A stretch of 64,000 nucleotides of DNA, taken from Desulforamulus hydrothermalis Lam5 = DSM 18033 (GTDB taxonomy: Bacteria; Bacillota; Desulfotomaculia; Desulfotomaculales; Desulfotomaculaceae). Of this stretch, positions 1 to 64,000 are shown piece by piece. Positions within the stretch are counted from its first letter, which is position 1. Every line of letters begins with the position of its first letter. Position numbers and translations under genes: made by a program. The stretch is from assembly GCF_000315365.1 (NCBI RefSeq), contig NZ_CAOS01000011.1, positions 62,266 through 126,265 of the forward strand. Reading direction: 5' to 3'. The notes below the pieces were generated by a model, which was not told the origin of the DNA, did not search any database, and saw only the letters and a program-made list of their open reading frames with translations.

Positions 1-135
1 ATTGTAGCTGCCACCACCCATTATAATGATCCGCAAGTTCTGGCCGAAATTTCCAAAGACCTGGGTGAAGCAATGCCGGGCATTGAAATTGCTACCATTG
101 CCGCTGAACAGCGGATGCAAGAAAGAGGATGGTAG
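1..135 (+). CDS. pdxS: PdxS, pyridoxal 5'-phosphate synthase lyase subunit (3' end only)
   Basis: Only the last 44 codons are in the window, in frame 1, ending with TAG at 133-135. The tail [10 protein letters not shown] is the typical C-terminus of the PdxS (YaaD) subunit. PdxS condenses ribose 5-phosphate, glyceraldehyde 3-phosphate and ammonia into pyridoxal 5'-phosphate (PLP). The identification is supported by the overlapping downstream gene, which encodes its glutaminase partner PdxT. The start lies outside the window. Confidence 0.9.
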
Positions 136-143
136 ATAACAAA

Positions 144-710
144 ATGGTAATAGGCGTTTTAGCACTGCAGGGTGCCTTTATCGAACACCAGAAAGCACTG
201 GCTGCCTGTGGGGTAGCAAGCAGGCAGGTGCGTAAACCGGAGCAGTTGGCGGGTATTCAGGGGTTAATTATCCCCGGCGGTGAAAGCACCACCATGGGCA
301 AATTAATGCACCGGTTTGCCTTGTTTGAACCCCTGCAGGAATTGGGGCGGCAGGGCCTGCCTATTTTTGGCACCTGTGCCGGTTTGATTATGCTGGCCAA
401 AGAAATTGCCGGGTCAAACCAGCCTCGCTTGGGCTTGCTGGATATCGAGGTGGAGCGAAATGCCTTTGGCCGGCAGGTAGAAAGTTTTGAAACCGGCCTT
501 GAAGTGCCTGAGCTGGGACAACAACCCCTGCGGGCTGTCTTTATCCGAGCTCCCTACATCAAAAGGGTGGCGGACAATGTACAGGTAATGGCAACCTATC
601 AAGATAAAATTGTGCTGGCCCGCCAGCATAATTGCCTGGTTGCGGCCTTTCACCCGGAATTGACGGACGATCTGAGGCTGCACCGTTACTTCTTAAACAT
701 GATTAAGTAA
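144..710 (+). CDS. pdxT: PdxT, glutamine amidotransferase subunit of PLP synthase
   Basis: Class-I type glutaminase that releases ammonia from glutamine and passes it to PdxS. Visible motifs are PGGESTT near the N-terminus, the nucleophile Cys78 in GTCAG, and the His/Glu pair in FHPELT near the C-terminus. At 188 residues the length fits the family. Two starts are possible: ATG at 129, overlapping the pdxS stop but touching AGAGG at 124-128, and ATG at 144, which puts VIGVLALQGAF in the usual family register but lies 15 nt from that site. I prefer 144 on protein register. It forms an operon with pdxS. Confidence 0.93.
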   Translation: MVIGVLALQGAFIEHQKALAACGVASRQVRKPEQLAGIQGLIIPGGESTTMGKLMHRFALFEPLQELGRQGLPIFGTCAGLIMLAKEIAGSNQPRLGLLDIEVERNAFGRQVESFETGLEVPELGQQPLRAVFIRAPYIKRVADNVQVMATYQDKIVLARQHNCLVAAFHPELTDDLRLHRYFLNMIK

Positions 711-715
711 ATTTT

Positions 716-752
716 AACCCGTATCACCCTAAGTGGTACGGGTTTGTTGTTT
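716..752 (+). terminator. Terminator of pdxST
   Basis: A stem of AACCCGTATCAC (716-727) and GTGGTACGGGTT (733-744), with one G-T pair, is followed by a T-rich tail. It begins 5 nt after the pdxT stop. Confidence 0.75.
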
Positions 753-929
753 ATAATAAAAACAACAGTAAATAATTGGAAATATAAAACCGAAGGAAAA
801 AATAACCACAAACTTTAAAAAACAGGCTGTAGCGTTAAATAAACATCCTAAATGGAATTATATGGAAAATAATTTATATGGTAAACTAAATTTGACGCTG
901 ACTTGGCGGCGTTCAGGAGGTGAACGAAA

Positions 930-1223
930 ATGAAGTTTATCAACCTGAACAAGCCCGGCAAGTGGCTGATTACGGTGGCGGTAATATGTTCCTTTTTGTT
1001 TGGCACCCTGTTAGAGAATAAATTACATGCGGTGCAAAACTTGCAAAATGCCGTCGAAAACGTAACTGCCGTTATCTTGCCGGCCGGCAACAAATTTATA
1101 GAAAGGTTTGATGCCTACTACAAAAAAGCAGAAAAGACTTATGATGCGTTAAAAATCGGAACGGCTATCAGTATTGCCATCGTTTTGAACACACTGCCCA
1201 AATCAAATAACCGGGGGCCTTAA
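930..1223 (+). CDS. Small membrane-anchored protein, unknown function
   Basis: A 97-residue protein preceded by a good ribosome binding site (AGGAGGTG, 916-923). Residues about 10-27 form one hydrophobic segment that could be a signal anchor. The rest is polar with Lys/Asp/Tyr-rich helices and a second moderately hydrophobic stretch near residues 77-90. I do not recognise a family. It stands alone between the pdxT terminator and the serine T-box promoter. The ribosome binding site and clean single-frame reading support it being real; the function is unknown. Confidence 0.55.
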   Translation: MKFINLNKPGKWLITVAVICSFLFGTLLENKLHAVQNLQNAVENVTAVILPAGNKFIERFDAYYKKAEKTYDALKIGTAISIAIVLNTLPKSNNRGP

Positions 1224-1267
1224 CAAGGAGGGTAGCAGAAAATTATAAAAAATTAACATATCCATTA

Positions 1268-1296
1268 TTGACAAACAAAAGTCTCCTGTGTAAAAT
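1268..1296 (+). promoter_or_regulatory. Sigma-A type promoter of the serine T-box operon
   Basis: TTGACA at 1268-1273, a 17-nt spacer, then TAAAAT at 1291-1296. Transcription would begin near 1303, just before the T-box leader. Confidence 0.8.
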
Positions 1297-1304
1297 CATT
1301 TACA

Positions 1305-1602
1305 TGATAAAGGACATCGAGAAACCCAGCGAAGGGGAAAAGTAATTTAAGCCTGTTCTTTCAGAGAGCCGGTGGGTGGTGCGAACCGGCAGAGGGTTTA
1401 AGTGAATTCCTCCCCGGAGGGGATCCGCCGAAAAACAGCGAGACAGATAAAAGAGCTGCCAGTAGGTGGATACGGGAAGACACCCGTTATAACAAATGAG
1501 TGGGTCAGAAGTTTTTAGTTTCTGACCAACAAGGGTGGCAACGCGGGAGCATAACCTCTCGTCCCTAATGGACTATCATCCGTTAGGGGCGGGAGGTTTT
1601 TA
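1305..1602 (+). promoter_or_regulatory. T-box riboswitch leader, probably serine-specific
   Basis: The leader shows the T-box signature AGGGTGGCAACGCGG (1532-1546), the stem I distal part around CAGAGAGCCGGTGG followed by GGTGCGAACCGGC (1366-1390), and a downstream terminator. The specifier region GTGAATTCCTCC (1402-1413) offers TCC (Ser) at 1408-1410, though TTC one base earlier cannot be excluded by eye. Serine specificity fits the genes it controls, an aminotransferase and serA. Uncharged tRNA-Ser would stabilise the antiterminator and turn on serine synthesis. Confidence 0.88.
1555..1602 (+). terminator. T-box intrinsic terminator (regulated)
   Basis: The arms CCTCTCGTCCCTAA (1555-1568) and TTAGGGGCGGGAGG (1583-1596) are followed by a T run. 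The T-box sequence at 1532-1546 lies directly upstream and would form the competing antiterminator. Confidence 0.85.
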
Positions 1603-1654
1603 TATTTCCCCCCCGGCGGGTAACAAACAATTTTTACTGGAGGGATTGTTGATC

Positions 1655-2809
1655 ATGCAAGACAAAAAGTATCTCTTAATTCCGGGACCGACACCAATTC
1701 CCCCCCGGGTGGCAGAGGCCATGTCGCGGCCTGTTATCGGGCACCGCAGCGCTGAGTTTCAGGCTGTGATGGAACGAGTAACAGGCAAACTGCAGCAGGT
1801 GTTTCAAACCAAAAACCACGTCTTTATTCAGGGCAGTTCCGGCACCGGTGCTTTGGAAGCAGCTGTGGCCAACCTGGTTAATCCCGGGGATAAAGTGCTG
1901 GCCCTGTCCTGCGGCAAGTTTGGCGAACGTTTTGCGGAACTGGCCAGAATTTACGGCGGCGAAGTAGATTTTGTGGATTTTGGCTGGGGTTATGATATTG
2001 ACCTGAATGTGGTGAAAAAGAAATTAGATGCCGACCCAGCGATAAAAGTGGTGCTGGCTACCCAGAACGAAACTTCCACCGGCGTGCAAAACGATATTGA
2101 AGGTTTAGGCAAGCTGGTGGCCGAGTATAATGCGGTGCTGGCGGTAGATGCTGTCAGCGGACTGGCTGCCATCGACCTGCGGACGGACGAGTGGCATGTG
2201 GATGTGGTGGTCAGCGGTTCGCAAAAAGCATTTATGCTGCCCCCGGGGCTGGCTTTTATCAGTGTCAGCGATAAAGCCTGGCAAAAAATTGAGCAAAATA
2301 CATCTCCCAAGTATTATTTTGATTTACTGAAAGCCCGCAAATCCATTGCTAAATGGAATACTGCCTATACCACGCCGGTTACCATGGTTTTTGGCCTGGA
2401 AGCAGCCCTGGATATGATTTTGGAAGAAGGTCTGGATAACGTGTTTGCCCGTCATAAGCTGTTGGCTAAAGCTACCCGGGCTGCCATCCAGGGTTTGGGA
2501 CTGGAGCTGCTGGCGCCGGACGAATGTGCCTCCCAGGCTGTTACCGCCGTACAATCACCCATGGTGGTAGATGCCGATACCTTGCGTAAGGTACTGCTGC
2601 GGGATTACGGCGTTACTTTTGCCGGCGGCCAGGACAAAATGAAAGGCAAGATTTTCCGCATTGCTCATATGGGTTATGCCGATAAAATGGACGTTATTAT
2701 TGCCATTGCTGCCCTGGAAATGGCTTTAGGCAAATGCGGCTATAAAGCTGAACTGGGTGCCGGTGTCAGAGAAGCGCAAATGGTATTTGTAGGAGGCGAG
2801 CACGCATGA
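1655..2809 (+). CDS. Class V aminotransferase (serine-pyruvate / phosphoserine type)
   Basis: A 384-residue PLP-dependent fold-type I enzyme of class V. It opens with YLLIPGPTPIPPRV, has a phosphate-binding region QGSSGTGALEAA, the DAVSG cofactor Asp region, and the Schiff-base Lys in SGSQKAFM. The open frame extends back to 1535, but that part lies inside the T-box terminator; ATG 1655 has GGAGGG (1639-1644) 10 nt upstream. It overlaps serA by 4 nt and shares its serine T-box. It looks like serine-pyruvate/serine-glyoxylate aminotransferases rather than classical SerC, so I infer it supplies the phosphoserine aminotransferase step. Confidence 0.88.
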   Translation: MQDKKYLLIPGPTPIPPRVAEAMSRPVIGHRSAEFQAVMERVTGKLQQVFQTKNHVFIQGSSGTGALEAAVANLVNPGDKVLALSCGKFGERFAELARIYGGEVDFVDFGWGYDIDLNVVKKKLDADPAIKVVLATQNETSTGVQNDIEGLGKLVAEYNAVLAVDAVSGLAAIDLRTDEWHVDVVVSGSQKAFMLPPGLAFISVSDKAWQKIEQNTSPKYYFDLLKARKSIAKWNTAYTTPVTMVFGLEAALDMILEEGLDNVFARHKLLAKATRAAIQGLGLELLAPDECASQAVTAVQSPMVVDADTLRKVLLRDYGVTFAGGQDKMKGKIFRIAHMGYADKMDVIIAIAALEMALGKCGYKAELGAGVREAQMVFVGGEHA

Positions 2810-4389
2810 TGAAAGTATTAGTAATGGACGGTGTGGCAGAACAGGGTTTGGTGCCTTTACGCCGGCAACCTGATATTGAAGTGGTAATTGGCGAAAAAAT
2901 GACTGAAGACCAACTGGTGGAAGTAATTGGCCAGTATGACGCCTTAATTGTCCGCAGCGCCACCAAGGTAACTGCCCGGGTGATAGAAGCAGCCAATAAA
3001 TTAAAAGTGATTGGCCGGGCCGGCGTAGGGGTTGACAACATCGACCGCAACGCTGCCACCAACAAAGGTATTGTGGTGGTTAACGCCCCGGATGGCAACA
3101 CCATTGCCGCAGCCGAACATACCATGGCCATGATGCTGGCCCTGGCCCGCAAAGTACCGGCTGCCTGCGGCAAGCTGAAAAACGGCTGCTGGGATAAAAA
3201 AGCCTTCCTGGGTGTTGAGTTGCGAGGGAAAACCCTGGGTATTATCGGTCTTGGCCGCATAGGTTCGGCGGTGGCCAAGCGGGCCCAGGCGATGGAAATG
3301 CACATTATTGCTTATGATCCCTATATTGCGGAAGAACACGCCAGAAAAATGGCGGTGGAAATAGTCACCCTGCAAGAACTGTTTAAACGGGCAGATTTTA
3401 TTACGGTGCATATGCCCAAAACCAAAGAAACCTATCATATGATTAATAAAGAAGCCTTTGAACAGATGAAAGACGGGGTGCGCATTATTAACTGCGCCCG
3501 GGGCGGTATTATTGATGAAGCTGCCCTGTACGAATATATGGTTAACGGCAAAGTGGCGGGAGCAGCGCTGGACGTTTTTGAAACCGAGCCCTGCACCGAC
3601 AGCCCGTTACTGCAGCTGGAAAACTTTATTGCCACCCCGCACCTGGGCGCCTCTACCCAGGAAGCCCAGATAAATGTGGCGGTGGATGTGGCGGAAGAAA
3701 TTGTTGCAGCCTTGCGGGGTGAATTGGTGAAAAATGCCGTCAACATGCCTTCCATGAGCCCCAAGCTGCTGGCTAAAATCCGCCCCTTCCTTGACCTGGC
3801 AGAAAAACTTGGTACCTTCCAGGCGCAAATGCTGAACGGCCGGCTTCAAAAGGTAGAGGTTATTTACAGCGGCGAGTTAGCTAAATATGATGTTAATCCT
3901 ATCACGACCATTTTATTGAAGGGATTGCTGGATCCCATCCTGCAAGAAAACGTTAACTTTGTTAACGCCACCCTGGTGGCTCGCAACCGTGGTATTACGG
4001 TTGTGCAAACCACCAAGGAGAACGGAGAAGACTATCATAATCTGATTACCGTTCATGTTTATACCGACAAAGGCCGGCGGCTGCTGGCAGGCACCATGTT
4101 CCAGGGCAACGACCCCAGGATTGTCAATATTGACGGCTTCCGCATCAACGCTGCCACCGGCGGCCACATGCTGGTGGTGCCCCATATTGACAAACCCGGC
4201 ATTGTCGGCAAGGTGGGTACCATTGTGGGCGATAAAAACATCAACATCGGCGGTATGCAGGTGGGACGTGTGGAACTGGGCGGCAAAGCCATTATGGTGA
4301 TGATGGTGGACAACATTGTGCCCCAGGATGCCCTGGATGAAATGGCCCGTATCGACGGTGTATTGGAAGTAAAAATGGTCAGCTTGTAA
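2806..4389 (+). CDS. serA: D-3-phosphoglycerate dehydrogenase
   Basis: A 527-residue long-form SerA. It oxidises 3-phosphoglycerate to 3-phosphohydroxypyruvate, the first step of serine synthesis. The NAD-binding GLGRIGSAVAKRA lies near residue 148. Catalytic-region motifs are GRAGVGVDNID, NCARGGIIDE and TPHLGAST. An intervening substrate-binding domain follows, then a C-terminal ACT domain with HIDKPGIVGKVG, the usual site of serine feedback. AGGAGG at 2791-2796 serves the ATG at 2806 (a second ATG follows at 2809). Translation is coupled to the aminotransferase. Confidence 0.96.
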   Translation: MMKVLVMDGVAEQGLVPLRRQPDIEVVIGEKMTEDQLVEVIGQYDALIVRSATKVTARVIEAANKLKVIGRAGVGVDNIDRNAATNKGIVVVNAPDGNTIAAAEHTMAMMLALARKVPAACGKLKNGCWDKKAFLGVELRGKTLGIIGLGRIGSAVAKRAQAMEMHIIAYDPYIAEEHARKMAVEIVTLQELFKRADFITVHMPKTKETYHMINKEAFEQMKDGVRIINCARGGIIDEAALYEYMVNGKVAGAALDVFETEPCTDSPLLQLENFIATPHLGASTQEAQINVAVDVAEEIVAALRGELVKNAVNMPSMSPKLLAKIRPFLDLAEKLGTFQAQMLNGRLQKVEVIYSGELAKYDVNPITTILLKGLLDPILQENVNFVNATLVARNRGITVVQTTKENGEDYHNLITVHVYTDKGRRLLAGTMFQGNDPRIVNIDGFRINAATGGHMLVVPHIDKPGIVGKVGTIVGDKNINIGGMQVGRVELGGKAIMVMMVDNIVPQDALDEMARIDGVLEVKMVSL

Positions 4390-4397
4390 TATAAAAC

Positions 4398-4449
4398 AGT
4401 GAGAGACTAGAGGCGCCCCGCAAGGCAGCCAAAGTCTCTCACTTTTTTT
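4398..4449 (+). terminator. Terminator of the serine operon
   Basis: A perfect 11-bp stem AGTGAGAGACT (4398-4408) / AGTCTCTCACT (4433-4443) is followed by a T7 run, directly after serA. Confidence 0.9.
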
Positions 4450-4527
4450 AAGGCTTGCAACTGCCTTCAACCGCCCTGCGCCGGTCCGCTTGCTTGCTCT
4501 TTTCAAGGTTGCAGCCCAGCCTATTGT

Positions 4528-4556
4528 TTTACAAAGGGATGGGGTTGTAGTATAAT
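4528..4556 (+). promoter_or_regulatory. Probable serS promoter
   Basis: TTTACA (4528-4533), 17 nt, TATAAT (4551-4556). The leader to serS is only about 75 nt and shows no T-box motif. Confidence 0.65.
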
Positions 4557-4606
4557 ACAGAAGGAAAATTTTGCAGTTTTTCGCCACATTAATACCAGGC
4601 AACTAA

Positions 4607-5911
<1,305 letters not shown>

Positions 5912-6018
5912 AACCATGAATAACTCTTAACAATTAAATTGACAAACAGGTTTTGCCTGTGTTATACTCTATCTTGCTTGGGGTTTCGGGCTGTTTTGGA
6001 GGAATCACCTCCGGGTTC

Positions 6019-6108
6019 GGAGGGATGTCCGAGCGGTTTAAGGAGGCGGTCTTGAAAACCGTTGAACTCTTACGGGTTCCGTGGGTTCGAATCCCACTCC
6101 CTCCGCCA
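6019..6108 (+). tRNA. tRNA-Ser (anticodon TGA)
   Basis: Acceptor arms GGAGGGA (6019-6025) and TCCCTCC (6098-6104) pair. Discriminator G and an encoded CCA follow. The anticodon loop CTTGAAAAC gives TGA. The long class II variable arm and GGTTCGAATCC T-arm are present. Confidence 0.96.
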
Positions 6109-6124
6109 GGTAAGATAGAATTAC

Positions 6125-6218
6125 GGAGAGCTGGCCGAGTAGGCTGAAGGCGCTCGCCTGCTAAGCGAGTATACGGGGTAAACCTGTATCGAGGGTTCGA
6201 ATCCCTCGCTCTCCGCCA
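6125..6218 (+). tRNA. tRNA-Ser (anticodon GCT)
   Basis: Acceptor arms GGAGAGC (6125-6131) and GCTCTCC (6208-6214), discriminator G and encoded CCA. The anticodon loop CTGCTAAGC gives GCT. A long variable arm is present. It is 16 nt downstream of the tRNA-Ser(TGA) and ends in a shared terminator. Confidence 0.96.
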
Positions 6219-6225
6219 CATAAGC

Positions 6226-6262
6226 AAACCGTTGGCAAAACAGCTAACGGTTTGTTGTTTTT
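6226..6262 (+). terminator. Terminator of the serS/tRNA-Ser unit
   Basis: The arms AAACCGTTGGC (6226-6236) and GCTAACGGTTT (6243-6253) pair with one G-T and are followed by a T-rich run. Confidence 0.85.
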
Positions 6263-6437
6263 CCTGCCTGAGAAGCTAACAACTTTAAAATTGGCAAAAA
6301 ACAACCGACCTGTGCATAAAGCCTGAACAGTGTCAACATGGTTTTTCTCAAAATCTGATCAAGTGGCGACGCTGGCAATTATAGGCCAGACAAAGGAGTA
6401 ATATTTGCATAAATGTAATACAGCCACATAATTACAG

Positions 6438-6467
6438 TTGATTTTTCTTTTCAACTTGTTATATAAT
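6438..6467 (+). promoter_or_regulatory. Probable promoter of the first tRNA-Arg
   Basis: TTGATT (6438-6443), 18 nt, TATAAT (6462-6467), about 50 nt upstream of the tRNA. The rest of the gap back to 6263 shows no gene or clear structure. Confidence 0.55.
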
Positions 6468-6516
6468 AAGTTTTGTGACAGGGACACCTGTTGTTTCTAT
6501 AAGCTCCTTGCAATAT

Positions 6517-6593
6517 GTGCCTGTAGCTCAATTGGATAGAGCATCTGACTACGGATCAGAAGGTTAGGGGTTCGAGTCCCTTCAGGCACGCCA
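6517..6593 (+). tRNA. tRNA-Arg (anticodon ACG), copy 1
   Basis: Acceptor arms GTGCCTG (6517-6523) and CAGGCAC (6583-6589), G discriminator, encoded CCA. The anticodon loop GACTACGGATC gives ACG, the tRNA whose A34 TadA edits to inosine. Copy 2 has the same sequence. Confidence 0.96.
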
Positions 6594-6600
6594 TAAATGC

Positions 6601-6629
6601 TTGACATAGCTGCAAAACTGTGATAATAT
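6601..6629 (+). promoter_or_regulatory. Promoter between the two tRNA-Arg(ACG) copies
   Basis: TTGACA (6601-6606), 17 nt, TAATAT (6624-6629), placed only 7 nt after copy 1, so copy 2 can be transcribed separately. Confidence 0.65.
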
Positions 6630-6646
6630 TTGTTTTGCCTTTATAT

Positions 6647-6723
6647 GTGCCTGTAGCTCAATTGGATAGAGCATCTGACTACGGATCAGAAGGTTAGGGG
6701 TTCGAGTCCCTTCAGGCACGCCA
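6647..6723 (+). tRNA. tRNA-Arg (anticodon ACG), copy 2
   Basis: Identical over the whole tRNA to 6517-6593, with encoded CCA. The identity also covers a few bases before the gene (ATAT), after which the flanks differ. Confidence 0.96.
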
Positions 6724-6779
6724 CTGTCATAATGTTGTTAGTTCTAAGTGGGTATTTGGAGCTAACAACTTATTTATAT

Positions 6780-6856
6780 GCGCCCGTAGCTCAGGTGGAT
6801 AGAGCAGCGGTTTCCTAAACCGCGTGTCGGTGGTTCGAGTCCTCCCGGGCGCACCA
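6780..6856 (+). tRNA. tRNA-Arg (anticodon CCT)
   Basis: Acceptor arms GCGCCCG (6780-6786) and CGGGCGC (6846-6852), A discriminator, encoded CCA. The anticodon loop TTTCCTAAA gives CCT. Confidence 0.96.
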
Positions 6857-6871
6857 TTTACAGTAAAAGCA

Positions 6872-6905
6872 AAAAGCACTGCTGCGACAGCGCAGTGCTT
6901 TTGTA
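6872..6905 (+). terminator. Terminator of the tRNA-Arg cluster
   Basis: A perfect stem AAAAGCACTGC (6872-6882) / GCAGTGCTTTT (6892-6902). The downstream tail is only moderately T-rich. Confidence 0.75.
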
Positions 6906-7001
6906 ATTTAACAGGAACGGCTGACCCGATACCCATAAACCCATAAACAGGTTCCGGCAGCGGTTGCACGGCTTCGGTCTGGTGCAAGCCGTTTGCAGGT
7001 G

Positions 7002-7367
7002 CTATTCGGTTTTAATTAACTCATCGAAACGGCAAATCATAAGCGTAACATAGCAGGAAATTACCGGTACAATAACTAACTGTATAAAAACATTGTAAGC
7101 ATTTAAGCCGGTTTTGCCGATAAGACTGTTATTGCAATACAGGTTGGTCAAACAAAGCACACCCACATAAAGGTAGCCCAAAGTAATTTTTTTTGCTAAC
7201 AGCATACAGGAACCGTTTCTGTGACAATACAAAACATACAGCCAGGCATTACAACACAGTACCGCCGGAGCAATTAACATCAGCCAGTGCGAGCTAAAGC
7301 CGTGCCAGAGCAAAAAAACCGAGGTGTTGGCTAAGCCAAACAGAGTGCCAAAAAACACTTCTTTCAC
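7002..7367 (-). CDS. Small integral membrane protein, unknown function
   Basis: A 121-residue protein with about four hydrophobic segments and several Cys residues, suggesting a polytopic membrane protein. The frame is open to a GTG at 7376, but that codon is part of the Shine-Dalgarno AAGGAGGTG itself. The next in-frame GTG at 7367 sits 8 nt downstream of AAGGAGG, so I take 7367. I do not recognise a family. It lies alone on the minus strand between the tRNA-Arg cluster and tadA, which read plus. Confidence 0.6.
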   Translation of the reverse strand: MKEVFFGTLFGLANTSVFLLWHGFSSHWLMLIAPAVLCCNAWLYVLYCHRNGSCMLLAKKITLGYLYVGVLCLTNLYCNNSLIGKTGLNAYNVFIQLVIVPVISCYVTLMICRFDELIKTE

Positions 7368-7629
7368 AGGTGGCACCTCCTTTCAATAAGTTAGTTTTAA
7401 TATGTAATAAAAATAAGATTTATTGTTTTATTATGCAAAAATTTATTTAAACAACAAACATCTTTTATAACTATAATAAAGCATTGTATGTATATTCTAT
7501 GTCGAAAGAAATAAGCAGTTGATAAAAATTTTTCACTGCTCTTTTTGGCTTGATTCCGGGTTATTTTAATTGCTGCATCAACTATGTTGTCACTGCCTTG
7601 CTCACGCCGAATCAGTTCTGGAACAGGTC
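7368..7629. other. AT-rich intergenic stretch with one Spo0A-box-like heptamer
   Basis: No open frame or tRNA is visible. The plus strand carries TGTCGAA at 7500-7506, a match to the core of the Spo0A box. A single heptamer in AT-rich DNA is weak evidence. The minus-strand promoter of the preceding membrane protein must lie here but is not clear. Confidence 0.3.
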
Positions 7630-7658
7630 TTGAGAATTAGTGCGGTATATGCTATAAT
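7630..7658 (+). promoter_or_regulatory. Promoter of tadA / tRNA-Ser(CGA)
   Basis: TTGAGA (7630-7635), 17 nt, TATAAT (7653-7658). Confidence 0.7.
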
Positions 7659-7738
7659 TACGGTTGTTTACGGGCTAAATGCCCGGGTACCCCTTTAAGC
7701 AGGGTAAACCGACTAGAAGCTGTTAAGGGGTTTTGGCC

Positions 7739-8191
7739 TTGACACATGCTGACTACATGCAGGAAGCGCTGGCAGAGGCCAGGCAGGCGGCTGCCAAGGG
7801 CGAGGTGCCTATTGGTGCTGTGGTGGTGGTAAACGGGCTAATTGTCGGACGGGGCCATGATTTGCGGGAAAGCCTGTGCGATGCCTCTGCCCATGCCGAA
7901 ATACTGGCCATGCGGCAAGCGGCCGGGCGGTTAGGCGATTGGCGCTTAAACAATGCCACCCTCTACGTTACAGTGGAACCCTGTGCCATGTGTGCCGGTG
8001 CCATCACGCAATTTCGGGTGCAGCGATTAGTTTATGGCGCCCCCAATGCTAAGTTTGGTTCGGTTGATTCGGTGCTTAATATCCTGCAGCAGCCGCGCTT
8101 TAACCACCGGGTTGAGGTAATTGCCGGCATCCTGGAGGATGAGTGCCGTGCCATCCTGCAGCAGTTTTTTCGCACATTAAGAAATAAGTAA
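7739..8191 (+). CDS. tadA: tRNA(adenine34) deaminase TadA
   Basis: A 150-residue zinc deaminase converting A34 to inosine in tRNA-Arg(ACG). The zinc ligands and catalytic Glu are in HAEIL (His52) and PCAMC (near residues 82-86). The open frame begins at a TTG at 7733, but AAGGGG (7725-7730) is only 2 nt from it. The TTG at 7739 has the normal 8-nt spacing and gives MTHADYMQEAL, close to family N-termini. Its substrate tRNA is encoded twice about 1.1 kb upstream. A tRNA-Ser gene starts 4 nt after its stop, so the two are probably co-transcribed. Confidence 0.94.
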   Translation: MTHADYMQEALAEARQAAAKGEVPIGAVVVVNGLIVGRGHDLRESLCDASAHAEILAMRQAAGRLGDWRLNNATLYVTVEPCAMCAGAITQFRVQRLVYGAPNAKFGSVDSVLNILQQPRFNHRVEVIAGILEDECRAILQQFFRTLRNK

Positions 8192-8194
8192 TTC

Positions 8195-8288
8195 GGAGAG
8201 TTGGCCGAGCTGGTCGAAGGCGCTCGACTCGAAATCGAGTAGGCCGTGATGAGCGGTCTCTAGGGTTCGAATCCCTAACTCTCCGCCA
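8195..8288 (+). tRNA. tRNA-Ser (anticodon CGA)
   Basis: Acceptor arms GGAGAGT (8195-8201) and ACTCTCC (8278-8284), G discriminator, encoded CCA. The anticodon loop ACTCGAAAT gives CGA. A long variable arm is present. It begins 3 nt after the tadA stop. Confidence 0.96.
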
Positions 8289-8294
8289 CTTGAG

Positions 8295-8331
8295 AACCGC
8301 TTTACTTAACTAAAGTAAGGCGGTTTTTTTA
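8295..8331 (+). terminator. Terminator of tadA/tRNA-Ser
   Basis: The arms AACCGCTTTACTT (8295-8307) and AAGTAAGGCGGTT (8313-8325) are followed by a T run. Confidence 0.88.
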
Positions 8332-8392
8332 TGCTATTTCACAAAAATTTCACATAAGATTTCACAAAACAAAAATTCATTTCATATTATTG

Positions 8393-8556
8393 GAGATAGA
8401 CAAAGCCATCGGTTCCCGTATCCTGGAGCGGGGCAAAGGAAATACGGTGATTATTGAGGGTCAAGCATGCAACTTCTGCTTACTGAAGGTGAACCGGACC
8501 TCGCGCCACCTGAGATGATTGCAAAGGAGTGGGCCGTAGCAACAGCCAACCGGTAA
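8393..8556 (+). pseudogene. Decayed 3' end of an unidentified coding sequence
   Basis: From 8393 the frame reads EIDKAIGSRILERGKG and continues to a TGA at 8516-8518. A -1 frame from 8515 then reads MIAKEWAVATANR to a stop at 8554-8556. The two halves look like one C-terminus (RHLR plus MIAKEWA) broken by an indel. No proper start or ribosome binding site is present. The family is not recognised. It lies directly upstream of the toxin-antitoxin pair and IS21 element, so it may mark an older insertion or deletion. Confidence 0.4.
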
Positions 8557-8681
8557 TCTGTTAGCAGTGTACATTTACTAAATAATGGGTAACAAAAATG
8601 TAACAACTATGAATAAATTTTAGGTTAAATAAATCCTAATTATAGTATAATAAAAGTAATAAACTCTAAGAAGGTGGTCAT

Positions 8682-8921
8682 ATGAATATAAACACAGACT
8701 GCATAGTAAGTATTTCGGATGCTAACCAGAACTTCTCTAGAATTGCTCGTCTTGTTGACGAAAAGAAAAAAGTTATTGTAATGAAGAACAATAAACCGCG
8801 GTATCTTATTATTGATTTTGACGATTATGAAGCCCAGCGGGCAGAAGAAATGAAGCTTGATAAAATAGCCGATAACATTTTAGAAAAGAACCTCAATGCC
8901 TTTAAGAGGTTGGCAGAATGA
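8682..8921 (+). CDS. Phd/YefM-family antitoxin
   Basis: A 79-residue protein. The N-terminal half (VSISDANQNFSRIARLVDE) is the Phd/YefM DNA-binding fold; the C-terminal half is a charged helix that would wrap the toxin. AAGGTGG (8671-8677) lies just before ATG 8682, and TATAAT is at 8646-8651 without a clear -35. Its stop overlaps the start of a doc-type toxin gene (ATGA), the normal arrangement of phd/doc pairs. The antitoxin itself looks intact; the partner is disrupted by an IS element. Confidence 0.85.
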   Translation: MNINTDCIVSISDANQNFSRIARLVDEKKKVIVMKNNKPRYLIIDFDDYEAQRAEEMKLDKIADNILEKNLNAFKRLAE

Positions 8922-9046
8922 AATGGCTTTCCATTGATTATATTCTCAAATTACATGAAAAAATGATACAAAGAACTGGAGGTGCACCTGGTTTAAGAGA
9001 CATAAAATTACTTCAGTCAGCTATTTATGTCACCGCCGGGATATAA
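8918..9046 (+). pseudogene. Doc/Fic-family toxin, 5' fragment interrupted by IS21 element
   Basis: Starting at ATG 8918 (overlapping the antitoxin stop), it reads MKWLSIDYILKLHEKM, typical of Doc (death-on-curing) N-termini. At 9028 it runs into the IS left end, where the frame adds YVTAGI and stops at 9044-9046. Removing the element and one 5-bp target copy joins it in frame to the fragment at 11204-11477, giving an intact 127-codon toxin. Doc phosphorylates elongation factor Tu in the P1 system. As it stands, the Fic catalytic motif is separated, so the toxin should be inactive. Confidence 0.9.
9023..9027. repeat. Target site duplication, left copy
   Basis: ATTTA directly before the left end of the IS, matching ATTTA at 11199-11203 directly after its right end. 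Confidence 0.9.
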
Positions 9047-9079
9047 TTGACCCAGGTTCGCCGGAAAGAAAATGACCCA
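9028..9079 (+). repeat. IS21 left terminal repeats
   Basis: Contains the TGTCACCGCC tip and TGACCCA boxes at 9048 and 9073. The right end (11147-11198, inverted) has TGTCAACGCC and the same boxes at identical offsets. Confidence 0.9.
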
Positions 9080-9139
9080 CCCTTAGCGAATATATCCCCT
9101 TCGTAATTAACGGCCAAGTTAATCTTCGGAGGGAGACAC

Positions 9140-10363
9140 ATGCTAAGGAGTGGGATAGTGATATCGTTACATACCATGAGGGCAGAAGGCAAGAGTATTC
9201 GTGAAATTGCCCGTCTAACGGGGCATTCTCGAAATACAGTTCGCCGATATCTCCGGGGTGAATTCTCCCCCGAAAAGGGAACCCGTAAATCTCGTGGTTC
9301 CAAGCTTGATCCGTATAAACCGTTCCTGCAGGAACGTCTTCAAGAAGGTATCTATAACTGCGAGGTTTTATTCGATCTTCTACGAGAAAAGGGGTATACC
9401 GGGGGACGTACCATCTTGAAAGACTATGTGAAGGACTTCCGTCCTCCCAAACAAGTTCCCGCTGTTCTTCGTTACGAGACGAAACCTGGTGAATATGCAC
9501 AGGTCGACTGGGGACTGTGTGATTACGTAGATTTGGACGGTACAGTCCGAAAAGTGCCGGTATTTGTCATGGTATTGGGGTACTCTCGTTCCACCTATAT
9601 AGAGTTCACTAAGCGTTGTGACATTCACAGCTTTCTTCGTTGCTTGATTCATGCTTTTGAATATTTTGGGGGCATCCCAAAGGTAATGCTGACCGACCAG
9701 ATGAAAACCGTCGTACTGGGCATGGGAGATGATCGAAAACCTCGCTGGCATCCGCTTTTTGCCGACTTTGCTGCAGCGATTGGGCTTGTTCCAAAAGTAT
9801 GCAAAGTTCGACGCCCCGAAACAAAGGGAAAAGTGGAACGAGGCGTTCAATACGTAAAAAACAACTTTCTTCCTGGCAAACGCTTCGTTGATTTACAGGA
9901 TCTCAATCAACAAGCCCTACACTGGTGCGAGCGGATTAACCGCCGTATTCATGGAACAACCGGCGAACGTCCCATCGACCGACTCCGTGAGGAAAATCTG
10001 TCGCCTATCCCTTCAGCTGAACGATGGGAAAAATACTTGCATGAACCAAGACAGGTCAGCCGAGACGGATTTGTTAGCTACGATGGTGTACGATATGGGG
10101 TTCCATGGAGGTACAGTGGACGTGAGGGTACCGTGCGAGAAGTGAATGGGTGGGTGGAAATCTGGGCCGACGGCACATGTATTGCTCGACACCAAAAGGT
10201 CTATCGATCCCGTGCAACTGTTTTTTGTGAAAACCAGTATGCAGGTCTTACGACTGCTCAAGGATATGCCTATCCACGTCCGCAAGCCCGACAGATTTCA
10301 TCGCAGCAAGTGGAAGTGCGTTCGCTGGATGTCTATGAGCAGCTGACGGGGGTGGGAGCATGA
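9140..10363 (+). CDS. istA: IS21-family transposase IstA
   Basis: A 407-residue transposase. An N-terminal helix-turn-helix (SIREIARLTGHSRNTVRRYL, residues about 16-35) binds the ends. A DDE integrase core follows, with candidate acidic residues in QVDWG, LTDQMK and KGKVERGV. A C-terminal Mu-transposase-like beta barrel completes it. ATG 9140 has GGAGGGAG 6 nt upstream. Its stop overlaps the istB start. Codon use looks less GC-biased at third positions than in neighbouring genes, consistent with acquired DNA. Confidence 0.95.
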   Translation: MLRSGIVISLHTMRAEGKSIREIARLTGHSRNTVRRYLRGEFSPEKGTRKSRGSKLDPYKPFLQERLQEGIYNCEVLFDLLREKGYTGGRTILKDYVKDFRPPKQVPAVLRYETKPGEYAQVDWGLCDYVDLDGTVRKVPVFVMVLGYSRSTYIEFTKRCDIHSFLRCLIHAFEYFGGIPKVMLTDQMKTVVLGMGDDRKPRWHPLFADFAAAIGLVPKVCKVRRPETKGKVERGVQYVKNNFLPGKRFVDLQDLNQQALHWCERINRRIHGTTGERPIDRLREENLSPIPSAERWEKYLHEPRQVSRDGFVSYDGVRYGVPWRYSGREGTVREVNGWVEIWADGTCIARHQKVYRSRATVFCENQYAGLTTAQGYAYPRPQARQISSQQVEVRSLDVYEQLTGVGA

Positions 10364-11127
10364 TTGAACTGGAACAAGCACGGCTACGTCTCGAGGAACT
10401 TGGGCTTCAGCAAGCGGCTCTACTCTTGGATGCCCATTTGGAAGCGGCAAGTCATGGACAGCCCACCTATCTGTCCTTTCTCAACATGCTTCTAGATGCA
10501 GAGATAGCGGAACGTCAAAAACGGAATATGGAGGTACGCACCAAACTCGCACACTTGCCTTACCGAAAAACGCTGGAGGAGTTCGATTTTGCTTTCCAAC
10601 CCAGCATTGACGAACGGTTGATTCGAGAGCTGGCCACGATGACTTTTGTAACCCGACACGAGAATGTCTTGTTCTTAGGGCCTCCCGGAGTAGGAAAAAG
10701 TCATCTGGCGGTGGCGTTGGCTGTAGAAGCCATCTCGCAAGGGATATCCGTTTACTTTGTCAGTCTCTCGCAACTCATCGAAGATCTGCGAAAAGCTTAC
10801 ACGGAAAACAGGCTGGATAAACGCCTACGCATCTATATTCGACCAAAGCTCCTGATTATTGACGAAATTGGTTACTTACCGTTTGACAGTTTGGCAGCTA
10901 ACCTCTTTTTCCAGGTAGTAAGTGCAAGATACGAGAGAGGGAGTATTCTGTTGACCAGCAACAAGAGTTTCGGTGAATGGGGGGAACTGATGGGCGATCC
11001 GATACTTGCTACGGCTATCCTGGATCGGCTCTTACACCATTCCCACATCGTCAATATTAGGGGGAATAGTTACCGACTTCGTGAGAAGATGAGGACTGGA
11101 GCCTACGGCTCCCCCTCTACCACCTAA
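10360..11127 (+). CDS. istB: IS21-family helper ATPase IstB
   Basis: A 255-residue AAA+ ATPase related to DnaC, which assists IstA in target selection. Walker A is GPPGVGKSHLA (near residue 109) and Walker B is LLIIDEIGYLPF. A sensor region around LLTSNKSFGEWG and the C-terminal RLLHHSHIVNIRGNSYRL are typical of IstB. It starts within the ATGA overlap with istA, implying coupled translation. The length fits the family and no damage is seen. Confidence 0.95.
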   Translation: MIELEQARLRLEELGLQQAALLLDAHLEAASHGQPTYLSFLNMLLDAEIAERQKRNMEVRTKLAHLPYRKTLEEFDFAFQPSIDERLIRELATMTFVTRHENVLFLGPPGVGKSHLAVALAVEAISQGISVYFVSLSQLIEDLRKAYTENRLDKRLRIYIRPKLLIIDEIGYLPFDSLAANLFFQVVSARYERGSILLTSNKSFGEWGELMGDPILATAILDRLLHHSHIVNIRGNSYRLREKMRTGAYGSPSTT

Positions 11128-11146
11128 CCAACAAAAAATCGCCGGG

Positions 11147-11198
11147 TGGGTCAATTCTAAACCGGCGATGGTGGGTCAAAATAAAGTCGGCGTTGACA
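11147..11198 (-). repeat. IS21 right terminal repeats
   Basis: Inverted relative to the left end. TGGGTCA boxes are at 11147-11153 and 11172-11178, with the terminal GTTGACA ending at 11198. Confidence 0.9.
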
Positions 11199-11203
11199 AT
11201 TTA
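11199..11203. repeat. Target site duplication, right copy
   Basis: ATTTA, identical to 9023-9027. Confidence 0.9.
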
Positions 11204-11477
11204 CAATGCCCAGGCAACCTTTGAAGGACAAGATCTTTACCCGGATATAGAAAGTAAAATAGCTGCTATATGTTACGGGATCATTAACAACCATCCTTTC
11301 GTTGATGGTAATAAGCGGATGGGTATTTACTTAATGCTAATCCTGCTGGACTATAACGATTATCGTATTGAATATATCGAGGATGAACTTGTAGATTTAG
11401 GATTTGCCATAGCGGAGGGTATATTATCTAAGGAGTATATAACCCGTTGGATTAAAGAACATAGTGTAACAAAGTAG
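11199..11477 (+). pseudogene. Doc/Fic-family toxin, 3' fragment
   Basis: After the right target copy ATTTA (11199-11203) the Doc frame resumes as YNAQATFEGQDLYPDIES and contains HPFVDGNKR, the Fic/Doc active-site motif HPFxxGNKR, near 11294-11320. It ends at 11475-11477. An open frame can be read from a TTG at 11193 inside the IS end, but there is no ribosome binding site, so expression of this half is unlikely. Together with 8918-9027 it would encode a normal-length Doc toxin. Confidence 0.9.
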
Positions 11478-11587
11478 TTGTTACACATTTCAATAATATA
11501 GCGACATAAAGGCCAGGATAAGCAAAAGCTGGCCGAAACTATGGCGGCAGGCAGCAGCCAAAAATAATACTTTTGCTTAAAACCCAA

Positions 11588-11621
11588 AGGCTCGGCATGG
11601 TTTATTCAATGCCGGGCTTTT
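11588..11621 (+). terminator. Probable terminator after doc
   Basis: AGGCTCGGCAT (11588-11598) pairs with ATGCCGGGCTT (11609-11619) with two G-T pairs, followed by a short T run. It lies about 110 nt after the doc stop. Confidence 0.6.
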
Positions 11622-11708
11622 GATTTAAAACAAAGGATTTTGTCATTATGCGTAGAAATGTACTAATCATATTTCAAGTTAACCTGAAGCCGGGAGCGTT
11701 TAGATGAG

Positions 11709-13169
11709 ATGGCGGAGCTAAGGCAATGTGTGCAACCTGCCCAAACTGAATCAAACAACAGACGAAAACCGGTGCTAACAGAGGAACAATTACTGTATTT
11801 ATTGGACAAATCCCCTGTTATTTTTTTTACCTGCCAGGCCGGGGGTGACTGGCGGCCCCGTTTTATCAGCAGCAATATAAGAGACGTATTTGGTTATGAA
11901 GCGGCAGATTTTATGCAGCCCCATTTTTTCCTGCAGCGTATTCACCCGGCCGACTTAAACCAAGTGGCGGCAGCTCAAAACAAGCTGCTGCAGGAAGGAG
12001 CGGCAGAGGGGGTTTTTCGCTTCCGCTGTGCCGACGGAACATATAAATGGACCTATAAACAAGCCAAACTGCTGTTTGACCGGGATAACAAGCCGTCGGA
12101 AGTTATCGGCTACTGGGTTGATATTGATGAACGCAAGAGGTTTGAAATATCCCTTAAGTTAACCAACCAGAAAATAACCAATATTTTAGAGCGCATTACA
12201 GATTGTTTTTTTGCGCTGGATAACGATTGGCGGTTTACATATATTAACAAAGAAGCAGAGAAATATTTCAATATCGACAAAACATACCTGCTGGGAAAAT
12301 GTATTTGGGACATTTTCCCTAAAACCATCGAAACAGATTTTGGCAGCTATTGCCTCAGGGCCAAAACCAGCCAGTTGCCGGTTTGTTTTGAGTACCGGTC
12401 GGTGTATTACGATAAATGGTGCGAGATGAATATTTACCCCGCCCCTGACGGTCTGTCGGTTTACTTCAGGGATATTACCGGCCGTAAAGAAAATGATCAA
12501 AAACTGGCCCGGCTGGACAGGCTTAACCTGGTGGGGCAAATGGCGGCGGGCCTGGCCCATGAGATTAGAAACCCCTTAACCACTGTGCGGGGATTCCTGC
12601 AGATACTGGGAGAAAAAGCGGACTGCCGGCAATATAAAAAATATTATGCTTTAATGATAGAAGAATTGGACCGGGCCAACGGCATCATCAGCGAGTTTCT
12701 CTCCCTGGCCAGGAATAAAAAAGCCAATTTGCGCCTGCACAACTTAAATGACATCCTGCGGGCGGTATCCGAGTTAATCCGGGCGGATGCCTTAAACAGC
12801 AATAAAAATGTGATCATACAAACCGCCCCGTTGCCCGATTTGCTGCTGGACGCCAAGGATATCAGACAGCTGCTGCTGAACCTGGTGCGCAACGGCTTGG
12901 AAGCCATGGCTCCCGGGGGCACGCTTACGGTCAAAACCTATCTGGATAAGCAGGAGGTTGTGCTGGCGGTACAAGACCAGGGCAGCGGCATTGATCCGTC
13001 TGTAATTGAAAAACTGGGCACGCCGTTTTTGACCACCAAAGAAACGGGAACCGGCCTGGGGTTGGCGGTTTGCTACGGCATTGCCCGGCGGCATGGGGCT
13101 GCCATTGATTTTACCACGGGTTCCGAGGGAACAACTTTTTATGTAAAATTCAGGACTCATGAATTATAA
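11709..13169 (+). CDS. Cytoplasmic PAS-PAS sensor histidine kinase (sporulation-kinase type)
   Basis: A 486-residue protein without membrane segments. A PAS domain covers about residues 25-145 (LDKSPVIFFTC, FISSNIRDVFGY, then a PAC motif ending VDIDERKR). A second PAS follows to about 265 (ITDCFFALDNDWRFTYIN). HisKA has phospho-acceptor His284 in AHEIRNPLTT. The HATPase domain shows the N-box LLNLVRNGLEAM and G-boxes DQGSGI and TGTGLGLAV. No response regulator is adjacent. Soluble orphan PAS kinases of this layout in spore formers commonly feed the Spo0A phosphorelay; that role here is inference. No strong ribosome binding site is seen at ATG 11709. Confidence 0.88.
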   Translation: MAELRQCVQPAQTESNNRRKPVLTEEQLLYLLDKSPVIFFTCQAGGDWRPRFISSNIRDVFGYEAADFMQPHFFLQRIHPADLNQVAAAQNKLLQEGAAEGVFRFRCADGTYKWTYKQAKLLFDRDNKPSEVIGYWVDIDERKRFEISLKLTNQKITNILERITDCFFALDNDWRFTYINKEAEKYFNIDKTYLLGKCIWDIFPKTIETDFGSYCLRAKTSQLPVCFEYRSVYYDKWCEMNIYPAPDGLSVYFRDITGRKENDQKLARLDRLNLVGQMAAGLAHEIRNPLTTVRGFLQILGEKADCRQYKKYYALMIEELDRANGIISEFLSLARNKKANLRLHNLNDILRAVSELIRADALNSNKNVIIQTAPLPDLLLDAKDIRQLLLNLVRNGLEAMAPGGTLTVKTYLDKQEVVLAVQDQGSGIDPSVIEKLGTPFLTTKETGTGLGLAVCYGIARRHGAAIDFTTGSEGTTFYVKFRTHEL

Positions 13170-13205
13170 CTGCAAAGGAAATGCGCAAGCCGGCTTTTAC
13201 ACCGG

Positions 13206-13253
13206 AGGCCGACCTGCCGGGTACCATTAAGGAACCCCGGGGGTCGGCTTTAT
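13206..13253 (+). terminator. Probable terminator of the kinase gene
   Basis: AGGCCGACC (13206-13214) can pair with GGTCGGCTT (13242-13250) around an inner GGGT/ACCC pairing, followed by TATATTT. From 13254 to 13457 no gene is visible. Confidence 0.6.
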
Positions 13254-13457
13254 ATTTGGGCAAGAAAATAAGCGGCCTGCTTTACTCCTTGCTGCTTTAA
13301 AAGCCGGTCGGTTTATAAGGCCGGATGTGTCAGCTTTTGCCTTAGTAATAACATTTTAGATAATAATTCTTACCTTAAATGGGAATATTTAAAATGTTGC
13401 CGCCTTTTGGCTGTTTGTTAGCACAAGTATAAATTCTAATTATAGATAGGTGACCCG

Positions 13458-16400
13458 ATGATTTTACATACTGAACAACTGAGGCAAAAAGCACACGATC
13501 TGGCCTTAACCCATGATGCCGGCCCAAAACCCTGGTCAGCCCGGCGCCTGTGGCGGGAGGTGGCTGCCGATATCCGATCTCTGCGGAGTTTTATTGCCCT
13601 GCTGCAGCAGGACCGGACCGATTGTACCCAGCCGGCCGAAGAATGGCTGCTGGATCATGCTGAATTTATTGAAGATCAAATTCTGGCGGTACGCCAACAA
13701 CTGTCCGGCGACCTGCTGCGGGATTTGCCGGTGTTGCGTGACACAGGCAAAAACCGGCTGCTGGCTGTATGTAATGATTATCTGGAACATGTGGACGGCA
13801 ATCTTGATGAAGAAGGCTTTCTGTCGTACTTAAATTTTTACCAGGAGGTAGCGGTACTGACCCTGGCTGAAACCTGGGCGGTGCCGCCGGTGCTGCGCCT
13901 GGCTTTAATCCGGCGGCTGGCCTCCGTAATGCAAACCGTGCGCCGGCACCGGGAGGCAGGCAAACTGGTGGAAGGGCTGTTAGCCCGCATTGATCCGGCT
14001 CACCTGAGCCCGGAAACGCTGAACAACGCCCTGGCAGAAGCCGGCCAGGAAATGCCGTTGTCCGGCCTGCTGATTGTCCAGCTGGTACGCCACCTGCGGG
14101 AATTGGCGGAAGATACATCTACCCTCCGGCAATGGCTGTTGTGCAAACTGGAAAACGGCCCGGACAGCCTCGACCAGATAGTTTCTTACGAGTATCAACT
14201 GCAGGCGGCTTATCAGGCAACCACCGGCAATCTGATTGGCAGCCTGCGCCGGGTGGCGCGCTGGGACTGGCGCCGGCGGTTTGAGCAAATTTGTCTGGTG
14301 GAGCAAACCCTGCGGCAGGAAAGTGCCGGGGTTTACCCGTTGCTTGATTTTACCAGCCGGGACTTGCTGCGCCGGCAAGTGCAAAAGTTAGCCCGCCGCA
14401 TGCGTGTGCCGGAAAACCTGGTAGCCAAACAAGCGGTGGAATTGGCAGCTCAGGCACACGAAAGCTGCCGCCAAGGGGAAGCCGACGAAGCGGCCGCAGC
14501 CGGCCCGGCTGTGGCTGAGCTGCCCCGCCGGGCCTTTGTCCCCTATTACTTGCTGGAATCAGACGGCATTAAAGAGCTGCGGGAGGCCTTGCAGGTCTGC
14601 GGTAAAATCGGCCGCCGGACGGTTAGGGGCATGACCGGCCAGACGGTGGGTACCTATTTTGCTATGCTGCTGGTGTTGTGGGCGGTTTTCCTGGCGTTGC
14701 CGGCCCTGTGGATTGGCCGGGGTACGGCAGGCCTGCCCTGGCTGCCGATAGTGCTGGCACTGGCATTGCCGGCCAGCGAATGGGCGGTAACGGCAGCCCA
14801 CCTGGTAATTGAGTGCTGCCGGCCGCCCCGGCCGCTGTTAAGATACGATTTTGCCAAGACCATTCCGCCGGAAGCAACCACCATGGTAGTTATACCGGTA
14901 ATCTGGTCCAGTGTGGAAGAAGTAGAAGAAATGGCTGACCGGCTGGAGCTGCATTACCTGGCCAACCGCCACAGCAACCTGCATTTTGCTTTGTTGGGTG
15001 ACCTGGCAGACGCCAGGGCCGCCCGGCAGCCGGGCGATGCTGCGGTGTTAAGCGCCGCCCGGGCGGCCATTGAGGAATTAAACCGCAAGTATGCCGGGTC
15101 CGGCCACAATTCCTTCCACCTTTTCCAGCGCCGCCGGCAGTGGAACCCGGCCCAGGGCGCCTGGATGGGTTGGGAGCGCAAGCGGGGCGCCCTGGTTGAA
15201 TTTGTAGAACTGCTGCGGGGGCGAAGCACCGATGGCTATGAGCTGGTGGTGGGTGACGCATCCGTACTGCCCCGCATTCGCTATGTGATTACCCTTGACG
15301 CAGACACGCAACTGCCCATGGGCAGCGCCTGGCGGATGATCGGTACGCTGCATTTGCCCTATAACCGGCCCCGCTTAAATGCTGCCGGAACACGGGTTGT
15401 AGAGGGTTACGGCGTCTTGCAGCCCCGGATTGGCGTCAGTTACCGGTCGGCTATGGCCTCGCGCTTTGCCTGGTTGTGGTCTGCCGACCCGGGCGTTGAC
15501 CCCTATGCCTTTGCGGTTTCCGACCCTTACCAGGATGGTTTGGGGGCAGGGCATTTTTACCGGCAAGGGTATTTTCGATGTGGCTGTTTTTGACCGGGTT
15601 TTATGCGAACGCATTCCCGAAAACCGGGTGCTCAGCCACGATTTGCTGGAAGGTGGCTTTTTGCGCACCGGGCTTTTGACTGATATTGAACTGGTGGATG
15701 AGCAGCCTTCCACCTTCAGCGCCTATCAAAAAAGGCTGCACCGCTGGGTGCGGGGCGACTGGCAGCTGCTGCCCTGGTTGGGGCGAAGGGTAGCGGACCG
15801 GCGGGGCCGGCCGCAGCCGGTTGATTTATCTCCCCTCACCCGCTGGCAGATGATCGACAACCTGCGGCGCAGTATGCTGCCGCCGGCGCTGTTTGCGGTA
15901 CTGCTGCTGGGCTTGACGGTGTTGCCCGGTGCCCCTGGGCGCTGGCTGGCGGTGGTGCTGGCCACCCTCTGTTTGCCGCTGGTGCGCCAGTTGCTGGCTG
16001 TCCGCCGCACCCTTTGGCGTCCCCGCAGTACACTGGCCACCGCCGGCCAGGTGCTGCTCAACCTGGCAACCCTGCCCTTTCAAAGTGCCTTGCTGCTGGA
16101 CGCCATTGGCCGCACCCTGTACCGCCTGCTGGTTTCCAAACGCCAATTGCTGGAATGGGTTAGCGCCGCCGAAGTGGAGCGCCGCAGCCGGGGCGGGCGC
16201 CACCCGGTGTTGCTGGGCATGTGGGGCGGCTATCTGTTAATCATCTTATTTGGCCTGGCGGTGGTTGGCAGCGAAGCCGCCCTGCCGGGCGCCGCACCGG
16301 TGCTGGGCGGCATGTGGGCGGCCGCCCCGCTGGCGGTGCGCTGGCTGGACCGGCCGCTGCAGGCGGCAGAACAGCCGCTCAGCCAATCGGATGAGGCGGT

Positions 16401-19400
16401 CCTGCGCCAACTGGCCCAAGAAATCTGGGCATTTTTTGAGGACTATGTAACAGCCGCCGATCACTGGCTGCCGCCGGACAACCTGCAACTGGAACCGCCC
16501 AACGGGGTTGCGCATCGCACCTCGCCCACCAATATCGGGCTGTACCTGGCTTGCGTGCTGGCGGCCCGGGATTTCGGCTTCATTGATATGCCGGGTATGA
16601 TTGAACGGGTGGAACGTACGGTTGGCACCATTGAACAAATGGAAAAATGGCATGGCCACCTCTATAACTGGTATGATACGCAAACCCTGGAGCCGTTGCC
16701 GCCCCAGTATGTATCAACCGTAGATTCCGGCAACCTGGTGGGGTGCTTAATGGTTGTTAAAGAGGGCCTGGCGGAATGGCTGGAACAGGGTAACGCTGCG
16801 CAGGCCGCTGACCGTCAAGGGGCGGAACGGCCGCCGGCCGGGGCGGCAGGGGCTTGGCCGGCCCGGGCGCGGCAGTTGTGGCACCGCCTGAACAAATTAA
16901 TTGAAGAAACGGATTTCCGACCCCTTTATGACCATAAGACCAATTTGTTCAACCTGGGCTACCATGCCGCCCTGGAGCGGCTGGATCAGGTTCTTTACGA
17001 CCTGCTGGCTTCTGAGGCCAGGCTGGCCAGCTTTATTGCCATTGCCCTGGGTCAGGTGCCGGTAACCCACTGGCATGCCCTGGGCAGGACATTAACCCGC
17101 ATCGGACGGCAGGTTACCCTGTTATCCTGGTCGGGCACCATGTTTGAATATTTAATGCCCTGGCTGTTCATGCGCACCTACCCCCACAGTATTTGGGACA
17201 GCACTTACCGGGCGGTGGTGCGGCGGCAAATTGATTATGCCGCCGGCCGGGGGGTTCCCTTTGGTATCTCGGAATCCGGCTACTACGCCTTTGATTATCA
17301 GATGAATTACCAGTACAGGGCCTTTGGTGTGCCCGGCCTGGGCTTTAAGCGGGGCTTGGAGCAAGACCTGGTGGTGGCCCCTTATGCCGCCGTCATGGCC
17401 CTGCCCTTTGACCGGGCGGCCGCCATGGCATCTTTAAACAAACTGGCTGAGCTGGGGGCCCGGGGGCGGTACGGTTTTTACGAAGCGGTTGATTTTACCG
17501 TCCAGCGGCTGCCCAAGGACCGGACGGCGATGGTTATCCGCAGTTTTATGGCTCATCACCAGGGCATGAGCCTGCTGACGTTGGCCAACCTGCTGCTGCC
17601 CCAAAAAATATATCAGCGCTTTCATCGTGACAAACGGGTGCGGGCAGCGGAACTGCTGCTGCAGGAACGCCTCCCGGTGCGGCCCCGCATTGTCAAACAC
17701 CCGGCCCTGGCCTGGGTACCCCTGCCGGATCACGAGCCGGCGGCCAGGGGCAGGCAGCGGGAATACCTGACGGCAGATACCCCCGCTCCGGAGGCATGTA
17801 TTCTGTCCAACGGGGAATTTATGACGGTGGTTACCAACAGCGGCAGCGGTTTCAGCAGCTACCGGGGGTTAGCGGTGACCCGCTGGCGGGAAGACCCGGT
17901 GCTGGATAACTGGGGCAGCTACCTGTATATCCGGGATGTTACCCGGGATAGCGTGTGGTCGCCTGCTTTTCATCCCTGCCGGGTGCCCGCCCCGCAGCAG
18001 CGGGCGCAGTTTGCTTTGGACCGGGCCACCTTTATGCGGGTCGACGGTGATATTGAAACCAGCCTGGAAATTTGCGTATCGCCGGAATGGCCTGCCGAAG
18101 TGCGCCGTTTAACCCTAACCAACACCGGGGATGAGGAACGGCTGCTGGAAGTTACCACTTACCTGGAGCCGGTACTGGCGCCCTGGCAGGCTGATGAAGC
18201 CCACCCGGCTTTCAGTAAGCTGTTCATTCATACCGAATATGATGAGGCCGGGCAAACCTTGCTGGCCCGGCGCCGGCCACGCCAAACCGGGGAAAAAGCC
18301 GTCTGGGCGGCTCACTCGCTGCTGGCCCTGGCGCCCGACAGCGGGCAGGTGGAATATGAAACCGACCGGGCTGCTTTTATCGGCCGGGGTCACAGCCTGG
18401 CCTCGCCCCAGGGCATCGGCAGCCGCCTGCGGGGCACCGTGGGTTCGGTGGCGGATCCCGCCCTGATTATGCGGCGGCGGGTAAGCATCCGGCCCGGCCG
18501 GCAAGTACAGCTGTGTGCGGTTACCGCCATGGCTGACAGCCGGGAAGCGGCGCTGGATATAATCGGTCGCTTTGCCGGCGACCTGGTGGTGGAACGCACC
18601 TTTCAAATGGCCTGGCACCGCAGCCAGATCGAGCTGCGCCATTTGCACCTGACGCCTGAAGAAGCCCTGGCCTGGCATGAACTGGCAGGCCGGGTACTGT
18701 ACACGCCTCCCTTCAAACCGGAACGGCAATCAAGTATTGCCCAAAATGAGAAGGGCCAGAGCAGTTTGTGGTCGTATGGCATCTCGGGCGACCTGCCGCT
18801 GGTGCTGGTTCGGGTTAAGGAGCGGGCCGGCCTGCCCCTGGCAGCTAAAATGTTAACCGGTCACGAGTATTTACGCCGCCTGGGGCTGTTGTTCGACCTG
18901 GTGCTGCTGAATGAATCATCCGGCGGCTACCGCCAGGATTTGCAAGAAGCGCTGCAACGGACGGCAGAACAGGTGATGCGGTGGCAGGGAACCGGCAGCG
19001 GCGGCGTTTTTATCCTTAAGCAAGACCGGCTGACGCCGGCCGAGCGAACCCTGTTATTGGCCACCGCCAGGCTGATCCTGCGGGCCGAGGGGCCTGGCAT
19101 CAAGGTGCAAACCCGGCTGCCCCGGCGGCCGGCGGCCTTGCCGCCACCCCTGGTACCCACCGCCCCGCCGCACAGGTTTGCCCACCTGACGGCACCGGTG
19201 CAGCTGCCGCCCTTAGAATTTTTTAACGGCTGGGGCGGCTTTACGCCGGACGGCCGGGAATACCGGCTGCTGTTAAAAAACAGCCGGCACCTGCCGGCCC
19301 CCTGGATTAATGTGCTGGCCAATCCCTGCTTTGGTTGCCTGGTATCCGAACGGGGTACCGGATATACCTGGTGGCGCAACAGCCGGGAGTGCAAAATAAC

Positions 19401-21654
19401 GCCCTGGTCAAACGACCCGGTGTTGGACCCGCCCGGTGAAGTATGTTACCTGAGGGATGAAGAAAGCGGCGAACACTGGTGCGTTACCGGTTCCAGCCAC
19501 CCCTCAGATCCGGCTTACCTGGTTACCCACGGCCGGGGCTACACTTGTTTTGAGCATACCCGGCACGGCATCCGGCAGGATATGACGGTTTTTGTACCGC
19601 CGGCAGACCCGGTCAAGGTGATACAACTGCAGCTGCATAACCTGAGCCAACAGCCGCGGCGCCTGTCGGTTACCTATTACGCCGAATGGGTGCTGGGCGT
19701 ACGCCGTCCGGCCGCTGCCCCTTACATTATCACCCACTGGGATGAGTCTGCCCGTATCTTGCTGGCCCGCAATGCTTATCAAGAAGCCTTCCGGGAAGCG
19801 GTGGCCTTCTTGGGCCTGTTTGTGCAACCGCAGGACGCCGCGGCTGAACGGGCGGAGCTGTCCTGGACAGCTGATCGCCAGGAATTCCTTGGCCGCAACG
19901 GTACGCCGGCCCAGCCGGCTGCCTTGACCCGGGAGCAGCTGTCCGGCTTAACCGGCCCCTTGCATGACTCCTGCGGCGCTGTGCAGGCAAAGTTTACCCT
20001 GGCGCCGGGCGCCACCCGTACGGTAATTATCCTGCTGGGCTGCCACAGTTCACAGACGGCGGCGGTGCGGCTGGCTAAACAATACAGCCGGGCGGCTGCC
20101 TGCCGGCAGGCCCTGCAGCAGGTGCAGCAGTTCTGGTCGGAGGTGCTGGAACAGGTGACGGTTACTACTCCGGTGCCGGCCATGAATATATTAATGAACG
20201 GCTGGCTGCTTTACCAGGCCTTGGGCTGCCGCATGTGGGCCAGAACCGCTTTTTACCAGGCGGGCGGGGCTTACGGCTTCCGGGATCAACTGCAGGATTC
20301 CCTGGCCCTGCTGCACAGCCGGCCGGATCTTACCCGAGCCCAGATTTTGCTGCATGCGGCCCATCAGTATGAGGAAGGAGATGTGCAGCACTGGTGGCAC
20401 GAAGAAACCCGGCGGGGAATCCGTACGCACTTTTCGGATGACCTGCTCTGGCTGCCCTATGCCACCGCCCGGTATATTGAACATACCGGGGATCAGGCCA
20501 TTCTGGATGAACGGGTGCCTTTCCTGCACAGTCAACCGCTGCAGGAAGGTGAACACGAACGGTACGAACCCACTCTGGTATCCGAACAGGAGGGCACCCT
20601 GCTGGAACACTGCCGGCGGGCCATAGATCGTTCTTTGCAACGCTTTGGCGAACACGGGCTGCCCCTGATCGGCATTGGTGACTGGAATGACGGAATGAGT
20701 CTGGTGGGGGCCGCCGGCCGGGGTGAAAGTGTTTGGCTGGGCTGGTTCCTCTATGAGGTGCTGCAGCGCTTCAGCCGGCTGTGCCAGGAAAAGGGCGACC
20801 GGGAGCGGGCCGACCGCTACCGTGCCGTGAGCCGTCAACTGGCCGACGCACTGGACCGGCATGCCTGGGACGGGCAGTGGTACCGGCGGGCCTTTACGGA
20901 TGCCGGCCAATGGCTGGGTTCGGTTTACAACCAGGAATGCCGCATTGATGCCATTGCCCAATCATGGTCGGTGCTGGCCGGCGGGGCACCGCCCGATAAG
21001 GCCCGGCAGGCCATGGAGTCCTTTGACCGTGAACTGGTGGACAGGGAGCTTTCCCTGGCCCGCCTCTTAACGCCGCCCTTTGACCGCACAGAACCCAGTC
21101 CCGGGTACATTCAGGGTTACCCGCCCGGTATTCGGGAAAACGGCGCCCAGTACACCCATGGCGTCATCTGGAGTATTGCAGCCTGGTGCCGGCTGGGCCA
21201 AGGCGATAAAGCCTTTGAACTGTTTGACATGTTAAACCCGCTCAATCATACTCGCACCAGCCATGAGGTGCTTCGGTATGCCGGCGAGCCATATGTGATG
21301 GCGGCCGACGTTTACACAGCGGAACCCCACCGGGGGCGGGCCGGCTGGACCTGGTACACCGGCGCCGCCGGCTGGATGTACCAGGCGGGGCTGGAGTGGA
21401 TTCTCGGCCTGCGCCGGCGGGGTCGGCATCTGTATATCAATCCCTGTATTCCCGGGGAATGGCCGCAATTTTCGGTTAGCTACCGTTTTGGCAACACCCG
21501 CTACCTTATTACCGTACAAAACCCGTCGGGTAAGGGACGGGGGCCGGTATCCCTGGAGGTGGACGGACAACGGACAGAACTGTCAGGGCAAGGAGAAGCC
21601 CGGGTTGACTTGCAGGATGACGGCCGGCCGCATACAGTGGTAGTAACCCTGTAA
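13458..21654 (+). pseudogene. Cyclic beta-1,2-glucan synthase (NdvB-like GT84/GH189/GH94), single frameshift
   Basis: One 8.2-kb gene in two frames. Frame 1 from ATG 13458 (AGGTG upstream) runs to a stop after 15593. The second frame runs through 21654. The match to a single protein switches at a G5 run at 15542-15546; removing one G restores QDGLGQGIFTGKG and a protein of about 2731 residues, close to known cyclic glucan synthases. Order: N-terminal domain; membrane segments near 14650-14800; glucosyltransferase with DAD at 15297-15305; LSHDLLEG and HRWVRGDWQLLPW; further membrane segments 15860-16310; a GH189-like cyclisation region (SGTMFEYLMPWLF, FGISESGYYAFDY, near 17130-17310); and a C-terminal GH94 phosphorylase-like part with GDWNDGM near 20680. 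The enzyme makes cyclic beta-1,2-glucans from UDP-glucose. The frameshift may be a real mutation or a sequence error. Confidence 0.85.
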
Positions 21655-21659
21655 ATAAC

Positions 21660-23216
21660 TTAGATTTTAAACTTCTCCACAGAGGATTGCAGCTTGCCGG
21701 CAATGTTGGCCAATTCCTGGGTGGCGCCGGCCACTTGTTGGATGGTGGAAGTAACCTGCTGGTTGCTGGCAGACAACTGCTGGGTACCTTCGCTGGTTTG
21801 GCCGGCTCCCTGGGCAATTTCTTCCACCAGCTCAATGTTGCCGGTTACCGCCTGCATAATATTGTCCAGGGCCTGGCCGGCCTCAGAGGCCAGATTAACC
21901 CCTTCTTGCACATCGGCAGTGCCCTGGGCCATGGCCTGGGCCGCCACGCCAATACCGCTCTGGATTTGCACCACCAGCTGGCCGATTTCCCGGGCGGCTG
22001 TGGCGGATTGTTCCGCCAGTTTTCTTACTTCTTCCGCCACTACGGCAAAGCCCCGGCCCTGTTCGCCGGCCCGGGCTGCTTCAATGGCAGCGTTTAAGGC
22101 CAGCAAATTGGTTTGGTCGGCAATACCGGTAATCAGGGCGGTGATGCTGCCAATTTTTTCGGACAACTGCCCCAGGCTTTGTACCGATTGGTGCACGGCT
22201 TCCACCGACCGGGCAATGGCATTGATTTTTTCAACGGTGCGCCGGACGGTGGTGCCCCCTGCGGCCGCCACCTCCAGCACCTTGTGGGATTCGGCCACGG
22301 TGGTGCGGGCATTGGCCAGGCTTTTTTCTGCCATGGCCGCCACCTGGTTGGTGGTACCGGCCACTTCTTCCGCGGTGCCGCTGACTTCCTCGGCGGAAGC
22401 CGCCAGTTGTTGGCTCTGGGCCGCCACTGTCTGGGCAATTTCAGTAATTTCGCTGACCAGATTTTTTAATTGCTCCCGGGTGCTGTTAACTGCCGCCGCC
22501 AGTTGGCCAATTTCATCCCCGGCGGACACGGCCACTTCCCTGGTGAAATCCCCTTCCGCCAGGACTTTGACACCCTGGTTAATGGTTTGCAAAGGGGTGG
22601 TGATGCTTCTGGTAATGATAACAGATAAGACAATACCCAGGAGCAGGGCCAGGCCGCTGAAAACCGTGACCCATTGCCTGCCCTGGGCCGCCTGGGAAAC
22701 GGTTTCGTCAATAGCGGCGTTATTTTTGGCCTGGTTTTGCTGGATCATTTGCTGCAAAGTTTGGTTAATGCTTGCTGTCAAGGGGGTCAGGGTGTGGCCC
22801 AGCTGCAGGGCTTCTTCCTTTTTGTTTGCCTGCAGCAGGGGGATCATCCGGCCGGATAGTTGCTGCTCGTAGGAAGTAAAATCTGATAACAGCTTTTCCA
22901 ATTTGGGTTTGGTTTCCGGGGCGGCATTTTGGATCCGCTGCCGGATTAATTCTTGGGTATGGGCCACCTGGTCCCGGTACTGTTGCAAAAAGGCCGGGTC
23001 GCCGTAGGTAGCGTAACCCCGGAGGGCCAGGGCAACTCCCTGAAAGCTGTTTTGTATCTGGTAGTCCAGGCTTAAATGCTGCGAGCTGGTATTTAACAGT
23101 TGCAATTCCGCTTGGGTAGCGCTCGTCACCTTAATGCTTAAAAAGGTGATAATACTGAGCAAAGCCAGCAGCGTAAAAAACGCACCGCCAATTTTCTTGC
23201 CGACAGATAATTTCAT
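21660..23216 (-). CDS. Methyl-accepting chemotaxis protein
   Basis: A 518-residue chemoreceptor. TM1 (residues about 9-30) is followed by a four-helix periplasm-type sensor region, then TM2 ([19 protein letters not shown], about 180-200), a HAMP domain ([19 protein letters not shown]) and the cytoplasmic coiled-coil signalling domain. The conserved hairpin tip is [20 protein letters not shown] through [13 protein letters not shown]. No C-terminal CheR-binding pentapeptide is seen. AGAGGT precedes the ATG. It converges on the glucan synthase with only 5 nt between stops, and no terminator is visible there. Ligand unknown. Confidence 0.93.
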
Positions 23217-23316
23217 ACCAAACCTCTTTTCCCTTATAAAGTATTTTCCTTAGTTAGTTCTTAATCAAAATTTGCGTTAATGCCTGGTCAAACAACTCAC
23301 CCCTTATCCTTAATTA

Positions 23317-23336
23317 TTTGTCTTATTTAAGACAAA
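23317..23336. promoter_or_regulatory. 20-nt perfect palindrome upstream of the chemoreceptor gene
   Basis: TTTGTCTTA and TAAGACAAA flank a central TT about 100 nt upstream of the receptor start, in AT-rich DNA. It may be an operator for a dimeric repressor; the regulator is unknown. The rest of 23217-23444 shows no gene. Confidence 0.4.
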
Positions 23337-23444
23337 ACGTCTTATAGAGCAAGTATATAATTTGGCAATCAAAAAAAACAATCAGAATTTTGTTTAGATT
23401 ATACGCCCTTTATATTAAAAAACTTCTGGTTTAACATTACAAAA

Positions 23445-23478
23445 CAATAAAAAAGAGATTGGCAAAACGCCAATCTCA
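23445..23478 (-). terminator. Terminator of the pflBA transcript (distal copy of duplicated hairpin)
   Basis: On the minus strand GAGATTGGC-gttttGCCAATCTC is followed by a T6 run. A second copy of the same hairpin (23746-23769) overlaps the pflA stop but has no T run. Confidence 0.8.
23455..23478. repeat. 24-nt direct repeat (terminator hairpin), copy 1
   Basis: Identical to 23746-23769. The two copies flank the structured element 23479-23745, as a target duplication would. Confidence 0.85.
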
Positions 23479-23745
23479 CAGACTGTAGACAAAGGTTGCA
23501 AAACAAAAATTAAGGTGGTTTTATGATCCCCTGCCGGCGACTTGTCGAAGCACCGGTCACAGCACTTGATGAGCGAAGGAGCCATTGGGGTGGCGCCCAC
23601 AGGACGTGGGCGCCAGCCGAACCGGGCCAGGATGGCCCGTTTGAGGCGACCCCAAGGGCGACCGTAGCGAATCACAGTGCTGTCGGTGCGTAGACCGGAG
23701 CCAAAGGGGATCATAAACCACTGATAATGTTTGTCGACACGCTGA
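23479..23745. mobile_element. MITE-like structured repeat element, copy A (full)
   Basis: A 267-bp segment between the two 24-nt repeats. Its ends are imperfect inverted repeats: GTAGACAAAGG... near 23484 and, inverted, GTGTCGACAAACATTATCA at the other side. Both are followed inward by inverted GTGGTTT(T)ATGATCCCC. Internal self-complementary blocks include TGGCGCCCAC/GTGGGCGCCA (23591-23616) and GGGCC/GGCCC (23624-23638). The 39-nt core at 23683-23721 recurs at 28277-28315 (inverted) and 59004-59042 with 2-3 mismatches. No convincing gene is inside. It could be a small non-autonomous transposon or a structured RNA. Confidence 0.6.
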
Positions 23746-23769
23746 GAGATTGGCAAAACGCCAATCTCA
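23746..23769. repeat. 24-nt direct repeat (terminator hairpin), copy 2
   Basis: Same sequence as 23455-23478. Its last three bases are the pflA stop codon on the minus strand. Confidence 0.85.
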
Positions 23770-24501
23770 GATATCGTTAAACATTGCCGTGGCACCGGGC
23801 AGCAGGGAAGCCAGGGCGGCCAGAGCAGCCGGATCGGGAGGGTTCAGGCGGTGCAGAGTATAGGGATAGCCCAGCCGCTGCCACTTATGGACGCCCAGGG
23901 GGTGGTAGGGCAGCAGCTCCACTTTGGCTACCTGGCTGCCCAGGTGTTTAATCAGCTGCCGCAGCTTTGTCAGATGGCGGGCTTGATCATTAATGCCCGG
24001 CAGAACAACATAGCGCAGCCAGAGGGGGATAGCCGCTTGTTTAATATAATCCAGGGCGGCCAGGAACTTATGCCAGTCTTGACCGGTCAGCCAGCGGTAC
24101 TGGTCTTGCTCCGCCGCCTTAACATCCAGCAGCAGTAAATCTGTGTAGGGCAGCACTTTCGCCAGGTGGTCCGGGTCGGCCCAGCCGGAGGTATCCACCG
24201 CCGTATGAATGCCCGCCTGCCGGCACCCCTGCAGCAGGGCGGCGGCAAAGTCCGGTTGCCACAGTGGTTCGCCGCCGGATAAAGTGACACCCCCCTGCCC
24301 CTTAAAGTAAGGCCGGAAGCGGCAAATTTGTTTCACCAGGTCAGCGGCCGCCACCGGCCGGCCGCCGTCGGGCTGCCAGGTATCCGGGTTGTGGCAATAG
24401 CGGCAGCGCAGGGGACAGCCCTGCAAAAAAACCACGCAGCGCAGTCCCGGCCCGTCCAGGGTGCCGCAGCTTTCTATAGAATGAATACGGCCTTGGGTCA
24501 T
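23767..24501 (-). CDS. pflA: Pyruvate formate-lyase activating enzyme
   Basis: A 244-residue radical SAM enzyme that installs the glycyl radical on PflB. The [4Fe-4S]/SAM-binding Cys motif is CPLRCRYCHNPDTW (CxxxCxxC), followed by GGVTLSGGEPL. The frame is open to 24597, but ATG 24501 (MTQGRIHSIESCGT) has AAAGGGG 8 nt upstream and fits the family N-terminus. It begins 19 nt after the pflB stop, so the pair forms an operon. Confidence 0.95.
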   Translation of the reverse strand: MTQGRIHSIESCGTLDGPGLRCVVFLQGCPLRCRYCHNPDTWQPDGGRPVAAADLVKQICRFRPYFKGQGGVTLSGGEPLWQPDFAAALLQGCRQAGIHTAVDTSGWADPDHLAKVLPYTDLLLLDVKAAEQDQYRWLTGQDWHKFLAALDYIKQAAIPLWLRYVVLPGINDQARHLTKLRQLIKHLGSQVAKVELLPYHPLGVHKWQRLGYPYTLHRLNPPDPAALAALASLLPGATAMFNDI

Positions 24502-24520
24502 CCGGTTAACCCCTTTCCGT

Positions 24521-26755
24521 TTAAAATCGTTCAAAAAAGGTGCGCTGCAAAACTTCCAACTGGTGAGCCCGGGATAATTTGGTAAAGTGTACCGCATATC
24601 CGGACACCCGGACAGTTAACTGGGGGTATTGTTCCGGCTGTTCCATGGCCCGCAGCAGGGTTTCCCGATCTAAAACGTTAACATTTAAATGATGGGCCTG
24701 CTGGCTGAAATAGCCGTCCAGAATGTTGATTAAATTGGCTACCCGGTCGGCGTGGCTTTTGCCAAGGGCCCGGGGTACGATGGAAAAGGTGTTGCTGATG
24801 CCGTCCAGGCAGGAGCGGTAAGGTAATTTGGCCACCGAGTTTAAACTGGCCAGGGCACCCTGGGTATCCCGTCCGTGCATAGGGTTGGCACCCGGGGCAA
24901 AGGCGGCGCCCCGGGGCCGGCCGTCCGGCGTGGCGCCGGTTTTTTGGCCGTACATAACATTGGAGGTAATGGTCAGGATTGACAAGGTATGGCGGGCCTG
25001 CCGGTAGGCGGCATATTTTTGCAGGTTGGCGTGAAAACTTTGCACCAGCTCAACCGCTAGCTGATCCACCCGGTCATCGTCATTGCCATATTTGGGGAAG
25101 TCCCCCTCAATTTTAAAATCCACGGCAATTCCCTGCGGGTTGCGCAAGGGGTATACTTTGGCGTATTTAATGGCACTGAAGGAATCCGCCACCACCGACA
25201 GCCCGGCAAGGCCAAAGGCCATCAGCCTGTCTGCCTGGCTGTCATGCAGCGCCATTTGCAGGCGCTCGTAAGCGTACTTATCGTGCATGTAGTGAATGAC
25301 ATTCATGGTATTAACGTATAGTTGGCACAGCCAGTCCTGCAACTGCAGGAAATTGCTTTTTACCTTTTCATAATCCAGCACTTCGCCTTCCGGCAAGGGG
25401 ATGGCCGGCGCCAGTTGGCGGCCGGTAATCTCGTCCCGGCCCCCGTTGACGGCCAGCAGCAGCAATTTGGGCAGATTGGCCCGGGCACCAAAAAACTGCA
25501 TTTGCTTGCCTATTTGCATGGCGGAAACACAGCAGGCGATGCCGTAATCATCACCAAAGATTGGCCGCATTAAATCATCATTTTCGTACTGCACCGAACT
25601 GGTTCTAATGGAAACGGCGGCGCAAAACTCCTTAAAGGGAGCGGGCAAATTCTCAGACCACAGTACCGTCAGGTTGGGCTCAGGGGAAGGCCCCAGGTTA
25701 ATTAAGGTTTGCAAAAAACGATAAGAGTTTTTGGTAACCAGGGTGCGGCCGTCCAGGCCCTGGCCGCCGATGGCTTCGGTAATCCACATGGGGTCACCGG
25801 CAAACAACCGGTCGTATTCCGGCGTTCTTAACTGCCGGGCCAACCGCAGCTTAATCACCAGCTGGTCCACCAGCTCCTGGGCGGCTGCTTCGGTTAGGCG
25901 GCCGGTTTGCAAGTCCCTTTCAATGTAGATGTCTAAAAAGGTGCTTACCCGCCCCAGGGACATGGCAGCGCCGTTTTGCTCCTTAATAGCTGCCAGGTAA
26001 GCAAAATATAACCATTGAAAGGCTTCCCGGGCGTCAGCGGCCGGGCGGCTGATATCAAACCCATAACCGGCGGCCATTGTTTTTAACTCTTGCAAAGCCT
26101 TAATTTGTTCCCTGATTTCTTCCCGCAGCTGAATGATTTCCGGCGTCATGGGCTGCTTGGACAGGCGGGCCAGGTCTTGTTCTTTGTGATCCAGCAGCCG
26201 GTCAGTGCCATACAGGGCAACCCGCCGGTAATCACCGATAATTCTGCCCCGGCCGTAGGCATCCGGCAGGCCGGTAATAATGCCCAGGCTGCGGGCCAGA
26301 CGCATGTCTTCGGTATATGCGTCAAAAACCCCGTCGTTGTGAGTTTTTCTGTACTTGGCAAAAAAATCTTCCAACTGCGGATCCAGGTTGTAACCGTAGG
26401 CCTGGCAGGCCTGCCGGGCCATGCGCAGGCCGCCGAAGGGATTAACCGAGCGCTCCAGCGGTTTTTCGGTTTGCAGCCCTACAATAACTTCCAGCGCCGG
26501 GTTCACATAACCGGGACCGTAAGCAGTGATGCCGCCGGCCCGGGTGGTATCAATGCTCAGCACACCGCCCTGGGCCCGTTCTGCTTGAAACAGGCTGAGG
26601 CACTGTTGCCACAATTGTTTGGTTTTGTCGGTGGCCTGGCAGAGAAACCGGGGGCCACCGGTGTAAGGGGCATAGTTGTTTTGTATAAAATCCCGCACAT
26701 CTACCTTTTGTTGCCAGTTTACGCCCCGAAATCCGTCCCATTCCGGTCTGGTCAT
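24521..26755 (-). CDS. pflB: Formate C-acetyltransferase (pyruvate formate-lyase)
   Basis: A 744-residue glycyl-radical enzyme converting pyruvate and CoA to acetyl-CoA and formate. The adjacent catalytic cysteines are in [11 protein letters not shown]. The C-terminal glycyl-radical motif is [27 protein letters not shown] is also typical. The frame is open to 26818; ATG 26755 ([11 protein letters not shown]) has GTGAGG 5 nt upstream, whereas the earlier ATGs have no ribosome binding site and fall in the leader hairpin. The operon is pflB-pflA. Confidence 0.96.
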
Positions 26756-26772
26756 AGTGTCCTCACTCCCCA

Positions 26773-26839
26773 TAAAAAATAAATAACCGCCCGGGCCATC
26801 ACACAATGACAAAAGCATTGCACTGATTGCCCAGGCGGT
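26773..26839 (-). terminator. Terminator-like hairpin in the pflBA leader (possible attenuator)
   Basis: On the minus strand ACCGCCTGGGC and GCCCGGGCGGT (26829-26839 / 26786-26796) pair over 11 bp. An inner CAATG/CATTG stem lies between them, and a TATTTATTTTTT tract follows, ending about 17 nt before the pflB start. Its position upstream of the gene suggests regulated read-through. Confidence 0.65.
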
Positions 26840-27146
26840 CGGCAGCTTGACAGTTACAATCCCCTGTGGTGCTCCACATAATCCCGCCGGTCATGTAACT
26901 GTTTATTATCTTGTTTAATGTTTACGCAATGAATTATAAACAGATTAGCTGCATTTGGCAACTGTTTTTTTATTCTTGCAGGATTTGCCAAAACATTCGG
27001 ATATTACAACTTTCGGTTTGCCCGGCGGTGGCATAAAATAAAATCAAGGTAAAATAAATTACTGTTAATGCCTTTGGAAAACCCTCGAAAAGCTGGAACA
27101 ATTATGTTGCCATACACGTCTACCAAAGTAAAAGGAGGGATGTTCC
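26840..27146. other. Divergent intergenic region between pflB and the anti-sigma-like gene
   Basis: It must hold the pflBA promoter (minus) and that of the gene at 27147 (plus). It is AT-rich with several TATAAA-like motifs, but I could not fix either promoter with confidence. No gene is visible. Confidence 0.4.
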
Positions 27147-28223
27147 GTGCGATGCCAGGATGCATTAGAGATGCTGTCACCTTACCTGGATGGAGCCCTT
27201 GATCCTGCCGAACAGGCAGCCGTGCAGGATCATCTGGCCGGTTGTCCCTCATGCAGAGCCGAATGGGAAGAATTACGGTCCTGTCTTTCCCTGCTGCAGG
27301 AACTTCCGGAAATTGCTCCGCCAGCCGGTTTTCGGGCTGGTTTAATGGAAAAAATTGATAGATTGGCTTTGCCGGCCCAGGCGCCCCGGCACACAACCTG
27401 GTTTGCGCGCATTAACGGGGTTGTCCGCCAGGGGTGGTACCGTACGGCCGCCGTGGCCGCTGTGCTGGCCATGACCCTGGGGCTGACTGCCCTGTGGGAA
27501 AAGGAAGGCCATCAATTTATTCCGGTACAGAATACTGCTCAGGAACCGGCGCTGGTTGAGCAGTTGAGCGGCAGCAATCTCAACCAGGAGAAACCGGCGG
27601 ACGGTCAGGTTAAACAACAGGCAGGGGTTGTACAACCCGGTCAAACAGGCAAAGCAACCACGCCTGCCCAGTCGAGCCAAGCAGTGAATAAGCCGGCAGA
27701 ACAGGGGGCGGTGGCCGGAGCGGCCAACCAACCCGAGAAAAAATTTATGCCTGAGAGCTACCGTCCACAGTCCAGCGAGGGCATGACAGCCCGAACGGCC
27801 GTTTTAAAGCTGGATGTGCCGGAACTGGATGCGGCCCTCAAGTCAGTGGCGGCTATCAGCCAGCAGGCGGGCGGTTCCATTGTGGTACCCTACAGTGAGG
27901 ATAACGGTATCGGCATGTTGGCACTGAAAGTGCCGGCCGGCCGTTCCCAGACGGTTGAGCGTCAGTTGAAGGCGCTGGGGGAAGTAATTACCGACATGCC
28001 CGTTGAAAGGGATTTAAGCGCCCAGCATAAACAGGCGGTTGCCCTGCTGGAGCAATTACAGGCGCAGCAGGCTGATTTGGCCGCTCAAACAGCAGCCAAG
28101 GATGACCCGGCAACGGCTGAGCAATTAACCAATCTCAACCATGCCATCAGCCAGCAAATCAAGCTGATTAAGCAATTGGAAGACCAGAGCAACTATACAA
28201 TTATTAACCTTACCCTGCAATAA
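27147..28223 (+). CDS. Anti-sigma-factor-like membrane protein (zinc finger + DUF4349)
   Basis: A 358-residue protein. Residues 1-45 are a zf-HC2 anti-sigma zinc finger (CQDALEMLSPYLDGAL, then HLAGCPSC). One membrane segment lies near 105-125 (TAAVAAVLAMTLGLTALW). A Gln/Pro-rich linker follows. The C-terminal extracytoplasmic part (about 215-358) resembles DUF4349 with a coiled-coil end. GTG start 27147 has AGGAGGG (27134-27140). No ECF sigma factor gene is next to it, so the partner would be encoded elsewhere. Sensing of envelope stress is an inference. Confidence 0.8.
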   Translation: MRCQDALEMLSPYLDGALDPAEQAAVQDHLAGCPSCRAEWEELRSCLSLLQELPEIAPPAGFRAGLMEKIDRLALPAQAPRHTTWFARINGVVRQGWYRTAAVAAVLAMTLGLTALWEKEGHQFIPVQNTAQEPALVEQLSGSNLNQEKPADGQVKQQAGVVQPGQTGKATTPAQSSQAVNKPAEQGAVAGAANQPEKKFMPESYRPQSSEGMTARTAVLKLDVPELDAALKSVAAISQQAGGSIVVPYSEDNGIGMLALKVPAGRSQTVERQLKALGEVITDMPVERDLSAQHKQAVALLEQLQAQQADLAAQTAAKDDPATAEQLTNLNHAISQQIKLIKQLEDQSNYTIINLTLQ

Positions 28224-28227
28224 CCTG

Positions 28228-28251
28228 CGCGGCCGCCTCACAAAGGCGGCC
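28228..28251 (+). terminator. GC hairpin after the anti-sigma-like gene
   Basis: GGCCGCC (28231-28237) and GGCGGCC (28245-28251) follow the stop by 7 nt. There is no T run; a second palindrome (28254-28274) follows at once. Confidence 0.5.
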
Positions 28252-28253
28252 TG

Positions 28254-28380
28254 CAAAATGTTGACAACATTTTGTGGTGGTTTATCCTCCCCTTTAGCTC
28301 CGGTCTACGCACCGACTGCACTAAGTCAGCTCTCATGGCAATTGGGATTTCTTTGTTTTGATAACGTTTGTCTGCTGTCT
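28254..28380. mobile_element. MITE-like repeat element, copy B (internally deleted)
   Basis: It begins in the palindrome CAAAATGTTG-A-CAACATTTTG, continues with the family core on the plus strand (28277-28315, GTGGTTTATCCTCCCC...), and ends with TTTGTTTTGATAACGTTTGTC (28352-28372). That end resembles the far end of copy A. Inverted, it reads GACAAACGTTATCA, versus GACAAACATTATCA at the other end of copy A. It lies between the hairpin after the anti-sigma-like gene and the tRNA-Ser/SRP promoter. Confidence 0.55.
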
Positions 28381-28437
28381 TAAGGCTAATTAACAGACTG
28401 ACCGGTCTTTTTATGTTTACTTGTCTATAATTGGCTC

Positions 28438-28466
28438 TTGACTTGCCCGGGAGAAATTAATATAAT
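28438..28466 (+). promoter_or_regulatory. Promoter of tRNA-Ser(GGA) / SRP RNA
   Basis: TTGACT (28438-28443), 17 nt, TATAAT (28461-28466), 40 nt before the tRNA. Confidence 0.75.
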
Positions 28467-28506
28467 CAAACATGTAGCCTGTTGGCAAAAACTTAATATG
28501 CTTAAT

Positions 28507-28598
28507 GGAGAGGTGGCCGAGTCTGGTCGAAGGCGCATGACTGGAAATCATGTAATGGGGTAACTCATTCGCGGGTTCGAATCCCGCCCTCTCCGCCA
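28507..28598 (+). tRNA. tRNA-Ser (anticodon GGA)
   Basis: Acceptor arms GGAGAGG (28507-28513) and CCTCTCC (28588-28594), G discriminator, encoded CCA. The anticodon loop ACTGGAAAT gives GGA. A long variable arm is present. Confidence 0.96.
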
Positions 28599-28614
28599 GT
28601 AAAGTTTTGTACTA

Positions 28615-28885
28615 TGGCCGTGCTAGACGGGGAGGTAGCGGTGCCCTGTACCAGCAATCCGCTGTAGCTGGGTTGAATTCCCGCCATAGGGGTTGGTTTG
28701 TGAGGTCTGGCCAGCGTAAGGGGCGTTGAGGATCGGGTCTTGCGCAGCGCAGGTTCTCGAACCGTGTCAGGTCCTGACGGAAGCAGCACTAAGGGAAACC
28801 CTGCGGGTGCCGCAAGGCAGCCTGGTCTGAGCAACCTGCGTTGGTACGCTTGGAAGCCATATCTCGAAGGTGGGTGCACGGTCTC
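28615..28885 (+). ncRNA. ffs: Signal recognition particle RNA (large, 6S/scRNA type)
   Basis: The conserved apical domain IV is visible as GTGTCAGGTCCTGACGG followed by AAGCAGCACTAAGG (near 28763-28795). The 5' part has GTGCTAGACGGGGAGGTAGC and GGTGCCCTGTACC, as in Bacillus scRNA. The ends pair as CCGTGC (28619-28624) with GCACGG (28876-28881). The length of about 270 nt indicates the long form with an Alu domain. Boundaries are approximate. It sits just upstream of the dnaX region, as in Bacillus. Confidence 0.93.
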
Positions 28886-28911
28886 TTATTTGCTTGATGG
28901 GTTAACTTACG

Positions 28912-28950
28912 AACTGCCTGTGCGATTTTGCACAGGCAGTTATTAATTTA
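28912..28950 (+). terminator. Terminator of the SRP RNA
   Basis: A perfect 12-bp stem AACTGCCTGTGC (28912-28923) / GCACAGGCAGTT (28930-28941), followed by ATTAATTTA. Confidence 0.7.
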
Positions 28951-29061
28951 CGGCACAAACGGTTACTGACTGATGCAAAATTTTCGCAACGGTGGCTTTT
29001 TGTGAAAATTTTCGCTATAATATCTTTAATTAACTGACTGATTGTTTGGGAGGTGTTCAAT

Positions 29062-30729
29062 ATGGAGGAATTAATTAAGGTTCAGGTAGACGGGGATTAC
29101 ACCTATGAGGTAGCCCCCGGTACAACCGTGCTGGAATTGTTGCAGATGCACCCGCCGCAAAACATGCCGGTAGTGGCTGCCGGCATCAATAATCTGCTCA
29201 AGGATCTGCGGACACCGCTGACAACATCCTGTGAAGTGCGCCTGGTGAACCTGGCCTCGGCTGAAGGCATGCGGATTTACCACCGCAGTATTACCATGGT
29301 CTTGATGCGGGCGGTAGCCGAAGTGTTGCCCGGCAGTACGGCTGTGATCCAACATACCCTGGGGAACGGCTTGTATGGAGAAATTCACTATGACCGCCCG
29401 CTGCGGGATCGGGACATAGCCCGGGTGGAGCGGCAGATGCGTTATATTATCGAAGCGGATGAACCGTTCCTGCACACCGTCCTGAACAAGGAGGATGCCG
29501 AAAGGTTGTTTACCGAGGCGGGACAGGTGGACAAAATTCAACTGCTCAAATACTTGCCCGGTGATGAAGTGGCCATCTACGCCTGCGGCGGCTATTATGA
29601 TTTTTGCCATGGGCCCATGGTGCCCGGCACCGGTTGCTTAAAGCAATTCCGCCTGCGTTTTTACCTGCCTGGCTTTATCCTTGAGCTGCCCAAAACCGAA
29701 AGCCCGCTGGAAATACCTCCTTATGTTGAGCAGGGCAAACTGGCCAATATTCACTTTGAGGCCAAAAAATGGGCCAACATATTAAAGGTTAACAATGTGG
29801 TGTCCTTAAACGATATGGTTACCGGCGGCGATGTGGCCAACTTGATCCGGGTATCGGAAGCCTTTCACGAAAAGAAAATTGCTCAGATTGCCGACCAGAT
29901 TGCCGACAACATTGACCGCATCAGAATTGTTTTAATAGCCGGGCCGTCTTCCTCCGGCAAGACTTCCTTTGCCCAGCGGCTGTCCACCCAGCTGCAGGTT
30001 AATGGCATCCGGCCGGTGGCCATTTCGCTGGACGATTATTTTGTAGACAGGGAACACACGCCCCGGGATGAAAACGGCAACTACGATTTTGAGAGCATCA
30101 GGGCCATTGATATTCCCTTATTCAACGATCACCTGATCAAGCTGATTCAGGGCGAAGAAATTAAACTGCCTTACTTTAATTTTAAAACCGGCAAACGGGA
30201 ATATCACGGCGAGCGGTTAAAACTGGGGCCGGCCGATTTGCTGGTGGTGGAGGGTATTCACGGCCTCAACGACTTGCTAACCGGCTCTATTCCCAAGGGC
30301 AGAAAGTTTAAGATTTATGTCAGCGCCCTTACCCAGATTAATTTGGACAACCAGAACCGCATACCCACCACGGATGTCCGGCTGCTGCGGCGGATTGCCC
30401 GGGATCAGCGGTGCCGCGGCCGCTCAGCCAGGGAAACCCTGGCCATGTGGCCTTCGGTGCGACGGGGTGAGGAGAAGAACATTTTCCCCTTCCAGGAAAG
30501 CGCCGATGTTATGTTTAACTCTGCCTTGCCCTATGAACTGGCGGTATTAAAGCCCATCGTAGAACCGCATCTTAAGGAAATCAAGCCGGAGCACCCGGAA
30601 TTTGCGGAAGCCGGCCGGCTGCTTAATCTCCTTCGCTATATTGCACCCCTGGGTATGGATGAGGTGCCCTTAAACTCGATTGTCCGGGAGTTTATTGGCG
30701 GCAGTTGCTTTGAGGGGACGGTCAGATAG
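29062..30729 (+). CDS. Nucleoside/uridine-kinase-like protein with TGS and tRNA-SAD domains
   Basis: A 555-residue protein. An N-terminal ubiquitin-like TGS domain (about 1-60) is followed by a second domain resembling the ThrRS editing/SAD region (about 60-250). A phosphoribulokinase/uridine-kinase domain follows (Walker A GPSSSGKTSFAQRL near residue 294; DDYFVDREHTPRDENG; VVEGIHGLN). The frame opens at a GTG at 29053 that is part of the GGGAGGTG site; ATG 29062 with 8-nt spacing is the better start. TATAAT lies at 29016-29021. Members of this family are often annotated uridine kinase, but the true substrate is uncertain. Ends in a strong terminator. Confidence 0.88.
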   Translation: MEELIKVQVDGDYTYEVAPGTTVLELLQMHPPQNMPVVAAGINNLLKDLRTPLTTSCEVRLVNLASAEGMRIYHRSITMVLMRAVAEVLPGSTAVIQHTLGNGLYGEIHYDRPLRDRDIARVERQMRYIIEADEPFLHTVLNKEDAERLFTEAGQVDKIQLLKYLPGDEVAIYACGGYYDFCHGPMVPGTGCLKQFRLRFYLPGFILELPKTESPLEIPPYVEQGKLANIHFEAKKWANILKVNNVVSLNDMVTGGDVANLIRVSEAFHEKKIAQIADQIADNIDRIRIVLIAGPSSSGKTSFAQRLSTQLQVNGIRPVAISLDDYFVDREHTPRDENGNYDFESIRAIDIPLFNDHLIKLIQGEEIKLPYFNFKTGKREYHGERLKLGPADLLVVEGIHGLNDLLTGSIPKGRKFKIYVSALTQINLDNQNRIPTTDVRLLRRIARDQRCRGRSARETLAMWPSVRRGEEKNIFPFQESADVMFNSALPYELAVLKPIVEPHLKEIKPEHPEFAEAGRLLNLLRYIAPLGMDEVPLNSIVREFIGGSCFEGTVR

Positions 30730-30764
30730 CCGGTAGCTTGGATTATATACTATATACTCATATG

Positions 30765-30790
30765 CCCCGGGTGAACCCGGGGTTTTGTTA
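30765..30790 (+). terminator. Terminator after the kinase-like gene
   Basis: CCCCGGGT (30765-30772) and ACCCGGGG (30775-30782) are followed by TTTTGTTATT. The stem also reads in the opposite direction, from the convergent gene. Confidence 0.85.
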
Positions 30791-30802
30791 TTGAAGGGCT
30801 GG

Positions 30803-31939
30803 CTAACGCAGCAGTTTTTTGCCTAACCAGTGCTGCTGCACGCTAACCGCCCGCCGGGGGCAAAGTTCCTGGCAGCAAAAGCAGCGGATGCACTCAGCCA
30901 GCTTCACCCGGGGCAAGCCTTCCACCATTTGAATGGCCTCCGCCGGGCAACAGCGCCGGCATTCACCGCAGCCGATGCACAGCTCGGGGCTGAACACCGG
31001 CCGGGGCTGCAGTTTGCGAAGCAGGCCTTTTAAGGGGCCGGGCACGTTAAAATCCACCTGCCGGTGGGCCGGCAGGCGGAAGGGCGGGACCAGAACCGGC
31101 AGCGCTTCACCCACCAAATTGATACCGCCGGGGGGCGGGCAAAGCCGCCGCTCCATGGACAGGCGGATAAAGGGCAGCTCGGTTGGCTTAAGGCCGATTA
31201 AACCGGCGCCAACAAAGTCAAGCGCATAGGGACTGGGGGAAGCCAGTAACAGACCCACCTGCCGGGGAGAGCCGGCGGTGGGGCCGTCGCCCTCCATGCC
31301 CACCACGGCATCCATGATGGTGAGGCAGGAGGGCAGCAGGGTATTAATGTCAATTAACAGGTGGCTGAATTGTTCCAAACGCTGCATGTTAAAATGGTAC
31401 TGGGCTTTTTTAAGACCGGGAACAGCACCGTACATCAACTTAACGGCGCCGGTGTAAAGGGTCATGCAGTGGGTTTTTAATTTAGGCAGGCCGATGATTA
31501 AGTCCGCTTCGGCCAGGGCTTTGAGGACGGTCAACTGCTTGACCGCCCGCCCGGCCGGGTGGGCCAGGGTCATTTCCGTGGTATCCAGGCAGAGATCACA
31601 GCCGGTGCGCCGGGCTACGGCCGCCATGCCGGTGGCCCGGTAGACGGCCTGCAGCAGCCCCTGGCTGGCCGGGCCGCCCGGCGAGTCAATAATAAAAGGC
31701 CGGCCGCCGGCCTGTTGAACCATTCTTACCACTGCTTCCACCAGGGCGGGGTGGGTAGTGGCGGCTTCCTCCGGCTTTTTTTTGGCAATCAAATTAGGTT
31801 TAACCGCGACAACTTGCCCGGGTTTGACAAAACCAGGCATTCCCCCCAGGTGCTGCAACAGCTTGTCCAGCGAGCGGCTGACCTGGGATAGTTCATAACC
31901 GGTACAGTGTGCTACGGCAACCGTGGCATGTTCTGGCAA
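30803..31939 (-). CDS. DUF362 protein with two C-terminal 4Fe-4S clusters
   Basis: A 378-residue protein. Residues about 40-270 form the DUF362 domain (VAVKPNLIAKKKPEEAATTHP, DSPGG, GLPKLKTH, MDAVVGMEGDGPTAG). The C-terminal 60 residues are a bacterial ferredoxin domain with ELCIGCGECRRCCP and AECIRCFCCQELCP. TTG start 31939 has AAGGAG 9 nt upstream. No signal peptide. It probably takes part in electron transfer in the cytoplasm; the substrate is not known for this family. Convergent with the kinase-like gene and divergent from dnaX. Confidence 0.88.
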   Translation of the reverse strand: MPEHATVAVAHCTGYELSQVSRSLDKLLQHLGGMPGFVKPGQVVAVKPNLIAKKKPEEAATTHPALVEAVVRMVQQAGGRPFIIDSPGGPASQGLLQAVYRATGMAAVARRTGCDLCLDTTEMTLAHPAGRAVKQLTVLKALAEADLIIGLPKLKTHCMTLYTGAVKLMYGAVPGLKKAQYHFNMQRLEQFSHLLIDINTLLPSCLTIMDAVVGMEGDGPTAGSPRQVGLLLASPSPYALDFVGAGLIGLKPTELPFIRLSMERRLCPPPGGINLVGEALPVLVPPFRLPAHRQVDFNVPGPLKGLLRKLQPRPVFSPELCIGCGECRRCCPAEAIQMVEGLPRVKLAECIRCFCCQELCPRRAVSVQQHWLGKKLLR

Positions 31940-32141
31940 AGGTGTTAGCTCCTTTCATTGAAAAGTAAGGCCCTGACGTATTCTAAAAAAACGGACGTGG
32001 TTTGTGGATGTTTATAAAGATTGCATTTTCGTTCAGTGTTCCATAATCTCCTGTTTTTTAAATTGGAAATGGCATCCCAAAAAGGAAAAGCGTATTAAAA
32101 GGCGAAAACTTATGGAAGAATATCAACGAGGTGGTTTTGTT

Positions 32142-33746
32142 TTGGCTTATCAAGCATTATACCGAGCCTGGCGTCCCCAGAACTTTAAAGATATTGTCGG
32201 ACAGCAGCATGTTACCCGAACACTGCAAAATGCCCTGCGGCAGGGAAGGGCCGCCCATGCTTACCTGTTTTGCGGCCCGCGGGGTACGGGAAAAACCACC
32301 ACTGCCAAGGTGTTGGCCAAAGCACTAAACTGCCTGAACCCGGACCACGGAGAACCATGCAACCGGTGTGCCAACTGCACCGCGGTGAACCAGGGCCATG
32401 CCCTGGACGTGGTGGAAATTGACGCCGCCTCCAACCGGGGCATTGATGAAATACGGGATTTAAGAGAAAAAGTAAAGTTTACGCCTTCTACCGGCAGCCG
32501 TAAAGTATATATAATAGATGAAGTGCATATGCTGACAGACCAGGCCTTTAACGCCTTGCTAAAAACCTTGGAAGAGCCGCCGGCCCATGTGGTCTTTGTA
32601 CTGGCCACCACCGAAGCCCACAAAGTCCCCCTGACCATCCTTTCCCGCTGCCAGCGTTTTGATTTTCGCCGCATCAGGCCGGAGGAAACAGTGGCCCGGT
32701 TAAAGGAGGTGGCGGCGGGGGCGGGCATCCAGGCAACCGAGGAGGCTTTGCAACTGATTGCCCGGGCGGCGGAAGGGGGCCTGCGGGATGCCCTGAGCAT
32801 TCTGGACCAGGCGGCGGCCTTTGCTGACGAAACAGTGACTGCCGATGATATTCACAGCATCCTGGGCACCGTACAGCAGGATATTTTAGAGGCTATGACC
32901 CGTTGCCTGACCGCAGGAAAAACCGGCGAGGCGCTGACGCTGGTGGCGGAGATAGCCGACCGGGGGAAAGACCTGCGGCTGTTTACCCGGGAAATGACAG
33001 CTTATTTAAGAGAGTTGCTGGTCAAGGGCCTGGAGGAGGGCCATAGCGGGCTGCCTGTGAATAATGAAACTTTGTACAGCCTGCTGCAGATTCTGATGCA
33101 GGCGGAACAAGAGATGAAGTGGAGCTCCCAGCCTACCCTGGTGTTGGAACTGGCCCTGGTTAAGGCCTGCCGGCCGGAGATAGCCGGCTCCTGGGAAGGT
33201 CTGGCCAGGCGGGTGGCGGCGCTGGAGCAGCGGTTGGCCCAGGGAGCGCCGGCAACACCGCCGGCTGCTGCCCGGCAGGCGGCAGAACCTGTGCCAACCG
33301 CCCCGGTTAAACCCCAGGCGGCGCCGGCCAAAACCCCGCCTGCCAAAACCCCGCCTGCCCTGCCGCCGGCAGCCAACCGGGAGGCAGCGGCCGGCGGTGT
33401 CAGTCCGGAACAGGTACGCCAGGTGTGGCCCGCTGTGTTGACCGCTGTCAAAGAGAGCAAAAAAATGCCCCTTTGGTCTTTACTGAGCAATAACCGGCCC
33501 CGCATGGAAGTGCAGGATCATACTTTAACCCTTTATTTTACAGATGAGTTTGATCAGAAAACGGCTGATAAGCCGGAGTACCGCCAATACCTGGCCTGGC
33601 TTTTAGGCAAGCACCTGGGCGGCCGGTGGGAGGTGCATTGTGTGCACCAGGCCCCCAAAACCGAAGCGGGCGCAGGGCCGGAGGAGGACCCGCTGTATAC
33701 CGAAGCCGTCCGAATTTTTGGCAAAGATATAGTGGTTTTGGAATGA
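32142..33746 (+). CDS. dnaX: DNA polymerase III gamma/tau subunit
   Basis: A 534-residue clamp-loader ATPase. Walker A is GPRGTGKTTTAK, a zinc module contains CNRCANC, Walker B is DEVHML and the sensor region contains ATTEAHKVPLTILSRCQRF. A Pro/Ala-rich linker (about 415-455) precedes the tau C-terminal domain. The frame opens at 32004, but GAGGTGG (32128-32134) lies 7 nt before TTG 32142, which gives MAYQALYRAWRPQNF, the usual N-terminus. It heads the dnaX-ybaB-recR-bofA run, as in Bacillus. Confidence 0.95.
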   Translation: MAYQALYRAWRPQNFKDIVGQQHVTRTLQNALRQGRAAHAYLFCGPRGTGKTTTAKVLAKALNCLNPDHGEPCNRCANCTAVNQGHALDVVEIDAASNRGIDEIRDLREKVKFTPSTGSRKVYIIDEVHMLTDQAFNALLKTLEEPPAHVVFVLATTEAHKVPLTILSRCQRFDFRRIRPEETVARLKEVAAGAGIQATEEALQLIARAAEGGLRDALSILDQAAAFADETVTADDIHSILGTVQQDILEAMTRCLTAGKTGEALTLVAEIADRGKDLRLFTREMTAYLRELLVKGLEEGHSGLPVNNETLYSLLQILMQAEQEMKWSSQPTLVLELALVKACRPEIAGSWEGLARRVAALEQRLAQGAPATPPAAARQAAEPVPTAPVKPQAAPAKTPPAKTPPALPPAANREAAAGGVSPEQVRQVWPAVLTAVKESKKMPLWSLLSNNRPRMEVQDHTLTLYFTDEFDQKTADKPEYRQYLAWLLGKHLGGRWEVHCVHQAPKTEAGAGPEEDPLYTEAVRIFGKDIVVLE

Positions 33747-33770
33747 ACATAAAAAGGAGGACTTTTTACT

Positions 33771-34088
33771 ATGATGGGTGGAAATATGAACAAAATGATG
33801 AAACAGGTTCAAAAGATGCAGCAGGAAATGGCCAGAATGCAGGAAGAGCTGGCCAACCGCACCGTGGAAGCCACGGCCGGCGGCGGTGCCGTCAAAGTGG
33901 TGGCCAGCGGCCGGCAGGAGATTGTCAGTATTGCCATTAAACCGGAAGCGGTGGATCCGGAGGATGTGGAAATGCTGCAAGACCTGTTGCTGGCAGCCGT
34001 GAACGAGGCCCTGCGCCAATCCCAGGAGATGGTGGCTAAAGAAATGAGCAAACTCACCGGCGGCTTGAGCATCCCCGGCCTGTTCTAA
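33771..34088 (+). CDS. YbaB/EbfC family nucleoid-associated protein
   Basis: A 105-residue small DNA-binding dimer. The N-terminus is Met-rich ([20 protein letters not shown]) and helical; then comes the conserved [16 protein letters not shown] strand region and ISIKPEAVD-like segment. AAGGAGGAC precedes ATG 33771. It lies 24 nt after dnaX and before recR, as in most bacteria. The corresponding Bacillus gene is yaaK. Confidence 0.94.
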
Positions 34089-34202
34089 TTTAAGCAAGAC
34101 ACACCCCTTTTAAGCATAAATAAGTGTGCCAATACCAGGGGGTCGGCGGTAGCCGGCCCTTGATATGTGTAATTAGCACCACAAGCTGGGAGGTAATGCC
34201 AT

Positions 34203-34805
34203 ATGCTTTATTTTTCCGGACCGGTGGCCCGGCTGGCGGACGAGTTTGCCAAGCTGCCGGGGATTGGGCCGAAAACAGCCCAGCGGCTGGCCTTGCATAT
34301 TTTAAACGCCCCGCCGGAGGTGGCCCAGGGCCTGGCCCGGGCGCTGGTGGAAGTGAGACAGGCGGTACGGCGCTGTTCCGGCTGCTGCAACCTCACCGAC
34401 GAAGATCCCTGTGCCATTTGCCGGGATCCGTCCCGCAACCACCGGCTGTTATGCGTGGTTGAAGAACCCCGGGATGTCATTGCCATGGAAAAGGCCCGGG
34501 GTTATCGTGGGTTATACCATGTATTGCACGGTGCCATCTCGCCCATGGAAGGTATCGGGCCGGAGCAGTTAACCGTTAAAGAATTATTAAGCCGCCTGGC
34601 GGACAGTCAGGTAGAAGAGGTTATCCTGGCTGCCAATTCGGATGTGGAAGGAGAAACCACCGCCCTTTATTTGGCCCGGCTGCTGAAACCCCTGGGGGTA
34701 AAAGTTACCCGCATTGCCCATGGCATCCCGGTGGGTGCGGATTTGGAATATGCCGATGCCATGACTTTAAACAAAGCCCTGGAGGGGCGGGGGGAATTTG
34801 GCTAA
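34203..34805 (+). CDS. recR: Recombination protein RecR
   Basis: A 200-residue recombination mediator acting with RecF/RecO in gap repair. An N-terminal helix-hairpin-helix (FAKLPGIGPKTAQRLA), a zinc finger (CSGCCNLTDEDPCAIC), and a Toprim domain (CVVEEPRDVIAMEK, then ILAANSDVEGETTALY) are in the expected order. GGGAGGT precedes ATG 34203. It is 115 nt from ybaB. Confidence 0.96.
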   Translation: MLYFSGPVARLADEFAKLPGIGPKTAQRLALHILNAPPEVAQGLARALVEVRQAVRRCSGCCNLTDEDPCAICRDPSRNHRLLCVVEEPRDVIAMEKARGYRGLYHVLHGAISPMEGIGPEQLTVKELLSRLADSQVEEVILAANSDVEGETTALYLARLLKPLGVKVTRIAHGIPVGADLEYADAMTLNKALEGRGEFG

Positions 34806-34911
34806 ACTTTCTGTTTGCAAAATTTACAGTCATAAAGTTTGTCCAAGCCCTCTATATTTAGCTAAGGGGCATATTGCCGCCGTATGCTTATAAGAAAAGG
34901 GGGCTTATTTG

Positions 34912-35175
34912 ATGGAAGGGAAAACCATCTTACTTAGCTTGCTGGGTTTGTTGGGGTTGTATCTGTTTGGCACAATCTTTGCGCGGCCGCTGATCCTGCT
35001 GGGCAAACTGGTTGTTTCCCTGGCGGTGGGCGGCATAATGCTGGTGCTGGTTAATGTTTTGTTGGGCGGGCTGGGCCTGCACATTGCCATTAATCCCTTT
35101 ACCCTGCTGACGGCAGGCATCCTGCAGGTGCCCGGGGTAGTACTGCTGATGCTGGCCAATTATCTTTTGCTATAA
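34912..35175 (+). CDS. bofA: BofA family protein (pro-sigma-K processing regulator)
   Basis: An 87-residue membrane protein with two or three hydrophobic segments and the family's NPFTLLTAGILQVPGVVLL tail. In Bacillus BofA sits in the outer forespore membrane and holds back SpoIVFB cleavage of pro-sigma-K. AAAAGGGGG precedes ATG 34912; the TTG just before it is less likely. The recR-bofA order is as in Bacillus. Confidence 0.9.
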   Translation: MEGKTILLSLLGLLGLYLFGTIFARPLILLGKLVVSLAVGGIMLVLVNVLLGGLGLHIAINPFTLLTAGILQVPGVVLLMLANYLLL

Positions 35176-35284
35176 ACATATTAAAATGCCATTTTTATTT
35201 TTATTGATGAAAAAGAATCAACTTTCATCTAATTAAAACTTTCTGCCGCCGGGCGTGCATATTTGCCTGTTGGGCGGGCCGGAA

Positions 35285-35357
35285 CGTCCTTTCGCCGGCG
35301 GTCAAATCCTTTAATTCAGCCGTTCAGCGGCCTCCGGCAACCCTTTAACGAAAGGTC
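35285..35357. other. Structured intergenic segment with nested inverted repeats
   Basis: CCTTTCG (35289-35295) can pair with CGAAAGG (35350-35356), enclosing GCCGG...CCGGC. The role is unknown. The surrounding gap 35176-35553 has no gene apart from the promoter described next. Confidence 0.35.
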
Positions 35358-35409
35358 AAAAAACCGCCGTCAACGGTTGGCAGGGCCTGTTAAATTGGTT
35401 AACAAATTG

Positions 35410-35438
35410 TTGACTTCGTAAAAAATTCATCTTATACT
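35410..35438 (+). promoter_or_regulatory. Promoter of the 2-oxoacid oxidoreductase operon
   Basis: TTGACT (35410-35415), 17 nt, TATACT (35433-35438). A small hairpin (GGGAAATGTC/GACATCCC, 35455-35475) lies in the leader about 80 nt before the first gene. Confidence 0.65.
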
Positions 35439-35553
35439 GAGGTAAGGAACTCGGGAAATGTCTTGACATCCCGGTTCTTGCTGTTTATAGGCCTTTTAGG
35501 AATTTTCTGAAATGGGTAAACTAAGCCGTAAAGGCTAGGGAGGTGGTTGTGCC

Positions 35554-36219
35554 ATCTCGCAGAGAATTGTTGAAGCATACGTTGGCGAATATGCCAGCGG
35601 CAAAAGCGAAGTGGCTGTAAACCGGGCGCTGGCGTTAGCCGGCGCGGGCCGCCAAGTAAATTTGGTGGATTTGGACATAGTTGAGCCCTGCTATACCCTG
35701 CGGCCTATTAAAAAAGAACTGGAAGCCACCGGCGTTACGGTGCTGGCCTGGGAAACCCGGGACACCGTAGGGCTGGGCGAAGCAGGCAATATTATTAAAC
35801 CCGAGTGCCGCTGGGCATTATATCGCGAAGGTGATGTTATTCTCGATATTGGCTACGGGGTGGAAGGAGCCAAAACCTTAAACCTGCTGGAAGGCGTCGA
35901 GAACACCCCGGAATTGCAGGTCTTTGCAGTTATTAACGCCAAACGCCCCATGACTTCCACGCTGGATGAAATTGTAGCCTACATAAAAGAACTGGGGCCT
36001 GTTGACGGCCTGATTAACAACACCCATTTAGGTGACGAAACCACGCCGGACATTGTGCAAGAAGGTGCCCGGCTGGTCAGCCAAGCGTCCAAGCTTCTGG
36101 GTATCCCGGTGGTGGCCACCACCGCAGACCGGACTGTGGCGGAGCAGATGGGCCCGCAGGATTGTATGGGTCACCCCATACGGCCGCTGGTCAGATATAT
36201 GCCGCGCACGTTCTGGTAG
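35554..36219 (+). CDS. P-loop ATPase-like protein of unknown role, leads the 2-oxoacid oxidoreductase operon
   Basis: About 221 residues. The Walker A-like GEYASGKSEVA lies at the N-terminus, followed by LVDLDIVEP (Walker B-like) and NNTHLGDET. It resembles MinD/Mrp-type small ATPases, but I do not know its function. An in-frame stop is at 35536-35538, and no ATG, GTG or TTG exists before the Walker A motif; the first is GTG 35611, which would remove it. GGGAGGTGG (35538-35546) lies 7 nt before ATC 35554, so either ATC is the start or one base is missing or extra near 35549-35554. It lies about 80 nt upstream of the alpha subunit gene. Confidence 0.75.
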   Translation: MSQRIVEAYVGEYASGKSEVAVNRALALAGAGRQVNLVDLDIVEPCYTLRPIKKELEATGVTVLAWETRDTVGLGEAGNIIKPECRWALYREGDVILDIGYGVEGAKTLNLLEGVENTPELQVFAVINAKRPMTSTLDEIVAYIKELGPVDGLINNTHLGDETTPDIVQEGARLVSQASKLLGIPVVATTADRTVAEQMGPQDCMGHPIRPLVRYMPRTFW

Positions 36220-36297
36220 GACAACCAGACCATCATACTAAAAGTTTCACAAGCTTCCCAAAGGATCTTTATTAATTCAGGAGGTGTGGTATCTCTC

Positions 36298-37383
36298 ATG
36301 TCCGAAAAACCCATTACCGGAGAAAAGCGGGCGTTCATGACTGGTAACGAGGTAGTTGCCTGGGCAGCCCTGGCAGCAGGTGCTGACATCATGTACGGCT
36401 ATCCCATTACCCCTCAGAACGAAATCATGCACTATTGGACCCGCCAAATTCCCAAGTATGGCCGCAAGTTCCTGCAAACCGAAGACGAGCTGTCTGCCGG
36501 CTTTACCACCGTGGGCGGTGTATTGGCCGGTCTCAAAGCCTTCACTGCCACCGCCGGCCCCGGCAACACCCTGATGCAGGAACCCATGTCCATGGCTGAA
36601 ATGATGAGACTTCCTACCGTTACCATAGTCCAACAGCGTGGCGGCCCATCCACAGCCACCGTTATTTACTCCCAGCAAGAAGTTACCCTGACCACCATGG
36701 GCGGCAACGGTGAAGGACTGCGCATTGTCTACTCCCCCAGCAACCACCAAGAACTGTTTGATTATACCGTGAAAGCCTTTAATACTGCCTGGAAATACCG
36801 TTTCCCCACCTTTGTTCTGGGTGACGGCTACCAAGCTAAAATGCGTGAGTCGGTAACCCTTTATGATCCCGCCGAAAAAGGCATTGAAATGGTACCCGCC
36901 GAGAAGTATGTCGGCAAGCCCGGCACCCCCGGTGTAGACCGTGAACCCGGCCATTACCGCAACACTTACAACACCGAAGAAGAACTGTTTGAAGTATTGC
37001 AGCAGCATTTTGCCGATTACGAAAAAATGGCACCGGAAGTGGTGGAATACGACCAGCAAGCAACAGAGGATGCCGACCTGGTTATTGTTGCCCACGGCGT
37101 GGTGTTCCGCGGTGTGCGTGATGCAGTAAAAGAATTAAGAGCTGCCGGGCTGAAGGTTGGTTATTTCCGGCCCATTACCCTCCGCCCCTTCCCGGCTGAG
37201 CAGCTGAAGGCAGTGGCCAATAAAACCAAGAAGCTGTTGATTGCAGAGTCTGCTCAAGGCCAGCTGGCCAGACTGGTCAAAGACGCCATTTATGGCGCCG
37301 GCGCAGAAATTGTGCCCATGTTCCGGCCCGGCGTAGGTATCACCACTGAGCAAATTGTTGCTAAAGTTAAAGAGTCCCTGTAA
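36298..37383 (+). CDS. 2-oxoacid:ferredoxin oxidoreductase, alpha subunit (KorA/VorB-like)
   Basis: A 361-residue subunit with the N-terminal pyrimidine-binding part of the thiamine diphosphate site (NEVVAWAALAAGADIMYGYPITPQNEI; QTEDELSAGFTTVGG) and a C-terminal transketolase-like domain. The enzyme oxidatively decarboxylates a 2-oxoacid with CoA, reducing ferredoxin; substrate (2-oxoglutarate, pyruvate or branched) cannot be read from sequence alone. ATG 36298 is 13 nt from AGGAGG; GTG 36286 is too close to it. First of four subunit genes. Confidence 0.92.
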   Translation: MSEKPITGEKRAFMTGNEVVAWAALAAGADIMYGYPITPQNEIMHYWTRQIPKYGRKFLQTEDELSAGFTTVGGVLAGLKAFTATAGPGNTLMQEPMSMAEMMRLPTVTIVQQRGGPSTATVIYSQQEVTLTTMGGNGEGLRIVYSPSNHQELFDYTVKAFNTAWKYRFPTFVLGDGYQAKMRESVTLYDPAEKGIEMVPAEKYVGKPGTPGVDREPGHYRNTYNTEEELFEVLQQHFADYEKMAPEVVEYDQQATEDADLVIVAHGVVFRGVRDAVKELRAAGLKVGYFRPITLRPFPAEQLKAVANKTKKLLIAESAQGQLARLVKDAIYGAGAEIVPMFRPGVGITTEQIVAKVKESL

Positions 37384-37415
37384 ATTTTCTTCTTAATAAG
37401 GAGGGAGGTTTCCAC

Positions 37416-38189
37416 ATGTCTGTGACTCCACAACCTGCCATGCCCAAAAGCTGGCGTGTAGAAAGCAAACCCCACAAATTCTGCCCCGGTTGCGGCCACG
37501 GTTTGGTGCTGAAGTGCCTGGGCGAGGCCATTGATGAACTGGGTATTCAGGATAGAGTTGTTTTTGGCTGTGACATCGGCTGTTCCCTGCTGTCCTGGGA
37601 CTTCTTCAACTGCGACAGCGTGCAAACCCACCACGGCCGTACCACCCCGGTGATGACCGGCATCAAACGGGCCAACCCCGATTTGATCTGCATTGCTTAC
37701 ATGGGTGACGGCGGCGGTTATGCCATCGGTGTGGGCGGTATTGTCAACGCTGCTGCCCGGAACGAAAAGGTGACCGTTATTCTGGCCAACAACACCGTTT
37801 ATGCCATGACCGGCGGCCAAATGTCTCCCTGCACCATGCCCGGCCAGAAGGTAGAAACCGCTCCTTACGGCCGTGACCCGGAAGCCACCGGTATGCCCAC
37901 GCAAGGTCCGGAAATGATTGCTGCCATTACCGGTGACGGTGCATATGTAGCCCGCGGCACCACTGCCAACTTAAAGCAATTAAAGGGCTACATTAAAAAG
38001 GCTCTGCAAACCCAAATGGAAGGCAAAGGCTTCTCCTTTGTGGAAGCGCTGGCTGCCTGCCCCACCAACTGGCGGACCAATGCCGAGAAGACCTGGGCCT
38101 TTGTAGAAAAAGAGATGCCTCAGTATTACAAAGTCGGGGAAAAGAAAAACCCCTTTGAGGCTAAAAAGGAGGCTCAGCAGAATGGCTAA
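37416..38189 (+). CDS. 2-oxoacid:ferredoxin oxidoreductase, beta subunit
   Basis: A 257-residue thiamine diphosphate-binding subunit. FCPGCGHGLVLKCLGEAI is the family N-terminus. The cofactor motif is MGDGGGYAIGVGGIVNAAARN with ILANNTVYAMTGGQMSPCT. Its 3' end overlaps the gamma gene by 8 nt, indicating coupled translation. A long ribosome binding site (AAGGAGGGAGG) precedes ATG 37416. Confidence 0.94.
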   Translation: MSVTPQPAMPKSWRVESKPHKFCPGCGHGLVLKCLGEAIDELGIQDRVVFGCDIGCSLLSWDFFNCDSVQTHHGRTTPVMTGIKRANPDLICIAYMGDGGGYAIGVGGIVNAAARNEKVTVILANNTVYAMTGGQMSPCTMPGQKVETAPYGRDPEATGMPTQGPEMIAAITGDGAYVARGTTANLKQLKGYIKKALQTQMEGKGFSFVEALAACPTNWRTNAEKTWAFVEKEMPQYYKVGEKKNPFEAKKEAQQNG

Positions 38190-38745
38190 AGCTGTAAAAA
38201 TCTGCTTGGCCGGCGAAGGTGGCCAGGGTGTTCAATCGGTAGCGGAAATTATTGCGGCAGCAGCTAATGCAGAAGGCCGCGAAGCCCTTTATATCCCCAA
38301 CTTCGGCGTGGAACAGCGGGGCGGCGTGTCGATTGCTTACCTGCAAATTGCTGATCAGCCCATCGGTGCGCCCAAGTTTGATAAGGCGGACATCCTGGTA
38401 GCCCTGAGCGACCGGGCGGTACGCCGCTGCAAGCAGTATGTGGATGAAAATACCGTTTATGTTTACGATGCCAGCATCGAAGGGGTGGCTGACGATCTGC
38501 CCAAAGAAGGCGAGGCTAAAAAAGTGCTGGCCATCCCGGCGCTGGAGATCTCCAAGAACGAACTGCACCCCCGGGTGTTCAACATCTTAATTATGGGGGC
38601 AGTAATCGGTGCTACCGGCGTAATCCCGGTAGAAGCTGCCAAGGCGGCCATTGAGAAGAAACTTGGTTACAAGTTTGAACAAAATCCCGAGCTGCGCGAG
38701 CTGAACTTCAAGGCCATTGACCGCGGCATTGAATTGATGAAATAG
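38182..38745 (+). CDS. 2-oxoacid:ferredoxin oxidoreductase, gamma subunit
   Basis: A 187-residue protein of the POR gamma family (KICLAGEGGQGVQSVAEII; NFGVEQRGGVSIAYLQI; ADILVALSD). The frame opens at 38155, but AAGGAGG (38166-38172) serves ATG 38182, inside the end of the beta gene. It sits between the catalytic beta subunit and the ferredoxin-like delta gene. Confidence 0.94.
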   Translation: MAKAVKICLAGEGGQGVQSVAEIIAAAANAEGREALYIPNFGVEQRGGVSIAYLQIADQPIGAPKFDKADILVALSDRAVRRCKQYVDENTVYVYDASIEGVADDLPKEGEAKKVLAIPALEISKNELHPRVFNILIMGAVIGATGVIPVEAAKAAIEKKLGYKFEQNPELRELNFKAIDRGIELMK

Positions 38746-38756
38746 GGGGGAACAGC

Positions 38757-39008
38757 ATGGAATTTAAAGGTCGTACCCTGGAACTCACCAAATGTGACTG
38801 GACGCTTTTTCCCGGCCTGTGCAAAGGCTGTGGGCTGTGCATTCAAAAATGCCCCAAAAAGTGTATTGCCTGGTCCAAGGTACTGGGTGTATACGGCACC
38901 CCCGCGGTAGAGGCTAACGATGATTGCATCGCCTGCGGCATCTGCCAGATGGTCTGCCCCGATACCGCTATCCGGGTGGATAAAAAAGCAGTGGCTAAAC
39001 AAGCATAA
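38757..39008 (+). CDS. 2-oxoacid:ferredoxin oxidoreductase, delta (ferredoxin-like) subunit
   Basis: An 83-residue 2x[4Fe-4S] protein with CKGCGLCIQKCP and CIACGICQMVCP. It carries electrons from the catalytic dimer to free ferredoxin. AGGGGGGAA lies before ATG 38757, 11 nt after the gamma stop. It ends the operon, which has the order alpha-beta-gamma-delta rather than the delta-first order common in kor operons. Confidence 0.93.
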   Translation: MEFKGRTLELTKCDWTLFPGLCKGCGLCIQKCPKKCIAWSKVLGVYGTPAVEANDDCIACGICQMVCPDTAIRVDKKAVAKQA

Positions 39009-39026
39009 ATATATTGCTGCATAAAG

Positions 39027-39058
39027 GAGTGTTCCCAAAACGGGAACACTCTTTTTTA
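39027..39058 (+). terminator. Terminator of the 2-oxoacid oxidoreductase operon
   Basis: GAGTGTTCCC (39027-39036) and GGGAACACTC (39042-39051) form a perfect stem followed by T6. Confidence 0.92.
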
Positions 39059-39164
39059 TTTAAGGTAGCGCCAACAGAACAGCGCCTGCCTCTTTTTTGC
39101 ACCGGTTTTCCAATAACAATGGCGATGGTCACTACATAAACTGGTGAAAAAGGTGGTATGGCAG

Positions 39165-39944
39165 ATGGATAAACAAATCCAGGTTATCGTAGACGGCCGG
39201 TTGTTAAACTTTACAACTGATCCAGTTATTCTTAACGGGCGTTTAATGATACAACCGGCACCCCTGTGCGAAGCATTGGGGGCAAATTACCTGCTGGACA
39301 GTTCTACCGAAACATTTATAGTTCGCTATGACGCCATATATTTAATTATACCTGTTAACGAAGCAAACGGTTATAAAAACGGGGCAGCCGTTCCCTTTTA
39401 TCCGCCGGCGCAAAGAATTAACGGCACCTATATGGTACCGTTGCGGGCGCTGGCGGAAACCTTAAACTTATCGTTGCATTGGGATTCGGTGAAGTATGTA
39501 GCTACAGTCAACTCCCGCATGAACGTGGTAGTTTACTACCCGGTTATGACAGAAACCAATGCCTACTTAAAAAAAGAGGTGCACAGTATTCCCTACACTA
39601 AAGGAGTGGCCAGAGCGGCTCTGGAAGAATTGATACATGGCCAACCGTTAACACCCGGTGCTGTAAAAGTAATACCAGAGGCAACCAGAATTTTATCTAT
39701 TACGGTGGAGCAGGGATTAGCCGTAGTAAATTTTTCGCAAGAGGTGCTGGCAGCTAACGCAGGAGCCTACATGGAATACCTGGGCATATACAGTATAGTT
39801 AATACCTTAACAGAGTTTACCACCATCAAGCAGGTGGCCTTTAAGGTTGAAAATAAGCTGGATGATGAGATCTTAAGCTGGTGGGGGCATGTTGGTATTT
39901 ATAACCAGCCATTTAACAGATTATTAATAATGGTAATGGATTAA
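39165..39944 (+). CDS. Copper-amine-oxidase-N / GerMN domain protein without signal peptide
   Basis: A 259-residue protein. Residues about 8-115 form a copper amine oxidase N-terminal-like domain (VDGRLLNFTTDPVILNGRLMI-type strands; MVPLRALAETLNLSLHWD). Residues 125-255 form a GerMN (sporulation/germination) domain (VVVYYPVMTETNAYLKKEV; ARAALEELIHGQP). The frame opens at 39144; ATG 39165 is 8 nt after AAAGGTGG. Related proteins normally have a signal peptide; here none is seen, which fits a mother-cell spore-layer protein (inference). First of four same-strand genes. Confidence 0.82.
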   Translation: MDKQIQVIVDGRLLNFTTDPVILNGRLMIQPAPLCEALGANYLLDSSTETFIVRYDAIYLIIPVNEANGYKNGAAVPFYPPAQRINGTYMVPLRALAETLNLSLHWDSVKYVATVNSRMNVVVYYPVMTETNAYLKKEVHSIPYTKGVARAALEELIHGQPLTPGAVKVIPEATRILSITVEQGLAVVNFSQEVLAANAGAYMEYLGIYSIVNTLTEFTTIKQVAFKVENKLDDEILSWWGHVGIYNQPFNRLLIMVMD

Positions 39945-40021
39945 TATGTTTATTCTGGGTGACATTGCATATGGAGGCTGCATATTTGTAAATTAAAGAA
40001 ACAAAAGGAGGGTATTTTACA

Positions 40022-40342
40022 ATGGCTGCCACAAAGCTTAGCTTAACAACACTGGAAATTAAGCCCGGCACTGAAACAGACATGAACATTAATTTGGTAG
40101 AAGAAGTGCGTGCCTGTGTTCACGGGGTGGTAAGACTGCCAAACGGGGAGTACGCAGAAAATGCGGTTGTCAAATTATTTGCCACCGATCCTGTTACAGG
40201 CAACCTGATTCCTGTGGCCTTTGCCTTTACAGATCAGTTTGGACAGTTTCTATTTGGCATTGAAGACACCTCTCTGGAATACAAAGTAAAAGTATTCCAC
40301 TATGTACCAGAGAATCCCCTTCCCACCGGAACAACTTCTTAA
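40022..40342 (+). CDS. Small beta-rich protein with a carboxypeptidase-regulatory-like repeat
   Basis: A 106-residue protein with no signal peptide or membrane segment. The middle (VHGVVRLPNGEYAENAVVKLF, then FAFTDQFGQFLFGIED) looks like a Cna-B / carboxypeptidase-regulatory-like beta sandwich unit. AGGAGGG precedes ATG 40022. It lies between the GerMN protein and a glycosyltransferase. A structural role at the spore surface is a guess from context; the family is not firmly identified. Confidence 0.65.
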   Translation: MAATKLSLTTLEIKPGTETDMNINLVEEVRACVHGVVRLPNGEYAENAVVKLFATDPVTGNLIPVAFAFTDQFGQFLFGIEDTSLEYKVKVFHYVPENPLPTGTTS

Positions 40343-40345
40343 AAA

Positions 40346-40369
40346 TACAGCCGGCTCAGGCCGGCTGTA
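40346..40369 (+). terminator. Hairpin between the small beta-rich gene and the glycosyltransferase
   Basis: TACAGCCGGC (40346-40355) / GCCGGCTGTA (40360-40369) is a perfect stem with a 4-nt loop, but only AATTTAC follows. It may be a weak terminator or RNA-processing site. Confidence 0.5.
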
Positions 40370-40396
40370 AATTTACTAAAATAAGGGTGATCCCGC

Positions 40397-41473
40397 ATGA
40401 TAACCAGCAGCATATTAACGACAATGATTCTTCTGCTCCTGGTAATGGCAAATCTTTGGTTAGTTTTCCGGCTAATTGCCAGAAAACAAAGGGTTATTAA
40501 GCAAGCAGCCCGGTCAAATTTTACGCATTCGGAACTTTTAAACCAGGCCGGCGAACCGACTCCCGGCACCGTTTTAGTACCTGGAGATACTGTTGCAAAG
40601 CCACTGGTATCAATTATTATTCCTTGTAAAAACGAAGACTTAAATTTGAAGAAAACCATTGACAATATAAGAAGCCATAATGTTAATACGGCTTATGAAA
40701 TTATTGTTGTTAATGACGGTTCAGAAGATCAGTGTTGTGATTTCTTATCTGGCAAAGATTATCAGGATTTACGACTTATCCTAACAAGCGGTGTGGGAGC
40801 GGCTGGTGCCAGAAATACCGGCGCTGAGCAAGCCCAAGGAGATATTCTGGTATTTTGTGATGCTCATGTGGCGGTATGCGACAACTGGCTGGATGGGCTG
40901 GTTGCATCTTTGCGGGAGCACCGGGCGCAGGCTGTTTGCCCTGCTGTTGCTGATATGAAAACCGGTCGGACAGTTGGTTATGGGCAGACATGGAACCGAG
41001 CCCTTAATGTCAGCTGGCTGCAAGAAAAACCGGCAGCCGGCACCGAGGTGCCGCTGGCGGGAGGTTGTGCTTTAGCAGTTGAACGGGAGGTATTTGGCAA
41101 AATAGGTGGCTTTGACCGGTACTTTCAAGTTTGGGGCAGAGAGGATGAAGAAATATGTTTAAAACTTTGGTTGTTTGGTTATCGGTTGGTAGTAGAACCG
41201 TCCGTCGTAGTACAGCATCTCTTCCGTAGCAGTCATCCCTACCGGGTAACCAATAACCATGTCATCCATAATCTGCTTTGTCTGGCCTATTCTCATTTTA
41301 ACCGGCGCCGTTTAGCTAAAACTATAGATTTGGTGAAAACCAATCCTTATTTTCCTGCCTTATTAAGCGACCTGTTGCTGCATGAGGGATTGCGGGAACA
41401 GCGACGGTTATATTTATCAACGCGGGTTTATGATGACAACTATTACTTTGATAAGTTTAAAATTTCCTTTTAA
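40397..41473 (+). CDS. Family 2 glycosyltransferase, membrane-anchored
   Basis: A 358-residue protein. One N-terminal membrane segment (residues about 5-24) is followed by a GT2 domain: SIIIPCKNEDLNLKKT, IIVVNDGSED, AGARNTGAEQAQGDILVFCDAH (DxD-like CDAH), and WGREDEEICLKLWLFGY, similar to polypeptide GalNAc-transferase-like enzymes. The ribosome binding site (AAGGGTGAT) is modest. It starts 54 nt after the small beta-rich protein. Plausible role: glycosylating a spore-surface protein (inference). The acceptor is unknown. Confidence 0.85.
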   Translation: MITSSILTTMILLLLVMANLWLVFRLIARKQRVIKQAARSNFTHSELLNQAGEPTPGTVLVPGDTVAKPLVSIIIPCKNEDLNLKKTIDNIRSHNVNTAYEIIVVNDGSEDQCCDFLSGKDYQDLRLILTSGVGAAGARNTGAEQAQGDILVFCDAHVAVCDNWLDGLVASLREHRAQAVCPAVADMKTGRTVGYGQTWNRALNVSWLQEKPAAGTEVPLAGGCALAVEREVFGKIGGFDRYFQVWGREDEEICLKLWLFGYRLVVEPSVVVQHLFRSSHPYRVTNNHVIHNLLCLAYSHFNRRRLAKTIDLVKTNPYFPALLSDLLLHEGLREQRRLYLSTRVYDDNYYFDKFKISF

Positions 41474-41486
41474 GGAGGATCCAGGG

Positions 41487-41756
41487 ATGAAATTGTTATT
41501 GGCTTTTTTGTTAATAGCGTTTTGCTTGTGGCTTTCTTATTATACTTACGCCAAACGAAGAAAATATTTTGCCATTCCCTCAAAGCCGCCGCACGCAGCA
41601 AGAAAACAAATGCCACCGGCTGTTGATGCCGGACGGGAGCAAGAGGCAGCCATCAGAAGCATTGCCATAAGCGGGGCCAGACCTGGCGCCGGGGGTAGTT
41701 TTAGTCCTCAAGGCAGTAAAGAAGTTAGACTGGATATCACAATAGATGACGATTAG
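41487..41756 (+). CDS. Small single-pass membrane protein, unknown
   Basis: An 89-residue protein with one N-terminal hydrophobic segment (LLLAFLLIAFCLWLSYYTY) and a basic then acidic soluble tail ending RLDITIDDD. AAGGAGGAT (41472-41480) serves ATG 41487; longer reading frames upstream overlap the glycosyltransferase and are not supported. It is 13 nt after the glycosyltransferase, so it belongs to the same operon. Function unknown. Confidence 0.65.
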   Translation: MKLLLAFLLIAFCLWLSYYTYAKRRKYFAIPSKPPHAARKQMPPAVDAGREQEAAIRSIAISGARPGAGGSFSPQGSKEVRLDITIDDD

Positions 41757-41801
41757 CCTGGCTGTGTTGCAGTAAGATAAGTAAGTTTTTTATTACCAAA
41801 G

Positions 41802-42065
41802 TTACGGGGCTTGCAATTCTTGCAAAGGTAAGCCTTGCAGGTGGCGCCGAATATATTCGTAATCTTCTTTTTCGCAGGCGCTGATAAAATGCAGGGAAGA
41901 CTTTCGAATATAAATGTTTACCGGTTTATTAACAAAACTCATGGAGACAATAACGTAGTCTTCTTTTGCGTCAGACAGCCGCCCGTGCATCAGCCATGAA
42001 CCAAAGCCAATCACCACATACTGATTAAGGTAGGCGGCAAAATCTTTTTCTATTGAGCCAGCCAA
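41802..42065 (-). CDS. Small beta-rich (Sm-like?) protein, unknown
   Basis: An 87-residue protein. The pattern YVVIGFGSWLMHGRLSDAKEDYVIV resembles an Sm/Hfq-like beta barrel, but the match is only by eye. It starts just after the LysM gene stop, with a ribosome binding site GGAGGG in the end of that gene, so it is the last gene of a three-gene minus-strand operon (amidase, LysM protein, this). No signal peptide. Confidence 0.6.
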   Translation of the reverse strand: MAGSIEKDFAAYLNQYVVIGFGSWLMHGRLSDAKEDYVIVSMSFVNKPVNIYIRKSSLHFISACEKEDYEYIRRHLQGLPLQELQAP

Positions 42066-42770
42066 TTATATCCCTCCTTTAATAGCTTGTTTAGATTGTA
42101 AAACAAAGGGTTCTCCCAAACAAATATGACCGTTAGCGCATTCACTTATTATACCGTTAATTAAAAACTGACAATGGGCCAGTTCGCTAAAGGGCAATAA
42201 AGCGTCTAACAAAACATTAATTATGGTTAACTCTTGGGCGGCACCCACCCCTTGCTGAACCACCAGGTTACTTATATCTAAATAAGCAGTACTGCCTTCC
42301 GTCCAAAATTGCCGCAATTTTACAGGCTGGCGAAGCCATTGGGAGAGAATTTTCAATTGTTCACGCAGGGCAACTTTTCTAATGTCATCTATCAGATAAG
42401 TAATTTTTTTGTATAAAAAAGATTCAGCGCCGGCATCCTCCGTTATCTGAGGCTGCCACAGTTTAACCCGTACTTCCGGGATATAGAGATACTGCCCGAC
42501 GGGAGCATCATCAATCATGTTGCATAGTTTAATTGACTGGGGGGAAGTGTGATATCTTGCTGCAATGGCTTCCGTGGTTTCTCCGGGCTGTACTAAATGA
42601 AAATACTTATAAGGATGGCGACAAGGAATTTTAACTTCTTCTCCCGGCAGCAATTCACGGGGAGGGTATATTTCGTTAAATTCCAAAAAATCCTTAACCA
42701 GCTGACGGTGACGCTGGCAGATACTGAATAAGGTGTCACCCTTTTCAACAAAGTAAGTAAAAAAATTCAT
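42066..42770 (-). CDS. LysM-domain protein, probable spore coat/cortex protein
   Basis: A 234-residue protein with two LysM repeats: about residues 3-50 (FVEKGDTLFSICQRHRQLV...PGEEVKIP) and 56-100 (HLVQPGETTEAIAARYHTS...YIPEV). The C-terminal half is unassigned. GAGGAGG 8 nt upstream supports ATG 42770 over an earlier ATG that overlaps the amidase gene. No signal peptide, as in the SafA class of mother-cell-made spore proteins. It follows the amidase stop by 1 nt. Confidence 0.82.
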   Translation of the reverse strand: MNFFTYFVEKGDTLFSICQRHRQLVKDFLEFNEIYPPRELLPGEEVKIPCRHPYKYFHLVQPGETTEAIAARYHTSPQSIKLCNMIDDAPVGQYLYIPEVRVKLWQPQITEDAGAESFLYKKITYLIDDIRKVALREQLKILSQWLRQPVKLRQFWTEGSTAYLDISNLVVQQGVGAAQELTIINVLLDALLPFSELAHCQFLINGIISECANGHICLGEPFVLQSKQAIKGGI

Positions 42771-42771
42771 T

Positions 42772-43758
42772 TTACTTGCCTCCTCGCCCATGGATTGCCC
42801 GGAAACGGTTTAACACAGTGGCAAACTCTCCCCAAAGCAAAGGATCCATCGGCTGGCGATTGGTGTTAATCAGTTGATCTTGCAGTAACAGGTTTATTTC
42901 CAAAACCGGATCCCAATTGGCATGGCCGGTAACCCGGCGGTTGCGCAGCCGGTTTAACACGGTGGCAAATTCTCCCCAGTAGACGCCTAACAGCGGCTGA
43001 CGCACAGCGGACAGTAATTTGTCCTGCACCAGCAATTGCTGTTCAGCTACCGGATCCCAGGCAGCGCCGGTTGCGACCTGTTTTTTTCTTATTCTGTTTA
43101 GAAGTGTTGCCAGTTCACCCCAATTAACCACTGTCGAAGGGTCACGGACGGTATTAAGCAGGCCGTCTTTTACCAGTTCGGCAATTTCATTGGCAGGTAT
43201 CCATGGCAGCACGGCAGGGGTTAAGTTCAGCGCTTTGACCAGTGCTGCAGCAATCGTTTTAGCTAATTTAACCAGATTTACCGGTTGGGCCAACCATTTG
43301 GCGTCGTAGGGATTATCAATAAATAAATTTTCCAGCAAGATGCAAGGGGCGGTGGTATGGCGCAAGACGGAAAAATTAGCACGCTTTTTCCCGCGATCCC
43401 GGAACCCTTCCTGACTTAAAAAAGACATTACTTCCCGGTGAATTACTCCCTGGGCCTCAACAGATACGGCGGAGGGATTGGTAAAAATGAAATCTTCATA
43501 ACCGGTGCCGCCGCCGGCATTAGTATGAATAGAAATAAAGTAATCTGCCCGTGCTGAGTTGCTGAATTCTGAGCGAGCTAAAAGAGAGAGAAAAACGTCC
43601 GTTTCTCGGGTTAATAAAACTTTTACGTCATAAGTTTTGAGTTCTTGCTGAATGCCTTTGCTAACGGCCAGGTTTAAATCTTTTTCCAGCAAATTATTGG
43701 CAACAGCTCCGGCATCCTTGCCGCCATGGCCAGGGTCTATGACCAGTATTTTACCCAT
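42772..43758 (-). CDS. N-acetylmuramoyl-L-alanine amidase with three C-terminal repeats
   Basis: A 328-residue protein. Residues 1-185 are an Amidase_3 zinc hydrolase (IDPGHGGKDAG, the downstream Glu in NLLEKDLNLA, SIHTNAGGGTGYEDF, CILLENLFIDN). The C-terminal part has three repeats built around WGELATLLNRIR, WGEFATVLNRLR and WGEFATVLNRFR, spaced about 48 residues. There is no signal peptide, unlike most cell-wall amidases, which suggests mother-cell/spore use. A good ribosome binding site (GGAGGTG) precedes the start. Heads the three-gene operon. Confidence 0.9.
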   Translation of the reverse strand: MGKILVIDPGHGGKDAGAVANNLLEKDLNLAVSKGIQQELKTYDVKVLLTRETDVFLSLLARSEFSNSARADYFISIHTNAGGGTGYEDFIFTNPSAVSVEAQGVIHREVMSFLSQEGFRDRGKKRANFSVLRHTTAPCILLENLFIDNPYDAKWLAQPVNLVKLAKTIAAALVKALNLTPAVLPWIPANEIAELVKDGLLNTVRDPSTVVNWGELATLLNRIRKKQVATGAAWDPVAEQQLLVQDKLLSAVRQPLLGVYWGEFATVLNRLRNRRVTGHANWDPVLEINLLLQDQLINTNRQPMDPLLWGEFATVLNRFRAIHGRGGK

Positions 43759-43842
43759 AATTCACCTCCTGTTTAGCATTGCTCATTGAGGGTTTGTTAA
43801 TAAATTACTAACTATTCAAAGCATATGTAAATAAAAATTACT

Positions 43843-44973
43843 TCATAACCGGGAATTATTTTCGGTGTCAGCGGCGGCGCTGTTTTTATTGACGCCCAGG
43901 GCCTTTCTTAACAGGGCGGCAAGCCATAACAAAAGAGGGATACCGTATTCCAGGGGGATGGCATAAACCGGCCAGACGGTTTGAGCAAAAAATAATTCGT
44001 CAATGGCGCTTTTATAAACAAACAGGCTGAAAACCGCCAGCAGGGCCCCGGCAGGCAGCACCAGGGGGCGGTAATCGCGGGCGCCGGTCCAATGGGCCAC
44101 CCCTTGCACAAAGGCATAGTAACAAATGATAAACTTAAAGATGGAAAAAAAGTACCAGATAACCGCCATCAGGGTGACCAGAATTTGCCCGCCGGGGATA
44201 GAGTTAATAGTAACCAGTGGGGTATAGATGGCCCGGGCCGCCACCGCCGGACCCAGGACGGTGACAGAGCGTTCAATGGATAAAAACAACATGAACAAAC
44301 CGGCCGCCAGGCCGGCCAGGGGGTACCAGGCGGCTCCCCGGCCGGGTTTGAGGTGATAAATGACCATGCCAAACACCAGAATTTCGCCGCCGGGGAAGGA
44401 AGCAATGCCTACCGCAGCCCGCAGTACCGGCAGCCAGCCCTTCTCCAGCACCGGCAGCAGATTGTCAAACTGGGCAAACAACATGGCGGTGCCCTGCAGA
44501 ATTGCAAAAAACACCGTCGCAAGCACCAGCGCTATGCCCAGGGCCCGGGCCATCACCTCAATGCCCAGCCGCACCGCATAGGCGGCCAAAAGGGTTATGG
44601 TAGTGCATAAAACAGCCGACGGGGTGCCTACCAAAAAAATAACATCAATAAATGAGACAATGTTGCGCAGCACCAGGGCGCCCAGGTGCAGGGCAAACCA
44701 GATTACCAGCAGGCCCACTGCTTTGCCCGGCCAGCCCAGGATGCTTTGGCTGTACTGCACAATGGACCTACCGGGGTACATTTTGTTTAAGACCAGCAGC
44801 AGGGCCAGCAGCAGCAGGCCGGGCGGCAGGGCGATAAACGGGGCCAGCCAGGCATCCTGGCCGGCCTGGCCGATGGCTGAGGAAGGAACCAAAAACAGTG
44901 CTGTCCCCACCACAAAACCGAGCAGCAACAAAAAAAGTTGTTGGGGAGAAATGTACGCCTTGCTCAAGACCAT
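43843..44973 (-). CDS. GerAB/GerKB-type spore germination permease
   Basis: A 376-residue membrane protein with about ten hydrophobic segments, of the amino acid/polyamine permease-like endospore germination family (LLLLGFVVGTALFLVPSSAIGQAGQDAW at the N-terminus). It forms the B subunit of a nutrient germinant receptor. It is the last gene of the minus-strand gerAA-gerAC-small membrane protein-gerAB cluster. Confidence 0.9.
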   Translation of the reverse strand: MVLSKAYISPQQLFLLLLGFVVGTALFLVPSSAIGQAGQDAWLAPFIALPPGLLLLALLLVLNKMYPGRSIVQYSQSILGWPGKAVGLLVIWFALHLGALVLRNIVSFIDVIFLVGTPSAVLCTTITLLAAYAVRLGIEVMARALGIALVLATVFFAILQGTAMLFAQFDNLLPVLEKGWLPVLRAAVGIASFPGGEILVFGMVIYHLKPGRGAAWYPLAGLAAGLFMLFLSIERSVTVLGPAVAARAIYTPLVTINSIPGGQILVTLMAVIWYFFSIFKFIICYYAFVQGVAHWTGARDYRPLVLPAGALLAVFSLFVYKSAIDELFFAQTVWPVYAIPLEYGIPLLLWLAALLRKALGVNKNSAAADTENNSRL

Positions 44974-44987
44974 CTTCCTTTAGCGAA

Positions 44988-45233
44988 TTACTTGGCGGTG
45001 CCAAACACCTGCTCCATATGCATGGCCAGGGGTTTAAGGGCGGCAGTTAACCAGTCGCTGGGATTGGGCAGCGGCAGGTCAAACACAAGGCCGTAGCCGT
45101 ACAGCATGGCCGGCAAAAGCAGCAGCCCGAAAGCCAGCAGTTCGCGCCGGTGCCGGCGGGCCAGCAGGCGGGGCAGTTCCAGCGCAATTATCATGGCATA
45201 GGCAAAGGTGAGCAACAGCAGGGCTTTTGCCAT
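44988..45233 (-). CDS. Small membrane protein within the ger operon
   Basis: An 81-residue protein with two hydrophobic segments (LLLLTFAYAMIIALELP; LLAFGLLLLPAMLYGYGLVF). AGGAGG lies just before ATG 45233 (MAKALLLL); longer forms upstream have no support. It sits between gerAC and gerAB. Small extra proteins of this kind (GerD-like or receptor D subunits) accompany some germinant receptors; equivalence is only inferred. Confidence 0.7.
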   Translation of the reverse strand: MAKALLLLTFAYAMIIALELPRLLARRHRRELLAFGLLLLPAMLYGYGLVFDLPLPNPSDWLTAALKPLAMHMEQVFGTAK

Positions 45234-45244
45234 GTTGGCTCCTC

Positions 45245-46456
45245 CTAACGGTATTTCTGGCCGGGATTCAGCGAGGTGGTAGTCAGTCCCAGGCCTTGAA
45301 TGACGGGCTGTACCGTCACCTGCACCGCCAGTTGGGGAAACATCTCCGGCCATTGTTCAGCCAGCCCCTGCTGCCAGGTGCCCGGCATGCTCCGGTGCAC
45401 CGCCCCGGCAAAACCCGGCGCATCGCTGTTAAGCTCCTGACAGCGGCTTACGGCGGCCATAACTTCCTGCTTAATTTGGGCGGCGACCAATTGCTCCAGT
45501 TGCTTTTTAACCGCCTCATCCAGCTTGTAAATGCCCGGGCTGGCTTCGGCCAGGTTGCAGTGGGTTTTAATGTCAATTTTTATCACCAGGCGGCCGTCAA
45601 GCACCTGGGGTTTTATTTTGGCGGTACTGTGTAAGATTTCAAACACAATTTTTTTATTTTGATAGGAGGTTACCACCAAACCTTCCTGAACCTCACCCTT
45701 GATCCACAGCAGGCCCCGGCTTTCGGTGGGGTTGAGCCAGCCCACCAGGCGGTCCCCCCGGAAAACCGCCGTGTCAATAACGTGCTGCTCAAATATTTTG
45801 CTGGCTTGAGCCACTGTTTTAGCAATCTGTTCTTTGGGCTTCATAATTCCTTCAAAGAAAGTAACTCCGGCTGTGTGAGGTTCCTGGCCAGGACTTTCTA
45901 ACAACTGGTAAAAATCACCCAGGTTTACAACGGCATATTTGGCAACCCGCTGCCGCAGGTTAATAATATCGGCCAACGCTTTGGCCGGGGGCTGCCGGTT
46001 GCTCTCCCCCGCTTCCAGGATATCTGCTATGGATTGCTGCCGGGCCACCAGCAGCCAGGTGCTTTGCTTAAATTCCGGGTCCCTTTCCAGAAAATCAAGC
46101 ACCTCCCGCACACCCTGCCGGGCCAGTCGTTCGGAAATGATAATTACCTGGTTATGGGACCAGAAAAACTGGTTGGGGCACTGCAAAGCCAGGTTGCGCA
46201 CCGCATCAAAAAGGGTGGCGCCGGTGGCGTACCAGTTATGGTAGGACGGTTGATCACTGCCGCCGCCTCCCCCAGCGGCGCCGACGGTTTGCGGCCGAAC
46301 CGTTTGCACCACCAGCTGGATGGCACCGTCCTCCCGCCGGTCAATGCCAAAACCCACCACAATGGCGGTTTGTTCAGCCTCCCGCAGGTCCCAGCAGCCG
46401 GTCAGGTTGGCAAATAAAAATAAAAGTAACACCAGACGAGCCAAGCGAACCGCCAT
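45245..46456 (-). CDS. Ger(x)C family germinant receptor lipoprotein (GerAC)
   Basis: A 403-residue lipoprotein. The N-terminal signal ends in the lipobox LTGC (Cys about residue 21), followed by WDLREAEQTAIVVGFGID, the family signature. The C-terminal domain shows VLDGRLVIKIDIKTHCNLAE. It forms the C subunit of the germinant receptor on the inner spore membrane. It starts 12 nt after the gerAA stop. Confidence 0.93.
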   Translation of the reverse strand: MAVRLARLVLLLFLFANLTGCWDLREAEQTAIVVGFGIDRREDGAIQLVVQTVRPQTVGAAGGGGGSDQPSYHNWYATGATLFDAVRNLALQCPNQFFWSHNQVIIISERLARQGVREVLDFLERDPEFKQSTWLLVARQQSIADILEAGESNRQPPAKALADIINLRQRVAKYAVVNLGDFYQLLESPGQEPHTAGVTFFEGIMKPKEQIAKTVAQASKIFEQHVIDTAVFRGDRLVGWLNPTESRGLLWIKGEVQEGLVVTSYQNKKIVFEILHSTAKIKPQVLDGRLVIKIDIKTHCNLAEASPGIYKLDEAVKKQLEQLVAAQIKQEVMAAVSRCQELNSDAPGFAGAVHRSMPGTWQQGLAEQWPEMFPQLAVQVTVQPVIQGLGLTTTSLNPGQKYR

Positions 46457-46468
46457 GACTGCTCCTTT

Positions 46469-48079
46469 CTAACCTTTATCAGGGCCGGGCCGGAGGTTTT
46501 GGCCCAGGCGGTTGGTATTGGCCTGCACCATTTCTGCCGGCCGGCGCCGCCTGCTCCAGTGAGGGGCCACCAGCATGGTATCTTTAAAGGACTGCCAGTT
46601 AAAAGGTGCCAGGGGGCTTAAATAGGGCACCCCGAAGCTGCGCAGGGCACACAGGTGCAGCAGGATGGCCAGCAGGGCCGTCATCAGGCCAAACAGGCCT
46701 AAAAAGGCGGCGGCCAGCATCAAGGGAAAACGCAGCAGGCGAACTGTCTGGCCCAGGCTGTACTGGGGCAGCGTAAAGGTGGCGATGCCGGTGGCGGCCA
46801 CCACAATGATCATGGCCGGCGAAACAATATTGGCCTGGACCGCTGCCTGGCCGATAACCAGTGCTCCCACAATGCTGATGGTTTGGGCCAGGGTGGTGGG
46901 CAAGCGGATACTGGCCTCCCGCAGGGTCTCAAAAAGCAGTTCCATGGTTATAGCCTCGATCACCGCCGGAAAGGGTACCCCCTGGCGGTTGGCAGCAATG
47001 CTGATAAACAGGGTGGTGGGGATCATCTCCTGGTGAAAATTGGTTACCGCAATGTACAGTGACGGTAAGGTTAAGGCCAGCACTAAAGAAACCAGCCGGA
47101 TCCATCTGACAAAGGTGGCAAAATAATAGTCTGTGTAATAATCCTCGGAACTCTGCAGCAGGGACAAAAACTGCCCCGGCGCCACCAGCGCAAAGGGGGT
47201 GTTGTCGGTCAGGATGGCCACCCGGCCTTCCAGCAAATCCGCCGCCACTTTATCCGGGCGTTCGGTGGTGATAACCTGGGGAAAGGGCGAATAGGGATTG
47301 TCTTTAATAAACTGTTCCAAATAACCGCTTTCCAGAACTGCGTCAATTTCGATACGGGTTAGCCGTTGCCGCACTTCCGCCACCAGGTCTGCAGAAGCCA
47401 GTCCCTTTAGGTAAACCAATGCTACATTAGTAATACTGATGCGGCCCAGCCGGTAATTTTCCACCACTAAATTGGGGGTTACCAGCCGCTTGCGCAACAG
47501 GCTGATATTGCTGGATAACAACTCCACAAAGGCTTCCCGGGGCCCCCGGACGGTGTTTTCTTGTACCGGTTCGGGAATGCTCCGGCCGTTGTAGCCTTTG
47601 CAGCTGATAATAAAGGCCCGGCTATAGCCGTCAATAAATAAAACAACCTCTCCGACCAATACCCGGGACAGGACGGTTTGCAGGTTTTCTCCCTTTTGTA
47701 TTTCGGCTTTGCTGATAAGTCCTCCCCGATCAAGCAGCTCCAGCAGGTGGGGGCCGGACTTATCGCCGGCCTCCAACAAAGGACGCATAATGTGTGAGCT
47801 TAAAATTTGCGAATCTATCATGCCATTTAGAAAGCAAACGGCTGCCGGCAGCGGGTCCTGCCGGCCCAGGGTAAAATTTCTCTTAACAAAGTCAATATTG
47901 TGCCCCAGGATACTGGCCATCTGCTCCAGGTTTCTGGCCAGGCTGCGGCTGACCGGCAGTTTGGCCAGTTCCTGCTGGGTGTAAACCTGACTCAGGTTGA
48001 GTTCTGAGGGCCGTTGGGCCGGCTTCTTTTTAAGGGGCGGCTGGAAAACTAATTTTAATAAATATTTTAGGAAACCCAT
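46469..48079 (-). CDS. GerA-family germinant receptor A subunit
   Basis: A 536-residue protein. A soluble N-terminal half (VKRNFTLGRQDPLPAAVCFLNGM; GEVVLFIDG; GPREAFVELLSSNISLLRKRL) is followed by about five or six membrane segments from residue 300 (LVLALTLPSLYIAVTNFHQEMIPTTL; VGALVIGQAAVQANIVSPAMI). This is the A subunit of a nutrient germinant receptor. First gene of the minus-strand ger operon, divergent from a separate gerAB-like gene at 48294. Confidence 0.95.
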   Translation of the reverse strand: MGFLKYLLKLVFQPPLKKKPAQRPSELNLSQVYTQQELAKLPVSRSLARNLEQMASILGHNIDFVKRNFTLGRQDPLPAAVCFLNGMIDSQILSSHIMRPLLEAGDKSGPHLLELLDRGGLISKAEIQKGENLQTVLSRVLVGEVVLFIDGYSRAFIISCKGYNGRSIPEPVQENTVRGPREAFVELLSSNISLLRKRLVTPNLVVENYRLGRISITNVALVYLKGLASADLVAEVRQRLTRIEIDAVLESGYLEQFIKDNPYSPFPQVITTERPDKVAADLLEGRVAILTDNTPFALVAPGQFLSLLQSSEDYYTDYYFATFVRWIRLVSLVLALTLPSLYIAVTNFHQEMIPTTLFISIAANRQGVPFPAVIEAITMELLFETLREASIRLPTTLAQTISIVGALVIGQAAVQANIVSPAMIIVVAATGIATFTLPQYSLGQTVRLLRFPLMLAAAFLGLFGLMTALLAILLHLCALRSFGVPYLSPLAPFNWQSFKDTMLVAPHWSRRRRPAEMVQANTNRLGQNLRPGPDKG

Positions 48080-48293
48080 AAGTTGCCTCCCGGGAGATTA
48101 TCGTATCAACATAAAGTTGTTGTTTTGCATCAGCGGTCTGCTGCCGCTGTTTGATTGCCCTGGCGGCCAAATTTGTAATTAGTATTAATTTCTTTAAGGA
48201 AAAAAATGTACCAGCCAGGTAAAAAAATTACATTAATGCTTACAAAAGTTTATAACGGGAAAAATTTAGGTAAAAGGAATAAGGAGTGGTATA

Positions 48294-49397
48294 TTGGCTC
48301 AGGTTCAAATGTCCCGTGGGGAATTATTGGTATTGACGGTGGCAGCCGTCACGGGTTTTGGCCATTTCATAACGGTAGCCCAGGTCTTGCAAGCAGCCGG
48401 CCGGGATGCCTGGTTAGCCCTGACGGTAGCGCTGCTGCCTGCTCTGGCCTTGGCCTTAATATTAGGGGCCCTGGCATATCTGAAGCCCGGGCAAGCCCTG
48501 GACATTCTGGCCGCCCGGTTATTTGGCAAATGGGCAGGTAAAACGGTTTCATTATTTTATGGGGTGTTTTTTTTACTGGCCGTGGCTATGACGTTGCGTT
48601 GCCTGGTAGATTTTATGAGGAATGCTTTCAACCCTCTGACGCCTTCGTTGGCAATGACTGTTATTTTTATGTTATTGGCATTGTATGCGGTACTAAGCGG
48701 CCTGGAGAACATTGCCAGGGTAAGCCTTTTGCTGCTGCCGCTAATGATTGTACTGGGTCTAACCTTAACAGTTATTTCTCTGGAAGAAAAGGAGTATATC
48801 CTGCTGCTGCCTGTTGCGGAACGAGGGATGCTGCCGGTTATACAGGGGGCGGTGCCGTTGCTGGGGTTATTTGGCGAGCTGGTTGTATTGGCTGTTTTGG
48901 CAGATACTGTAAGAGACGGCAAATATATGTGGCAGACAACCCTGACGGCAGTAGCTGTTTTTGGGCTGATGTTTATCGGACCGCTGACCGGGCCGGTGGC
49001 TATACTGGGAGAAAGAATTGCTGCCAGAACACCCTACCCTACCTTCGTTGAAATAAAGTATGCCAAAACGCTGGCAAGGTTTCAAACCATTGCTGTGTTG
49101 CTCTGGGTATGGGGCAGTTTCTTTCGCATTACTTTTTATTATTATACCGCTGCCAGATGTTTGGGGCGTTTTTGCGGTTTCCGGAAAAACAGCCGGGAGA
49201 TGGCTTTAGCCACCGGTGCAGCAATTTTTCTGACAACGGTGTACGTATTTCCTACCGTAGCAGAAGTTAAAGCCTTTATTGACAGACCATTTACTTACCT
49301 GGCTCTGGCAGTGGGTTATCTGCCGCCGCCGGTGCTGCTGGCGGGCCTGGTGGTGCAAAAACTGCGGCAAGGCCGGTGGGTATGGGGGACAAACTAA
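48294..49397 (+). CDS. Second GerAB-like germination permease (orphan)
   Basis: A 367-residue membrane protein with about ten hydrophobic segments, of the same family as 43843-44973 (LTVAAVTGFGHFITVAQVLQAAGRDAWLAL). TTG start 48294 has AAGGAG 7 nt upstream. It stands alone, divergent from gerAA by about 210 nt; no A or C subunit follows. It may exchange with the B subunit of the adjacent receptor. Confidence 0.9.
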   Translation: MAQVQMSRGELLVLTVAAVTGFGHFITVAQVLQAAGRDAWLALTVALLPALALALILGALAYLKPGQALDILAARLFGKWAGKTVSLFYGVFFLLAVAMTLRCLVDFMRNAFNPLTPSLAMTVIFMLLALYAVLSGLENIARVSLLLLPLMIVLGLTLTVISLEEKEYILLLPVAERGMLPVIQGAVPLLGLFGELVVLAVLADTVRDGKYMWQTTLTAVAVFGLMFIGPLTGPVAILGERIAARTPYPTFVEIKYAKTLARFQTIAVLLWVWGSFFRITFYYYTAARCLGRFCGFRKNSREMALATGAAIFLTTVYVFPTVAEVKAFIDRPFTYLALAVGYLPPPVLLAGLVVQKLRQGRWVWGTN

Positions 49398-49489
49398 CAG
49401 AACGGATAAAAGCCCGCACCGGTGCCATGGTTCGGGCATACTTTAAGGTAAACAAATTTGATCATAAATTAATGAGGGGAGGCCACAGC

Positions 49490-49678
49490 ATGCAGGAATT
49501 ACCTGTGTGTGTAATATGCCGGTCGGTATTGGCGAACCCTGATGCCGGCATTATTATTTTAGGTAAAGCCATTTGTGCTGACTGTGAGCAAAAAATTATC
49601 AGCCTGACCGGCAATGAGCCGGATTATGCCGTTTATATCAGCGGCCTTAGAAAAATTTGGTGCGGCAGGGAGGCTTGA
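49490..49678 (+). CDS. csfB: Gin/CsfB-type anti-sigma-G factor
   Basis: A 62-residue protein with CVIC and CADC pairs (MQELPVCVICRSV; GKAICADCEQKII), the zinc-binding pattern of Gin/CsfB, which inhibits sigma-G until engulfment in Bacillus. GGGGAGG precedes ATG 49490; the longer reading frame from 49376 overlaps gerAB and is not supported. In Bacillus csfB is also close to yaaO and tmk, as here. The 3' end overlaps a gene on the other strand. Confidence 0.82.
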   Translation: MQELPVCVICRSVLANPDAGIIILGKAICADCEQKIISLTGNEPDYAVYISGLRKIWCGREA

Positions 49679-49902
49679 GCTTTGGCCAGGGCCTCTTTTC
49701 TTTTGGCCAGCCGCAGCTTGCGGTGAGCCATTTCAATATCTGTTTTAATTTGGCGCAGGGTCAGCAAATCAATGCCGGTCAGGGTGGCTATCTCTACGTC
49801 GCTTTGCCCGTTTTTCCACATTTTTATTAATTTAGCTACACTGGTGCGATATTTTTTGGATAAAGCCCTGGCGTCAAAGGGGGACGACTTTATCTTGGGC
49901 AT
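49633..49902 (-). CDS. Small helix-turn-helix-like protein, unknown
   Basis: An 89-residue, Lys/Arg-rich protein. SVAKLIKMWKNGQSDVEIATLTGIDLLTLRQI reads like a helix-turn-helix DNA-binding unit, followed by a basic coiled helix. AAAGGAG lies 7 nt before ATG 49902 (MPKIKSSPFD); the longer form from 49944 is less likely. It overlaps the end of csfB tail-to-tail by 46 nt. Family not recognised. Confidence 0.6.
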   Translation of the reverse strand: MPKIKSSPFDARALSKKYRTSVAKLIKMWKNGQSDVEIATLTGIDLLTLRQIKTDIEMAHRKLRLAKRKEALAKAQASLPHQIFLRPLI

Positions 49903-50083
49903 GGCTTTGCTCCTTTCTTTAGTTTTTGGGCAAACTTTTTGCACAGTTTATTTTAAGTTAGCTTTCCCGCTGGATTTCATGCTATAAGGTTTAAGTTATG
50001 CCAAAGAAATCAGAAACTAAATTAGCAGTTAAAATGTGTATATGATAAAATAAATTGTTAAGATATTTTTAGAGGTTGCAAAG

Positions 50084-51529
50084 ATGAACCAACAAAAGGC
50101 TCCTCTCTGGGAGGCTTTAGTAAAACATGCACATGGGGCCGCTGCCCAATTGCATATTCCTGGTCACCGCAGCGGGCAAGCCATACCGCCGGAGTTTTTG
50201 CAACTGGCCGGACAGGCGGTATTTACGCTTGATGTGACCGAAATTCCCGGTCTGGATGACTTGCATAATCCGCAGGGACCCCTTGCGGAAGCCATGGCGT
50301 TGGCTGCCGCAGCCTACGGAGCGGAGCAAAGTTTTATGCTGGTTAACGGTACCAGCTGCGGCCTGATGGCGTTAATCATGGCCTGCTGCGGCCCGGGGGA
50401 CAAAATTATGGTGCCCCGCAATGCCCATCGCTCGGTGGTATCCGGGCTGATATTATCAGGCGCACACCCTGTCTATTACCAGCCGGGGGTGCTGGATGAT
50501 TTTGCCTGTTTAACCGGGCCGGATGTTTGTCAGATTAAACAATTATTAAAGGAAAATCGGGAGGTTAAAGCAGTCCTGGCGGTTAATCCCACCTATTACG
50601 GGGTGGCAGGGGATATAGCCGCCCTGGCCGGCCTGTGCCACGCTGCCGGCATACCTTTGCTGGTGGATGAAGCGCACGGCGCCCACCTGCGCTTTCACCC
50701 GCAGCTGCCGCCGGATGCCCTGAGCTGCGGGGCGGATGCAGTGGTGCAAAGCACTCATAAAACCGCCGGCTCCCTTACCCAGTCCGCTTTGCTTCATGTG
50801 CAAGGAGCCAGGGTCGACCGCAGCCGGCTGGCCGAGGCCCTGCGCATGTTGCAAAGCACCAGCCCCTCCTATCTTTTGCTGGCTTCCCTGGACACAGCCC
50901 GCCGGCAGCTGGCCCTGCAGGGCCGGCAGCTGTTGGACCAAGCCCTGGTCCTGGCCCGCCGATGCAGGAAGCAGCTGGCCGGCATAGCGGGGGTAAAAGT
51001 ATTAAGCCGGCACCACCTGGGAGGGGCAGGCGCAGCCTGGCTGGATCCCACCCGGCTAACAGTTTCTCTGTTGCCGGCGGGTTTAACCGGTTATCAAACG
51101 GCTGATCTGTTGCATCGCAGGTATCAGGTTAATGTAGAAATGGCTGATGCTGCCAATGTGGTGGCGGTAATTTCTATCGGCACCCGGGAGGAAGACTGCC
51201 GTCAATTAATCAAGGCGGTGGCTGAACTGGCAGGTGCTGCCGGGGCGCCGGTTTGCTGGCCGGCGTTGCCGCAGTTGCCGGCGCCGGAGGTGGCCCTGCC
51301 CCCCCGGGAAGCCTGGCAGCACCCCGGTCAATATGTGGCCCTGGAGAAATGTTTGGATCTGATTAGCGGTGAAACGGTGGCGGTATATCCGCCGGGTATT
51401 CCGGTGGTTTGTCCGGGAGAAGTGATCCGGCAGCCGGTGCTGGAATATCTCCTGGCGGTCCGGCAGCAGGGCGTGCACATACAGGGACCGGCCGACCACA
51501 CGCTGCGCAGCCTGCGGGTGCTGCGGTAG
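50084..51529 (+). CDS. Orn/Lys/Arg decarboxylase family protein (YaaO-like)
   Basis: A 481-residue fold-type I PLP enzyme. HIPGHRSG near the N-terminus, SFMLVNGTSCGLMALI, VDEAHGAHLRFHP and the Schiff-base Lys in QSTHKTAGSLTQSA mark the lysine/arginine/ornithine decarboxylase family. It lacks the N-terminal wing domain of the inducible enterobacterial forms, like B. subtilis SpeA and YaaO. Substrate not determinable here. AGAGGTTG precedes ATG 50084. Followed by tmk 30 nt later. Confidence 0.9.
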   Translation: MNQQKAPLWEALVKHAHGAAAQLHIPGHRSGQAIPPEFLQLAGQAVFTLDVTEIPGLDDLHNPQGPLAEAMALAAAAYGAEQSFMLVNGTSCGLMALIMACCGPGDKIMVPRNAHRSVVSGLILSGAHPVYYQPGVLDDFACLTGPDVCQIKQLLKENREVKAVLAVNPTYYGVAGDIAALAGLCHAAGIPLLVDEAHGAHLRFHPQLPPDALSCGADAVVQSTHKTAGSLTQSALLHVQGARVDRSRLAEALRMLQSTSPSYLLLASLDTARRQLALQGRQLLDQALVLARRCRKQLAGIAGVKVLSRHHLGGAGAAWLDPTRLTVSLLPAGLTGYQTADLLHRRYQVNVEMADAANVVAVISIGTREEDCRQLIKAVAELAGAAGAPVCWPALPQLPAPEVALPPREAWQHPGQYVALEKCLDLISGETVAVYPPGIPVVCPGEVIRQPVLEYLLAVRQQGVHIQGPADHTLRSLRVLR

Positions 51530-51559
51530 TCCGGCAGGCTGCGAGCCATACCAGGGGAG

Positions 51560-52183
51560 GTGGCCAATATTTTTATAGTTTTTGAAGGTGTGGATGGGTC
51601 GGGGAAAACCACCCAGCTCAACCTGTTAAATAAATATTTAAGTGAGCAAAATATTCCCACCGTTATGACCCGGGAACCGGGGGGAACACCGGTGGGGGAA
51701 AAAATTCGGGAATTGCTGTTAGATCGCCGCTTTGCGGAGATGCAAGAACGTGCCGAAGCGCTGCTGTATGCTGCTGCCCGGGCCCAGCTGGTGGCTCAGG
51801 TTATCCGGCCCGGGCTGGCCGCAGGCAAGGTGGTGTTGTGCGACCGGTATCTTGATTCCAGTTTGGCCTACCAGGGTTACGGCAGGGGTATGGATACCGC
51901 TTTTTTAGCCGGTATTAATGAATTAGCCACCGGCGGCCTGCGGCCTGATCTCACCGTCCTGTTGGATATACCGCCCCGGGAGGGGTTGCAGCGATCCCGG
52001 CAGGACCGGCCGGCGGATCGGCTGGAGAGCGAATCTTTGGCCTTTTATCAAAGGGTGCGCAGCGGCTACCTGGCGCTGGCCCGGCAAAACCCGGCGGCTT
52101 ATTTGGTGCTGGATGCCCGGCAGCCGGTGCAGCAGCTGCACACGGCCATATGTCAAGCGGTGGGTGGTTTGCTTGGCGGATAA
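51560..52183 (+). CDS. tmk: Thymidylate kinase
   Basis: A 207-residue P-loop kinase making dTDP from dTMP. Walker A is [12 protein letters not shown], the dTMP site has [16 protein letters not shown] and the lid has [15 protein letters not shown] 51560 is inside the purine-rich GGGGAGGTG, while ATT 51569 has the normal 8-nt spacing; the start is therefore uncertain between these. It overlaps the next gene. Confidence 0.95.
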
Positions 52184-53204
52184 GTTGAGCGGTATCATCG
52201 GGCATCAGGAAGTGATCCGCACCTTAAAAAATGCCCTGCAGAGAAACCGGGTAGCCCATGCTTACCTTTTTATGGGGCCGCCGGGGATTGGCAAACAAAC
52301 GGTAGCCCGGGCCTATGCCGGAGCACTGTTGTGCCAACAACCCCAGGCCGGCGATGCCTGCGGCGGCTGTCGGTCCTGCCGGCAGATGGCCGGGGGGAAC
52401 CACCCCGATTTTTACCGGCTGGCGCCCGGCGGCAGCACGCTGAAAATAGAACAAATCAGGGAGCTGCAGGGGCGGGTGCAGTACAAGCCCTACCAATCCC
52501 AACGGCAGGTCTTTGTGGTAGAACAGGCGGAAGCCATGACCCCGGAGGCGGCCAATTGTTTTTTAAAAACGCTGGAGGAGCCCGCCGGGCAAGCGGTGTT
52601 TATATTATTAAGCGACCGGCCCTATGCTTTGCTGCCTACCGTTTTATCACGCTGCCAGCAGTTGCAATTTCGTCCTTTAAGCAACCGGGAAGTGGCGGCA
52701 GGGCTGGTGAGCCTGGGCGGCCTGGACAGCCAAAGGGCCGCTCAACTGGCACCTTTAGCCGGGGGAAGTATGAGCCGGGCCTTGCGGCTGGCCGGGGAGG
52801 GTGACCGGTGGCCCTTGCGGACAAAAGTTCTGGAGCTGGTGCAGCAGCTGGCGCAAATAAATCAATCGGGGGCCCTGGCCCTGGCCGAGCAGCTGGCGGA
52901 AGACCGAAACCAGGCGGCAGATTTTTTAGAAATCCTCTCCTGGTGGTGGCGTGATATACTGGTCTACCGGTACACCGGCCAGCCAAACAAGCTGGTAAAC
53001 CAGGATCGTTTGGCGGATATTGAGGAACAGTCCCGCCGGTATGATCCCCGGGTTATTGCGGCAATACTGGAAGCGATACAGCAGGCCCGGCGGAGAATCC
53101 AGGCCAATGCCAATACACGTTTAACCTTGGAGGTTTTAATGTTGAAAATACACTCCTATGGAGGAAATCTCAATGGCAGTAACAGTAGTTGGAGTTCGCT
53201 TTAA
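52173..53204 (+). CDS. holB: DNA polymerase III delta' subunit
   Basis: A 343-residue clamp-loader subunit. [16 protein letters not shown] begins it; the Walker A-like [15 protein letters not shown], zinc cysteines CGGCRSC, and [16 protein letters not shown] are typical. TTG 52173 ([12 protein letters not shown]) preceded by GGTGGGTGG is preferred to the far-upstream ATG in the tmk body. It overlaps tmk by 11 nt and yaaT by 32 nt. Confidence 0.93.
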
Positions 53205-54021
53205 AAAAGCGGGCAAGGTGTATTATTTTGACCCGGCTGACCTTGCGTTGGACAAGGGTGACCATGTGGTGGTGGAAACCACCCGGGGTATTGAGTACGG
53301 CGAAGTGGTGGTGGCGCCGCGGCAGGTGCCGGATGACGAGGTGGTGGCTCCCTTAAAGCAGGTGCTGCGCAAGGCCACCGAGGAAGATAACAGGCAGGTG
53401 GAGGCTAACCGGGAAAAAGAAAAAAAAGCCTTTCTGGTGGCCCTGGAAAAAATTGCCCACCATCAATTGCCCATGAAATTAATCAACGTGGAGCAAACCT
53501 TTGACGGCAGCAAAATTATCTTTTATTTTACCGCCGACGGCCGCATCGACTTCCGGGAGCTGGTGAAAGATTTGGCGGCGGTTTTCCGCACCCGCATTGA
53601 ATTGCGCCAAATCGGGGTGCGGGATGAGGCTAAAATGGTAGGGGGGTTGGGTTGCTGCGGCCGTGAGTTATGTTGTGCTTCCTGGCTGGCGGACTTTGCG
53701 CCGGTTTCCATCCGGATGGCCAAAGAACAAAATTTATCCCTTAACCCCACCAAGATATCCGGCATTTGCGGCCGGTTGATGTGCTGCCTCAAATATGAGA
53801 ACGATGTTTATGAAGAAGCCAAAGCAGGTTACCCGGAGGTAGGCACCCAGGTTGTGGCGCCCGAGGGAGATGGGAAGATTATCGCCATCAACATTTTCCG
53901 GCAAACCGTAAGTGTGGAGCTGCAGGAGAGCAAAGCAGTCCGGGAGTATTCTTTAAAAGAATTAAAAATCAAGAAAGGCCGAGGTGAATGCAACTGTGGC
54001 TGCCCTGCCCGGCAGGATTAA
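53173..54021 (+). CDS. yaaT: PSP1-domain protein (YaaT/RicT)
   Basis: A 282-residue PSP1 family protein. The N-terminal strand region [17 protein letters not shown] is followed by the PSP1 core (EYGEVVVAPRQVPDDEVV). A Cys-rich stretch GGLGCCGRELCCASW and GICGRLMCCLKYEN could bind the [4Fe-4S] clusters reported for the RicAFT complex. In Bacillus this complex promotes RNase Y maturation events and sporulation. GGAGGA 7 nt upstream favours ATG 53173 over 53158. Between holB and yabA as in Bacillus. Confidence 0.94.
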   Translation: MAVTVVGVRFKKAGKVYYFDPADLALDKGDHVVVETTRGIEYGEVVVAPRQVPDDEVVAPLKQVLRKATEEDNRQVEANREKEKKAFLVALEKIAHHQLPMKLINVEQTFDGSKIIFYFTADGRIDFRELVKDLAAVFRTRIELRQIGVRDEAKMVGGLGCCGRELCCASWLADFAPVSIRMAKEQNLSLNPTKISGICGRLMCCLKYENDVYEEAKAGYPEVGTQVVAPEGDGKIIAINIFRQTVSVELQESKAVREYSLKELKIKKGRGECNCGCPARQD

Positions 54022-54307
54022 CCGTTTGGAACAGGCCCTGCGTCAGATTTGTGACGAAGTGGATCGACTAAAGCAAGAAGTAAAAGCATTGGAAGACGAA
54101 AATGCCCGGCTGCGGCAGGAGGTGGCGGGTCTTTATTTGGCTGAGGGGGAAGACAGCGGGGCAAACCGGCCCGGTGCCAGAAACTTGTGGAACTTGTACG
54201 ATAAAGGGTTTCATATTTGCAACCTGTACTTTGGCAAAGGGCGAGACGGTGAGTGCATCTTTTGCTATGCCCTGATGAACCGGGGAGAACCGTCAGATGG
54301 AGCGTAA
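53984..54307 (+). CDS. yabA: Replication initiation control protein YabA-like
   Basis: A 107-residue protein. Residues about 8-50 form a leucine-zipper coiled coil (RINRLEQALRQICDEVDRLK). The C-terminal zinc module is FHICNLYFG...CIFC. YabA tethers DnaA/DnaN and limits initiation. Starts by GTG 53984, or GTG 53996 with a better spacing from GAGG. It overlaps yaaT by 38 nt and rsmI by 11 nt, so translation is tightly coupled. Confidence 0.88.
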   Translation: MNATVAALPGRINRLEQALRQICDEVDRLKQEVKALEDENARLRQEVAGLYLAEGEDSGANRPGARNLWNLYDKGFHICNLYFGKGRDGECIFCYALMNRGEPSDGA

Positions 54308-55166
54308 ATTGCCGGGGGTTTTATACCTTTGCGCCACCCCCATCGGCAACCTGGAAGACATTACCCTGCGGGCCCTGCGGGTATTAAAAGAAGCGGATTG
54401 CATTGCTGCCGAAGATACCCGCCATACCAGAAAATTATTAAGTCATTACGAAATCCATACCCCCCTGGTCAGTTACCACTCCCACAGCAGCCAAAGCAAA
54501 GCGGATCACCTGATACAACGGCTGTTGCAGGGAGAAAACATTGCTCTGGTGGCGGATGCCGGCACGCCGGGCATTTCAGACCCCGGCGCCGAATTGGTGT
54601 GCCAGGCTCTGCAGCATGATATTGCAGTGGTGCCGGTACCCGGGCCGGTGGCTGCTATCGCTGCCCTGACGGCAGCCGGTTTGCCTACCCATAAATTTGT
54701 GTTTGAGGGTTTTCTTTCTAACCAACCGAAAACCCGCCGAAAACAGCTGCAGGCCCTGCAGGGAGAACAGCGCACCATGGTGTTTTACGAATCTCCCCAC
54801 CGGCTGGCCGACACCCTGCGGGACATGCTGGCCATCTGGGGCGACCGGCCCTGTGCAGTGGCCCGGGAACTGACCAAACTGCACGAAGAATTCAAACGTG
54901 GTACCCTTGCCCGGCTGGCAGATTACTACCGGCAAAACCCGCCCCGGGGTGAAATCACCCTGATAGTGGGGGGGCTGCCCCCGGCAGAGGCTGCCGCCCG
55001 GCAGCAGGAGACCTGGGCGGAGCTTTCTTTGGCCGAGCATGTGGCATCCCTGGTAGACCAGGGGATTGCGCAGAAGGAAGCCATTAAGCAGGTGGCCCGG
55101 CTGCGGGGCCTGGCCAAAAGAGAGGTTTACGCCGCTGTCCATGGTGATGAAGGCCGTAAAGGATGA
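54297..55166 (+). CDS. rsmI: 16S rRNA (cytidine1402-2'-O)-methyltransferase
   Basis: A 289-residue tetrapyrrole-methylase-fold enzyme that 2'-O-methylates C1402 of 16S rRNA. It begins GVLYLCATPIGNLEDITLRALRVL, has AEDTRHTRKLLSHY, ADAGTPGISDPG and FYESPHR, and ends with a short helical RNA-binding extension. ATG 54297 follows GGGGAGAAC. Last gene of the tmk-rsmI run. Confidence 0.95.
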   Translation: MERKLPGVLYLCATPIGNLEDITLRALRVLKEADCIAAEDTRHTRKLLSHYEIHTPLVSYHSHSSQSKADHLIQRLLQGENIALVADAGTPGISDPGAELVCQALQHDIAVVPVPGPVAAIAALTAAGLPTHKFVFEGFLSNQPKTRRKQLQALQGEQRTMVFYESPHRLADTLRDMLAIWGDRPCAVARELTKLHEEFKRGTLARLADYYRQNPPRGEITLIVGGLPPAEAAARQQETWAELSLAEHVASLVDQGIAQKEAIKQVARLRGLAKREVYAAVHGDEGRKG

Positions 55167-55171
55167 GCAAA

Positions 55172-55206
55172 GTAAAAGCGAGAGACACAGCCGGTCTCTC
55201 GCTTGC
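55172..55206. terminator. Bidirectional terminator between rsmI and abrB
   Basis: A perfect 11-bp stem AAGCGAGAGAC (55176-55186) / GTCTCTCGCTT (55194-55204). The minus direction has the T-rich tail (TTTTACTTT). Confidence 0.8.
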
Positions 55207-55219
55207 TACCTTTCTAACT

Positions 55220-55480
55220 CTAACCAACTTCTTTAGCGATGTTTTCTGCCATAGCGGCGGCGCATTCGCGGCAAACCATTTTGCCTCTGTAATGTTGTAC
55301 GTCCGAAGCGTTACCGCAGAAAACACAAGCCGGTTCATACTTGCGCAAAATAATTTTCTCATTGTCCACATAAATTTCCAGGGCGTCTTTCTCGTCTATG
55401 CCCAGTGTGCGGCGCAGCTCAATGGGAATCACTACCCGACCCAGCTCGTCCACCTTGCGAACAATACCTGTGGATTTCAT
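55220..55480 (-). CDS. abrB: AbrB-family transition-state regulator
   Basis: An 86-residue protein. Residues 1-50 are the AbrB swapped-hairpin DNA-binding domain (TGIVRKVDELGRVVIPIELR). The C-terminal part has a CVFC...CREC pattern, a possible zinc site, not seen in B. subtilis AbrB. GGGAGGG lies 7 nt before ATG 55480. Transcribed against the surrounding backbone, as in Bacillus, from a promoter with a Spo0A-box match (below). Confidence 0.93.
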   Translation of the reverse strand: MKSTGIVRKVDELGRVVIPIELRRTLGIDEKDALEIYVDNEKIILRKYEPACVFCGNASDVQHYRGKMVCRECAAAMAENIAKEVG

Positions 55481-55504
55481 TCCGCTTCCCTCCCCATATT
55501 AGGC

Positions 55505-55512
55505 TTCGACAA
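55505..55512 (-). promoter_or_regulatory. Spo0A-box match in the abrB leader
   Basis: The minus strand reads TTGTCGAA, an exact match to the Spo0A-box consensus, centred about 20 nt downstream of the predicted transcription start. Spo0A~P represses B. subtilis abrB from boxes just downstream of its start, so repression here is a good inference. Confidence 0.7.
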
Positions 55513-55535
55513 TATACCAAAATTTACTACAACTA

Positions 55536-55564
55536 ATCATACCAGTGATACCCGTTACAGTCAA
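55536..55564 (-). promoter_or_regulatory. abrB promoter
   Basis: On the minus strand TTGACT (55564-55559), 17 nt, TATGAT (55541-55536). Confidence 0.75.
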
Positions 55565-55621
55565 TATTTTACTTTTAATTTTTGTAATAAAATGGTATAA
55601 ATTACACTAAAACGGGAAAAC

Positions 55622-55650
55622 TTGACATGGCAGTTTTTGTTGGTTACAAT
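55622..55650 (+). promoter_or_regulatory. Promoter of the metS T-box leader
   Basis: TTGACA (55622-55627), 17 nt, TACAAT (55645-55650). Confidence 0.8.
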
Positions 55651-55659
55651 CGAAGTGAT

Positions 55660-55920
55660 TAAAGCGATGATGGGGATGAGTAAACCGGGGTCGCCTTACA
55701 GAGAGCGGGGAAAGGTGGAAGCCCGCAGGAAAAGCCGGTTGAACATGGCCCCGGAGTTGCCGGTTCGAAGGATGTCAGTAGGGCCGGCCGGTGAAGCACC
55801 GTTAACTGCTGTGCCGTGCTGTTTAAGCACGCTGAGACTGCCGCCGCAAGGCGGTAGTGAATCAGGGTGGTACCGCGGGTTATCTGGCCTCGCCCCTGCC
55901 AGGGGGCGGGGTTTATTTTT
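55660..55920 (+). promoter_or_regulatory. Methionine T-box riboswitch with terminator
   Basis: The T-box signature AGGGTGGTACCGCGG lies at 55864-55878, and the specifier context TTGAACATGGCC gives ATG (55745-55747), the Met codon. The terminator stem CTCGCCCC (55889-55896) / GGGGCGGG (55903-55910) is followed by TTTATTTTT. Uncharged tRNA-Met would allow read-through into the methionyl-tRNA synthetase gene. Confidence 0.93.
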
Positions 55921-55999
55921 GGCCAGGGGGAATTTTAAACTTAATTTGCCAGGCCCATTCATTTATTAATTAAATTAATTCAGGAAGGACGGATATACT

Positions 56000-57553
56000 T
56001 TGACAAAAGCCGGTTTTTATATTACCACACCCATTTATTACCCCAGCGACAACCTGCATATCGGACATGCTTATACTACGGTGGCGGCGGATGCCATAGC
56101 CCGCTACAAGCGGCTTACCGGCCATGAAGTCTGGTTCCTCACCGGTTCGGACGAACACGGACAAAAAATTGAACGGGCGGCCAAGGCCAAAAACCAAACC
56201 CCCAAGGAATATGTGGATCATATTGTTGAGGGATTTAAAAGGCTGTGGCAGCGCCTGGATGTCAGTTACAATGATTTTATCCGTACCACTGATGAACGGC
56301 ACCGCAAAGTAGTACAGCAGTTTTTCCGGCAGCTATATGACCAGGGCGACATTTACAAATCGGCATACGAAGGGTGGTACTGCACACCCTGTGAGACCTT
56401 TTTCACCGAATACCAGCTGGCGGAGGGCAAATGCCTTGATTGCGGGCGGGAGGTAGAAAAAGTGCGGGAGGAAAGCTATTTCTTCCGGATGTCTAAATAC
56501 GCCGACCGCTGGCTCAAGTTTATAGAAGAAAACCCGGACTTTATTCAGCCGGTTTCCCGCCGCAACGAGATGGTCAGCTTTGTTAAACAGGGTTTGGAAG
56601 ACCTGTGTGTATCCAGAACTACCTTTGATTGGGGCATACCGGTACCCTTTGACCATAAACACGTAGTGTATGTGTGGGTAGATGCTTTAACCAACTATAT
56701 TTCGGCCCTGGGCTATGGTACGCAGGATGACAGCCTTTACCGCAAATTCTGGCCGGCGGATATTCACCTGGTAGGAAAAGATATCGTACGTTTTCATACC
56801 GTTATTTGGCCCATTATGCTGATGGCTCTGGGTTTGCCCCTGCCTAAAAAGGTAATCGGCCATGGCTGGCTGCTGCTGGACAGCGGCAAGATGTCAAAAT
56901 CCAAAGGCAATGTGGTGGATCCCCATGTGCTGGTGGATAAATACGGGGTGGATGCGGTGCGCTATTTCCTGCTGCGGGAACTGCCCTTTGGCTCGGACGG
57001 CCTGTATTCCGAGGAGGCTCTGGTGAAGCGTATTAATATGGATTTGGCCAACGACTACGGCAACTTGCTGTCCCGTACGGCCACCATGGTGGAAAAATAC
57101 CTGCAGGGCGTTCTGCAGCCGCCTGCTGCTCCGGCAGGGCCGGATGCCGAACTGATTGAACTGGCCACCGCAACTCCCCGACTGGTGGCAGAATACATGG
57201 ATAAATTTGAGCTGGCCAACGCCCTGGCCGCCATCTGGCAAATGATCGGCCGGGCCAACAAGTATTTGGAAGAAACCGCCCCCTGGACACTGGCTAAAAA
57301 CGGTGAGACCGAACGGCTGCAGACGGTATTATACAACGTGGCGGAAGTTATTCGTTTTGCCACTGTTATGGCGTCACCCTTTATGCCCCACCTGCCCGCC
57401 CGCGTGTGGAACCAACTGGGCATAGCCGATCAACCGGCGCTGCACACCTTGGAAAGCCTGCGCTGGGGCAAACTGCCCGCCGGCACCGCGGTAAAACGAG
57501 GGGAGGTTTTGTTCCCCCGCATCGACCTAAAAACGCTGGAGCAGCAGGCCTGA
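56000..57553 (+). CDS. metG: Methionyl-tRNA synthetase
   Basis: A 517-residue class I synthetase (called metS in Bacillus). The HIGH-type motif is NLHIGHAYT near residue 16; KMSKS lies at about residue 298 (SGKMSKSKGNVVDP). A zinc-knuckle pair is CTPCETFF...CLDCGREV. It lacks the extra C-terminal tRNA-binding/dimerisation domain found in longer forms. TTG start 56000 with GGAAGGAC at the right distance. Expression is under the Met T-box. Confidence 0.95.
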   Translation: MTKAGFYITTPIYYPSDNLHIGHAYTTVAADAIARYKRLTGHEVWFLTGSDEHGQKIERAAKAKNQTPKEYVDHIVEGFKRLWQRLDVSYNDFIRTTDERHRKVVQQFFRQLYDQGDIYKSAYEGWYCTPCETFFTEYQLAEGKCLDCGREVEKVREESYFFRMSKYADRWLKFIEENPDFIQPVSRRNEMVSFVKQGLEDLCVSRTTFDWGIPVPFDHKHVVYVWVDALTNYISALGYGTQDDSLYRKFWPADIHLVGKDIVRFHTVIWPIMLMALGLPLPKKVIGHGWLLLDSGKMSKSKGNVVDPHVLVDKYGVDAVRYFLLRELPFGSDGLYSEEALVKRINMDLANDYGNLLSRTATMVEKYLQGVLQPPAAPAGPDAELIELATATPRLVAEYMDKFELANALAAIWQMIGRANKYLEETAPWTLAKNGETERLQTVLYNVAEVIRFATVMASPFMPHLPARVWNQLGIADQPALHTLESLRWGKLPAGTAVKRGEVLFPRIDLKTLEQQA

Positions 57554-57625
57554 TCAGGCGGGCCGGGACGAGGCTGCAAAATTACTTGATACGTGAGGGA
57601 AATGGGGAGAACAGGAGGGTTTATT

Positions 57626-58429
57626 ATGTTGATTGACTCCCATGCCCACCTGGATAACGAACGTTTTAACCAGGATCGCCCGGAGGTGATGACCCGCTGC
57701 AGCCGGGAGCTGACTGCGCTCATCAATGTGGGCTATGACCTGGCGTCGTCTCGCCGGTCTATTGCCCTGGCGGAAAAATATCCCTTTATTTATGCGGCTG
57801 TAGGCGTGCATCCCCATGATGCCAAGGACGCACCGGCGGATTACCGGCAGCAGTTAACGGAGCTGGCGGCTCATCCCAAGGTGGTGGCGGTGGGTGAAAT
57901 CGGTCTGGATTATTATTATGACTTATCCCCCCGGGAAGTTCAGCAAAAAATATTTCGTGAACAATTGCAGTTGGCCAAGGAACTGCAGCTGCCCTTTATT
58001 ATTCACGACCGGGACGCCCACGGCGATATTTTGCAAATCCTGCAGCAAGCCGCCCCGTACCCGGCCGGCGGGGTTATGCATTGTTTTTCGGGCAGCTGGG
58101 AGGTGGCCCAGGCCTGCCTGAAACTGGGTCTGTATATTTCCCTGGCCGGGCCGGTTACTTTTGCCAATGCCGGCAAGCTGCAGGAGATTGCCCGGCGGGT
58201 TCCCCTGGAGCGGCTGCTGGTGGAAACCGATTGCCCTTATCTAACCCCTGTACCGCACCGGGGCAAGCGTAACGAACCGGCCTATGTACGCCATGTGGTG
58301 GAGTACATTGCCCGGCTGCGGCAGATGCCGCCGGAGGAGCTGGCATGCATTACTGCCGGTAATACGGTTAATTTATTTAAATTACCCGTCAGCCAAGGCG
58401 GCCGGCCGGCGAATTTTCAAGGCCGGTAG
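57626..58429 (+). CDS. TatD family metal-dependent deoxyribonuclease
   Basis: A 267-residue TIM-barrel metal hydrolase. Metal ligands are visible in DSHAHLDNERF, GEIGLDYYYD, IIHDRDAH, MHCFSGS and ETDCPYLTP. The frame opens at 57593; AGGAGGG 6 nt before ATG 57626 gives MLIDSHAHLD, the usual start. It follows metG as in Bacillus (yabD). Confidence 0.95.
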   Translation: MLIDSHAHLDNERFNQDRPEVMTRCSRELTALINVGYDLASSRRSIALAEKYPFIYAAVGVHPHDAKDAPADYRQQLTELAAHPKVVAVGEIGLDYYYDLSPREVQQKIFREQLQLAKELQLPFIIHDRDAHGDILQILQQAAPYPAGGVMHCFSGSWEVAQACLKLGLYISLAGPVTFANAGKLQEIARRVPLERLLVETDCPYLTPVPHRGKRNEPAYVRHVVEYIARLRQMPPEELACITAGNTVNLFKLPVSQGGRPANFQGR

Positions 58430-58452
58430 AAACCTTGCAGGGGGGATTGGGT

Positions 58453-58980
58453 GTGTCGGAAAAGGGTTTGGTTTTGGTATTTACCGGGGACGGCAAGGGT
58501 AAAACCACCGCTGCCCTGGGGTTGGCCCTGCGGGCCTGGGGGCATAACCGGCAGGTTTTAATGCTGCAGTTTATTAAGGGGCGGATTTGTGGCGAGCACC
58601 TGGCGGCCCGGCGCCTGCAGCCGGGTTTGCAAATTAAGCCCCTGGGGCAGGGGTTTGTTAACTTAAAAGACCCGCTTGCAACAGCCCGGCAGCGCCAGGC
58701 AGCCACACAGGCGCTGCAGCAGGCCGCCGAGGCAATCCGGTCCGGCCGCTATCAACTGGTAATTCTGGACGAAATTCTGTATGCCCTTAAATACGGGCTG
58801 GTTGCTGCGGATGATGTGCTGGAACTGCTGGATAACAGGCCGGACAGCCTGCACTTGGTGCTTACAGGCCGGGATGCGCCGCCGGAGATTATCCAAAGGG
58901 CTCACCTGGTGACTGAGATGAAGGAAATTAAACACCCCTACCGGCAGGGCATACCGGCCCAGGAGGGGATAGAATATTAA
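58453..58980 (+). CDS. cobO: Cob(I)yrinic acid a,c-diamide adenosyltransferase (CobO/BtuR type)
   Basis: A 175-residue P-loop enzyme that attaches the 5'-deoxyadenosyl group to corrinoids. Walker A is FTGDGKGKTTAALGLALRAWG; LVILDEILYALKYG and TGRDAPPEII complete the signature. GTG 58453 has GGGGGG about 7 nt upstream. Not part of the Bacillus backbone order; it suggests cobalamin synthesis or salvage. Confidence 0.93.
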   Translation: MSEKGLVLVFTGDGKGKTTAALGLALRAWGHNRQVLMLQFIKGRICGEHLAARRLQPGLQIKPLGQGFVNLKDPLATARQRQAATQALQQAAEAIRSGRYQLVILDEILYALKYGLVAADDVLELLDNRPDSLHLVLTGRDAPPEIIQRAHLVTEMKEIKHPYRQGIPAQEGIEY

Positions 58981-59003
58981 GGGGAGGAACCTTTTTGGGT
59001 TTC

Positions 59004-59042
59004 TCGGTGCGTAGGCCGGAGCTAAAGGGGATCATAAACCAC
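59004..59042 (+). repeat. MITE-like repeat, copy C (core only)
   Basis: The 39-nt core differs from copy A at two positions (TAGG for TAGA, GCTA for GCCA). TTTTGTC follows, then the hairpin of the gene at 59110. The far end of the element seen in copies A and B is missing here. Confidence 0.6.
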
Positions 59043-59063
59043 CGCAGTTTTTGTCATAACTTT

Positions 59064-59096
59064 GAGAGGAGGAACTTTAAAAAGGTTCCTCCTCTC
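59064..59096 (-). terminator. Hairpin after the SPOCS-protein gene
   Basis: GAGAGGAGGAAC (59064-59075) and GTTCCTCCTCTC (59085-59096) form a 12-bp stem 13 nt after the stop of the minus-strand gene. The loop is T/A-rich; no T run follows. A partial further copy of the arm (GGGGAGGAACC) lies at 58981-58991. Confidence 0.6.
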
Positions 59097-59109
59097 GTAG
59101 TTTCTTCCG

Positions 59110-60138
59110 TTAACTGCCTCCTGCCTGGCCGAAGGACAGATCGTCAATCAGGACAGCGCAAGTATTCCAGGGCTGCGGCGTAAAGGTAAAGCTCACTGTG
59201 GCGGCGGCGGTACCTGCCGGTGCGGTGCCGTTAACCCTGAACTGCCGGTAGGTATCATTAAGCTGCTCGGATGTAATGGTTTGCTGGGCAGTACCGGTAG
59301 GGTTGCCGGCGGCATCCAGAAACTGGATTTGGGCGGTTAAAGTAAAGTGGCAGGGATCCCGGGGCACTTCTACAGAACGGGCCCAGAAGGTTAATTCATA
59401 GGCGGCCCCGGGCAGCACATCCGGTATCGTACGGGACATGGCGGCCGGCAGGGTAGGACAGCAGCCCGGCTGAGCAGCCTGGCCGGTGCGTCCGTAGGGG
59501 CTGGGGCAAACGTTGACGCATTGCCACAAGACCGGGCAGTTGCCGAGCCACTCCTCAAAGGCTTCGTCCTGAATGCCAAGGGTGGCGGCAGGTGCACAGC
59601 CGTTGGGGAAAACAGAGACATACAACTGGGTTTGTTCAACTATTTTTAAGGTGAAGGATACATCCACCACCTGCTGGATGCGGGAGGGTCGGGGTAAATC
59701 GAAGCTGACGTTAACATCCACGTTGCGGAAAGATATTTCTACGTTCTGTGGTTCCAGCACAATAAGGGGCGGCGACAGGGTGACGGATTTGGTAAAATCA
59801 ATATCCTCACTCAGATGACGGACATCATCATGTTTATCTACATAAAAAATTTGTTTATGAACGGTACCGTGAATGTTTATTTTGCGGATTTCCCGGGGTT
59901 GATTGCCGCATTGGGGATCACCAAAGTGCACCGTAGCCTTCGGGCTGTTGCACACCCCGTCTTTGGTGGGGGCAGTAAATACCGGGTCAGCTGCCAGATC
60001 CCGCACCACCACATCAATATGATCTACTTTTTTAACTGTTTCCGGAGGGCAGGTTACGTTATCAACCGATACCGACCCCACCGTTTCTCCCACTACCACC
60101 GGCAGTTTCACCAGCTGGCAGACAGTGCCGTTGGGCAT
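59110..60138 (-). CDS. SPOCS/DUF3794-domain spore protein with C-terminal jelly-roll region
   Basis: A 342-residue protein. The N-terminal 180 residues contain SPOCS-like (SipL/DUF3794) repeats (VDHIDVVVRDL; REIRKINIHGTVHKQIFYVDKHDDVRHLSEDIDF). Residues about 200-342 look like a beta-sandwich carbohydrate-binding type region (PGAAYELTFWARSV; TVSFTFTPQPWNTCAVLIDDLSF). Many Cys and no signal peptide suit a spore coat protein. GAGGAGGT 8 nt upstream supports ATG 60138 over 60159. Confidence 0.8.
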   Translation of the reverse strand: MPNGTVCQLVKLPVVVGETVGSVSVDNVTCPPETVKKVDHIDVVVRDLAADPVFTAPTKDGVCNSPKATVHFGDPQCGNQPREIRKINIHGTVHKQIFYVDKHDDVRHLSEDIDFTKSVTLSPPLIVLEPQNVEISFRNVDVNVSFDLPRPSRIQQVVDVSFTLKIVEQTQLYVSVFPNGCAPAATLGIQDEAFEEWLGNCPVLWQCVNVCPSPYGRTGQAAQPGCCPTLPAAMSRTIPDVLPGAAYELTFWARSVEVPRDPCHFTLTAQIQFLDAAGNPTGTAQQTITSEQLNDTYRQFRVNGTAPAGTAAATVSFTFTPQPWNTCAVLIDDLSFGQAGGS

Positions 60139-60342
60139 ATGCCAATACCTCCTCATCATTGTTTATCCTTGTGGTCAAGCTCGGCGGGCAAGCATGACCG
60201 GCTGCTATATTATATTCACTGACCGGCCAAACAAGGCGTGTCCCCTTAATAAACAGAGCCGCTTTTTGTGAAAAGAGGTATGGCTGCCGGCGGCCGGCAT
60301 ATACATGATGGTAAGAAGTTGAAAGCGGAGGGGGGAACTACC

Positions 60343-61179
60343 ATCGCCAGGAAATTTTGCGTAATTTGGCAGGACAAGGGATGTCGGCTTCTCCTGGGGT
60401 TATTGTTTGGTTTTGCGGCAATGCTTTTAATTTGCCTGACCTGGGGCAAACACCTGGTAATTGTAGTTGACGGGCGAGCCATGCCGCTGCTGCAGTTCCG
60501 GGGCACGGTGGCAGATGCTCTGGTCAGGGCAGGAGTAACCTTGGGAGAAGCCGATATAGCAGAACCCGGGCCGGCCTGCCGGGTGTTCAACCAGCAGGTT
60601 ATCAGAGTCTACCGGGTAACCGGCGAAGAACTGGTTGAACCGCAGCTGGTGCCTTTCCGGGTGGAGCGAAAAATTGACCGGTCACTGGCACCCGGCCGGC
60701 AAAAAGTTTTGCACTACGGCAGTTACGGGTTAGCGCATCATTATATCCGGGTTACTTACCGGGACGGCCGGGAGGTAAAACGGCAAACGGTGAGCAAAAG
60801 GGTGATCAGGCAGCCGCAACCCATGGTGGTGGCCTATGGGCCTAATTACACCGTTTCCCGGGGCAGTTTGCCCGGCGGGGCGGTGCGCGCCAAGTTTAAC
60901 CCGGAAAAAGGCAGCCGGGTGCTGACTGCCGTGTCCACCGCTTACACCCACACCGGTCACCGCACCGCCACCGGCATTTATCCCTACGAAGGGGTAGTTT
61001 CAGTGGATCCCCGGGTGATACCTCTGGGCACCAGGTTGTATGTCGAAAATTACGGTTATGCGGTGGCGGCGGATACAGGGGGCAGCATTAAAGGCAACCG
61101 TGTCGACGTATTTTTTAACACTTACCAACAGGCTATCAACTGGGGCAGGCGGACAGTTAAGATTCATATCCTGGATTGA
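60343..61179 (+). CDS. YabE-like DUF348-G5-3D domain cell-wall protein, copy 1
   Basis: About 278 residues. A signal-anchor segment (LLLGLLFGFAAMLLICLTW) is followed by a DUF348 ubiquitin-like domain, a G5 domain (VTYRDGREVKRQTVS), and a C-terminal 3D domain (STAYTHTGHRTATG; VDPRVIPLGTRLYVENYG; AADTGGSIKGNRVDVF), homologous to lytic MltA-type catalytic domains. The frame opens at 60268, but GGAGGGGGG lies 7 nt before ATC 60343, whereas GTG 60268 and ATG 60280 lack a properly spaced site; the start is unsettled. Corresponds in position to Bacillus yabE. Confidence 0.88.
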   Translation: MARKFCVIWQDKGCRLLLGLLFGFAAMLLICLTWGKHLVIVVDGRAMPLLQFRGTVADALVRAGVTLGEADIAEPGPACRVFNQQVIRVYRVTGEELVEPQLVPFRVERKIDRSLAPGRQKVLHYGSYGLAHHYIRVTYRDGREVKRQTVSKRVIRQPQPMVVAYGPNYTVSRGSLPGGAVRAKFNPEKGSRVLTAVSTAYTHTGHRTATGIYPYEGVVSVDPRVIPLGTRLYVENYGYAVAADTGGSIKGNRVDVFFNTYQQAINWGRRTVKIHILD

Positions 61180-61318
61180 CCGGCCGCCGGCACCGAAAAT
61201 TCTGCCGTATTCTGCCAGGCCTGCATGGAATTTGTATGAATTTTTGGGAAGGTTTACCATACAAAAGGGACGAATATGATTGGCATAAGCAATTTGTCCC
61301 CGAGAGGAGGTAAACCTA

Positions 61319-62251
61319 ATGAATTGGTGTCCGGTGGAATGGCCTACCCGCAGCCCCGGCCGCACGGCACCCAAAATACAGGCCGGACAGGCCGGCCGCC
61401 AAGCGGCCAGAGCAGGTCTTTTAGGAATCCTGGTGTTAATTTTATTGGCGGCAGCGGTGGTGGGTTATGCCCGGTGGTCGGGCCGACTTGCCTGGCCGGC
61501 TCCCTTACGGCAGGCCGGAAACTTTTTAAAAGAAACAGTAACCGGTGAAGTCCCGGTTACCTTAACTGTGGACGGCCACACCAAAGCGGTGCGAACCACG
61601 GCCCGCAGTGTGCAGGAAGTGCTGGCCCGGCAGGGTGTTGTACTGCAGCCGGATGATCTGGTGACGCCCGCCCAGACCGTATTGTTAAAAAAAGATATGG
61701 CCATTAAGGTGACCCGGGTGACAGTGAAAACCATCACCCAGGAAACGGCCGTGCCGTATATAACAGAACGGATTGCCAATCCTGAATTGCCCGGCGGGTT
61801 TACCCGGCTGGTAAAAAAGGGTCAGCCGGGCAGGCAGAGAGAAACCTGGCGTATTCGCTATGAAGACGGCCGGGAGGTATCCCGTACCTGTGTGGACAAA
61901 GAAATTATCCAGGAACCTGTCAACGGCCTGCTGCAATACGGTACCGGCAGCAACGTCAGCCGGGGCGGCCAGTGGTTGCGGGTCAGCCGATCGCTGGACA
62001 TGCTGGCTACCGGCTATACCTATACCGGCAACCACACTGCCACCGGCAGTATACCGGGGCCGGGCGTAGCAGCGGTAGATCCCAACGTTATCCCCCTGGG
62101 CAGCAGTTTATATGTGGAAGGGTATGGCAGGGCCACTGCTCTGGATACCGGGGGCGATATTAAAGGAAACCGTATTGATTTATTTTATGATACTAAAGAA
62201 GCGGCTCTCCGTTGGGGTGTCAGAAAAACCCGGGTATATGTACTGGAATAA
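61319..62251 (+). CDS. YabE-like DUF348-G5-3D domain cell-wall protein, copy 2
   Basis: A 310-residue paralogue of the preceding gene. A membrane anchor (LGILVLILLAAAVVGYARW) is followed by DUF348 (VPVTLTVDGHTKAVRTTA), G5 (IRYEDGREVSRTCV) and 3D (ATGYTYTGNHTATG; ALDTGGDIKGNRIDLF) domains. GAGAGGAGG precedes ATG 61319. A tandem duplication of the yabE locus that has since diverged. Confidence 0.92.
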   Translation: MNWCPVEWPTRSPGRTAPKIQAGQAGRQAARAGLLGILVLILLAAAVVGYARWSGRLAWPAPLRQAGNFLKETVTGEVPVTLTVDGHTKAVRTTARSVQEVLARQGVVLQPDDLVTPAQTVLLKKDMAIKVTRVTVKTITQETAVPYITERIANPELPGGFTRLVKKGQPGRQRETWRIRYEDGREVSRTCVDKEIIQEPVNGLLQYGTGSNVSRGGQWLRVSRSLDMLATGYTYTGNHTATGSIPGPGVAAVDPNVIPLGSSLYVEGYGRATALDTGGDIKGNRIDLFYDTKEAALRWGVRKTRVYVLE

Positions 62252-62304
62252 CAGGGGGAAAAGCCTCCTTTTTGTTTGTGTAATTTTATGGAAAGAAAAA
62301 CATG

Positions 62305-62332
62305 TTGCATTTTGGGAAAAATAATGTATGAT
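62305..62332 (+). promoter_or_regulatory. Probable promoter of the thi operon
   Basis: TTGCAT (62305-62310), 16 nt, TATGAT (62327-62332), just before the TPP riboswitch. Confidence 0.55.
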
Positions 62333-62349
62333 AGGAATAACTTCATAAC

Positions 62350-62440
62350 ACGCCACAGGGGAGCGAAAGCTGAGAAAGGTTAAGACCTGACCCTCAATAC
62401 CTGATCTGGGTAATACCAGCGAAGGGAGTGATGCAAGACA
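62350..62440 (+). promoter_or_regulatory. TPP riboswitch (THI element)
   Basis: ACAGGGGAGC, GCTGAGA, then ACCTGATCTGGGTAATACCAG and GAAGGGA are the conserved THI-box blocks in order. Thiamine diphosphate binding would favour the downstream terminator. Confidence 0.96.
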
Positions 62441-62447
62441 GAGTTGT

Positions 62448-62488
62448 AAAGGTGTGCTTTCCTATGGTTGTGAAAGCGCGCCTTTTTT
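62448..62488 (+). terminator. Riboswitch-controlled terminator
   Basis: AAAGGTGTGCTTTC (62448-62461) pairs with GAAAGCGCGCCTTT (62472-62485) with two G-T pairs, then a T run. Confidence 0.85.
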
Positions 62489-62573
62489 GTTTGTGCAGCC
62501 ACCCCGGCAGGCAGTTGTCAAAGCGCCCGGGGAGGTGGTGGCTGCTTAAAAATCATTTTCCAGGAGAGAAGCC

Positions 62574-63380
62574 ATGAAACATGTGTTAACTGTTGCCGGT
62601 TCTGATTCCTGCGGCGGCGCGGGGATCCAGGCCGACCTGAAAACCTTCAGTGCCCTGGGTACTTACGGCATGAGCGCCGTTACGGCAGTTACGGCCCAAA
62701 ATACCACCGGGGTTTTGATGGTGCAGGAAATGCCGGCAGATCTGGTGGCGGCCCAAATCAACTGTTTGTTTGACGATATAACGGTAGATGCGGTAAAAAT
62801 CGGCATGGTATCCAGCAGCGAAATCATTGCCACCGTGGCCGGCTGCTTAGCGGCTAAAGGGGCACGCCATATTGTAGCAGACCCGGTGATGGTATCAAAA
62901 AGCGGCCATCAATTGCTGCAGCCCGCCGCCTGTGCAACATTGATTGAGTTGCTGCTGCCCCTGGCGGATGTGGTTACCCCTAACATACCGGAGGCAGAGG
63001 TGCTTATTAACGGAAGCATTAACACCCTGGCCGATATGAAACAGGCGGCGCGGGAAATTTACCGGCTGGGGCCCAAGCATGTGGTGATTAAAGGGGGGCA
63101 CCTGGCAGGGGAGGCGGTGGATGTGCTGTATGACGGCCGGCAGGTGGAATTGTTTGCCGGGCCGCGCTTAGCCACCCGCCATACCCACGGTACAGGTTGT
63201 ACTTTTGCAGCCGCCATAGCGGCCTATTTGGCCCGTGGCTTTACGGTTAAGGAGGCGGTGAGGGCGGCCAAGGCATACGTTACCACAGCCATTGCCCACG
63301 GGCTGCCCCTGGGCCGGGGCCACGGACCGACGCACCATTTTTATGCCTTATATAAACAGGCCGGTGTTTTGCCCGAGTGA
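62574..63380 (+). CDS. thiD: Hydroxymethylpyrimidine/phosphomethylpyrimidine kinase
   Basis: A 268-residue ribokinase-fold enzyme phosphorylating HMP and HMP-P for thiamine synthesis. VLTVAGSDSCGGAGIQADLKTFSALGTYG is its N-terminus in two parts; catalytic Cys/Gly region is RHTHGTGCTFAAAIAAYLARG. CAGGAGAG precedes ATG 62574. First gene after the TPP riboswitch. Confidence 0.96.
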   Translation: MKHVLTVAGSDSCGGAGIQADLKTFSALGTYGMSAVTAVTAQNTTGVLMVQEMPADLVAAQINCLFDDITVDAVKIGMVSSSEIIATVAGCLAAKGARHIVADPVMVSKSGHQLLQPAACATLIELLLPLADVVTPNIPEAEVLINGSINTLADMKQAAREIYRLGPKHVVIKGGHLAGEAVDVLYDGRQVELFAGPRLATRHTHGTGCTFAAAIAAYLARGFTVKEAVRAAKAYVTTAIAHGLPLGRGHGPTHHFYALYKQAGVLPE

Positions 63381-63421
63381 CCCGGCCGGGCGGGTTAAAT
63401 AACTGTACGGGGGTGAAGCAA

Positions 63422-63622
63422 ATGAAGATTTTTTTAAACGGAAAGGAACTGGCGGTAGAACCGGGCAGCACCGTTGCCTGCTTGCTAAACCGGCGGGGGC
63501 TGCGGCCGGACAGCATCATTGTGGAATACAATTACCGGCTGGTTAAGCAGGATGAGTGGGCAACCATCATCTTGCAGGAAGGCGACAATATCGAAGTCTT
63601 GCGCTTTGTGGGAGGAGGATAA
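63422..63622 (+). CDS. thiS: Sulfur carrier protein ThiS
   Basis: A 66-residue ubiquitin-like protein ending in the required Gly-Gly (VGGG), which is thiocarboxylated and donates sulfur to the thiazole. GGGGGTGAAG lies before ATG 63422 ([10 protein letters not shown]); the longer frame from 63377 is not supported. Directly precedes thiG. Confidence 0.94.
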
Positions 63623-63624
63623 GC

Positions 63625-64000
63625 ATGGATCTTTTTCGCATTGGCGGTCGGGAGTTAAGCAGCCGCTTGTTCTTAGGCACCGGCAAGTATGCGTCCCGGC
63701 TGATTCCCGAGATTATGGAAGCGGCAGCGGCCCAGGTGCTGACGGTGGCCATGCGGCGGGTGGATACAGCAGGAGAGGAGGAAAATATTTTACGCTATGT
63801 ACCCGACGGTTGTATTATCATGCCCAATACTTCAGGGGCCAGAAACGCCCGGGAAGCGGTGCGCATAGCCCGGCTGGCCAAGGCGGCAGGCTGTGGCAAC
63901 TGGGTCAAGGTTGAAGTAATTGCCGACAACCGGTACCTGCTGCCGGACAACTACGAAACCATTAAGGCCACAGAAATCCTGGCTGCCGAGGGGTTTCAGG
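63625..64000 (+). CDS. thiG: Thiazole synthase ThiG (5' part)
   Basis: The frame is open to the window end (125 codons). It begins [22 protein letters not shown], and [20 protein letters not shown] and [15 protein letters not shown] are typical of ThiG. It makes the thiazole phosphate from DXP, dehydroglycine and ThiS thiocarboxylate. GGAGGAGG precedes ATG 63625, 2 nt after the thiS stop. Remainder lies beyond the window. Confidence 0.95.

Follow-up and report, generated by a model that had tools for sequence, protein, structure and literature searches.

The 266-bp element beside the gene called pflA is very probably a non-autonomous IS1182-type transposon (MITE) that targets hairpins and duplicates each of them whole, moved by a transposase that picks the target by shape. 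The targets are hairpins of unrelated sequence, the junctions lie at the base of the stem, and a whole hairpin stands on both flanks. A comparable empty site (L018, see below) has a single hairpin, and the full-length IS1182 elements of congeners behave alike. Positions refer to the window, that is, the whole stretch of 64,000 nucleotides that was analysed. The features of the site are as follows.

23454-23478, no strand assigned: distal copy of the 25-nt hairpin, with the T run of the pflA terminator (minus strand, 23449-23454)
23479-23744, plus strand: 266-bp non-autonomous element, very probably an IS1182-type MITE; multicopy, with its own hairpin at each site and ends that match congener IS1182 elements
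23479-23493, plus strand: left terminal inverted repeat, CAGACTGTAGACAAA; supported by the genome matches to the 20-nt left end
23543-23696, plus strand: TwoAYGGAY RNA core (RF01731); 59 bits against a gathering score of 43, with covariation
23592-23614, plus strand: first loop hairpin of the core, AGGAC in the loop (RF01731 alignment and copy comparison)
23623-23639, plus strand: second loop hairpin of the core, AGGAT in the loop (same basis)
23730-23744, minus strand: right terminal inverted repeat, CAGCGTGTCGACAAA (inverted-end comparison)
23745-23769, no strand assigned: proximal copy of the 25-nt hairpin; without the T run
23767-24597, minus strand: gene called pflA (putative radical-SAM activating enzyme); the label comes from the first-pass annotation and from a reading of the protein sequence

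The pflA site

An exact repeat search finds the identical 25-mer AGAGATTGGCAAAACGCCAATCTCA at both hairpin positions, with a spacing of 291, and the element with its inverted ends fills the interval between them. The first-pass annotation had described a 24-nt hairpin on both sides of a 267-bp element: the identity of the two hairpins and the presence of the element hold, with the lengths corrected to 25 nt and 266 bp. The hairpin arm GAGATTGGC occurs five times in the window, compared with 0.47 expected, and none of 100 shuffles reaches five. Four of these occurrences are the arms of the two hairpins, and the fifth is at 4805. The label "Copy A" had suggested several copies of the element within the window; a search of the 64 kb found this one copy and no second.

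The same annotation correctly placed the pflA stop codon and the T run. The stop codon TGA (23767-23769, minus strand) lies inside the proximal hairpin, and the distal hairpin, with TTTTTTATTG after it on the minus strand, alone keeps the terminator T run. The distal hairpin is also the only terminator-like site in 23300-23900, in a scan that expects 0.8 by chance and is weak by itself. With the T run left at the distal hairpin, the proximal one is probably weakened as a terminator, and transcription of pflA may continue antisense across the element as far as the distal copy. A promoter scan gave consensus-level matches only. Among the 80 loci retained from named genomes, none has a protein closer than 60% to the pflA product. 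Separately, the minus strand carries a ZTP riboswitch (RF01750, 68 bits) at 26822-26904, immediately upstream of the gene preceding pflA.

The element family in the host genome

The host genome (2.69 Mb, 16 contigs, 99.94% complete) contains many further copies. The 20-nt left end, allowing up to three mismatches, has 81 matches in the genome, compared with none for the reversed pattern. A comparison with plasmid records gave no match. A first-look search returned 182 candidates, and the best 40 of these 182, which were scored, are 91-95% identical to the copy at pflA. Flanks were then read for these 40 copies, for 18 elements of other or equal size, and for 40 further places. Of these 40 places, 13 hold near-full-length copies; the copies at the remaining 27, which are incomplete, broken, rearranged or truncated by the end of the stretch read, stay outside the counts. 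The resulting near-full-length set comprises 58 copies of 231-270 bp or so, and flanks were considered to match at a score of at least 28.

By this measure, a copy's own two flanks match in 52 of the 58 cases, compared with 2 of 3306 pairings of swapped flanks, both of which are the pair L033 and L039, which share one surrounding sequence. (Here a stretch longer than the element is present twice in the genome.) For the first 40 copies alone, the corresponding values are 38/40 and 2/1560. Six copies fall below the threshold, namely L034 (24), L240 (27), L263 (12), L270 (23), L284 (18) and L302 (14), and no repeat was seen in the flanks of L263 and L302. Since each copy's own hairpin is common to its two flanks and not to other copies, the hairpins are best read as target-site duplications, which supports the interpretation offered in the first-pass annotation. 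What that annotation missed is that the hairpin itself is the target, and that dozens of hairpins have been struck alike.

Nearly all of the flanking repeats are hairpins, the sequence of which is particular to each site. In the 32 nt adjoining the element, a hairpin with an MFE of -5 or lower is present on both sides of 50 copies and on at least one side of 57 (of 58). When 26-nt pieces were compared for the first 40 copies, a hairpin was found in 100% of right flanks and in 26% of stretches 150-300 nt away. The distance from the junction to the base of the stem is 0-2 nt in 38/38 left flanks and 36/38 right flanks. The duplication ranges from 14 to 31 nt (median 22.5 nt) and tracks the length of the hairpin (r = 0.71, a partly circular value since both lengths are taken from the same flanks). 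The duplication at pflA had been called unusually long for a transposon; long it is, but for this type of transposon long duplications are the rule here.

The element thus has the features of a MITE: it is short (266 bp) and multicopy, has inverted ends and target duplications (52/58 copies with repeats), and carries no transposase gene. The short ORFs within it are of 126, 56 and 54 aa, and the copies read differ in length. Two loci, L241 and L242, may be longer elements.

Partner elements, empty sites and target choice

Full-length insertion sequences with the same ends are found in congeners. In genome G001, both ends of a 1604-bp IS match the MITE pattern with no mismatches, and its transposase scores 456 bits against NF033551 (cut-off 270), matches PF13751, PF05598 and PF01609, and reaches 22.6 bits against the IS1634 profile (cut-off 100). 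Genome G008 has five IS1182 copies, the protein of which is 76% identical to the G001 transposase and the ends of which have 0 and 1 mismatches to the MITE pattern. A related full-length IS that combines the same ends with an IS1182 transposase, and that could serve as the mobilising partner, is therefore present in each of these two genomes. A 1501-bp IS1182 element is present three times in genome G004, with ends that are 2-3 mismatches off the pattern. The same hairpin stands on both sides of all 10 IS1182 insertions examined: two of two in G001, each pieced together from two contig ends, three of three in G004 (between perfect hairpin copies of 22-34 nt) and five of five in G008 (also between perfect copies). 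The matching ends, together with the same hairpin duplication by the IS1182 elements of congeners, therefore identify the element as an IS1182-type MITE that targets hairpins, with the high probability given at the outset. Against this reading stand the six copies that score below 28, the imperfect ends in G004, the differing sequences of the hairpins at the pflA site of relatives and the unlike left and right hairpins of most RNA-bearing copies in G007 (both below), and the lack of a matching transposase in the host. In the host genome itself no autonomous partner was found among the 16 contigs: the best match to the G001 transposase has 19 bits, and the best host protein reaches 87 bits against NF033551, below the cut-off.

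An alternative is that a DDE transposase has a stagger fixed at about 24 nt and favours the bases of hairpins, so that the duplication merely resembles the hairpin. The median of 22.5 nt agrees with this, and many terminator hairpins are about that long. However, the length of the duplication varies between 14 and 31 nt in step with the hairpin, with the circularity noted above, and the hairpins that the IS elements of G004 and G008 duplicate exactly measure about 21 to 34 nt. We consider a fixed stagger improbable.

Even less probable is an RNA-guided transposon, in which the internal RNA would lead the element to its hairpins. This RNA is strongly structured and is present in every full-length copy, the latter by definition of the class. 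The shorter elements argue otherwise. Among the matches listed for pairs of ends, there are at least nine elements of 111-134 bp, plus elements of 42, 51 and 57 bp, and a flanking repeat is present in 11 of 12 elements of 42-134 bp (scores 22-44; L226 is the one without). Repeats are shown by all three of the 42-57 bp elements and also by most of the 111-134 bp class; these short forms lack most or all of the RNA core. No flanking repeat was found at the 212-bp element L235. The 42-bp form is little beyond the two ends, and therefore nothing inside the element is needed in cis for targeting. The IS elements likewise show the same repeats, and the targets share no sequence. The 42-57 bp copies and the IS elements without the RNA make it plain that the cargo RNA is not needed in cis, whereas a guide RNA may act in trans. 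Note that two of the short elements, L228 and L229 on host contig C10, represent one duplicated stretch: both are 114 bp long and identical, they share their flanks, and they lie 718 bp apart; a third end is found at 85781, with the same spacing onward.

Comparison with relatives shows sites of this type without the element. At the site of family member L018, all eight same-genus genomes, as judged by eye, lack the element and show a single hairpin behind the upstream gene. The downstream flank begins 37-75 nt on in seven of the eight; in G007 a weak match begins 220 nt on. The stem in G002, G005 and G008 resembles the host stem (the CTCCGTTT arm or near it). The comparison with empty sites that had been proposed for the pflA copy is thus passed at this other site. 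At pflA itself the outcome is divided: in three of the six readable relatives (G001, G006 and G008) the element is absent and a single hairpin follows the stop, but these hairpins are of other sequence, no clear hairpin was seen in G002, G004 and G005, and the exact pflA hairpin was not found in unduplicated form among the six. Neither of the observations named beforehand as contradicting the duplication, two hairpins in a relative without the element and unrelated hairpins of the same sequence elsewhere, was made. That the hairpins belong to the element, which would carry its own terminators, would account for hairpins flanking nearly every copy, but it is refuted for this family by the unrelated hairpin sequences from copy to copy (see the swapped pairings above) and by the single hairpin already present at the empty L018 site, and we give it almost no weight.

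We propose the following scheme for hairpin targeting by the IS1182-type MITE, which is read from sequence comparisons. An IS1182-family DDE transposase would recognise a hairpin-forming inverted repeat, often an intrinsic terminator, presumably as a cruciform or on single-stranded DNA. The element would be joined to the foot of the stem on both strands, and filling of the two gaps would leave one whole hairpin on each side. The MITE would have been moved in trans, by an IS1182 partner that is presumably now absent from the host genome.

The nearest known systems are IS1272 and TnSha1 of staphylococci, which resemble the present case in the transposase family of the partner elements (IS1182) and in having stem-loops of unrelated sequence as targets (PMC5678879, PMC4923244). 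TnSha1 and IS1272 are reported to sit in hairpins with partial deletion, five of seven sites being terminators confirmed by RNA-seq (PMC4923244), and some IS1182 members are stated to target palindromes, after a review cited in both papers. The difference is in the outcome: IS1272 is reported to delete or replace the stem-loop without duplication (PMC5678879), whereas the host MITE and the congener IS elements duplicate it whole. Replacement of the IS1272 type is not what we find here, as the whole hairpin is on both sides. However, that paper also proposes, as pathway b, that joining at the 5' feet would duplicate the stem-loop instead, and the host pattern fits this branch. Here are dozens of natural examples of a branch drawn as a possibility for IS1272, in which transposition reads the shape of DNA and leaves the entire hairpin in two copies. 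Insertion into a terminator may be safe, and this could account for a repeat that has reached dozens of copies in a genome of 2.7 Mb.

Other systems share single traits with this one. IS1634 and IS1549 make long direct repeats of variable length (PMC2266710), but the partner transposase here is of the IS1182 family, as the two profile scores above indicate, and the repeats here are hairpins. Insertion sequences that target REP palindromes also use palindromes; their target is described as one repeat family (PMC1525189), whereas the hairpins here share no sequence. In the open-access literature, we found no IS1182-type MITE and no duplication of a whole terminator by the IS1182 family; since subscription papers and ISfinder lie outside this search, curators may know such duplications.

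The RNA carried by the element

The core of the element matches the TwoAYGGAY RNA family, with RF01731 scores of 59-65 bits across much of the host family. The loops, AGGAC and AGGAT, differ from the AYGGAY of the model in being AGGAY, one base shorter, and here the RNA is the cargo of a multicopy mobile element. In an alignment of 25 cores from 11 genomes, a two-sided change occurs at least once in 29 of the 34 predicted pairs, and of 850 cells 32 are G-U compared with 10 A-C, which favours an RNA of this strand; both counts come from one alignment of related sequences, from which the structure was also predicted. In earlier reports, TwoAYGGAY is described as probably an RNA and probably not cis-regulatory (PMC2864571), and CsrA binding is proposed for it (PMC4333381). 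The open-access literature searched, subscription papers being outside it, contains no TwoAYGGAY in a mobile element, so as far as our searches reach this placement is new; it makes the role of the family testable.

Of 113 genomes of the class, 27 carry RF01731 (21 with scores over the cut-off), compared with none of 14 controls; sets of more than 40 genomes were scored using stricter filters that lose weak matches. In the set of 60 genomes, to which this also applies and in which up to 38 candidates were scored for each genome, the highest copy numbers are at least 38 (G000), 36 (G046), 34 (G007), 28 (G019), 10 (G016) and 9 (G038). The context differs among these genomes. In G016, the left and right hairpins agree in three of the four copies inspected. 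In G007, 27 copies were read (L203-L210, L243-L261): left and right hairpins agree at L207 and, as judged by eye, at L249, whereas they differ in most RNA-bearing copies, and several of these differing hairpins recur on another copy (the left of L244 is the right of L248, and the right of L251 is the left of L257). Recombination between copies may explain this mixing, as may misassembly of the draft (70 contigs, 72% complete). In the copies inspected in G046, G038 and G019 (five, one and three; L211-L218, L222), the core lies in other repeats, some of which have ends like AACTCAACTTTCGCA. Among 16 core loci in relatives, the flanking repeat score reaches 28 at L041 (G001) only, and none was found at the core loci of G002, G005, G008 and G009.

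Binding of CsrA by the cargo RNA is perhaps its function, a lead suggested by sequence comparison. For it are fewer core changes after insertion, the near-unchanged AGGA and co-occurrence with csrA. Changes seen in a single copy amount to 0.34 per site in the core (53 in 155) and 0.63 outside it, the ends left aside (49 in 78; p = 0.0023), in a sample of 58 copies for which similarity served to select 40 and paired ends another five; the lower rate may therefore come from this biased choice, or from gene conversion. Over the 58 copies, the AGGA bases have no changes in one loop and two in the other, and the base that follows varies in 10 and 17 copies. Among the 60 genomes of the set named above, csrA is present in 17 of 18 genomes with RF01731 and in 21 of 42 others. 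In the overlapping class set the values are 22 of 27 carriers and 40 of 86 others (Fisher p = 0.0017), or 17 of 21 when over-cut-off matches alone are taken (p = 0.008), both tests ignoring relatedness and genome size. Against the lead are the five carriers without csrA (G009, G061, G068, G089 and G095), the loops that are one base short, the biased choice of copies and the lack of an orientation bias. A broader proposal, that TwoAYGGAY is a mobile module of terminator-targeting MITEs and other repeats, kept by selection and binding CsrA, such that a transposon seeded a host network with dozens of CsrA sites beside terminators, is speculative and in our judgement rather unlikely.

The orientation counts also bear on how the RNA might be expressed. 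If host genes transcribed it, the RNA would be expected in sense along the direction of the terminator; 45 cases comprise 12 sense, 13 antisense and 20 unclear, a distribution without bias that counts against such transcription.
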